From Nitrososphaerota archaeon (lineage in GTDB: Archaea > Thermoproteota > Nitrososphaeria > Conexivisphaerales > UBA164), in NCBI GenBank assembly GCA_029786595.1, contig JAFLXO010000009.1:1-35453 (forward strand): 35,453 nt of DNA, read 5' to 3'. Made by a program: the position numbers and the translations under genes. The notes under the pieces are model-generated. The model was not told the DNA's origin and ran no database searches. It saw only the letters and a program-made list of their open reading frames with translations. Below are positions 1-35,453 of the stretch, piece after piece. Position 1 is the stretch's first letter. Each line of letters opens with the position of its first letter.

Positions 1-305
1 TCTTCACTCATGTTACCTTGAAGTGGCCAAACCCAGTCCCTTAACCATTCGATCAGGTTAACATTATCTGGCACAAGCCCCCTCAGGAGTGCTTGGGCGA
101 GGTGCACGTGTGTATTGATAAGGCCAGGCATCACTACCTTGTGGGCTGCATCGATCAGGTACTCGGGCCTATAAGCCTTCATCGAGTCCGATTTCCCAAC
201 CTCCTTTATTTCGCCATCTTCTATAAATATAGAACCGTCCTTTATGATTTCACCCTTACCATTCGCTGTAACTATATAAGCGTTTTTAATATAGATAGAA
301 GCCAT
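1..305 (-). CDS. Amidohydrolase family protein, N-terminal part (runs off window)
   Basis: Only the first 101 codons lie in the window; the gene continues beyond base 1. The start codon is the ATG at 305. The N-terminus is a small beta-rich domain typical of cyclic amidohydrolases and deaminases. It is followed by a PGLINTHVH segment (residues 60-68) in which His66 and His68 match the first metal-binding HxH of the superfamily. The following stretch, rich in L, R and G with an EWLRDWVWP segment, resembles the ATZ/TRZ chlorohydrolase, guanine deaminase and S-adenosylhomocysteine deaminase branch (recall, not a search). Substrate cannot be assigned from this part. It is transcribed away from the window and its only neighbour here is agl3, also on the minus strand, 72 bases upstream. 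Confidence 0.8.
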   Translation of the reverse strand, partial: MASIYIKNAYIVTANGKGEIIKDGSIFIEDGEIKEVGKSDSMKAYRPEYLIDAAHKVVMPGLINTHVHLAQALLRGLVPDNVNLIEWLRDWVWPLQGNMSE

Positions 306-377
306 ACGCTCGCATTTATTTCTTGATGTTATTAAACCTAACTTAAGGGTACAGGCCTATAGAAGTTCATCCTCAGA

Positions 378-1658
378 CTATGCGCGGATGTATTTTGGTT
401 GTTGAATTAAGTCGTCCTTTGTGATGGGGGCCCATAGCTCCGTGGCGGCCAAGGCCTCCTCTTTTATTTTCTCCTCATTATGGAGGTTATTTTCATCTTT
501 CCAGAGGACGTTGGGCCATATAATATCCTGATGCTCCTTGAGTATCTCTAAATGTTTAGCCATATCTTCGATGATCTGCCTTATGACTTGGCTCATCTTG
601 AACCTAGGCCGGAAGCCTAAATTTCTTAGTATTCTATGGGAAACGTTGTAATAGTGTTCCTGCTTTTCTATCCGCGGGTCGTCTATATAGACATACTCGG
701 GGTCGTAACCGAACTCCTTTCCAGCCTTCCTTACCTTATGAGCTAGCTGGAGAGTGTTATATATCTCGTCAAGCTGGTTTACCACCCTGTATTCCCCAAG
801 CTCAGCTGGCCTATCGCCTAAAAGCGTTAAACAGTCTATGCTATCCTGTAGTGAAAGAAACCCTCGCGTCATCATTCCCTTCCCGTATATCAACAATTTT
901 TTCAGTGATAGCATCTGCGCTATATATTTGTTTATGACAGTGCCCCAGACTCCGTCAAAGGCCAGGAATGTGTTCATTCGCTCGTCAGACTGCGATAGTT
1001 CCTCGATCCTACTACCATAAACTACCCCCTGCATTATATCTGTGGCCCTTATACCCCATATGGCATTGGCAAACATTATGTTATAACTATCAAACACTTT
1101 GCTCAGATGGTACCATGAATTTCCGGCCCTAGGCACGGGTATACGGTCCTTCCTCTTCCTATATTCTATGTTCATCCATCCTTCTTCTATTCTAAAGTTA
1201 GGTGTTCCGTATTCACCCATTGTACCCATCTTGATTATATGGGTTTTGGGCGAATGTCTTTTTACAGCGAATATAACGTTCAGGTTAATGGTGATATTGC
1301 TAACCTGAGTGTAGAGCGCATGCTTAAGGTCTATCATGGAATATGGGGCGCTTCTCTGTTGAGCTAAGTTATATATCGTATGTGGAGTATACCTTCTGAT
1401 TAGGTCATCCGTAAAGTTCGAGTCTCTCAGGTCCCCAATTATGAAGCTAAGGTTTCGCTTCCTGTAGATTTCTTCATATGCCTTAACCCTCTTTTCTACC
1501 GTTGAAATTGGCAGGGCACTAGTACCGCCGACTTCAGCCACTAACTGCCGAGAAACAAGATTGTCTACACCTACCACATCTTCATCCTTAGAACTTGCCA
1601 ATCTGACAAGGAGGGGCCAACCGATATACCCATCAGCCCCTAAGACCATGATAGTCAT
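378..1658 (-). CDS. agl3: UDP-sulfoquinovose synthase (Agl3/SQD1 family)
   Basis: 426-residue short-chain dehydrogenase/epimerase-type protein. The NAD-binding glycine motif GADGYIG sits at residues 7-13, a TMGEYG motif at 146-151 and the catalytic YxxxK pair at Tyr183/Lys187. Length, the early NLVSR segment, the QQRSAPYSM segment and the C-terminal extension match SQD1/Agl3 enzymes, which make UDP-sulfoquinovose from UDP-glucose and sulfite. In archaea this sugar goes into N-glycans or membrane glycolipids. The start is the ATG at 1658; an internal ATG three codons later is possible. It is divergent from the MoaD-like gene. A nucleotidyltransferase that could supply a nucleotide sugar lies at 2079-2834. 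Family assignment is firm; the exact substrate is inferred from the family. Confidence 0.85.
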   Translation of the reverse strand: MTIMVLGADGYIGWPLLVRLASSKDEDVVGVDNLVSRQLVAEVGGTSALPISTVEKRVKAYEEIYRKRNLSFIIGDLRDSNFTDDLIRRYTPHTIYNLAQQRSAPYSMIDLKHALYTQVSNITINLNVIFAVKRHSPKTHIIKMGTMGEYGTPNFRIEEGWMNIEYRKRKDRIPVPRAGNSWYHLSKVFDSYNIMFANAIWGIRATDIMQGVVYGSRIEELSQSDERMNTFLAFDGVWGTVINKYIAQMLSLKKLLIYGKGMMTRGFLSLQDSIDCLTLLGDRPAELGEYRVVNQLDEIYNTLQLAHKVRKAGKEFGYDPEYVYIDDPRIEKQEHYYNVSHRILRNLGFRPRFKMSQVIRQIIEDMAKHLEILKEHQDIIWPNVLWKDENNLHNEEKIKEEALAATELWAPITKDDLIQQPKYIRA

Positions 1659-1836
1659 GGCTAACTCAACTACTTTTGTAGTTAATAAGCCTTTTTACAT
1701 CCTCAGTAAAAGGCCCATGGCGCTTTCTGATGAGAACAGGATGAGGCAGATGATTAATTATGTTACTAAAACATGGATAATTTAGACAAAAAAAATCCAA
1801 AGGTTAAATTAATAGCGCTTGGGTTACATTATCATC

Positions 1837-2073
1837 ATGAAGATTAGGATTAAGTACTATGCTGCTGTAAGAGAGGAAGTCGGGATTAATGAAGAAGTGT
1901 TAGACATCAAAGATGGAACGTCTATGGGGGATCTGATCGACCTCATCACTAGAAAGCACGGGCTCAAAGGATTGAACGTCAACTGTTTGGTAAACAACCT
2001 GCATGTTACGGCGGATAGATTATTACAAGCAGAAGACTCCGTTGTAATATTCCCGCCAGTTGCCGGAGGCTGA
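1837..2073 (+). CDS. MoaD/ThiS-family sulfur carrier or ubiquitin-like modifier
   Basis: 78-residue beta-grasp protein ending in PPVAGG. The C-terminal Gly-Gly is the residue pair that is adenylated and thiocarboxylated in MoaD (molybdopterin synthase small subunit) and in archaeal SAMP modifiers. The ATG at 1837 gives the normal N-terminus MKIRIKYYA; a longer reading from a TTG at 1819 adds six residues that do not look like the family. An A/T-rich stretch at 1787-1813 may hold the promoter. No MoaE, MoeB or other molybdopterin gene is next to it, so a role in molybdenum cofactor synthesis, tRNA thiolation or protein conjugation cannot be separated. It stands alone between genes for sugar-nucleotide metabolism. 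Confidence 0.8.
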   Translation: MKIRIKYYAAVREEVGINEEVLDIKDGTSMGDLIDLITRKHGLKGLNVNCLVNNLHVTADRLLQAEDSVVIFPPVAGG

Positions 2074-2078
2074 TTTGC

Positions 2079-2834
2079 CTATCGCGCAGCTTTAACCTTG
2101 ATAAGTGAACTGAACAACTCGTCTATCTTCCCATGGTCCAACTTTTCATATACGTCTAAGCTTCCCAAATCCAGCCAGAAATCGTTTGTCACAAAGCTCC
2201 CCACTCGCCCACCCTCGGTAAGCCGCTTTAACAAGTCACCCATTATGTCTACCCTCGAGCCCATTGACGTTATTTGCCCGATAGCGGCGGTTTTTATTAA
2301 CATTATGCCGATCCCAACATTCAGTCCAATATTTGGCTTTTCGTCCATCCTTTCTATCACCCCATCCTTACCTATATGTGCCACCCCCACCGGCAGTCTA
2401 TAACTTGATGCAACGGCCAATGTAGCTACATTTTTGTGAGTCCGATGCTCTTCTACCATCTTCCTTAGGTCCAGGGTAGTCAGTATATCGGAATAGTATA
2501 CCAAGACATCATCATATCCATCGAATAAGCCCTTGCTGAAGGCATTAAACAAAGCGCCACCGTTGCCTTCAAGCTTGGGGGAATCACGGGAGTATGATAA
2601 CTTCATTCCGACTGATGATCCGCCTCCAAAGTAATTGATTATCTGTTCCGCTTTATAACCCACCAACAGGGTTGCATCCCTGATTCCACTAGATCTTATA
2701 TATTTAAGGACGTACTCGAGCATTGGTTTTTGGCGCCTGCCAATGGGAAGCATGGTCTTCTGAAAATAGTAGGTCAATGGCCTCAATCTACTACCCTGTC
2801 CGCCACAAAGTATAGCCGCTTTGATGCTACTCAT
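2079..2834 (-). CDS. Sugar-phosphate nucleotidyltransferase (GT-A fold)
   Basis: About 251 residues from the ATG at 2834. A longer reading from 2876 adds 14 residues with no family character. The N-terminus carries the nucleotide-binding signature AAILCGGQGSRLRPLT, followed by KTMLPIG and KPMLEYVL, the hallmark of glucose-1-phosphate thymidylyl/uridylyl- and mannose-1-phosphate guanylyl-transferases. A VYYSDIL segment corresponds to the metal-binding GD-type motif, and FWLDLGSLDVYEKL near the C-terminus matches the family's FWxDxGTPxxY element. It lacks the C-terminal left-handed beta-helix of acyl/acetyltransferase fusions. It probably supplies an activated sugar for surface glycosylation, perhaps the UDP-glucose used by the neighbouring Agl3. 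Nucleotide and sugar specificity cannot be read from the sequence. Confidence 0.85.
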   Translation of the reverse strand: MSSIKAAILCGGQGSRLRPLTYYFQKTMLPIGRRQKPMLEYVLKYIRSSGIRDATLLVGYKAEQIINYFGGGSSVGMKLSYSRDSPKLEGNGGALFNAFSKGLFDGYDDVLVYYSDILTTLDLRKMVEEHRTHKNVATLAVASSYRLPVGVAHIGKDGVIERMDEKPNIGLNVGIGIMLIKTAAIGQITSMGSRVDIMGDLLKRLTEGGRVGSFVTNDFWLDLGSLDVYEKLDHGKIDELFSSLIKVKAAR

Positions 2835-2917
2835 ACAGCTGCGAGATTGGCTTGCGCTTAAAAATATTTCCGTCAAGATCAGTCAAAATCGCCAGTTGGA
2901 TAAAGCTGGCCATAAAC

Positions 2918-2926
2918 AATTTAAAC
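2918..2926 (+). promoter_or_regulatory. TATA-like box of the gar1 operon
   Basis: The stretch aatttaaac is centred about 27 bases before the gar1 ATG, the spacing expected for a leaderless or near-leaderless archaeal transcript. A short dyad, gccag/ctggc (2891-2895 and 2906-2910), sits just upstream. Confidence 0.5.
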
Positions 2927-2948
2927 GCGATATGCAGTAACTCCAATT

Positions 2949-3170
2949 ATGGAAAAGGTGGGAGAAGTTTTACATTATGCTAAAAGCCATATGCTCATCA
3001 TTAGGCTGAGGCGGGAAATCAAGGAGAACGATGTACTATATCTTAAGGATGGACGGGCAATAGGTAGCATCATTGAAGTGTTCGGGCCTATAGCGTTCCC
3101 TTATGCGGCTGTAAGGACATCCATTTTGAATATCGTCAAAGGGGAAGAGCTGTTCGCAGATAGAAATTGA
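2949..3170 (+). CDS. gar1: H/ACA ribonucleoprotein subunit Gar1
   Basis: 73-residue protein with the small Gar1 beta-barrel signature. It starts with GEVLHYAKSHMLIIR, then has a YLKDGRAIGSIIEVFGPIAFPYAAVR core that matches the canonical 'G.v..vfGpv..py..v' Gar1 element. Gar1 binds Cbf5 in box H/ACA particles and promotes release of pseudouridylated rRNA. It is the first gene of a compact operon: its TGA stop overlaps the TTG start of the TFB gene (3167-3170). Gar1 next to TFB is a known archaeal gene order. Confidence 0.88.
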   Translation: MEKVGEVLHYAKSHMLIIRLRREIKENDVLYLKDGRAIGSIIEVFGPIAFPYAAVRTSILNIVKGEELFADRN

Positions 3171-4063
3171 GCGAAAATCTACTTTGTCCTAATTGCGGTT
3201 TGCGGTTAGTATATGACGATGCTAATGGAGAATACATATGCAAAAAATGTGGTTATGTATCCACCATAAGAGTTGAGAACAGAACGCTAGGGATGGATGC
3301 CAAGTTGCAGAAGCTAATGGCCGGGTCAATGGAACAGGTGCCTGCTATGTATAGGAACTATATAGGTAACCGATCTGATGAAACTAGCCTAGATGGCCAG
3401 TCTAAGAAACTTAGGAAGCTTGACTTCAGGTTGCAGGATCCTCGTGAAAAAATGTTGATAGCCATCACTAGACAGATATTGGATATAAGGGAAAAGCTGA
3501 ACCTAAATTCATTTACGGTGGAGTTAGCTAACAAGATATGCTGGGGTGCAATAAAGGGGGGATTATGTAAGAACAGGCGACAGGCAGTGATAGCGGCCAC
3601 TGCAGTATTTGCCGCCTGCAGGGCCACAGGAGAAGTCAGAACTTTCAAAGAACTTGCTGAAGTAACTAACACCACCAAGGGCGCCATCTCAAGAATGTAC
3701 ACTACATTTCAGAAAAATTCCCTTGTGGGCCGCGCTAATTCCCCACTTATATCCTATATAACAAAGCTGGTCAATAGGCTGCAATTATCAGTTCAAACTG
3801 AAAAGACGGCGGTCACGTTGGCCGAACTATTGAACAGATCAGAACTTGTATACGGTAAACAGCCGGCCGGCATAGCTGGAGCAGTAGTATTCGTAGCGGC
3901 CCGTATGTACGATGAACAGATTAGGCTTTCTGAAATTACGCAATACGGCGGAATAAAGGAGGTTACGTTAAGAAAGAATTTAAAACAACTGTTAACCATG
4001 TATGACATAAATGTTATCCTATCACCTGAAAACAAAAAAATTACTGAAAGCGCGAAACCCTAG
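3167..4063 (+). CDS. tfb: Transcription initiation factor IIB (TFB)
   Basis: 298 residues. An N-terminal zinc ribbon uses Cys7, Cys10, Cys25 and Cys28. A linker containing the B-finger region (about residues 40-95) follows, then two cyclin-like repeats (about 100-190 and 195-285). TFB bridges TBP on the TATA box to RNA polymerase and sets promoter direction through BRE contacts. The start codon is TTG at 3167, overlapping the gar1 stop, so translation is probably coupled. No other in-frame start lies upstream of the first zinc cysteine. The length is near the usual 300 residues. No defects are seen. Confidence 0.93.
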   Translation: MSENLLCPNCGLRLVYDDANGEYICKKCGYVSTIRVENRTLGMDAKLQKLMAGSMEQVPAMYRNYIGNRSDETSLDGQSKKLRKLDFRLQDPREKMLIAITRQILDIREKLNLNSFTVELANKICWGAIKGGLCKNRRQAVIAATAVFAACRATGEVRTFKELAEVTNTTKGAISRMYTTFQKNSLVGRANSPLISYITKLVNRLQLSVQTEKTAVTLAELLNRSELVYGKQPAGIAGAVVFVAARMYDEQIRLSEITQYGGIKEVTLRKNLKQLLTMYDINVILSPENKKITESAKP

Positions 4064-4077
4064 AGGTTAAAGCGACG

Positions 4078-4767
4078 ATGAAATGGGGGCAACATTTCAT
4101 ATCCGACGATTGGGCAAAAAGGGTTGTGGACCTGATAGATGTTCAAGAATCATGGAAGGTATTCGAAATCGGGACAGGAGGGGGGCAACTTACGCGCCAT
4201 TTAGCAGAAAGGGGGGCTTTTGTGAGAAGTGTAGAGTTGGACGAATCATTATTCACACTGGCATCGGATAAACTCATGTACAACAAGAGGGTAAAAATAA
4301 TCAAGGGAAACGCGCTATTGATTAAGCCAGAGATAGACGAAAGGGTGGTCACTGACCTGCCCTTCTATATATCAAGGAAATTCATAGAATGGTTAGTCAT
4401 TAACAATGTGGAAATGGCATTTGCCATCTTACAGAAGGAGTTCGCTGAAAAGATCGTGGCAAATCCCGGGGAAAGGGATTATAAGGCTGTAAGCGCATTA
4501 GCAAAATACACATATGAAATCAAGGCGATATTGGATATACCAAGTGAGGCATATAAGCCGATGCCTCCTGTTTCTTCAAGGTTGATGAGATTCATCAGAA
4601 ATCAAGTACCGCCAATAACTAAGGAAATGGTGCTAGGCCTGAAGAAGGCCTTTTCAAGTAAAAATAAAAATGTAACTAGCTTGGGTTTATTGGGATATAG
4701 GAAAGTATTTCAGCTGGAACCTGAGGAGTTGATTGACGTTGCTAGATGTATACAAGCCATCCGATGA
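4078..4767 (+). CDS. ksgA: Dim1/KsgA-type rRNA adenine dimethyltransferase
   Basis: 229-residue Rossmann methyltransferase. It starts with KWGQHFISDDW, has the SAM-binding EIGTGGGQLT motif (residues 30-39) and the acidic ribose-binding VELDES loop (52-57). The catalytic motif IV reads DLPFYIS (93-99), where most family members have NLPYxIS. The NPGERDYKAVSAL and MPPVSSRL segments are also typical of KsgA. The enzyme dimethylates two adjacent adenosines near the 3' end of 16S rRNA. It follows tfb after 14 bases and overlaps the next methyltransferase gene by 35 bases. At 229 residues it is shorter than bacterial KsgA, mainly in the C-terminal helical domain. Confidence 0.88.
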   Translation: MKWGQHFISDDWAKRVVDLIDVQESWKVFEIGTGGGQLTRHLAERGAFVRSVELDESLFTLASDKLMYNKRVKIIKGNALLIKPEIDERVVTDLPFYISRKFIEWLVINNVEMAFAILQKEFAEKIVANPGERDYKAVSALAKYTYEIKAILDIPSEAYKPMPPVSSRLMRFIRNQVPPITKEMVLGLKKAFSSKNKNVTSLGLLGYRKVFQLEPEELIDVARCIQAIR

Positions 4768-5242
4768 TTCCTTACTGCTGCTAAATTCATTGCCCCCACA
4801 CCGCAGGAGTGCCCTGGAAGTTGGCACAGCATCTGGCTTCATTATTAAGAATTACGAGGGCGTGGAGGGGGGGCTGTATATAGGATGTGACCTGATTTGT
4901 GCTGGGGCGGATATAGTATGCGATGGCGGCGAACTTCCGTTCAGGAGCAACACTTTTGATCTGATATTCTTCAATCCACCGTACTTACCATCAATAGGTG
5001 GAGCTCAGGTAGACATCGCTGTAGATGGTGGGACTGATGGAGTGGAGGTGGCGTCCAAGTTCCTCCTTGACGCAGTGAGATGCCTAAAGCGTGATGGGGA
5101 GATCTATGTCTTATTATCATCCCTTTCCAATATATCCAAATTCAGGCAAATCGCTGAGGAGATCGGTTTGAAAACATGCATAGTCAATAAAAAGGAACTC
5201 TTTATGGAAAGCCTGTTCGTTATAAAGCTGTGCCGAGGTTAA
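4733..5242 (+). CDS. HemK/PrmC-like N5-glutamine methyltransferase
   Basis: 169 residues from a TTG at 4733. A second TTG at 4739 is an equally plausible start, and both overlap the end of ksgA. The N-terminus YKPSDDSLLLL is the substrate-side signature of the HemK2/Mtq2 family. The SAM motif is EVGTASGFI (residues 29-37). The catalytic NPPYLP (81-86) is the motif that binds the glutamine amide. Archaeal and eukaryotic members methylate the GGQ glutamine of release factor aRF1/eRF1, usually together with Trm112. It sits in a translation-related operon, which fits this role. The short length fits Mtq2 rather than bacterial PrmC, which has an extra N-terminal domain. Confidence 0.85.
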   Translation: MTLLDVYKPSDDSLLLLNSLPPHRRSALEVGTASGFIIKNYEGVEGGLYIGCDLICAGADIVCDGGELPFRSNTFDLIFFNPPYLPSIGGAQVDIAVDGGTDGVEVASKFLLDAVRCLKRDGEIYVLLSSLSNISKFRQIAEEIGLKTCIVNKKELFMESLFVIKLCRG

Positions 5243-5245
5243 GGT

Positions 5246-5506
5246 TTGTTGAAAAACTTTGCCACGGTAGCAATTAAATTTAGAGGAGATGATAAGTTGC
5301 TAAATTCCATTTACATATCCCTGAAACCAGACAACATAAGGATACCCGATGGTATGGCTATAGAATTCCGTGTTGAGGAAAGGCTTTTAACTATGAAATT
5401 CTCAATAGTTAAAGAGGAAATGCTACAATCGTTGATCTCGACTATAGATGAAGTATTAAGCCTTTCAGAGGTCACCATTAATACTGTAGGTGGTTTTGAT
5501 GCTTGA
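5246..5506 (+). CDS. pcc1: KEOPS complex subunit Pcc1
   Basis: 86 residues starting at one of two tandem TTG codons (5246 or 5249). The sequence has the Pcc1 pattern: an N-terminal beta strand, 'IYISLKPDN', then a hydrophobic strand-rich core and a long C-terminal helix (LQSLISTIDEVLSLSE). Pcc1 is the dimerising subunit of KEOPS, which makes the universal t6A37 modification in ANN-decoding tRNAs. The family is short and weakly conserved, so the call also leans on context: it lies between hemK and serS and its stop overlaps the serS start region by eight bases. Confidence 0.7.
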   Translation: MLKNFATVAIKFRGDDKLLNSIYISLKPDNIRIPDGMAIEFRVEERLLTMKFSIVKEEMLQSLISTIDEVLSLSEVTINTVGGFDA

Positions 5507-6776
5507 TCTCAAGTATGTAAGGGAGAACTTGGAAAAATATAAGGATGTGCTCAGGAAAAGGCATAGTGAATTCCCTATTAACGAGCTGCTGGCACTAGAC
5601 GGCCAAAGAAGGAATATTTTAAAGGAGTTACAGGGGCTTGAGCATCAGCGAAATGTCTCCACTTCCACCATCGCATCACTTAAGAAGGATGGTGTACCCA
5701 CAACTAAAGAACTAGTAGAAGGCCAAATTGAATCAGTTAGAGCTGCTGGTAACCGTATAAAAGAACTAGAGGAACAATATCGCTCCACAGAAGCCAAAAT
5801 AAACCAATTAGCACTGAGAATGCCAAACCTCCTCCATGAATCTGTACCGGAGGGACTGAATGAGACATCTGATGTTGAAATAAGGAGATGGGGTTCTGCA
5901 GGAAGGACGGGCATAGATCACATAGAAATAGGTGCCAAACTTGGCCTCATAGATACTGACAGAGCCGCCAAGGTTAGCGGCGCCAGGTTCTTTTATTTGC
6001 AAGGTGATCTGGTTCGTCTAAACTACGCATTATTGAATTATGCCTTAGATTTCGGGTATAAAAAAGGATACCGTTTATTACAGCCACCCTATATGTTGAA
6101 AAGTGCCGTTATACAGGGGGCCACAGATCTAGCCGCCTTTGAGGATTCTATCTATAGGATTAAGGATGAAGACCTAAATCTGCTGGCAACAGCCGAGCAC
6201 GCCATATTGGGGTATCACTATGATGAAATACTCGATGCGGACGACCTTCCTCTTAAATATCTGGGGATATCCGCATGCTTTAGAAAAGAGGCAGGGGCTC
6301 ATGGAAGGGATACAAAGGGGATCTTTAGGGTTCATCAGTTTGAGAAGGTTGAACAATTCATATTTTCAAAACCTGAGGATTCATGGAAATATCATGAGGA
6401 GCTTATAGGAAATGTAGAGGAGTTCTTCCAGTCTCTTGAGTTACCATATCGCGTGATAAATCTCTGTGGAGGGGACCTCGGCCTCCCCTCAGCCAAGACC
6501 TACGATCTAGAGGTGTGGCTACCTGGGCAGAACAAGTTCAGGGAAGCAGCGTCGTGTTCTAATTGCTTAGATTGGCAGTCCAGACGGGCTAAGATAAGAT
6601 ATAGAGAAGGGGGGCAGAATCATCTACTCCATACGTTAAATTCAACGCTGGTCGCAAATACCAGAGCATTAATATCGATAATGGAAAATAACTTAATTGA
6701 AGATAAGGCGGTAAGGGTACCAAGGGTTCTCAGACCGTATATGGGTGGCCAAGAAATAATAGAGAAGTTGCCATAG
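5499..6776 (+). CDS. serS: Seryl-tRNA synthetase
   Basis: 425 residues from the ATG at 5499; an upstream GTG at 5490 would add three residues. Residues 1-110 form the long helical tRNA-binding arm (Lys/Glu/Arg/Gln-rich, coiled-coil character). The class II catalytic core follows, with TAEH at 231-234, motif 2 FRKEAGAHGRDTKG at 261-274 and a motif 3 region around LLHTLNSTLVANTRALISIMEN. The sequence is the common bacterial/eukaryotic-type SerRS, not the rare zinc-dependent methanogen type. The enzyme charges tRNA-Ser and the precursor of tRNA-Sec where present. It is the last gene of the gar1 operon; repeat-rich DNA begins right after it. Confidence 0.95.
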   Translation: MLDLKYVRENLEKYKDVLRKRHSEFPINELLALDGQRRNILKELQGLEHQRNVSTSTIASLKKDGVPTTKELVEGQIESVRAAGNRIKELEEQYRSTEAKINQLALRMPNLLHESVPEGLNETSDVEIRRWGSAGRTGIDHIEIGAKLGLIDTDRAAKVSGARFFYLQGDLVRLNYALLNYALDFGYKKGYRLLQPPYMLKSAVIQGATDLAAFEDSIYRIKDEDLNLLATAEHAILGYHYDEILDADDLPLKYLGISACFRKEAGAHGRDTKGIFRVHQFEKVEQFIFSKPEDSWKYHEELIGNVEEFFQSLELPYRVINLCGGDLGLPSAKTYDLEVWLPGQNKFREAASCSNCLDWQSRRAKIRYREGGQNHLLHTLNSTLVANTRALISIMENNLIEDKAVRVPRVLRPYMGGQEIIEKLP

Positions 6777-7140
6777 ATATGATAATAGCGATTGCAAATG
6801 ACTGACATGCCCCCACGAATAAATTCGTGAGTTTCTTGCTTCGCTTTCAAATTCATCCATCACGGTCTGGATGGTTTTGGAAAACCTATTGCCGAGTTCT
6901 GGCGTCTCTCCGGTCCTGAAAGGTATGCCTTTGTAGGTATTAGTGCTACACTTGTACACAGCCCTATCTGTTTTCAATAGGGATATGTCTTGAGACAATC
7001 CCAACCTCCTGGAGAAGTCCTTTCAGATCAATCATCTTATGGGGATTTTCGTACACGACTTCCCCAAAGAGCGGTTGCGTACTTGAATAATAGTTTCATC
7101 CTTAGATACAATGATTCCACATAATCCAACTACTGAACGC
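6693..7140 (-). pseudogene. Frameshifted coding remnant beside an insertion-like hairpin
   Basis: On the minus strand from about 7078 to 6970 one frame reads as protein-like sequence (TQPLFGEVVYENPHKM then LKGLLQEVGIVSRHIPIENR) before a stop. The next frame then continues from about 6965 with AVYKCSTNTYKGIPFRT and NRFSKTIQTVMDEFESEA. The join looks like a one-base frameshift near 6966. The second frame runs into the antisense 3' end of serS, so the end of any real gene is near 6800. I do not recognise the protein. A perfect hairpin (6814-6829) at its 3' end suggests a mobile-element origin, but no transposase motif is visible. Confidence 0.35.
6814..6829. repeat. Perfect 7-bp hairpin, possible IS200/IS605-type end
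   Basis: The sequence cacgaat-aa-attcgtg is a perfect stem with a two-base loop. It is flanked by c-rich sequence on the left and gtttcttgcttc on the right. Subterminal hairpins of this kind mark the ends of IS200/IS605-type elements, which are recognised by HUH transposases. This is a resemblance recalled from such elements; no transposase is present here. It could instead act as a serS terminator, lying 37 bases after the stop. Confidence 0.4.
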
Positions 7141-7148
7141 TGTTGGCT

Positions 7149-7444
7149 TTTACGCTAGAGCATGTGAGCATCCACTGCCGGTATTGGCCCACTGGGGTCG
7201 TCCGAGGCGGGGAGGGGACCTGTTTACAGCTTAAACGCTGTGGTGATTGTTGATATAAACATCTGGGATGCAACCAGATGGTCAACAAGGGCATAAGTTC
7301 GTGCACGCTCATCATCATTTCTAGATATTATTTAGCACAAAATGGTATTAAAGGACCGGTATTGTTGTTTTTGGGAAGTACATGCATGTTAGCGCCGTAA
7401 ATAATATCAGATCTTTACAGCTTTCCCCAAGTCCTTAACGCTCC
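7149..7444. repeat. Direct repeat unit, left copy (281 bp identical, 293/296 overall)
   Basis: Bases 7149-7429 are identical to 8573-8853. After two mismatches the similarity continues to 7444/8868 with one more mismatch. The unit contains two foldable segments: acagc/gctgt (7226-7230 with 7237-7241), and a longer stem with outer arms gttga/tcaac (7249-7253, 7282-7286) and inner arms catctgg/ccagatg (7260-7266, 7274-7280). One plus-strand frame ends in GRPRRGGDLFTA and a stop, and could be a transposase tail, but this is weak. The minus-strand open frame across the unit is not convincing as protein. The unit ends about 100 bases before the TGS gene. Confidence 0.85.
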
Positions 7445-7504
7445 TATAATGATGGAGCCTTACTCCGAATTTTAAATATATGATGTGTATTCATACTCCA
7501 ACAC

Positions 7505-7514
7505 GCTTATAAGG
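7505..7514 (+). promoter_or_regulatory. TATA-like box of the TGS-protein gene
   Basis: gcttataagg lies about 30 bases before the ATG at 7541. A second A/T stretch (gttaaatta, 7519-7527) is closer. Both lie outside the left direct repeat, so the repeat does not supply the core promoter. Confidence 0.45.
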
Positions 7515-7540
7515 TTGCAGTTAAATTAGCCCGACCGTTC

Positions 7541-8566
7541 ATGGTCACTAACCTGACCGCCGAAGCAAAGGCTATCTGGGCAAAGGCTTCTCAGGCCAAG
7601 GACCCGAAGGTCAAGCTGTCACTCCTAAAGGAGTTCTATTCTAAGATGCCGCACCATAAAGGTACGGAGAAACTTGAAGTGACTATAAAAAGACAGATGA
7701 CGTCTCTCAGGGAGGAGATAGAAGGACAGAGAATAAAGAGAAGAGGACAGAAGATAGATCCCTGGACACTGACCAGAGGGGATTTCATACAGACTGCGCT
7801 GGTCACCAACTTGGAAAAGTCGGCTAAACTATTCTATGATATGACAGGGCTGAAAGTTGGACTCTATGATGTCTATAACAGGCCAGTGGTGGGACCATTC
7901 ACTGAAGGAGGGGTTATAATACAAGTTTATCTTGCCCCGATAGACCGGTCTTTGGGCGCATCCCTTAATTCAAAATCACTAAAGATCATTAGACAGGTGG
8001 ATTTGTTGTTGGTTGAAAGAGGGGGAATAGGTTCAAGTATAAGGGAACTACTATCAGCGGAAAATATTGAAGCTTTAGTTGGCAGGCGGAGTAGGGTTGA
8101 GATTAAAAGGACTTCTACAGGAGGTATAAGGATAATTGGTTCATCGACAAAAATTGATAACTCGAGCATAGCAAGATTCCTTACTGAATACGGATTAAAG
8201 TCATGTATAGTGAGGGTGGAAAGTGACACGCTATTAGATGACGTAGAATCTGCGCTCTTTGGTCGTATACAAAAGCCTACTATTGAAATAGACATCAATT
8301 CGAAGGCTGATATGCTCAAAAGGGTGCTTAATGCTCTTGGACTGATTAGAGTGTATACTATTTCTAAATCAAAATCTTCAGATGACAGACCTATCTTATT
8401 GAATCGCGGCAGTACGGTTCAGGAACTTGGCGGTCTAATTCATAAGGAGCTGCAATATGGATTCAAGTATGCCATGTTACAAAGGAACGGTTCATCAACC
8501 AGAGTGGGAAGAAACTTTGTATTAAAAGATGGAGATATGGTGGAACTTGCGTCTTCACTCACGTGA
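7541..8566 (+). CDS. DRG-like TGS-domain protein with degenerate GTPase domain
   Basis: 341 residues. The C-terminal region (about 265-341) matches the DRG-family TGS domain closely: GLIRVYT, LLNRGSTVQELGGLIH, FKYAMLQ and VLKDGDMVEL. The N-terminus (1-70) has the charged DRG helical region, including the HKGTEKLE segment. Between them, where DRG proteins carry the P-loop GxPxVGKS, the sequence reads ALVTNLEKSAKLF (86-98). The switch motif DxPG and the NKxD motif are also not recognisable. It therefore probably does not bind GTP in the usual way. DRG proteins associate with ribosomes, so a structural ribosome-associated role is possible. The open frame is intact. The gene sits between two identical 281-bp direct repeats, its stop only 6 bases before the right copy. 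Confidence 0.75.
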   Translation: MVTNLTAEAKAIWAKASQAKDPKVKLSLLKEFYSKMPHHKGTEKLEVTIKRQMTSLREEIEGQRIKRRGQKIDPWTLTRGDFIQTALVTNLEKSAKLFYDMTGLKVGLYDVYNRPVVGPFTEGGVIIQVYLAPIDRSLGASLNSKSLKIIRQVDLLLVERGGIGSSIRELLSAENIEALVGRRSRVEIKRTSTGGIRIIGSSTKIDNSSIARFLTEYGLKSCIVRVESDTLLDDVESALFGRIQKPTIEIDINSKADMLKRVLNALGLIRVYTISKSKSSDDRPILLNRGSTVQELGGLIHKELQYGFKYAMLQRNGSSTRVGRNFVLKDGDMVELASSLT

Positions 8567-8572
8567 TATTCA

Positions 8573-8868
8573 TTTACGCTAGAGCATGTGAGCATCCACT
8601 GCCGGTATTGGCCCACTGGGGTCGTCCGAGGCGGGGAGGGGACCTGTTTACAGCTTAAACGCTGTGGTGATTGTTGATATAAACATCTGGGATGCAACCA
8701 GATGGTCAACAAGGGCATAAGTTCGTGCACGCTCATCATCATTTCTAGATATTATTTAGCACAAAATGGTATTAAAGGACCGGTATTGTTGTTTTTGGGA
8801 AGTACATGCATGTTAGCGCCGTAAATAATATCAGATCTTTACAGCTTTCCCCAGATCCTTAACGGTCC
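8573..8868. repeat. Direct repeat unit, right copy
   Basis: Same orientation as the left copy, offset by 1,424 bases. The 281-bp core 8573-8853 is identical to 7149-7429. It begins six bases after the stop codon of the TGS gene and ends 25 bases before the L11 stop codon, so it fills the convergent space between the two genes. Near-identity points to a recent event or to gene conversion between the copies. Confidence 0.85.
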
Positions 8869-8893
8869 AAAAAAATACGCTGATATTTAGTTT

Positions 8894-9397
8894 TTAGTTT
8901 TCAGATATTAATTTGTCCCATTTCCCCGCTTTTACTTCCTGCATGACATCCCTAGGATCCTTACCGTCAACTTGGATGCCCATGCTAACACATACACCAA
9001 GCACTTCCTTTACTGCTTCTTTGATCCCCATGGCTGTACTATCATTGAGCTTCATATTTGCAACTTTAATCAGACTGCTAGCGCTTATATTGCCAGCCCA
9101 TTGGGTCTTTGGAGTGCCCGAGCCCTTTTGCGCCCCTGCTTCCTTCACTAGTAATGCTGATGTCGAAGGAAGCTTGACAGTTACGTTGAAAGATTTGTCC
9201 TCAGTATTGACTTCTACTGTCACTGGAACTTTCATGCCTTTATACTGTTCAGTAACTTCATTGATCTGTTTTACCACGGAGAGAACGTTTAAACCCAAGG
9301 GCCCTAGGGCAGGACCTATTGGGGGTCCTCCGTTTGCTTCACCGCCTGGAACTATGAAGTTTAATGATTTCTTTTCACTCAACCAACGATCAACCAC
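8894..9397 (-). CDS. rpl11: Ribosomal protein L11
   Basis: 167 residues from a GTG at 9397. A TTG at 9382 gives MSEKKSLNFIV, closer to the usual N-terminus, and may be the true start. The GGPPIGPALGPLGLN motif is diagnostic of L11's N-terminal domain. The C-terminal RNA-binding domain holds a KTQWAGNISASSL segment. L11 binds the GTPase-associated region of 23S rRNA. In many archaea L11 sits with NusG or with L1, L10 and L12; none are seen here. The nearest plus-strand neighbour is the right direct repeat. An A/T stretch (catatttaa) about 17 bases upstream could be part of the promoter. Confidence 0.93.
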   Translation of the reverse strand: MVDRWLSEKKSLNFIVPGGEANGGPPIGPALGPLGLNVLSVVKQINEVTEQYKGMKVPVTVEVNTEDKSFNVTVKLPSTSALLVKEAGAQKGSGTPKTQWAGNISASSLIKVANMKLNDSTAMGIKEAVKEVLGVCVSMGIQVDGKDPRDVMQEVKAGKWDKLISEN

Positions 9398-9458
9398 CGA
9401 AGATCTGTTTCAACCATATTTAACCATGTCGGACTGAGGGGCATTCTGCAGCCTAGAA

Positions 9459-10049
9459 TTATATATTTGATGGACCTTTAGCCAAGATATCAATCAGTTC
9501 CTTATCCTTACCCTTTTTCGCTATATCCAATGCAGTAGAGCCAGAATTATTCTTAAGCTTTGGATCTGCTCCATTTTCAAGGAGCAGTCTTACTATATCG
9601 GTATGATGGCCGTCTACAGCCCACATAAGCGGTGTCCACCCATCATTATCTATTGCATTTACATTCGCGGATTTGGAGATCAGTAGCTTGGCCGTATCAG
9701 GGCTATCATAAAACGCACTTTGAGTTAGTGCAGTGAGTCCATCCTTGTCCGTGGCTTCAATGTCAGCCCCCTTATCCAGTAATAATTTAACTATATCGAC
9801 TTGATCTTCTGATGCTGCAGAAAGGAGTGGTGTCATTCCATCCTTGTCAGCCGCCTCTATGTTGGCGCCTTTATCTATCAATAGGATAACTGTATCACTA
9901 TAACCCCTTAAAGCTGCTTCAATCAACGGCGTCCTCCCATCTTCAGAACGAGCCTCTATGTCAGCGCCATCATCCAGAAGCAACTTAACCTTCTCGTTGT
10001 TACCTTCCCTTACCGCCGTGAACAGTGGTTCAATATCATTTGTGCTCAT
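9459..10049 (-). CDS. Ankyrin-repeat protein
   Basis: 196 residues made almost wholly of ankyrin repeats, about 33 residues each: the DGRTPLIEAALRG, DGMTPLLSAASE, DGLTALTQSAF, DGWTPLMWAV and SGSTALDIAKK segments mark successive repeats. Each is followed by a helix ending in LLLxxGAD. Six repeats can be counted, with a capping first and last repeat. There is no signal peptide and no membrane segment, so it is probably a soluble cytoplasmic scaffold. The binding partner cannot be inferred. The start is the ATG at 10049. A TATA-like tattataaa sequence lies about 40 bases upstream. The repeats are regular, as in a stable fold rather than decay. Confidence 0.9.
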   Translation of the reverse strand: MSTNDIEPLFTAVREGNNEKVKLLLDDGADIEARSEDGRTPLIEAALRGYSDTVILLIDKGANIEAADKDGMTPLLSAASEDQVDIVKLLLDKGADIEATDKDGLTALTQSAFYDSPDTAKLLISKSANVNAIDNDGWTPLMWAVDGHHTDIVRLLLENGADPKLKNNSGSTALDIAKKGKDKELIDILAKGPSNI

Positions 10050-10545
10050 AATATATCATACTATACTGACTGGACGTGTTTATAATACTTGTGAATATTT
10101 GAATGCTGTAAGTGATAAACCATATTGGCATGATATTTAAAACATAATACCCGTTTTGCAAAATCGGTAACTATTCCTAACTAGTAAACTTGCAAGATAT
10201 TCATAAAACCTAGGATGGTGGTTAATAATAACTGACTCTCAAGGTTGCCATGGCATCCTCACTCTTTGCTGACTTTGACCTAAGTTTTAAAACCGCGTCC
10301 CCAAAATATTGTATTTATTGATTAGCTGGTTAGCATATAGCGCTTGACCTTTCATACCGGACAGCTGGTATTAACTTCTGATCCGATCAAACATTTCTGG
10401 AATTGATCGCCACCCAACAGTTTACTGATAGCAAATTAAGTGCTTCAAGCCACCTTTAATTCTGGTTGTTAACGTTACAATTATTTTAGCCTTATTAATA
10501 ATAAAAGAGGTGGTTTTACCCACTAGAAAGCATAGTTAAATGGTT
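10050..10545. other. Gene-free interval between ankyrin gene and carbamate kinase
   Basis: No convincing open frame, tRNA or repeat is visible in this 496-base stretch. The left end holds the ankyrin gene promoter. The right end is the 3' flank of carbamate kinase. A heptamer agctggt occurs twice (about 10324 and 10365) and there are TATA-like stretches near 10283 (agttttaaaa), so a small RNA is possible, but I found no box C/D or H/ACA pattern that I would defend. Confidence 0.5.
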
Positions 10546-11508
10546 TCAGCCACGAGGGGTTATTATATGAGTGCCAACCTTACCCTCTATGGCCTCTGAT
10601 AATTGCGATAGTTGAGCTATTATGGATTCCTCGCCACCAGATTCTACGAACCTTATTGAAGCTAGTACCTTGGGGCCCATACTTCCAGCCTTGAAATGGC
10701 CCTGATCATAGTATTCCTTCATCTTCTCAACGGTTATGCGCCCAAGTTTCTGTTGCTGTGGTGTATTATAATTAAGGGCCGCTGCATCCACATCGGTCAA
10801 TATTATGAATTTGCTAGCCCCCAGAAGAGTTGCTAGTCTCTGTCCACCGAGGTCCTTGTCTATCACTGCATCAACCCCCTTAGTAATACCATCTATTTCA
10901 ACTACTGGTATTCCTCCTCCACCGTTTGCTACTACTATAAAACCAGCATCGATAAGCGTCTTGATGGCAAGGCGTTCAGCAACTATCTTGGGATCAGGAG
11001 AGGGAACAACCCTCCTCCACCCCCTTCCGGCGTCCTCCTTATATACGAAATCGGGGAACTGTTGTTTATATTTATCGGCTTCTTCCTTAGTATAAAATGG
11101 CCCTACCGGTTTGCTGGGGTTCTTGAATGCTGGATCGTTCTCATCAACTATATCGCGGGTAACTATTGATACTACATACTTGTCTATATGCCTACTCTTC
11201 AGTTCGTTTCTTAGCGCTTGGCAGATCATATAGCCGATCATGCCCTGCGTCTCAGCCCCACAGGCGTCCATGGGATATGGAGGCAGATCATATAACTTCT
11301 TCCCTGCATCATGTCTCAACATTGTAGAGCCAACTTGCGGACCGTTGCCGTGAGTTATTACGACCTTATACCCTCTCTCTATCAAATCTGCTATCTTCTT
11401 AGAAGTTTGTTTGACGTTATTGTATTGTTCCTCAAAACTGCCCTTTTCACCTTTCTGTTGAAGGGCATTCCCCCCCAACGCAATTACGATCAAATTTTTC
11501 TCGGCCAT
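10546..11508 (-). CDS. arcC: Carbamate kinase
   Basis: 320 residues, normal family length. The N-terminus has [16 protein letters not shown], then [12 protein letters not shown], both diagnostic of carbamate kinases. [16 protein letters not shown] segment and a GGGGIPVV loop with the ADP-site [10 protein letters not shown] region follow. The enzyme interconverts carbamoyl phosphate plus ADP with carbamate plus ATP, and in catabolic pathways yields ATP. Ornithine carbamoyltransferase (17746) and the FdrA/DUF1116 pair (22484-25428) in the same window are its likely partners, although none is adjacent. The promoter region at 11509-11580 carries a TATA box between two copies of a 12-base repeat. 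Confidence 0.95.
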
Positions 11509-11521
11509 TTTCTCTTACACT

Positions 11522-11579
11522 AGCCACATTTTACGCATTTTTAAATATAGCGCTATCTGTAGGCCTAAGCCACATTTTA
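11522..11579 (-). promoter_or_regulatory. Carbamate kinase promoter with flanking 12-base repeats
   Basis: A TATA-like atttttaaatata (11537-11549) lies about 35 bases upstream of the carbamate kinase ATG. It is bracketed by two copies of agccacatttta in the same orientation (11522-11533 and 11568-11579). Direct repeats straddling a TATA box could be an operator for a regulator of carbamoyl-phosphate use. No regulator gene is next to it. Confidence 0.45.
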
Positions 11580-11727
11580 TCGCTATTATGTACGTGGGTT
11601 AGTTTTAGCGAATTCCCTTTTTAATTAATTGTATACTCAAGCATATAATTATAACTAAAATTTACGTGAGTCAGAATATTGCCTTCAAGCCGACGACTAT
11701 TACCATGCATTTATTTTCCGATAAGAA

Positions 11728-11737
11728 TAAAAATATC
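11728..11737 (+). promoter_or_regulatory. TATA-like box of the NMN adenylyltransferase gene
   Basis: aaaaatatcc is centred about 24 bases before the ATG at 11756. It is part of an imperfect palindrome, aaatatccaatattt. The spacing predicts a leaderless transcript. Confidence 0.5.
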
Positions 11738-11755
11738 CAATATTTTTGACATAAT

Positions 11756-12289
11756 ATGAATACTGGTCTATTTGTAGGGAGATTCCAGCCATTTCACAAT
11801 GGGCACATGAAAGCCATAGAATACTCCATTGAACGCTCAGATAGGTTAATTGTCTGTGTGGGTAGTGCGCAGAAGAACCATGAAGCTGATAATCCGTTTA
11901 CAGCCGGAGAGCGGATCGAAATGGTCTGGCGCGTGTTGGCTCATGGAAACCTGAAAAAGCCTGTACTGATAACCGCGGTTGACGATGTACAAAATCACGA
12001 ACTGTGGTTAGCCCATCTAGAATCGTATCTTCCTCAATTTAACGATGTGTTTTCAAACGATCCGATGACCGAGCTACTTGTCAGGGAGTCTTCGCATAAA
12101 ATAATAAATGTACCCCTCGTAGATCGAGAAGAACTTATGGCTACGGTGATTCGAAGTAAGATGGCTAAAGGAGAACGATGGAAACAGCTTGTCCCCACAG
12201 CCGTATATGATTATCTAATTAATGAAATAGATGGAGAGAATAGGGTTAAGTTTCTCCTAACACAAGTTAATCATAATCCACTAAAGTAA
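11756..12289 (+). CDS. nadM: Nicotinamide-nucleotide adenylyltransferase (archaeal NadM type)
   Basis: 177 residues. The GRFQPFHNGHMK motif (residues 8-19) contains the HxGH-type nucleotidyltransferase signature. VGSAQKNHEADNPFTAGERIEM is the archaeal NMN adenylyltransferase segment, and VIRSKMAKGERWKQLVP near residue 150 matches the C-terminal 'iR..m..ge.W..lvP' ATP-binding signature. It makes NAD from NMN and ATP. It is divergent from carbamate kinase, and its 3' end overlaps the end of the convergent apt gene by 23 bases. Length and motifs are complete. Confidence 0.93.
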   Translation: MNTGLFVGRFQPFHNGHMKAIEYSIERSDRLIVCVGSAQKNHEADNPFTAGERIEMVWRVLAHGNLKKPVLITAVDDVQNHELWLAHLESYLPQFNDVFSNDPMTELLVRESSHKIINVPLVDREELMATVIRSKMAKGERWKQLVPTAVYDYLINEIDGENRVKFLLTQVNHNPLK

Positions 12290-12794
12290 TTACCCGGTAT
12301 TTGGATAGCTTTTCCTTACCCTTTAAGTAATTCAAGGATACTACAAACGCGATGACCTCTGTTCTTCCTCCGATGGATTCCAAAAGCTTAGCGGCGGCGG
12401 CGGCAGTCCCTCCTGTAGCTAGAAGGTCGTCAACTATTGCAATTCGTTCTCCCCTTTTAATTGCGTCCGTATGTACTTCCAAGGACTCCTGACCATATTC
12501 CAAGTCGTAAGTTATCTTCTTTTTTGACCAGGGGAGTTTGCCAGCCTTTCTTAAAGGTATGAATCCTATACCTAGCTTGATTGCAAGGGGACTGCCAACT
12601 ATAAATCCCCTCGCCTCCACCCCGGCTACCTTATCGAGTTTGAATTCACGCAACTTCATGTAGAGGTCATCTATAACTGCTGAGAATATTAATGGATCCT
12701 TGAACATGGGTGTGAGGTCCCTAAAAATTACACCCTTCACTGGATAATCTGGTATGTCCCTAATATACCTTTTAAGATCGGAGACCTGAATCAA
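12267..12794 (-). CDS. apt: Adenine phosphoribosyltransferase
   Basis: About 175 residues from a TTG at 12794. An ATG at 12827 gives 186 residues, but that ATG lies inside an A/T box (ggttaaatata, about 12813-12823) that looks like the promoter, 25 bases before the TTG. The sequence has DLKRYIRDIPDYPVKGVIFRDLTPM, VAGVEARGFIVGSPLAI, PLRKAGKLPW, YDLEYG and the PRPP loop IVDDLLATGGT, all closely matching bacterial and eukaryotic Apt. It salvages adenine to AMP using PRPP. It lies downstream of ctaB and converges with nadM. Confidence 0.92.
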   Translation of the reverse strand: MIQVSDLKRYIRDIPDYPVKGVIFRDLTPMFKDPLIFSAVIDDLYMKLREFKLDKVAGVEARGFIVGSPLAIKLGIGFIPLRKAGKLPWSKKKITYDLEYGQESLEVHTDAIKRGERIAIVDDLLATGGTAAAAAKLLESIGGRTEVIAFVVSLNYLKGKEKLSKYRVITLVDYD

Positions 12795-12846
12795 CGTCGA
12801 ACATCGAGTAAGTGTATATTTAACCATTATGCAGACGATTTGAATG

Positions 12847-13710
12847 TTATCTTATCAACAATACTAATAACACTATGCCCAACATGGGGCTAGTTATGAC
12901 CCTTACCCTTCTTAGTGCTATTATATCATCTCGTAAGAAGGCCTTATAGCTCCAGTAGATTATTATCGTAGTAAAGACAGATGTTATTAAAGGCGTCAGG
13001 TAGGTAGTAAACCCCAGAAAGTAGATTTCTGCTGAAATGAATAAAAAGGCGATTAAGGCGAAGAAAAGGTACAAAAATAATGTACCAGGGGAAGTCACAG
13101 AAGGTACATTGGGAATCCTAGCAGCCCGGTAATCCCCTTGGTTAATTGATGATATAACCCAGGTGTGTAGGGGTATCCATGTGAGGATTAGCGCAAATAA
13201 TAAAAAACCTACTGTAGAAAATCCTCCCGTCCTTGCTACCCAGCCTCCAAGAATAGGCATTCCACCTGCTACTCCACCAAAAATTATGTTTAAAGATGTT
13301 CTGCGTTTAAGAAGTATGGTATAAATTATTATATCAAAGAAATAGCCTAAGAAAACGGTCAGTGCAAAAAAATACGAGATAATGATAATTGATGCCACAA
13401 TGCTAACTGTTAGCAGAGAATATCCTATCAGTCTTGATGCCCCTGATGATATAGCCATAGATGGAATTGGCCTGTTTTTCGTCCTTTCCATAATTGCATC
13501 CAGGTCTCGGTCTAAATACATATTGATAGATGTCGTCCCAGAAATCGCAAGCATTTCTATGATTATAATATACAACAGGGTGTAAACAGAGAACGGGAAG
13601 GCGTGCGGTGTAAGATATCCGATCACCGCAGTAAATATTAGCATGGCCGTTTGGGCAGGCTTAAATATGCCGAATATGTTTTTCAAGTTTAGGGTAATAT
13701 ATCCAGTCAA
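12847..13710 (-). CDS. ctaB: Protohaem IX farnesyltransferase (haem O synthase)
   Basis: 287-residue polytopic membrane protein of the UbiA superfamily with about eight or nine membrane segments. The prenyl-diphosphate/Mg site NMYLDRDLDAIMERTKNRP (from residue 63) has the characteristic DRDxDxxMxRT of CtaB, and a second site follows the ILTWIPLHTWVIS stretch, including the HxW motif typical of haem O synthases. It attaches farnesyl to haem B to give haem O, the precursor for terminal oxidases. It sits directly downstream (24 bases) of the oxidase-like membrane protein gene, which suggests that protein or an oxidase elsewhere uses haem O or A. All motifs are intact. Confidence 0.92.
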   Translation of the reverse strand: MTGYITLNLKNIFGIFKPAQTAMLIFTAVIGYLTPHAFPFSVYTLLYIIIIEMLAISGTTSINMYLDRDLDAIMERTKNRPIPSMAISSGASRLIGYSLLTVSIVASIIIISYFFALTVFLGYFFDIIIYTILLKRRTSLNIIFGGVAGGMPILGGWVARTGGFSTVGFLLFALILTWIPLHTWVISSINQGDYRAARIPNVPSVTSPGTLFLYLFFALIAFLFISAEIYFLGFTTYLTPLITSVFTTIIIYWSYKAFLRDDIIALRRVRVITSPMLGIVLLVLLIR

Positions 13711-13734
13711 TTATTTACCTTTTGCTAACTTTCG

Positions 13735-15171
13735 TCATCCCCATTCGATTTGACTTGCTGCCGACCTTCTTAAGACGAACAGGTAATAGGCTATAGACGC
13801 TATGCTCAATATGCAGATACCCCACCCAACGAAGAATATTATCATGTTCAGGGTTATGACCCATACCGCCTCTCCAGTTACTGTAATTAACATCCCCGCG
13901 ATAGCTAGGGCTGGAGCCAAAGTTAGATGAAGTTTGGACCCTGATTTTCTGTAGAAAATATCAAGTGCAAGCAGAAATGCAGCCAATATCACAAAAATGA
14001 AGAATCCGCTCAGTAAATGGGCCCTCGTGAATGCCAGATCATTCAGATAGCCGGCCGCCGGGGGTACGCCTGCCCCGTAAAAAACTTCATTGAACTCAAT
14101 AGGGTACCCAACTCCAGCTATAGATATAATAGCTAATATCCAGCTTAGAAATATAGAGATCCTTAAAGGGTCTCTGATCGAACTTCGTATAGAAGTGCCG
14201 ATACCTTCGATTCCGATGGTAGCAAGAGGCGCTATGGCTATTAGTGAACCTAGCGCTACGAAACCTGTTGATAAATCATCCAGCGCCAATCCGTTGACCC
14301 CACCTGGGCCTCCTGTAAGGATTGTGGGAATAGGCCAGCCAGTAAGACCACTCCATACGTAAAGAATAGTGTAGACTAGCCCTCCGAAGATCATAATGGC
14401 GAGCCCTATATCCGCCGCCATTTTATAACCTCCCTCAAGTTTTTTATCATAACCGAACCATACCATTGTTAGGACCACTGTCCCTCCCATCACACTTGGG
14501 AGCATTTCATGGGAATGGCTTGTTATTAGGTTAGCTGTGAAGCTGGTGCCGGTAAGGCCTTGCGATGTAAGGTAAGTTAAAATGCCAGGGATCCATCCCC
14601 AACCCCAATCAACACCTACTCCACTGGCATGGCCAAAAATAGCTGCCAAAAATGCTAATATTACAAATAGAGTAATGGCCCAATAACTCAGATTCATGGC
14701 CCTATATGCCACCCCAAGCTTCCGAGGTAGCATCATTAAACCCCAAATCAATGCTATTGCCATTTCATCAAGCACCAGCATTCCCACTATCTGCATCCAC
14801 ACCGGTATTGTATCCGTTATTGAAAAAATAAAGAATGATCCCAAGCCAGCTAGGACAATTGCTGGAATTAAACTATAACGTAGAAGTTTACTCACTTCTC
14901 CCCCTACATTCATTACAAGTGAAACCAGGCAGATAAGCACGCCCACCGTGGGTAACATTATTGCATGATAGTACATTAATGTCCTGAAATTAAAATCACC
15001 CAGCTGGGACCATGGTATTCCAACTAGGGGGCTGATCACAAGGAGGATGGTGGCCCAAGAGACTACAAATATTAGAAGATTGATAGGTGATGTTGTCAGC
15101 TTATCATACCATCCTAGTGACGTTTGTTTTACCTTAATCTGATTAATTTCATCCGTAGATTTGCTCCCCAA
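13735..15171 (-). CDS. Polytopic haem-copper-oxidase-like membrane protein
   Basis: 478 residues, about twelve membrane segments. Histidines in or at the edge of membrane helices include His69 (MYYHAIMLP), His181 (IFGHASG), His219 and His221 (SHSHEMLPSVMGG) and His385 (TRAHLLSGF). The layout (an early His in helix 2 and a SHxH followed by a glycine-rich segment) recalls the divergent relatives of cytochrome oxidase/nitric oxide reductase subunit I, but the CuB signatures HPEVY and HH of true oxidases are not visible. It may be a haem-binding quinol or cytochrome component. The neighbouring ctaB supports a role in haem-dependent respiration. No subunit II or III is next to it. The membrane protein call is certain; the oxidase relation is a hypothesis. 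Confidence 0.55.
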   Translation of the reverse strand: MGSKSTDEINQIKVKQTSLGWYDKLTTSPINLLIFVVSWATILLVISPLVGIPWSQLGDFNFRTLMYYHAIMLPTVGVLICLVSLVMNVGGEVSKLLRYSLIPAIVLAGLGSFFIFSITDTIPVWMQIVGMLVLDEMAIALIWGLMMLPRKLGVAYRAMNLSYWAITLFVILAFLAAIFGHASGVGVDWGWGWIPGILTYLTSQGLTGTSFTANLITSHSHEMLPSVMGGTVVLTMVWFGYDKKLEGGYKMAADIGLAIMIFGGLVYTILYVWSGLTGWPIPTILTGGPGGVNGLALDDLSTGFVALGSLIAIAPLATIGIEGIGTSIRSSIRDPLRISIFLSWILAIISIAGVGYPIEFNEVFYGAGVPPAAGYLNDLAFTRAHLLSGFFIFVILAAFLLALDIFYRKSGSKLHLTLAPALAIAGMLITVTGEAVWVITLNMIIFFVGWGICILSIASIAYYLFVLRRSAASQIEWG

Positions 15172-15354
15172 ATTATATCGACCCTCCTCCTGAATACAGA
15201 ATCACAGATATCTTTCGTAAGTGAAGCTCTTAAAGCTTAGCCCTCAAATATGTAATAACACACACAGAAGTTAACACATGTAAATAATTGCATCTAAATA
15301 TTATAAAGTTAAAAACACTAATAAAACCGCTCACTTAACGCATGAGCAGGTACA

Positions 15355-15927
15355 ATGATACAACATAATGACGCACCGAATGAACTGCTATTTTTAACTT
15401 CTAATGAGGGGAAATATAATGAGGCTTCGTTTATAATGAACATGTTTGGAATCAAACTGGTGTGGAGAAAAACTGAAAAGATGGAAGTCCAGAGCGATGA
15501 TGTAGAAACGGTGGCACTTGAGGCAGCGAAAGCGGCTGCCATTTACGAGTCATCACCCTTTATTATTGAAGATGATGGTTTATTCATAGACTGCCTGAAT
15601 GGATTCCCTGGTCCTTATTCATCATATGTATTAATCAAGCTTGGCCTTAAACGCGTACTGAAGCTTATCGAAGATGATAGGCGAGCTCGATTTAAATCGG
15701 CTGTAGCACTTCATTTGGCCGGCCGATTCATGATCTTTACGGGCATAGCAGAAGGAACAATATCATTTGCTAAAAAAGGTGACCTTGGATTTGGTTATGA
15801 CCCAATTTTCATACCTGATGGAGCTAAAAGGACGATGGCTGAAATGACCGTGATAGAAAAATCTACTATCTCCCACAGGGGAAAATCGTTTACTTCTCTT
15901 GCTGGGTACTTGAAGAAGTTTCACTAG
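15355..15927 (+). CDS. Non-canonical purine NTP pyrophosphatase (HAM1/RdgB)
   Basis: 190 residues. The N-terminal LTSNEGKYNEA motif (from about residue 14) is the nucleotide-binding segment of the family, with EDDGLFIDCLNGFPGPYSS and the FGYDPIFIPDG and ISHRGKS motifs following. It hydrolyses ITP, XTP and related deaminated nucleotides to monophosphates, keeping them out of DNA and RNA. The ATG at 15355 is used; an ATG at 15342 is in another frame and soon stops. A TATA-like tataaagtta lies about 50 bases upstream. Its 3' end overlaps the end of the convergent S3Ae gene by 38 bases. Confidence 0.92.
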   Translation: MIQHNDAPNELLFLTSNEGKYNEASFIMNMFGIKLVWRKTEKMEVQSDDVETVALEAAKAAAIYESSPFIIEDDGLFIDCLNGFPGPYSSYVLIKLGLKRVLKLIEDDRRARFKSAVALHLAGRFMIFTGIAEGTISFAKKGDLGFGYDPIFIPDGAKRTMAEMTVIEKSTISHRGKSFTSLAGYLKKFH

Positions 15928-16594
15928 GAGATGTTGTTGGTGAGCTTGATATGGGCTCGCCGGTTGTTGGTTGTTGCGTAGATGGAGTAGCCTTGTTGAG
16001 ATCTTCCATAGCTGGTAACGCTCCCAGCACCTTTAGCTTGCCTATGCCTACATGCTTTATCCTCTCTATTTTCTTGATGTTTTCCCCGATCGACTCAGCA
16101 AGTTTCCCGGTAATGGCTATCTGGACCAATTGATCAAAGCTGATGGAGGGAACCTTAGATGATAGTGCCAGATCGACTCCCTTCCTTATATCGTGCTTCT
16201 TTGAGGTATTTATGGTCTTCTGCGTGAAAACATTAACGTATATGCGCACCTTTACGTCGTCCACTGTACGGTAATCCTTGATCAACTCTACTATGGACGA
16301 CCCGCGTCTGATCAATCCTCTAAGAAACTCATGGACGTATTCTATCCTCTTTACGTGGGTAAAGGCCTTATCGCCTTCAACCTTATCTATTTGAAAATAC
16401 AGTTTGATATTATTGTTTGCTGGATCGTCCTTGAATAGATCGTACAGAGAAGAGGAAACGACCCTACCAACAGCATTGCCTGGCTCATTGACCGGTATCG
16501 AGGCTATAGGAATATTTCCAAAGACTGACGCCGAAAATACACTAAGCCAGGTTTTGGCCTTCCACTTGTCCTTTACTTTAACTACCTTTGGCAT
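15890..16594 (-). CDS. rps3ae: Ribosomal protein S3Ae (S1e)
   Basis: 234 residues. The first 200 match the S3Ae family: VKDKWKAKTWLSVFSASVFG, the NNIKLYFQIDKVEGDKAFTHVKRIEYVHEFLRGLIRRGSS region and YRTVDDVKVRIYVNVFTQK. It belongs to the small subunit near the mRNA exit channel. The last 30 residues form an unusual tail rich in Ser, Thr, Pro and Gln (repeated SSPTTSPSE-like and TQQ blocks), absent from many archaeal homologues and presumably disordered. The ATG start at 16594 is followed by no competing start. It is a single gene here, with its own TATA-like ttttatagg box about 15 bases upstream and another A/T box further up. Confidence 0.92.
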   Translation of the reverse strand: MPKVVKVKDKWKAKTWLSVFSASVFGNIPIASIPVNEPGNAVGRVVSSSLYDLFKDDPANNNIKLYFQIDKVEGDKAFTHVKRIEYVHEFLRGLIRRGSSIVELIKDYRTVDDVKVRIYVNVFTQKTINTSKKHDIRKGVDLALSSKVPSISFDQLVQIAITGKLAESIGENIKKIERIKHVGIGKLKVLGALPAMEDLNKATPSTQQPTTGEPISSSPTTSPSETSSSTQQEK

Positions 16595-16733
16595 CTAGTG
16601 TGCCTATAAAACAGTGGTATTTAACCATTAGCGGCATTCTCCTGCGATCAAGAGGTGGTGTTTCGTAACGTTCAACATATATAAATTTAGCCATTGACCT
16701 AAATTGTATGAAGTAACTGGAATGATCACTTGA

Positions 16734-16742
16734 CTTAAATAG
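16734..16742 (+). promoter_or_regulatory. TATA-like box of the 291-residue unknown gene
   Basis: cttaaatag is centred 26 bases before the ATG at 16764. The spacing predicts a leaderless transcript and supports that start. Confidence 0.45.
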
Positions 16743-16763
16743 ATCAGTATCAGATGGCTATCC

Positions 16764-17639
16764 ATGACAGGGAAGACTCTTATAATCAATTGGGGATTAA
16801 GGGAGAATACCCTCTTCCACTATATGGTGGTCGATGATAAGAACTCGCTAATTAAGGAAGGGTATCTTCCTCTCAACGTCTCCAAGATAAGGGTCAGATC
16901 GCTTCTAAAAGGGCTTTCCAAAACCTATGATGTAAAAAAGGCGGTAGTTGAGAACCACATAATGTTAAGCAGCGTCAAGAAGAAGGTTGAAGGATACACG
17001 TCCGCCGATACCAACGGCTGGCTTAGAAAGCTCCGGGCTATCGACGAGTCTTATAATTATGTGAAGGATGCGCTATCTGGCGTGCCGCTGATGATCATAG
17101 ACAGTTATCCAGATGACTACATGAGTGGGTTTAAGGAACCGGTTGGAAGGTTCGTGCAAATAACAGAAAACGGCTTGGTCAAGTTTGAGCACGCTTCGGT
17201 AAAGATCCCGAAAAGCTTTCTCGAGTTCGCCTCAATGATCTTCGAAGCTTCTGTTGTCCCAAGCTTTTCAATACTGAAGAAGGCAAAAGATGACTCCATA
17301 GTGATAGTGAGGAAAGAAGATAAGGTGGTCAAATTGGAAATAAATCTGTTAAATGGCGATCCAATTATAGTAGAGACTGACATCAATGATGAAGACATAG
17401 ATAATAAATATATCTATGTCTGGATGCACCGTGAATTTAGTGGAAATTACATGGCATCGGTCGTAGTTGATAAGACCGAAAAGGGGGCTTATAAAGCCTA
17501 TAGAAAAGAAGTGATGAACGAAATGGTCAGATGGATAAATAATTATGGTGAAGTTGGGTTCATTTTTGGGCTTATTAATATGCCACTGGAAAAGGCGAGC
17601 CACTATGCCCAAAAATATAGGGAAAAATATTTCAAGTAG
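16764..17639 (+). CDS. Conserved-looking hypothetical protein
   Basis: 291 residues, no motif recognised. It is soluble and charged, with no signal peptide or membrane segment. The N-terminus IINWGLRENTLFHYMVVDD and the later VVENHIMLSSVKKK and MIIDSYPDDY stretches alternate hydrophobic and charged residues like a mixed alpha/beta fold, and the C-terminus ends in a helical MPLEKASHYAQKYREKYF. Composition resembles neighbouring genes, so it does not look recently acquired. The frame is long and intact, with a well-placed promoter, so it is a real gene. It lies between S3Ae (divergent) and otc (same strand, 106 bases downstream). An actin/RNase-H-like fold for the N-terminus is only a guess. 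Confidence 0.8.
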   Translation: MTGKTLIINWGLRENTLFHYMVVDDKNSLIKEGYLPLNVSKIRVRSLLKGLSKTYDVKKAVVENHIMLSSVKKKVEGYTSADTNGWLRKLRAIDESYNYVKDALSGVPLMIIDSYPDDYMSGFKEPVGRFVQITENGLVKFEHASVKIPKSFLEFASMIFEASVVPSFSILKKAKDDSIVIVRKEDKVVKLEINLLNGDPIIVETDINDEDIDNKYIYVWMHREFSGNYMASVVVDKTEKGAYKAYRKEVMNEMVRWINNYGEVGFIFGLINMPLEKASHYAQKYREKYFK

Positions 17640-17712
17640 AACAAATACGTTAGGTTAAAGATCGATATATGATGTGTAATATTATCCGACCCAATCCATA
17701 TAATTCGATATG

Positions 17713-17725
17713 TTTTTAATATATT
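17713..17725 (+). promoter_or_regulatory. TATA-like region of the otc promoter
   Basis: A run of A/T (tttttaatatatt) ends about 20 bases before the ATG at 17746. It is part of a palindromic stretch, ttttaatatattaaaa. The transcript is likely leaderless or has a very short leader. Confidence 0.5.
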
Positions 17726-17745
17726 AAAATTTATACCTAAAAACA

Positions 17746-18654
17746 ATGCGCGATTTTCTATCCGTGACCGATGTTAAAAAGGAGCAAGTAGTTAAATTGT
17801 GGAATCTTGCTACTAACCTTAAAAAGAGGCCAATAGGCGGCGCTCTACGTGATCGAAATATCCTATTACTGTTCGAAAAGCCATCCACTAGGACAAGAGT
17901 GAGCTTCGAAGTGGGAGTTAACCAGTTAAGTGGGCACCCAATATATATGGATAGCTCTAGCTCTCAACTGTCTCGGGGAGAATCAATTGAGGATACCGCA
18001 CACACTTTAGATCGGTATATTGATATTGTGGTAGCAAGGGTTTACAAACATGAAGATTTGATCAAGCTTGCATTAGCTATGGAAAAACCTGTTGTAAATG
18101 CGTTATCGGATATAGAGCATCCGTGCCAGGGCCTTTCCGACCTGTTTACCATCAATGAAAAGCTTGGCAGAATAGATGGAGTAAATATAGCATATGTTGG
18201 TGATCCGAATAATGTATTCAATTCTCTAGTGTTGGGTGCTGCGATAATGGGCGCTAGGGTGATTCTTGCCTCACCGAAAGGCTATATGCCAAGAAAGGCA
18301 ATAGTTGACCGCGCTGAAGAAATACAGAGAGGTTCTCTGAAAATGGCGGAATCGCCAGCAGCCGCTGTGAAGGGAGCTGATGTAGTATATTCAGACGTCT
18401 TTGTTAGCATGGGCGATGAAAAACAAAGGGAAGAAAGGCTTAGAGCGTTTCTTCCGACATATCAGGTCAATACCAAGCTGTTGGATAAAGCCCCAAAAAA
18501 GGCGTTATTCATGCATTGCCTTCCCGCTCATTATGGAGAGGAGACTACCAAAGAAGCGGTGTACGGCCCGCGTTCGATAGTGTTTGACCAAGCAGAAAAC
18601 AAGTTGCATGTGCAAAAGGCAATCTTGACGGATATGATCGATGATCTAAAATAA
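17746..18654 (+). CDS. argF: Ornithine carbamoyltransferase
   Basis: 302 residues. STRTR (47-51) is the carbamoyl-phosphate loop; HPCQ (125-128) and HCLPA (257-261) are the further carbamoyl-phosphate and ornithine-site motifs; DVFVSMG (217-223) is the ornithine-specific SMG loop. The sequence after HCLP reads AHYGEE where most enzymes have AHRGEE, a single visible departure. The enzyme joins carbamoyl phosphate and ornithine to citrulline, or runs backward in fermentation. No other arginine-biosynthesis gene is adjacent. With carbamate kinase and FdrA/DUF1116 in the same window it could serve catabolism, but biosynthesis is equally consistent. Its end overlaps the 3' end of convergent ftsY by nine bases. 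Confidence 0.92.
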   Translation: MRDFLSVTDVKKEQVVKLWNLATNLKKRPIGGALRDRNILLLFEKPSTRTRVSFEVGVNQLSGHPIYMDSSSSQLSRGESIEDTAHTLDRYIDIVVARVYKHEDLIKLALAMEKPVVNALSDIEHPCQGLSDLFTINEKLGRIDGVNIAYVGDPNNVFNSLVLGAAIMGARVILASPKGYMPRKAIVDRAEEIQRGSLKMAESPAAAVKGADVVYSDVFVSMGDEKQREERLRAFLPTYQVNTKLLDKAPKKALFMHCLPAHYGEETTKEAVYGPRSIVFDQAENKLHVQKAILTDMIDDLK

Positions 18655-19530
18655 CCTACTCATTATCCAAGCCGGGTTAAATTGAACCAAATCGCCATAA
18701 TTCTGCCCAGTACCCAAATATAAAATTGGCTTCTTTGTTATCCAAGCCAGATTTACCAGTGATCCACCTTTGGCGTCTGCATCAACCTTTGTGACTATTG
18801 AACCGTCGAACCCTGGCCTTCCCATAAACGTGGTCGCCTCACTCAGCATATCGTTTCCCGCCAATGCGTCAGCAATAAATATACTAAAGTTAGATTTGGA
18901 TACCCTTACTATCTTCTCTAATTCCTGAAGTAGATTAAGGTTGGTCTGCATACGGCCAGCCGTATCCAACAGCACTACATCGTAGAGGTTAGACCTAGCG
19001 AAACTCACGGCATCCCTGGACAACGCCGCGGCGTCGGTGCCATATGGCTGGGTTATCAGTTTAACCCCTAGTTTTTCCGTATGGCTTGTCAGTTGTTCTA
19101 TAGCCCCAGCTCTGTATGTATCAGCAGCAGCCACTACCACCTTCAAGCCCTCATGTTTGAACTTGTAAGCCAGTTTGGCCAAGGTGGTCGTCTTTCCGGT
19201 ACCGTTTATTCCCAATAAGGTTATTACAAATGGCCTGTAAGAACCCATTAACGAATGAAGGTCAACTGGTGGTATGGAATCAAATATGGTCATTATGGAC
19301 GACCTAAGGGAGTCAACCACGTACTGTCGCTTGTCACCTCGACTCTCTGACTTGATCAACCTCAATTTAAGGTCATTTTTAAGAAATTCAATTACGTCAA
19401 TCGACATGTCGCTACCTAGAAGATCGGTTTCTATTTCATCGAATGTCCTGTCTATATCTGATGCAGTTAATTCACGACCGGTTATAGTGATTCGAAGCCT
19501 GTTCAGGCTTGTTCGTAATTTATCAAACAT
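18646..19530 (-). CDS. ftsY: Signal recognition particle receptor FtsY
   Basis: About 294 residues from the ATG at 19530, which gives MFDKLRTSLNRL and overlaps the prefoldin stop by eight bases. An ATG at 19560 would add ten residues. An N-domain helical bundle (1-90) is followed by the G-domain: P-loop GINGTGKT (107-114), ADTYRAGA (136-143), DTAGRMQ (189-195), TKVD and the C-terminal GTGQNYGDLVQFNPAW. FtsY docks SRP-bound ribosomes at the membrane. It has no long acidic A-domain, as is usual for archaea. It is the last gene of the minus-strand S19e-FtsY operon. Confidence 0.95.
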   Translation of the reverse strand: MFDKLRTSLNRLRITITGRELTASDIDRTFDEIETDLLGSDMSIDVIEFLKNDLKLRLIKSESRGDKRQYVVDSLRSSIMTIFDSIPPVDLHSLMGSYRPFVITLLGINGTGKTTTLAKLAYKFKHEGLKVVVAAADTYRAGAIEQLTSHTEKLGVKLITQPYGTDAAALSRDAVSFARSNLYDVVLLDTAGRMQTNLNLLQELEKIVRVSKSNFSIFIADALAGNDMLSEATTFMGRPGFDGSIVTKVDADAKGGSLVNLAWITKKPILYLGTGQNYGDLVQFNPAWIMSRLF

Positions 19531-19939
19531 TTTGCTTTGAGGCCATCTTGTTGAGCTCATCCCTAAGTTGTGCTAGACTGTTCTCAACCTGAGACTGGCT
19601 CTTCTGCGTTTCGATAAGCCCCTTTTGGAATTCGGCAAGCCTCTTGTTCAGGAATTCAATGGATTCGTCCTTACTCCTCTCGGCGGTTACACCATCTCCA
19701 ACCCTTACCATTATCTTCTTGTCCGCAGATGATGTCACAGGAAGGCTCAGACCGCCTCCTATCGGGATCACTAATTCGGCGGTTCCGCTTTCCGGTAGTG
19801 ACTGTACAGCCTCCAGCGCCATGCTTCCTTCAATCATAGCCTGAGAGAGTATTGATATCCTAGATGCAAGTGCCTGCTCGTATGACTCAAGTATATTAAT
19901 CTGGGCCACCATTGTCTGAATCTTTTCCTGTTCCGACAA
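19523..19939 (-). CDS. pfdA: Prefoldin subunit alpha
   Basis: 138 residues from a TTG at 19939. Two long coiled-coil helices (about 1-45 and 95-135) flank a short beta-hairpin segment: LVIPIGGGLSLPVTSSADKKIMVRVGDGVTAERS is the hairpin element of prefoldin alpha. Two alpha and four beta subunits form the jellyfish-shaped hexamer that holds unfolded proteins for the thermosome. It lies between aIF6 and FtsY, the standard archaeal order, although the ribosomal protein LX that often lies between aIF6 and prefoldin is not present here. Confidence 0.92.
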   Translation of the reverse strand: MSEQEKIQTMVAQINILESYEQALASRISILSQAMIEGSMALEAVQSLPESGTAELVIPIGGGLSLPVTSSADKKIMVRVGDGVTAERSKDESIEFLNKRLAEFQKGLIETQKSQSQVENSLAQLRDELNKMASKQNV

Positions 19940-19959
19940 GACTTATCGCCACTTATCAC

Positions 19960-20628
19960 CTAATTTGCTTTAAAAACTTTGCCGATTATGAATAATTCGG
20001 GCCCCATTGTTCCTCTTCCAACAATTACATTACCAACCTTACCAATAATACCAGAAGATACAAATGGAACACCACCATTTACCGAACCCACTTCTACGTC
20101 GGATTCTAGTGCGCTAGCTACAGTTTCGATATCGCTCTTTGAAGCGTTTGGATGGATTAGTACTCCTCGGTTAGTGGCATATCCTACTGACCCCACCTGA
20201 TGATAACCTGCGATGTTGCCTCTTATAACTCGTACGCCGAATACCCTTTTTGCCTGGTTTATTTCCTTTTCTCCAAGCATCGATGACGCAAGTGCACCTC
20301 TGTCGTTTACAAGAAAAAGATTCCCTGTAGCTGTGAAGGGTGAGGAAAACCTCTCTACGGCCAGCCCGGTCGCTTTCCTTAACAGTTCCAGCTCTATTTC
20401 ATCTGCTAGCCCTGATACAAGTATGCCGTTACTATTCATTGCTATAAGTGGCCCTAATAGCCTCGTGCCGCTCATGCTCGTATTAATTGGTTTTAGACCC
20501 AGACACTCGGCCATTTTCTGCGATTTCGAAGGTGAATAACCCATCGGAATTAGTAAGAAGTTCTCGGATGATTTCATGAATATCCCTATATTTGGGGTCC
20601 TGTATACATCGTAAAGGAATATCGTCAA
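19960..20628 (-). CDS. eif6: Translation initiation factor aIF6
   Basis: 222 residues from a TTG at 20628. The pseudo-fivefold pentein repeats can be traced: IGIFMKSSENFLLIPMG, LLGPLIAMNSNGILVSG, GNLFLVNDRGALASSML, VGSVGYATNRGVLIHPNAS and VNGGVPFVSSGIIGKVGNVIVGRGTMGPEL. aIF6 binds the large subunit and prevents premature joining of the small subunit. The gene follows L31e after six bases in the ribosomal operon. Full family length, no defects. Confidence 0.94.
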   Translation of the reverse strand: MTIFLYDVYRTPNIGIFMKSSENFLLIPMGYSPSKSQKMAECLGLKPINTSMSGTRLLGPLIAMNSNGILVSGLADEIELELLRKATGLAVERFSSPFTATGNLFLVNDRGALASSMLGEKEINQAKRVFGVRVIRGNIAGYHQVGSVGYATNRGVLIHPNASKSDIETVASALESDVEVGSVNGGVPFVSSGIIGKVGNVIVGRGTMGPELFIIGKVFKAN

Positions 20629-20634
20629 CTTGAT

Positions 20635-20985
20635 TTATTCCAGCTTCAGCTCTTCCCCAGGAAGCCCTACCTTGACGCGCTTATTTTCTTCATCATATAT
20701 AGCTTGAACTTTTATGCGCCTAAGGTGCGATCTGCATCCTCGCGCCCAGAGCCCTTCATTTAGCGCCAGCGATATTATCACTTTCTCAACCTTATACCTT
20801 CTTTTTATGTAATCTCGGACATAACTTACGCTTTTATCAGCACGTTTCTTTGGTGGGACACCATATATGAATGACAATGGGATGCTCATAATATCTCCCG
20901 GTCGCTCAGTTAGTAATTCCGGCTTTTTCTCCTCTGGTTTGATATTTGTTGCCTCAATTTTTTCTATGGTATTTTCCTGTGACAA
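20635..20985 (-). CDS. rpl31e: Ribosomal protein L31e
   Basis: 116 residues from a TTG at 20985. The C-terminal 85 residues are the L31e core: IYGVPPKKRADKSVSYVRDYIKRRYKVEKVIISLALNEGLWARGCRSHLRRIKVQA. The N-terminal 30 residues are Glu/Lys-rich and look like an added flexible tail, longer than in most archaeal L31e proteins. The protein sits near the peptide exit tunnel. It follows L39e by 13 bases in the operon. Confidence 0.93.
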   Translation of the reverse strand: MSQENTIEKIEATNIKPEEKKPELLTERPGDIMSIPLSFIYGVPPKKRADKSVSYVRDYIKRRYKVEKVIISLALNEGLWARGCRSHLRRIKVQAIYDEENKRVKVGLPGEELKLE

Positions 20986-20998
20986 TCTACTTCCCTCT

Positions 20999-21154
20999 TT
21001 ACATCTTCAACTTCCTGGATCGCCAGTTACGTCTGGTCCTATTGCTTACCATCCTTCGTTTAGTCCTTACGGTAACCCACGCTGGAGGCGGATTTGCCTG
21101 CCTCGTTCTTTTTAAGAGCTTCTTTTTTTCCCCACCGGTCTTTATGCTTCCCAT
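20999..21154 (-). CDS. rpl39e: Ribosomal protein L39e
   Basis: 51 residues read from the minus strand between L31e and PDCD5. The start is the ATG at 21154 (MGSIKTGGEKKKLLK) and the stop is TAA at 20999-21001. The AWVTVRTKRRMVSN and RRNWRSRKLKM segments match the small basic L39e, which lines the exit tunnel. It is very rich in Arg and Lys and has no acidic residues beyond one Glu, as expected. It keeps the conserved L39e-L31e-aIF6 order of archaea. Confidence 0.9.
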   Translation of the reverse strand: MGSIKTGGEKKKLLKRTRQANPPPAWVTVRTKRRMVSNRTRRNWRSRKLKM

Positions 21155-21172
21155 ATCAAACAACCATAACTA

Positions 21173-21424
21173 CTAATAATAGATCTTAAAGTCCCTTTTC
21201 CCCTCCTGCATTCTCATAAGGAGGCTTTTAAGCTCTTCGTCTGTAACTGGATGCTTCAATTCACCATTAATGGCAAGCTGGACTATCCTGTTTTCTATTG
21301 TAGTTGCCAGATCGGCCCTAACCATCTTTAGATTATTCAGCCTATACCTAGCTTCCGATGTCATATATTGCTTAAGGTACTGAGCCTTTACTTCGGCTTC
21401 CTTTTCCCTGTTTTGGTCCTCCAA
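21173..21424 (-). CDS. PDCD5-family DNA-binding protein
   Basis: 83 residues from a TTG at 21424. The helical core has the family pattern: QYLKQYMTSEARYRLNNLKMVRADLATTIENRIVQLA, then the basic-acidic helix HPVTDEELKSLLMRM and a final aromatic tail ending in KIYY. PDCD5 homologues in archaea bind DNA in vitro and are encoded next to S19e and the L39e cluster, exactly as here. The cellular role is not settled. Confidence 0.9.
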   Translation of the reverse strand: MEDQNREKEAEVKAQYLKQYMTSEARYRLNNLKMVRADLATTIENRIVQLAINGELKHPVTDEELKSLLMRMQEGKRDFKIYY

Positions 21425-21444
21425 ACCATTTACACCCCCATTTG

Positions 21445-21900
21445 TTATATCTCAAACTTCTTCAGTGATTCGTCTTCCTTTTTCATTTCTTCAAATACCT
21501 GCGCGCTTAATTTATCCATCAAGCTCCTCCCTTCAGGGGTTATTACCCTGCCCTTAGGGGTCTTCGTTATAAGATTAGCAGCCTGTAACTGGATCAACAG
21601 CTTTCTTATTATTGAGGAACCAGCGTCCCTATGATGAGCTATCCTATAACCAACCCTTTTTCTTCCTCCGTATTCTTTCTCAAGCTCCTTTAGGCTTATC
21701 GGCCCTTTGGTGTAAACTTTCCTCAACAAGGACGCGGCCCTTAGGTACCACCAATCCTGCTTAATTGGCTGATGAATTGTATGGGACCCGCTTTTGACAT
21801 ATTGTAAATATGGCATGGGTTGTAAAATCGTAGATTGTTTAAAATAATCAGAAGCTCTCTTGAGTAATAGATCCGACTTGACATCGAACACTGTAGGCAT
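21445..21900 (-). CDS. rps19e: Ribosomal protein S19e
   Basis: 151 residues from the ATG at 21900. A longer open frame reaches 22071, but its extra residues are not ribosomal and the ATG at 21900 has a strong purine-rich ribosome-binding site eight bases upstream. Family signatures are WWYLRAASLLRKVYTKGPISLKELEKEYGGRK and AHHRDAGSSIIRKLLIQLQ, then GRVITPEGRSLMDKL. S19e is a small-subunit protein of archaea and eukaryotes needed for 40S/30S maturation. It is followed by PDCD5, L39e, L31e, aIF6, prefoldin and FtsY. Confidence 0.94.
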   Translation of the reverse strand: MPTVFDVKSDLLLKRASDYFKQSTILQPMPYLQYVKSGSHTIHQPIKQDWWYLRAASLLRKVYTKGPISLKELEKEYGGRKRVGYRIAHHRDAGSSIIRKLLIQLQAANLITKTPKGRVITPEGRSLMDKLSAQVFEEMKKEDESLKKFEI

Positions 21901-21906
21901 ATGTAT

Positions 21907-21914
21907 ATCCCCCT
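21907..21914 (-). promoter_or_regulatory. Shine-Dalgarno site that fixes the S19e start
   Basis: The minus strand reads agggggat just before the ATG at 21900, with eight bases of spacing. It shows that this gene is read from a leadered transcript, unlike many others in the window. Confidence 0.6.
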
Positions 21915-22091
21915 GCATATCCAATTTATAAATAGAGCGGCAGAAGATTGGTGGGTTCATCAGGCTGGGAAAGCTGTCATAGGATGATTTGAGACAATTT
22001 GATGGTTTAGATATATAAGTTGCTTGATACCTGTTTCCAATTAGCGTTATGGCCTGTAAATATACTACCAACCAGCCGCATTATCCTTTTA

Positions 22092-22445
22092 TCAATTCCC
22101 GCCCTTATCTGTTACAAGAGTGTATTTCTTTTGAATTTCAGGTATGATCACATCGTGGAAATAACCATAGGTGGCATATGGCATCTTTGGCAAATTTCTT
22201 TCTATGGACCTTATCAGATATTGGACCGCTCGGCGTGAGATTTCGATTTTGAATTTTTGAGGCAATATTGGATCTTGCGTTACCTTAAATGTGTCCTTAA
22301 GCTCTTCTGGAGCAGTGCTCCTAAAATCATCACCTATAATGTTATACCACTCGCTAAGAATTTCTGGTGCCAAGCCGTTCTTCTGGTCTTCTATGTACTT
22401 TGCAAGCCTCTCGATTGCATTAAAACTTAGTATATCATCGTCCAT
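22092..22445 (-). CDS. Hypothetical protein upstream of S19e
   Basis: 117 residues from the ATG at 22445. No motif recognised. It is soluble, acidic in the first half (many D and E) and more basic later, with predicted helices throughout (SRRAVQYLIRSIERNLPKM). There is no signal peptide or membrane segment. It shares the strand with S19e and may be the first gene of that operon, about 190 bases upstream. Composition resembles the neighbours. The long intact frame, ATG start and position support a real gene; function is unknown. Confidence 0.7.
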   Translation of the reverse strand: MDDDILSFNAIERLAKYIEDQKNGLAPEILSEWYNIIGDDFRSTAPEELKDTFKVTQDPILPQKFKIEISRRAVQYLIRSIERNLPKMPYATYGYFHDVIIPEIQKKYTLVTDKGGN

Positions 22446-22483
22446 GTTCGTTCACTGAACCTGCTTCTTAAAAGTTTACCGTT

Positions 22484-23887
22484 TCATAATGTGGAAGCAT
22501 ATTCCTCGAACGCTCTTATGAATGCCCCCATTGGGGCATCCAGTATTCCGAACCCGACCGTCCCCATGCCGGGTTTTTTATTTGCTACACCGGTATTTAT
22601 AATGGGCGCCGTTCCTGTTTCAATTATCCGCCTTAGGTCTATGGCCCTAGGTATACCTTCAAAGTTGTTCTGAGGTATTGGAAAGCTCTTATCCTTTATC
22701 AAACATATTTCCGACATCTTGATGGTATTCCTTAACGCTTCCTTAACATCCCCCCCTACAACTTGCACTACAGCTGGGGACGCGGCCGAAGCAAAAGCCC
22801 CGAACCCATTGGTCTCCATGATCGCACTATCTCCTATATCTGGATTAGCGTCCTCCTCCTTGTAACCCGGGAAGAACAGTGTTTTTGGAATTGGCGCCGG
22901 AGCTGTGAACCATTTATCCTTAAGCGCGCTTACGCGAACGCCAAAATCCGTGCCGTTCCTTGTCAACGCGGTTATTACTGAACTGGCCCTTATTCCGCTA
23001 GCTGCATCCATAATTGACTTTCCAGCCGCCATGGCTATATTCAAAAAGAATAACTGATTCTTTACGATGAAGTTTATTGAAGCTGATATATCAGACTTAC
23101 TAAAGTCAGTATTGACCATGCTTGGGCCCAGTTCCTTCAGTAACAACAAGGAGCTGGCTACATTCCTCGTATGAAGCTCATCGCCCATCTGCAGGGATTG
23201 CGCCATTATATTTTTCAAGTCCAAGGGTCCCGTTATTATAAGCGCCGCCTTCAACAATGGAGCTAGCACATCCTCCATGAATTTTAGCCTCGTCTGGACT
23301 TCCTCGTCATAGGCCCCATACCGTAAAACCCTACCTACACCTTCATTTAGATTGCTAAAAGCGATGTTACCGCTTTCTTCATTTTTTACTACGTATACTG
23401 ACATAGAAGGGGATATTATTCCAGCCATTGGCCCCACTGCAGAATTGTCATGACATGTTTCGAATCTGATCTGCCCGGATTTTGCCAACTCCTCAGCCTG
23501 TCCGGCGTCGCTGGCCCACCCTTCGAAAATGGCAGCACCAATCACACCGCCTTTGGTGGGACCAGACATCCTTTCCCATTCTATTGGAGGACCGGAATGC
23601 AGGAGCGTCATATTGCCCCTTAACACGCCAATGACATCCCGAGCCTTTTTGATGTCGATCAGCTTTGGACTAGATGTAACTATCTTCTTGACAGCTATTT
23701 TGTTTGCGTTAGCTACCTCTTCTGATTCAGCCTTGGATAGGAGTTGTACGAGCTTCAAATTTCCGCCAGCTGGAGGCCTCCAATCTACCTTCGTCACCCT
23801 TGCCCTTTGATATTTGAGGTCTTCATAGAAGCTGGCTAATCCTACGTTGATTACCTTGATATCCTGCTTGAAAAGCTTGGTGGTCAT
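22484..23887 (-). CDS. DUF1116/YlbE-family protein (AllG homologue)
   Basis: About 467 residues from the ATG at 23887, whose first bases overlap the FdrA stop as ATGA, so translation is coupled. An upstream ATG at 23902 adds five residues. Motifs typical of the family are SGPTKGGVIGAAIFEGWASD, HDNSAVGPMAGIISPSMSV, LNEGVGRVLRYGAYDEEVQTRL, LQMGDELHTRN and MGTVGFGILDAPMGAF. In E. coli the homologue YlbE/AllG works with FdrA/AllF and AllH in oxamate carbamoyltransferase, the step of anaerobic allantoin breakdown that gives carbamoyl phosphate. The protein is soluble. The third subunit gene (AllH/DUF2877) is not visible next to it. Family assignment is firm; the substrate here is not known. Confidence 0.88.
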   Translation of the reverse strand: MTTKLFKQDIKVINVGLASFYEDLKYQRARVTKVDWRPPAGGNLKLVQLLSKAESEEVANANKIAVKKIVTSSPKLIDIKKARDVIGVLRGNMTLLHSGPPIEWERMSGPTKGGVIGAAIFEGWASDAGQAEELAKSGQIRFETCHDNSAVGPMAGIISPSMSVYVVKNEESGNIAFSNLNEGVGRVLRYGAYDEEVQTRLKFMEDVLAPLLKAALIITGPLDLKNIMAQSLQMGDELHTRNVASSLLLLKELGPSMVNTDFSKSDISASINFIVKNQLFFLNIAMAAGKSIMDAASGIRASSVITALTRNGTDFGVRVSALKDKWFTAPAPIPKTLFFPGYKEEDANPDIGDSAIMETNGFGAFASAASPAVVQVVGGDVKEALRNTIKMSEICLIKDKSFPIPQNNFEGIPRAIDLRRIIETGTAPIINTGVANKKPGMGTVGFGILDAPMGAFIRAFEEYASTL

Positions 23888-25428
23888 TTCAGATACCCCC
23901 ATACTCCTCCTCGGCTTGCAACCAGGGCCGCAAGGCGTGCCGCCTGGGCATTGCTTGGAAGTATAATGACGCCCAGCTTCTCCAACGCGCTAACCTGTAA
24001 GTGTAATGATTGCGGGTCCCTTTCTGTTCCACAGACGGAAGCGATGACGCTTTTCCCGTTAACCCTAGCCTTGGCTACTGCATCAGCCAGCTCACCAGCC
24101 GGATTTATATTTGCGCCCAATCCCAAGACGACGTCTAACAGGATAACTGCAACATCATCCTCCTGAGACTCCCTGATTATACGTTCGTTCCTGAATCTGA
24201 AATCGATCATTGGGTGTGGGATGCCCCGTACGAACTCTTCGGTACCCATATCGATGAAAGTATCGCCTATTCCTCTTGCTGATGCCTGTATTAGAAGCCC
24301 TTTTTCCAAGGGAACATTGGAACGTACGGGTCTATTCATGTTCCTGAATAGCACCTGTGCTTCAGCACAGAGGGTTCCTCCAGAGAACAGCCCCCGTACA
24401 TACTTCTGCTTATCACTCAACCTTTTCGTTTCTTGTGTTATAAGCGCTTCTAACTCTTCCCTTGGCTTGGAAAATATTGTAGCTGAGGGCTGAGCACCTG
24501 TTACGATGGCCAGAGCTTTTTTAGCCGCATCTTCAAGCGTTAAGGCGCCTATTATATTTCCTTCATCATTCACATTTCCTCCTATAAAATTAACAACTGC
24601 CGGTTTGCCCACCTTTCTCAAGTACTCCAAAATCTTACCGGTTACAGTCGGAGACGGTGGTTTGGAAATTACAACTAGAACCTTTGTTTCCTGATCCTCC
24701 CCCAACATGCGTATACCATCTATCATGGTAATCCCACCAATTTTTTCTGATAGGTCATGGCTCCCCGTCCCGATAGCTTGACTTATTCCTATATCATCAA
24801 GTAAAGAAGTTACTTCTTGTATTCCAGTACCTGCGGCACCAACTATTCCTATGGGCCCCCTTTTTACTATATTTGAGAAACCAAGCCCTATGCCGTTTAT
24901 TATTGCTGTCCCACAATCAGGCCCCATAACAAGAAGCCCTTTTTTTGACCCGAGCTGCTTTAGTTTTAGCTCATCATCAATGGGGACATCGCTGCTGAAT
25001 ATCATAACGTTCTTATCATTATTAAGGGCTGTCAGTGCTTCTGTAAAGGCATACTCACCTGGTGTTGAAATGAGGACCAAATTGCTGTCCGGTTCGTTCT
25101 CGATGGCCGTTCTCAGCGTCCGGTATGACATCTCTTCAGCAGTCTCTCCTCTTTCAACCTCATTTAGCAGGTCCTTTGCCTTAGCTAACGCTGCTTCGCA
25201 CTTCGCTTCATCAATAGCGTCGATTACTATGAATATATCGTTCGGTCCGGCATTAGCAAGCTCGTCTGTATACAACCATGCGTCTTTTGCTATATCCTTG
25301 TTAGCATCTGTGCCCATCATCACGGCGCATGCCTTTACGCCGTCAAGTTTCTGACACTCCTGATTGACCCTCATTAGAAACACAGAATCTCTGTAGTCCC
25401 CCTTGCTTATGAAACTCTTCTTCGGCAT
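23884..25428 (-). CDS. fdrA: FdrA-family acyl-CoA-synthetase-like protein (AllF homologue)
   Basis: About 514 residues from the ATG at 25428; an ATG at 25449 would add seven. Family features include LVMGPDCGTAIINGIGLGF, the nucleotide-binding GIVGAAGTGIQEVTSLLDDIG, the GTGSHDLSEKIGG segment and GLFSGGTLCAEAQVLF, which together form two succinyl-CoA-synthetase-like domains. FdrA was first met as a suppressor of dominant-negative FtsH mutants and is now linked to oxamate carbamoyltransferase as AllF. The TATA-like box at 25451-25462 lies about 28 bases before 25428, supporting this start. It is translationally coupled to the DUF1116 gene, so the two form an operon. Confidence 0.88.
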   Translation of the reverse strand: MPKKSFISKGDYRDSVFLMRVNQECQKLDGVKACAVMMGTDANKDIAKDAWLYTDELANAGPNDIFIVIDAIDEAKCEAALAKAKDLLNEVERGETAEEMSYRTLRTAIENEPDSNLVLISTPGEYAFTEALTALNNDKNVMIFSSDVPIDDELKLKQLGSKKGLLVMGPDCGTAIINGIGLGFSNIVKRGPIGIVGAAGTGIQEVTSLLDDIGISQAIGTGSHDLSEKIGGITMIDGIRMLGEDQETKVLVVISKPPSPTVTGKILEYLRKVGKPAVVNFIGGNVNDEGNIIGALTLEDAAKKALAIVTGAQPSATIFSKPREELEALITQETKRLSDKQKYVRGLFSGGTLCAEAQVLFRNMNRPVRSNVPLEKGLLIQASARGIGDTFIDMGTEEFVRGIPHPMIDFRFRNERIIRESQEDDVAVILLDVVLGLGANINPAGELADAVAKARVNGKSVIASVCGTERDPQSLHLQVSALEKLGVIILPSNAQAARLAALVASRGGVWGYLK

Positions 25429-25450
25429 ATCATATATACAATTACCCATA

Positions 25451-25462
25451 AATAAATACTTA
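25451..25462 (-). promoter_or_regulatory. TATA-like box of the fdrA operon
   Basis: The minus strand reads aataagtattta, centred about 28 bases before the chosen FdrA ATG. Further upstream are two copies of ctagttcg (25495-25502 and 25510-25517), 15 bases apart, a possible operator. Confidence 0.45.
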
Positions 25463-25564
25463 TTCTAAGCGTCGCTATAAAGTCAACCATAAAACTAGTT
25501 CGTATAAATCTAGTTCGCGTTATCCTATTTCTCGAACACCAGTGCGTATATATATCTATTTATC

Positions 25565-26260
25565 TCATTTCTGGCTAATGTTGTTCCCCGCATTGCCACC
25601 CATAAGTACGTCAGCGAAGACAAATGAATCCCTATCGACTATATCTCCAACCTTTACGTCAAGTGCCCTTGTAAATATAGGCCCCTTGTATACAAACGTG
25701 TGAAATTCTCCCCTTTCTCCACATTGGTCAACTTCATCAGGGAATGAATCAAGAGCTTCTGAAAAATTGCGCCCGGCAAGATTTCTTGGCATCACCTTTG
25801 GATCTATAGTACAAATTATGCTATCGAATCCCAGCTCTATGAACCTTCTAGCAAGCCCGGTTGTATCCCTCCCCCAAAGTGGAAATTCACATGACATTCC
25901 AACCTCAGCCATCATCCTTTCTCTATATTCTCGAACATCGCGAAGGAAAATATCTCCAAATGCCACCTTCGAAATGCCATAGCTTTTATATTTTTCCAGC
26001 TTGGTCTTCATTATTCTCCCATATTCTTCATTAGAAGATTTAGAAGAAATATATGCTATGTCCAGTGGGATCCCAATTAGAGATGCCTGTGCTTTCAGCA
26101 GCTCTGTTCTGATGCCGTGCATGCTTATGCGATCATACTCCAGTGTAACTGAAGTAAGCAGGAATTTAACGTCAAATTTACCTGATTTGATCAGTTCATA
26201 TAACCCCATAGCACTATCCTTGCCACCGCTCCATGACATTACTATGGGTTCCTTCGTCAA
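25565..26260 (-). CDS. Diphthine-ammonia ligase family ATPase (Dph6)
   Basis: 231 residues from a TTG at 26260; an ATG at 26239 starts seven codons later, immediately before the ATP site. The PP-loop SWSGGKDSAMGLYEL is near the N-terminus. Family signatures KVAFGDIFLRDVREYRERMM, CEFPLWGRDTTGLARRFIELGF and GERGEFHTFVYKGPIF match Dph6, which adds the amide to diphthine on elongation factor 2. Archaeal EF2 is diphthamide-modified, so this fits. An A/T box (tttttaaataaa) lies about 30 bases upstream of the TTG. It is a single gene on the strand, with thioredoxin upstream. Confidence 0.9.
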   Translation of the reverse strand: MTKEPIVMSWSGGKDSAMGLYELIKSGKFDVKFLLTSVTLEYDRISMHGIRTELLKAQASLIGIPLDIAYISSKSSNEEYGRIMKTKLEKYKSYGISKVAFGDIFLRDVREYRERMMAEVGMSCEFPLWGRDTTGLARRFIELGFDSIICTIDPKVMPRNLAGRNFSEALDSFPDEVDQCGERGEFHTFVYKGPIFTRALDVKVGDIVDRDSFVFADVLMGGNAGNNISQK

Positions 26261-26304
26261 TATAGGACCAACCCCGTCACATCAATTTTTATTTAAAAAT
26301 TTAG

Positions 26305-26715
26305 TTAATTAAGAATTGATTTAAGTTTCTGATCTAGCATCTGTTTAGGCATTGCACCGATTACTCGATCTATGAGTTCGCCGTTCTTAAATACCAGTAG
26401 TGTTGGTATGCTCATGACGTTATAATCCAATGCCGTAGCTTGGTTTTCATCCACGTTCAACTTCCCGAATGCCACTTGTCCGGCATATTCCTTAGCTAAT
26501 TGCTCTACTACGGGTGAAATTATCTTGCAAGGATAACACCATTCCGCCCAGCAGTCTATTACTGCCTTTTGGTTTACCTTGATAAATTCACTGAAGTTTG
26601 TATCAGTTACTACCACCGGGGCCGATGATTTGGTGGGCTGCGTTTCATTCTTGACCTGTCCTAATCCACTTCTAAGAATTTTAGCCTTTATCCGTTCTTC
26701 TTCTTCATCGCTCAT
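26305..26715 (-). CDS. Thioredoxin-like protein with CYPC active site
   Basis: 136 residues from the ATG at 26715 (MSDEEEERIKAK). An ATG at 26748 lies upstream, but a TATA-like gtttttaaac (26737-26746) lies between them at the leaderless distance from 26715, so the shorter form is preferred. A charged N-terminal arm of about 40 residues precedes a full thioredoxin fold: ADCWAEWCYPCKIISPVVEQLA carries the active site, then KLNVDENQATALDYNVMSIPTLLVFKNGE with the cis-proline. The active site is CYPC, not the usual CGPC, which could shift redox potential or partner choice. Confidence 0.92.
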   Translation of the reverse strand: MSDEEEERIKAKILRSGLGQVKNETQPTKSSAPVVVTDTNFSEFIKVNQKAVIDCWAEWCYPCKIISPVVEQLAKEYAGQVAFGKLNVDENQATALDYNVMSIPTLLVFKNGELIDRVIGAMPKQMLDQKLKSILN

Positions 26716-26736
26716 GAATAAATCTGGTCGGCTACT

Positions 26737-26746
26737 GTTTTTAAAC
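26737..26746 (-). promoter_or_regulatory. TATA-like box of the thioredoxin gene
   Basis: gtttttaaac is centred 26 bases upstream of the ATG at 26715. It overlaps the upstream candidate ATG (26748), which makes that longer start unlikely. Confidence 0.5.
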
Positions 26747-26748
26747 AT

Positions 26749-27209
26749 TTTCTATATTTCCTTGATTCTATTTAGCTTTGTCAAAAAACGCTATGATGTT
26801 CTGATTAAGTTCATTAAATAAATTTGAGCGATAAGTAAGTTGTTATCGATGGAATTCCTAGTAGAGATTTTCTATATTGTCCATTTTGCTGAACATGCAT
26901 TTTGTTATCCTTATTTAGTTCCGGGAGCCTGTCGCTAGCCGCAGTGCACACCTATGAAATTTAAATATATGATCATTTGGACTGTTTTTTTGGGGTGATG
27001 AGTGACTTCCATCTTCCCCTTATCCAGAAATATGACCTACAAATATACCCTGTTGTATATTATTTCGTACGATTTATAATGATGGATATTGGCCCCTGTA
27101 GATCTATATTTGTACTCTATGCGCATCATCACTCCATCAGCTTCGCAAAATCATCACTCTATCTGCATGAGTGGGCATATTACTCAACTACCAATATGTA
27201 AGAGAAACG
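26749..27209. other. Intergenic region with an orphan promoter and a weak 67-codon frame
   Basis: The left third holds the thioredoxin upstream flank. At 26957-26969 the plus strand has aaatttaaatata, a TATA-like box. It is followed at 26998 by an ATG (MSDFHLPLIQKYDLQ) preceded by ggggtg. The 67-codon frame ends at 27201 with no recognisable domain. Either a small gene or a small RNA could be made from this promoter; neither is certain. It converges with the hexulose-phosphate synthase gene. Confidence 0.35.
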
Positions 27210-27848
27210 CTATCTTTGGTTTTTCAACGCCTGAAGGAGCGATATTGTGGCGCCCTTTGGATCTGACGAATTGGTGACGTACCTGCCTACTATATATATA
27301 TCAAAGCCGGGAATGCTAGTGATTTCATTGGCAGTAAGGCCTCCGGCTATGGCCCTCATTGGGCCACTAACGTTCTCGATCACCCTTTCTCTGTGACCGT
27401 CTTCTTCATCGATCCCCCTGTGGAATACTAGAACATCTGGGCTGTTTTCTAATTTTTTAAGTACGGGGCCGAATCCAGTGTTCCCTAGGTTATCTACAAA
27501 TGAAACTAGGCCTCTTTTCCTACATTCTTTTATAAATGATTCAATAGTTTCAACGGGTGCAAGGCCCGCTACAACTGCCGCATCGGCTCCCCCTTCAGCT
27601 GCTATTGTGACCTCTAAACTACCTACATCAAGTGTTTTAAGATCTGCTACGATGAAGGCGCCTCCAGAGATCTCCTTTAGTTTCCTAACTATATCTATCC
27701 CATACTTCTTGATAAGTGGAGTCCCAGCTTCAACGATGACTCGATCGGGCATTGGATGGAGCTTGTAAAAAAGTTCGTTTATTTGATCCATATCTGTAAG
27801 GTCTACGGCGAGCTGAATAACTGGCATATTAAGATCTTTTAGTTTCAA
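27210..27848 (-). CDS. 3-hexulose-6-phosphate synthase-like protein (OMP decarboxylase superfamily)
   Basis: 212 residues from a TTG at 27848; an ATG at 27827 (MPVIQLAVDL) may be the real start. Features are IQLAVDL, VIVEAGTPLIKKYG, the catalytic DLKTLD (Asp69, Lys71, Asp74), GGADAAVVAG and FHRGIDEE. GTPLIKKYG and the catalytic motif context favour hexulose-6-phosphate synthase over orotidine decarboxylase. Archaea without a full pentose-phosphate pathway use this enzyme in reverse to make ribulose 5-phosphate for nucleotides. No PHI isomerase or Fae gene is adjacent. The TATA-like ttttataac about 25 bases before the TTG supports the longer start. Confidence 0.82.
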   Translation of the reverse strand: MKLKDLNMPVIQLAVDLTDMDQINELFYKLHPMPDRVIVEAGTPLIKKYGIDIVRKLKEISGGAFIVADLKTLDVGSLEVTIAAEGGADAAVVAGLAPVETIESFIKECRKRGLVSFVDNLGNTGFGPVLKKLENSPDVLVFHRGIDEEDGHRERVIENVSGPMRAIAGGLTANEITSIPGFDIYIVGRYVTNSSDPKGATISLLQALKNQR

Positions 27849-27919
27849 GTCATACAGCCTATTCCCTTAGGTTATAAAAAGTTAAAGCTATGCCAATTTC
27901 AAAGGATTTGTATAGCAGA

Positions 27920-29071
27920 TCATGCTGCCAGTAATTTTCTTCCTATGCTAAGCGCAAGTATTGGGTGTGACACGAGTTTCTTAATTACACTTGAAAAGTC
28001 AAAACCATTAGCTAGGTCCAGTATATCATCCGCCCCCAAGACTTCCTGCAATTTATTTAACTCATCATCACTAACAGTTTCAAATACCCTCATAGCTTTT
28101 AGACTTAACCTTATCCTCTTACCCCATGGATTTTCAAATTTAGAGATAAACTCTGATAGCCTAGCTGCAGAGGTATCGTTATCCATAGCGGCCCTTGCAG
28201 AGACCTCACCGGCTATCATTCCCGCCGCTATAGACGAATGTATCCCGCCTCCGGTGAAGGGCACTACCGTTCCTGCCGCGTCACCTACCATAATTACTCC
28301 ATCTCTAATATCATCCTTGATAATTCCTCCTATTGGGACAGGCGCCCCTCTATAGTCAATTATCTGCGCTGATCCCAATTCATCTTCATGCGCCTTAACG
28401 AAATTATCAAGATACTCCTTTGCAACCACTCCGCGTACGCCTATACCGACCTCTGCTATTGTGTCACTTCTTGGAAATATCCATGCATACCCTTTTGGGG
28501 CCAGCGCGTTGCCCATATAGAACCTGACAACGTTCGGATATTTGATGTTTGCATTGGCCATTATATACTGGACCGTGGGTATAGGTTCTGATTTTTCCTT
28601 TATACCAACAACTTTTGCTACCTGTGAATTGTATCCATCAGCCCCTATTACAACCATTGTCGTATAAGTCCTCCTGTTTGTCTTCAACTTATATATACTA
28701 TCGACCCTTTCGAGCCCTAAGAACTCCTCTCTAACATGTATGTTGGCACCATTTTTCGCTGCAAGCGCTGCGATATCCTGAAGCAACATGGATTTATTTA
28801 TGTTATAGCCTATCTGTCTTACTTCAACATATTTGTTGTTAGGTGCGTAAATGCGGGCGTATGCCTCTCGAACTACAAGCCCCGGTCTTGGGCTTACGCC
28901 GGCCGTAACAAAGGTCTCCTTTGAGACAGCCTCACCACATGGTTTCCACGCCATTATTGTAGGTTGTTTTTCGAGTAGTAGTGTCCTTGCACCGGAGGCG
29001 GCGGCCGACTTGGCGGCGCTGACACCGGACGGCCCAGCGCCTACTACTATTACATCGTAATCAGTTTCCAT
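27920..29071 (-). CDS. Geranylgeranyl reductase family FAD protein
   Basis: 383 residues from the ATG at 29071 (METDYDVIVVGAGPSG). The open frame extends upstream to 29110, but those 13 residues are not family-like. The FAD-binding GAGPSG motif (11-16) and LLLEKQ segment are followed by KPCGEAVSKE, and later by the second FAD motif GVIMVGDAAGTVVPFTGGGIHSSIAAGMIAGE. Enzymes of this family saturate geranylgeranyl chains of archaeal membrane ether lipids. Substrate (digeranylgeranylglycerophospholipid or free diphosphate) cannot be told from the sequence. The start lies 40 bases from the left inverted repeat, which occupies the space up to tldD. Confidence 0.9.
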   Translation of the reverse strand: METDYDVIVVGAGPSGVSAAKSAAASGARTLLLEKQPTIMAWKPCGEAVSKETFVTAGVSPRPGLVVREAYARIYAPNNKYVEVRQIGYNINKSMLLQDIAALAAKNGANIHVREEFLGLERVDSIYKLKTNRRTYTTMVVIGADGYNSQVAKVVGIKEKSEPIPTVQYIMANANIKYPNVVRFYMGNALAPKGYAWIFPRSDTIAEVGIGVRGVVAKEYLDNFVKAHEDELGSAQIIDYRGAPVPIGGIIKDDIRDGVIMVGDAAGTVVPFTGGGIHSSIAAGMIAGEVSARAAMDNDTSAARLSEFISKFENPWGKRIRLSLKAMRVFETVSDDELNKLQEVLGADDILDLANGFDFSSVIKKLVSHPILALSIGRKLLAA

Positions 29072-29111
29072 AAGCACGCATCTACTTTCGGTGTTAATTA
29101 ATATTATCATG

Positions 29112-29330
29112 TTTATAGAGTAAGTTAGGGGTTTGGGGGAAGCGGTAAAACGCCAACCTTCACAGTAGTTCGAAACTTGTTAGTTTAGGATGGTTTTATT
29201 GAAGGCGGACCCGAATGCCTCAAGGAACATGGAAGTGTCCAGCAGGTCTGAGTACTTCGGGCTGTTATCAGCCAGCCAATAGTTGAAGTTCGATGAAACT
29301 CAACCTACGGGAAGGAGCGCCCGGCAACAA
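29112..29330. repeat. Inverted repeat flanking tldDE, left copy
   Basis: 219 bases that are the reverse complement of 32233-32451 at 217 positions; mismatches fall at 29155/32408 and 29322/32241. The end facing tldD reads ggcaacaa, the end facing the reductase reads tttatagag. The minus strand contains a 39-codon frame (29180-29299) ending at a stop, with YWLADNSPKYSDLLDTSMFL inside it, that could be the tail of a lost protein. The sequence ccggcaacaa at the inner end recurs at 29357-29366. Confidence 0.9.
29180..29299 (-). pseudogene. Short coding fragment inside the left inverted repeat
   Basis: A 39-codon frame with no start and a stop, preceded by an in-frame TGA. The sequence (NFNYWLADNSPKYS then TSMFLEAFGSAFNKTI) has protein-like composition and could be the C-terminus of a transposase or other gene. 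Not recognised. Confidence 0.25.
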
Positions 29331-29422
29331 GCTCTGAAGCTTTAACTGAGGAGTAGCCGGCAACAATCCAATTGCCTACTTAACAGTTATAGATATATAC
29401 TACGGAAAATTGTATTGTATAT
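29331..29422. promoter_or_regulatory. tldD upstream region
   Basis: 92 bases between the left inverted repeat and the tldD ATG. The stretch gttatagatatatacta (about 29386-29402) is the likely TATA box, some 25 bases before the start. The promoter thus lies inside the invertible interval and would turn with the genes. Confidence 0.4.
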
Positions 29423-30844
29423 ATGAATCTAAATACAGATTTGGCTGATTATGCGGTAATTAAATCATCAGAGAGGGGGGGCACCTATTCCGAGGCTAGG
29501 TTACAGGCCCAGCAAGAAATGGGGGTGTTACTTAAAAATGGCGCACCTGAACCCGCTATAATAACCATGACCGGTGGGCTTGCCATGAGGATCAGCTATA
29601 AAGGAGGCCTTGTATTTGGATATACAAACGCCATGGATAGACGATCTATAGATCAATTGGTTGATAAGCTCATAAAGCAGGCCAAGGCGGGAGTTACGTT
29701 ATTCAGACGACCTATTAACTTTTCCAAGCAGGATGTTTCGATAGCAAAATGGGAGGCCGAAGAGCGAGAACGAATGGAAAATCTTAACTATGAAACCCTT
29801 TTGGCCAAGGCAGTTACACTGGACGAGATGTGCAAAGGCTCAATAATAAAACAAAGGATCATTTCTCTCGAGTCAAATATCGAGGAAAAGTATTTCGTTA
29901 ATTCTGAAGGGACCATAATAAGGAGTAGGGTCCCTCGCGCGTCATTTTTCGGAATCATAACGGCTCATTCCGAGGGGAGTGTACTGCAGAGAGTGCTTCA
30001 ACATGGTGAAGTTGGTGGTATAGAAGCCTTTGAAAGGATGAATGTTGGAGAAAAGATTTCCAAGGAAGTGAAGATTATGGCTAGAATCTTCGATAAATCG
30101 GTCAAAATAGAGGAGGGAAAAAGAAACGTGGTGGTAAGCCCGGAAATCGCTGGTATAATGGCACATGAGTCCGTAGGCCATCCCTCAGAGGCTGATAGGA
30201 TATTAGGTAGGGAGGCTGCACAGGCAGGTGAATCATATATAGGAAAGGATGAAATGGGGATGAAGATCGGCAGTGAGGAAGCCTGTGTTAGTGACGATCC
30301 AACTATCCCTCATTCATATGGGTTTTACCTGTTCGATGATGAAGGGGTAGGAGCGTACAAAAGAGCGTTGTTAAATAGGGGGCGGATTAGTGAATTTTTA
30401 CATAATAGGGAAACTAGTGCTGAATATGGAACAGCTAGCAATGCTTCCGCAAGGGCATCGGCTTATGATCGAGAGCCAATTATTAGGATGGCGAATACGT
30501 ATGTTGAGCCTGGAGATGCTGACCCTGAAGAACTTTTAGCAGAAACAAAGGATGGTGTTTATATAAAATCGTTCATGGAATGGAATATAGATGATCGACG
30601 GCTCAACCAGAGGTATGTAGGTCATGAAGCATATATCATTAAAAATGGTGCAGTTGGCTTACCAATAAGAAACCTAGTGTTAGAAGTTAACACCCCTACA
30701 CTGTGGTCAAGCTTAGAAAGAAGGGCTAATGATTTGGAGTTCAGCTCGGCTACCTGTGGTAAAGGGGATCCTGAGCAGGGAATTCCTGTGTGGACTGGAG
30801 GCCCCCACCTAAAGTTTGGGCCACTTATGGTAACGCATAGATAG
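29423..30844 (+). CDS. tldD: TldD-family metalloprotease
   Basis: 473 residues. The zinc-binding motif HESVGHPSE has His248, Glu249 and His253, followed by the TldD signature SEADRILGREAAQAGESYIG. GIIDPS-like segments are in the partner, not here. TldD pairs with TldE in a heterodimeric protease that degrades unfolded peptides and matures microcin B17 and CcdA in bacteria. Archaeal pairs are common but their targets are not known. The gene stops 12 bases before tldE and both are enclosed by an inverted repeat. Confidence 0.93.
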   Translation: MNLNTDLADYAVIKSSERGGTYSEARLQAQQEMGVLLKNGAPEPAIITMTGGLAMRISYKGGLVFGYTNAMDRRSIDQLVDKLIKQAKAGVTLFRRPINFSKQDVSIAKWEAEERERMENLNYETLLAKAVTLDEMCKGSIIKQRIISLESNIEEKYFVNSEGTIIRSRVPRASFFGIITAHSEGSVLQRVLQHGEVGGIEAFERMNVGEKISKEVKIMARIFDKSVKIEEGKRNVVVSPEIAGIMAHESVGHPSEADRILGREAAQAGESYIGKDEMGMKIGSEEACVSDDPTIPHSYGFYLFDDEGVGAYKRALLNRGRISEFLHNRETSAEYGTASNASARASAYDREPIIRMANTYVEPGDADPEELLAETKDGVYIKSFMEWNIDDRRLNQRYVGHEAYIIKNGAVGLPIRNLVLEVNTPTLWSSLERRANDLEFSSATCGKGDPEQGIPVWTGGPHLKFGPLMVTHR

Positions 30845-30856
30845 GTGAAGGAGTAA

Positions 30857-32209
30857 ATGGGTGATAAATCTAACTTGGTCAGTAATGGGATAACGGCAGC
30901 TGTTTACCTTGATAAGGTGGTAAGGGCGCTGGGCGATAGAGTGGATCAATATTCGCTATTACAAGTTGAGAACAGAGAGTCGATGTTAAGGTTCGCTAAC
31001 AATGAAGCTACGACAGTTAACTATGGTCATACTGTTGCAGTACAAGTATACATAACTAAGGGCAAGAAAAAGGCGCTGGGCGTCATAAGCGAACTCTCCA
31101 ATGATGCAATAATTTCGACTTATATTGAACAACTCATAGAAGCGATGAGATTATCAGAGCGCTCAGATGTATCCACACTGCCCGGAGGCCGCCATAGATT
31201 TCATGTATTAAAGGATCTAGACGCAGGGATCTCCAATGGGGATATGTTCTCAATAGCTAAACAGGGGATAGATGCCTGTTTAGAAGTTGGTTCTGAAAGA
31301 GTAGCCGGGTCGGTCATGATGGAGGATACGCGTTTCTCCATCCTCACTAGTAGTGGAACTCGGGCCACTGAAGAAAGAAGCTCTGCGATGTTAAGCATCA
31401 GAGCAATAAAGAATAAGGGTAGTGGGGCAGCTGTTTCAATCTCAACACATTTGAGCGGGCTAGATCCTGTAACTGCAGGAAAGACTGCAGCGATAAACGC
31501 AAAAAAATCACAGGATCCGGTCAAAGTCGAGCCTGGTATATACGATGTATTGCTTGCGCCAAGTGTTTCGGCCAGCCTGATCCAGCTATTTGGGTCCGCT
31601 GCATCCGCCTTCTCCGTTGAAGCGGGGTTGTCGTTTTTAGCAGGAAAGTTAGGCAAGCACACTGCGTCTGAATTGTTTAACCTAGTTGACTATGGCCAGA
31701 TCAAGGGTGGGATAGGGAGCAGGGCATTTGATGATGAAGGATCGCCTACCGGGATTACCAGTATAGTTAAGGATGGAATATTAACACATTATCTGCATAA
31801 TTCAACTACAGCTGAAAAGGCCAACACGGTATCCACCGGAAATGCCGGTATCATCGATCCCTCTCCATGGAACCTAGTTGCCGAAAGGGGAAGTGAGCCG
31901 GTAGACCACATCATTGGATCGATCAAAAAAGGCATACTTCTTACCAATAACTGGTATACACGGTTTCAGAATTATAGGACGGGGGAGTTTTCAACTTTGG
32001 GTAGAGATGCTGCATTCATAATATCCAATGGAAAAATTACTCAATCTATACATGGCTCTAGGCTATCAGATGATTTACCACGACTATTTGAATCAATCAA
32101 ATCAATTTCAAAGGAACGAGCTTGGATAAAGTGGTGGGGAGAGGTAACCATACCTGTATTAGCGCCTTATCTGTTAGTCAAAGATTCGAGGATAACTACG
32201 CCTACATAA
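30857..32209 (+). CDS. tldE: TldE/PmbA-family protease partner
   Basis: 450 residues. It has the TldE/PmbA fold with the GEFSTLGRDAAFIISNGKI and NTVSTGNAGIIDPSPWNLV segments near the C-terminus, and lacks the HExxxH zinc motif, as expected for the non-catalytic partner. The start at 30857 follows a gaaggag ribosome-binding site five bases upstream. With TldD it forms a cytoplasmic protease. It ends 23 bases before the right inverted repeat. Confidence 0.92.
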   Translation: MGDKSNLVSNGITAAVYLDKVVRALGDRVDQYSLLQVENRESMLRFANNEATTVNYGHTVAVQVYITKGKKKALGVISELSNDAIISTYIEQLIEAMRLSERSDVSTLPGGRHRFHVLKDLDAGISNGDMFSIAKQGIDACLEVGSERVAGSVMMEDTRFSILTSSGTRATEERSSAMLSIRAIKNKGSGAAVSISTHLSGLDPVTAGKTAAINAKKSQDPVKVEPGIYDVLLAPSVSASLIQLFGSAASAFSVEAGLSFLAGKLGKHTASELFNLVDYGQIKGGIGSRAFDDEGSPTGITSIVKDGILTHYLHNSTTAEKANTVSTGNAGIIDPSPWNLVAERGSEPVDHIIGSIKKGILLTNNWYTRFQNYRTGEFSTLGRDAAFIISNGKITQSIHGSRLSDDLPRLFESIKSISKERAWIKWWGEVTIPVLAPYLLVKDSRITTPT

Positions 32210-32232
32210 CTGGGATTACCATATACACTTAT

Positions 32233-32451
32233 TTGTTGCCAGGCGCTCCTTCCCGTAGGTTGAGTTTCATCGAACTTCAACTATTGGCTGGCTGATAACA
32301 GCCCGAAGTACTCAGACCTGCTGGACACTTCCATGTTCCTTGAGGCATTCGGGTCCGCCTTCAATAAAACCATCCTAAACTAACAAGTTTCGAACTACTG
32401 TGAAGGTCGGCGTTTTACCGCTTCCCCCAAACCCCTAACTTACTCTATAAA
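32233..32451. repeat. Inverted repeat flanking tldDE, right copy
   Basis: Reverse complement of 29112-29330 with two mismatches. Its outer end reaches into queC: the last four sense codons and the stop of queC (32435-32449) lie inside the repeat. The inner end starts 23 bases after the tldE stop. The plus strand carries the same 39-codon frame (32264-32383) as the left copy. Confidence 0.9.
32264..32383 (+). pseudogene. Short coding fragment inside the right inverted repeat
   Basis: The plus-strand counterpart of the left-copy fragment: 39 codons after an in-frame TGA, ending with TAA at 32381-32383. Sequence is the same as in the left copy. No function assigned. Confidence 0.25.
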
Positions 32452-33148
32452 TCGTTCTATCTTTTATCCCTGCCTTCTTGAAGGCCAGCTTTCTGTTTAA
32501 ACAGCTTTCGCAGGTTCCACACTGTTGATTTCCTCCTTTATAGCAACTCCACGTTTCAAAAATAATGTCGCCCATAAGATCATACCCTTTTCTAAGCAAC
32601 TCGTCCTTGGTCATCAATTCACGTGCAGGGGACCAGATTTCAAACTTCTTCTTATAAATTGGGAAATGGCCCAAATTCAATGCATCTTCCAATGACATGG
32701 AAAAAGCAGGGCTACAATCCGGATAAAGGGGCTCCCTAGTATCTTTATTAATGGTTATATCATCGAAATGGGAACCGTATGCTATTATCGTCGCCCCAAC
32801 CTTTAGAGCATAAACCGATGCTAATAGAAGGAATAGACCGTTTCTGAGAGGGACTACTACCGAAGGCTCATACCTTCCTCTTACTTCGGTTTTTTTATCG
32901 GTTAACTGTGTCCCCGTCCATAATTCTGTCATGAACGCCAAGGGCATTACTACGGTTTCCTTGAATCCTAACTTGATAGACAGATCTTTAGCCGCCGTTA
33001 TCTCCTTCTGCCCCTTTTGGCCATAATCGAATATGATCGGATATATCGTATATCCTCGCCTTTTCCATATCATTGCATAGCTTACGCTGTCAGGCCCCCC
33101 GGATAGCACGGCTATGGCCTTCCGTTCATCGTTACTTGCATTAAACAT
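32435..33148 (-). CDS. queC: 7-cyano-7-deazaguanine synthase (QueC)
   Basis: 237 residues. The PP-loop is LSGGPDSVSYA (QueC usually has LSGGLDS), followed by IIFDYGQKGQKEITAA. The zinc site near the C-terminus is CYKGGNQQCGTCESC (four cysteines), then NRKLAFKKAGIKD. QueC makes preQ0, the precursor of archaeosine in tRNA. The first residues overlap the QueT-like gene by eight bases. The last codons (YRVS and stop) come from the right inverted repeat, so the native C-terminus may have been replaced; QueC normally ends soon after this point, so little is lost. Confidence 0.93.
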   Translation of the reverse strand: MFNASNDERKAIAVLSGGPDSVSYAMIWKRRGYTIYPIIFDYGQKGQKEITAAKDLSIKLGFKETVVMPLAFMTELWTGTQLTDKKTEVRGRYEPSVVVPLRNGLFLLLASVYALKVGATIIAYGSHFDDITINKDTREPLYPDCSPAFSMSLEDALNLGHFPIYKKKFEIWSPARELMTKDELLRKGYDLMGDIIFETWSCYKGGNQQCGTCESCLNRKLAFKKAGIKDRTIYRVS

Positions 33149-33617
33149 GCTTAGTGGCCCTTAGATATGCCTTATAAACTATGTACCCTAAAATGGTTGT
33201 CGCTATGAATGTTCCAATAAATGTATATATGAAAGCATAGAAAAACGAAGTCCTGTAGACTAGGGCAATCATATATGAAACCCAGACTGAGATTATTAAG
33301 GAGTAAAGGGTTAATCCTAGTAATACACTCACCTTCCTAAGCAAATATATTAGAAACAGGCCTACCAATGATGGTAGAGCGCTTACCGCGTCTATCAGCC
33401 GTAAGGGGCTCATAAACCCAGTTATCAGTACGCCGAGGGCTATCCCAGCTATCGCCGGATACCCAAATATTGGGACGAGACCCATCAATATGTTGGCGAG
33501 CCTTAACTGGACCTCTAGGTAGCTTATAGAATAGAACGCTATGACCAGAGCTGTGTACAGAGCAGCAAAAATAGCCGTCCTAGCTATGAACCTAGTCCTC
33601 CTTTCCCTTGCATTCAT
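33141..33617 (-). CDS. QueT-like queuosine-precursor transporter (ECF S component)
   Basis: 158 residues, five or six membrane helices. The family features are the early ARTAIFAALYTALVIAF helix, the EVQLRLANILMGLVPIFGYPAIAGIALGVLI segment (compare the QueT 'vq.Ris.al..lP..fG..avpGl.lG' pattern) and a later membrane region. S components of ECF transporters bring in vitamins or precursors, here probably preQ0/preQ1-like bases. It is translationally coupled to queC, so the pair could take up and make deazaguanine precursors. No ECF ATPase (A or T component) is in the window. The call is family-level. Confidence 0.72.
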   Translation of the reverse strand: MNARERRTRFIARTAIFAALYTALVIAFYSISYLEVQLRLANILMGLVPIFGYPAIAGIALGVLITGFMSPLRLIDAVSALPSLVGLFLIYLLRKVSVLLGLTLYSLIISVWVSYMIALVYRTSFFYAFIYTFIGTFIATTILGYIVYKAYLRATKHV

Positions 33618-33674
33618 CCGCCCTAGCTAAACCTCCTTCTTTTATTGTTGTCTATTATCATATATTGCGGCCCT

Positions 33675-34589
33675 CTATAATAACTTGAACACTAGCCCTG
33701 AAATAGCGAACCCCAAGAAACCAGCTAAAACCCAGCTGGCAGTAACCATGACCAAGTAGCTGGTCTTGAACCTAGACGGACGTGATGCAAGGCCCACTCC
33801 TATCATGCCACCAAGCGTAGTGGTAGTTAGAGATGCTGGATAACCCATTAACGTCAACAGAAGTAACACTGTAGCACCACCCAAAAGAGCTGAGATAATG
33901 CCTAAAGGCCCCAGCACAATGAAATCTTCACCGATGGATTTTGTAAAACCACTGCTCATGAACACTGCACCAGCGGTAGCCGCCACCGAAATTATAATCA
34001 GCAGCCAGATAGGTATCCCAAAGGCCCCCTTAATAAAGCCGATATTGTTGGCCCCCAATACAAATGAGGCATAAAAAACTATTATTAACAATAAGAATCT
34101 ATTAAAATAACTGAGCGTTCCGAGCCTCCATTTAGATGTAATCCTTTTTAGAAATTGAAATAAAATGGCACTCACTATAATGGCGATCACTGGGGAAACC
34201 GCCCACCAGAACACCAGATTGTAAATAGGGCTTGCATTGAACCCTGGCCTGAGAAATATCAGCGCCCCGACCCATGCCCCTATGAGTGCTTGGGTTATAC
34301 TCAACGGCAACTTGATATATGAAAATGCAAAAAATAGCACCAGCTGGATAATGATGATAATTATTGCTACATAGCCAGATAAGTATCCTCCTAACGATAG
34401 AGCGAAATTTGATGTTCTTGTCCCTTCGAGGAGGGCGCCTAACAAGAGACCACCGCCAACAATTAACGCAGATGTTTGGTACTTGAATGAACCGTTACCA
34501 ACGAGCCCCCCCTCGAAAAGGGCACCGTTATTAAGCCCAAAGATCATCATAAGCACTATCAGCAGTACAACTAGCACAAAATCAATCAT
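33675..34589 (-). CDS. PiT-family phosphate permease
   Basis: 304 residues, about ten membrane helices. The N-terminal LMMIFGLNNGALFEGGL and the FNASPIYNLVFWWAVSPVIAIIVS region match the two PD001131-like halves of PiT transporters; FVLGANNIGFIKGAFG is the second GANN-type motif. PiT carriers bring in phosphate with a proton or sodium ion. The N-terminal GANDVAN-type motif is degenerate (GLNNGAL), so substrate is less certain. It is coupled by an ATGA overlap to the PhoU-like gene, a classic pair in archaea and bacteria. Confidence 0.85.
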   Translation of the reverse strand: MIDFVLVVLLIVLMMIFGLNNGALFEGGLVGNGSFKYQTSALIVGGGLLLGALLEGTRTSNFALSLGGYLSGYVAIIIIIIQLVLFFAFSYIKLPLSITQALIGAWVGALIFLRPGFNASPIYNLVFWWAVSPVIAIIVSAILFQFLKRITSKWRLGTLSYFNRFLLLIIVFYASFVLGANNIGFIKGAFGIPIWLLIIISVAATAGAVFMSSGFTKSIGEDFIVLGPLGIISALLGGATVLLLLTLMGYPASLTTTTLGGMIGVGLASRPSRFKTSYLVMVTASWVLAGFLGFAISGLVFKLL

Positions 34590-35251
34590 TTGTATCCCTT
34601 AGCTATCAGCTGAAGGACTATGTCTGAACTATCTTCAGCACTATCCGCTATATTATCAGCTATGTTAACTATATCCCTTAGAGTTATTATGTCCAAGATT
34701 TTCAGTTTGTCCGAAGAATTAAAAAGGGACCTGAGGATGGCGTCCTTCTTGCTGTCTGCATCTTCTTCATATTTTTCAACCTCCTTAATGCTCCTTATTA
34801 TTTCCATAGGAGATGATTTGTGCAGCAGGTTGAGAACTGTTATTAAGGCACTTATGGATTTCTGGATGCTGTAGAAGAACTCAATGGCATTACATTGTTT
34901 AAGGAAGAAGTCTATTGAATTGTGATCAATGTTATACCCCACGAACATTTTACCAACATCTTTCGAATAATCTGCGATATAATCGATCTTTTCAAGCAAT
35001 TGAAGAAAATCCTCCCTTATATATGAAAAGAAACTACCGCTTGCTATGTATTCTGCTAGTCTTTCGTGTACGTTATCAGCCTCTGTTTCGAGCAAATCCA
35101 CCCTATGGTAGACATCGCGTATGTCACCACCAGATTTAAGAACCTCCAATAATTTCAGAAGTTCAGAATTACACTTTTGCGTTAACTCCGCGTAGGCCAC
35201 TATCTGGGCCAGAAGCGCGTCCTCCTGTCTATGGAAAAATGATAGTTTCAA
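34586..35251 (-). CDS. PhoU-like phosphate-transport regulator (DUF47)
   Basis: 221 residues, all helical. Repeated 'D..Y..V...E..AD..h..L' elements (DIRDVYHRVDLLETEADNVHERLAEYI and EVEKYEEDADSKKDAILRSLF, then DIITLRDIVNIADNIADSAED) are the metal-binding helix repeats of PhoU/DUF47. The protein is thought to control the neighbouring PiT permease. The starting ATG at 35251 follows a purine-poor region, and the gene ends overlapping the start of the permease, so the two are translated together. Confidence 0.88.
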   Translation of the reverse strand: MKLSFFHRQEDALLAQIVAYAELTQKCNSELLKLLEVLKSGGDIRDVYHRVDLLETEADNVHERLAEYIASGSFFSYIREDFLQLLEKIDYIADYSKDVGKMFVGYNIDHNSIDFFLKQCNAIEFFYSIQKSISALITVLNLLHKSSPMEIIRSIKEVEKYEEDADSKKDAILRSLFNSSDKLKILDIITLRDIVNIADNIADSAEDSSDIVLQLIAKGYK

Positions 35252-35340
35252 CTTCTAGCGATGCTAGGATGATCGATATAAGCGTTGTTATCTCACTAAT
35301 CAAGAATTTATACAGCACTAAATTTTTGGCTGGCAAAAAG

Positions 35341-35350
35341 CTTTTAAAAT
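35341..35350 (+). promoter_or_regulatory. TATA-like box of the tRNA-Lys gene
   Basis: cttttaaaat lies about 35 bases before the mature tRNA 5' end, the usual archaeal spacing for a short 5' leader. Confidence 0.5.
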
Positions 35351-35379
35351 GAACAATTATATCTATGAAATGAGTTACT

Positions 35380-35453
35380 GGGCCCGTGGCTCAGCCAGGT
35401 AGAGCGGCTGGCTCTTAACCAGTAGGTCGGGGGTTCGATTCCCCCCGGGCCCG
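35380..35453 (+). tRNA. tRNA-Lys (anticodon CUU)
   Basis: 74 bases with a complete cloverleaf: seven-base acceptor stem gggcccg/cgggccc, D-arm ggctc...gagc, anticodon arm gctgg/ccagt around the loop ctcttaa (anticodon CTT), variable loop, T-arm ggggg ttcgatt ccccc, and discriminator G. The acceptor stem is G/C-rich, as in thermophiles. No CCA is encoded inside the window, which ends at the discriminator. No intron is present. Confidence 0.95.

Follow-up and report, generated by a model that had tools for sequence, protein, structure and literature searches.

What are the two identical repeats that bracket a single gene in this archaeal genome, and how did they come to be there? Within the window (the whole 35,453-nucleotide stretch that was analysed, from a Nitrososphaerota archaeon whose genome is referred to here as G000), positions 7149-7429 match positions 8573-8853 base for base over 281 bp, and the similarity runs on to 7448 and 8872, giving 300 nt at 98% identity with 5 mismatches. 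The two copies, for which the subfamily name D1 is used, lie in direct orientation 1424 bp apart with a TGS-domain gene (7541-8566) as the sole gene between them, just as the initial annotation had described, and a chance match over 281 bp is ruled out. A genome-wide search for the 281-bp unit, also proposed in that annotation, led to copies in two relatives (G001 and G002) but to no further full-length copy in G000, which is 83% complete. At the gathering threshold Rfam matches one tRNA only in the window and nothing in D1, and around the repeat no family matches D1 at E values up to 5.

The reading that we favour, at a probability of about 0.87, is that the repeats are old, non-autonomous, core-deleted relics of IS200/IS605 elements of the IS1341 (tnpB) type, lying on the minus strand and homogenised by conversion. 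What is observed directly is the homology, the structure of the ends, the location shared with relatives and how identity is distributed within and between species; the features are the following.

7149..7448, minus strand: element copy a, probably a core-deleted IS200/IS605 (tnpB-type) relic, with its left end at 7448 and its right end at 7149; repeat with copy b, orthologues in G001 and G002, profile homology to a tnpB 3' end
7404..7448, minus strand: left end of copy a; left-end profile match in G000, E 9.3e-10, the D1 copies being among the profile's own source sequences
7149..7314, minus strand: half of copy a that probably stems from the 3' end of tnpB plus the right end, which in intact elements is the omega-RNA region
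7149..7173, minus strand: right-end remnant of copy a; right-end profile match, 3' arm of the hairpin lost
8562..8872, minus strand: element copy b, with its left end at 8872 and its right end at about 8562; repeat with copy a, end-profile matches (left 8867-8829, right 8597-8562), junction sequence
8573..8738, minus strand: half of copy b probably derived from a tnpB 3' end and right end, as in copy a, shifted by 1424
7541..8566, plus strand: TGS-domain gene, 341 aa; Pfam PF02824

The right end of copy b runs into the TGS stop codon (overlap 8562-8566), which in this genus places the element immediately at the end of the reading frame.

D1 and a second pair of repeats in the window (I1) have in common a 5' motif, roughly GTTARGGRYTTGGGGRAAGCNGTAAA, on the minus strand of D1; the initial annotation had read the opposite strand, wrongly. 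Elements of the same plan occur on a second contig of G000 (L004) and in a different genus (L012); the final stretch of L012, read by eye in frame, appears to resemble the tail of TnpB. A profile of D1-like elements, with no annotated tnpB gene among its sequences, matches the 3' end of a tnpB gene (L079) in G008, which belongs to another genus (E 8.4e-13); model positions 137-305 of D1 are colinear with that tnpB end, from the C-terminal tail into the right-end hairpin. A left-end profile of 48 nt, built from ten seeds that include the left end of a G002 tnpB, matches at about 50 places in seven of the 11 genomes of the archaeal family; some profile matches inside the window are partly by construction, window sequences having been used as seeds. 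The initial annotation had advised looking for copies beside TnpB genes, and left ends of the family do lie immediately in front of tnpB frames in three genomes (G002, G000 and G008). About 40 distinct left ends form a graded series from a tnpB of 368 aa via internal deletions to fused ends of about 70 nt, among them an N-terminal tnpB fragment (71% identity over 147 aa) as well as forms with an internal deletion that keep C-terminal remnants of TnpB. An intact tnpB element belonging to exactly the D1 subfamily, with its two ends on a single contig, did not turn up; the contig of L089 breaks off short of the right end.

The ends themselves are of the same kind. TnpB elements of Sulfolobus carry a TTTAA/TTTAT-like motif before the left end (PMC10640517), and TTTAA/TTTAT/CTTAT-like motifs precede 59% of 41 left ends compared with 6% in shuffles, an approximately tenfold enrichment by which the D1 family resembles the IS1341-type tnpB elements of Sulfolobus islandicus (PMC10640517); copy a has ATTAT at this position, and copy b has no clear TTTAT-like motif. 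The right-end hairpin covaries across 14 right ends, which were picked by the analyst with reference to an anchor. Matches to the right-end profile also lie behind two tnpB genes (L064 and L086), neither of which is among the seeds of the profile. D1 has the full right-end hairpin in G002 and has lost its 3' arm in G000 and G001. RNAalifold returned no consensus structure for 13 left ends, and by eye a stem can be sketched for several of them. The proposal of a non-autonomous IS200/IS605-like unit is supported by left and right ends that match those of tnpB genes and tnpB relics in the same archaeal family. TnpB zinc-ribbon matches are especially numerous in one relative (G007), which has 111 of them (L064, L075 and L086 included), many short or broken, indicating a large expansion of these elements.

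Known systems provide close parallels. In tnpB elements including ISDra2, as in D1, the 3' end of tnpB runs into a right-end hairpin (PMC8612924); D1 differs from intact IS200/IS605 tnpB elements in that it has neither tnpB nor tnpA and has lost a hairpin arm in G000. Palindrome-associated transposable elements (PATEs) of Haloquadratum walsbyi consist of gene-less IS605-type ends brought together by deletion of the core; they are short, with near-terminal palindromes, and neither terminal inverted repeats nor target duplications were reported for them (PMC3119063). The series in the Conexivisphaerales shows the same grades as the PATEs, and D1 likewise combines a left end and a right end with 3' tnpB region as in tnpB elements and a right-end palindrome, whereas its sequence is unrelated and its host belongs to a different archaeal phylum. 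Strain-specific insertions demonstrate the mobility of PATEs in Haloquadratum; none was seen for D1, whose pair is old and surrounds one gene. Miniature elements (MITEs) derived from inverted-repeat transposons are, like D1, non-autonomous, intergenic and multi-copy derivatives of insertion sequences, whereas in D1 no terminal inverted repeats were seen and the ends are asymmetric, of the IS200/IS605 kind. D1 would then be a relic of IS200/IS605 origin that resembles the PATEs, and a new local family within an already known element type.

How old the pair is can be judged from related genomes, the nearest named ones being metagenome-assembled genomes labelled Conexivisphaerales, Nitrososphaerales or Thaumarchaeota. 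In G001 and G002, two further species from the genus of G000 (Conexivisphaerales, Nitrososphaeria), a D1 pair flanks the same TGS gene; the spacing is 1418 in G001, where both copies are on one contig, as against 1424 in G000, and in G002 the second copy is divided between two contig ends. The initial annotation had taken near-identity to imply recent duplication or conversion. Recent duplication is rejected, the pair being common to three species of one genus and older than their split, and judging from these sequences D1 appears to have flanked TGS before the three hot-spring archaeal species diverged. Between G000 and G001 the TGS gene diverges by 1%, adjacent intergenic DNA by approximately 5% and D1 by approximately 8%; between G000 and G002 the values are 10.5% for D1 and 12% for adjacent intergenic DNA.

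Conversion fits these data. The two copies show no difference over 281 bp in G000 or in the readable parts of G002, and in G001 they are 89% alike; metagenome assembly can, however, collapse repeats and so create such identity. The D1 sites of G000 include some common only to copy a of G001, some common only to copy b of G001 and some that are private, which points to conversion between old paralogues. It is unlikely that the identity in G000 is instead an assembly artefact, two differing relics having been collapsed into one sequence. All these genomes are metagenome-assembled, contigs of G001 and G002 end inside such repeats, and the two copies in G001 differ by 11%. Both copies in G000, however, lie in one continuous contig with edges of their own (5 differences in 300 nt), the pieces in G002 agree with each other, and the mosaic of sites like either G001 copy fits conversion. 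We infer that ectopic gene conversion, rather than assembly collapse, has kept the copies alike.

The gene between the copies raises the question of whether they once carried it, as the initial annotation suggested in comparing the arrangement to a composite element with one gene. Such an element, with copy b supplying its left end and copy a its right end, would have brought TGS to its present place. The copies are direct and their outer ends are of the fitting kind. TGS has changed neighbours between genera: in three other genera (L098-L102) its neighbourhood comprises prefoldin, ftsY, UDG and NAD synthase, whereas in the genus of the window it lies between serS and rplK. Gene order is generally reshuffled, however, and in other genera serS and rplK lie apart; TGS belongs to the core genes, being present in 11/11 genomes of the archaeal family (G004 has a weak TGS-domain match only); and two separate insertions, or one insertion with local duplication, account equally well for the pair. 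Neither an empty site nor a second location of the gene was found. We consider transport of TGS by the pair improbable. The element boundaries are likewise presumptive, since no precise empty site was found.

Another part of the earlier description concerned RNA. In intact elements the 3' end of tnpB together with the right end gives rise to the guide RNA (PMC8612924), and the copies might be omega-RNA-like genes that have been retained. A minus-strand transcript would then start at a promoter derived from tnpB and end in a guide taken from the flanking DNA, TnpB would be encoded elsewhere, and selection or TnpB-driven repair would keep the copies alike. The 3' half of D1 is homologous to the guide-RNA region of intact elements (PMC8612924), pairs are retained in three species, and the quietest block of the alignment, 55 columns (p 0.04) over a TATA-like, promoter-like stretch and the former tnpB start, hints at some constraint on D1. 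Against this, a compensating change is found in only 1/76 pairs of the predicted D1 structure (four sequences, hence low power) and in none of the pairs of the helices drawn in the initial annotation; D1 diverges like neighbouring intergenic DNA; G000 and G001 have a broken right-end hairpin; and G000 (83% complete) has no TnpB zinc-ribbon match above the curated cut-off. The stems of the initial annotation are present in the sequence, and as conserved RNA they are rejected: two-sided changes occur in 0/19 pairs of its three helices, a comparison of low power with four distinct copies from three species; in three of these copies acagc/gctgt has one broken pair. The fold energy of D1 is ordinary on the plus strand (z -0.8) and somewhat low on the minus strand (z -2.1).

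A guide-type RNA, which the initial annotation had envisaged, is thus possible by homology only, with neither covariation nor slower divergence than the neighbouring intergenic DNA. With a rate of divergence close to that of nearby intergenic DNA, D1 shows no good sign of a selected RNA. The chance that the copies are retained omega-RNA-like genes is slim. Slimmer still is the prospect that they exemplify tnpB-less guide-RNA units with their own promoter, served by TnpB in trans, whose paired copies around the same genes are kept identical by repair that TnpB cutting sets off.

Y1 TnpA genes occur in G000. The one on contig C73 (L169, 862-1332) is an IS200-type tnpA with its own hairpin ends; it was considered as the cognate transposase and rejected for having its own, different ends. 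A right end of the tnpB family lies approximately 130 nt from this gene (L169, 700-736). One exact right-end pattern used to look for viral copies found no match in IMG/VR, a weak test.

D1 has company in the window, in the form of a pair from a different subfamily and a solitary end.

29112..29362, plus strand: element I1a, from another subfamily of the family to which D1 belongs, upstream of tldD/pmbA; left end 29113-29159, right end 29327-29362; inverted repeat with I1b
32233..32451, minus strand: element I1b, inverted partner of I1a, without the right-end hairpin; left-end match 32450-32404
6801..6837, minus strand: right end of another, distinct tnpB-element relic next to copy a; right-end profile, E 3.3e-5, partly by construction, the stretch itself being in the profile

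I1b is 99% identical to I1a over 219 nt (29112-29330 and 32233-32451), inverted around the tldD/pmbA genes, and by the same pattern as in D1 the I1 pair is probably also an old, homogenised one. The I1 pair is also found in G002, where the readable parts are identical, and one contig of G001 ends inside it. With its decayed right end, the gap between serS and copy a (6777-7148) looks like a small graveyard of tnpB-type elements.

On the reading that we favour, an ancestral tnpB element would have lost the tnpB core through internal deletion, so that D1 retained both ends, together with DNA from upstream of the tnpB start and the final portion of the gene. Two copies of one subfamily would have settled on either side of TGS before the split of the three species, and afterwards they would have been homogenised by ectopic gene conversion while otherwise drifting roughly like their intergenic surroundings. 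Mobility has probably been lost, and D1 is presumably without present function.

An eye-catching repeat is thereby explained as a common kind of mobile-element relic, and a graded series, with an open tnpB frame at one extreme and fused ends of approximately 70 nt at the other, is documented for the Conexivisphaerales; a small literature search on this order, covering titles and the openings of abstracts, found no description of such elements. Identical repeats in metagenome-assembled archaeal genomes need not reflect recent duplication. Paired, homogenised copies around core genes, such as those surrounding TGS and tldD/pmbA, may offer a gauge of ectopic gene conversion in these archaea.
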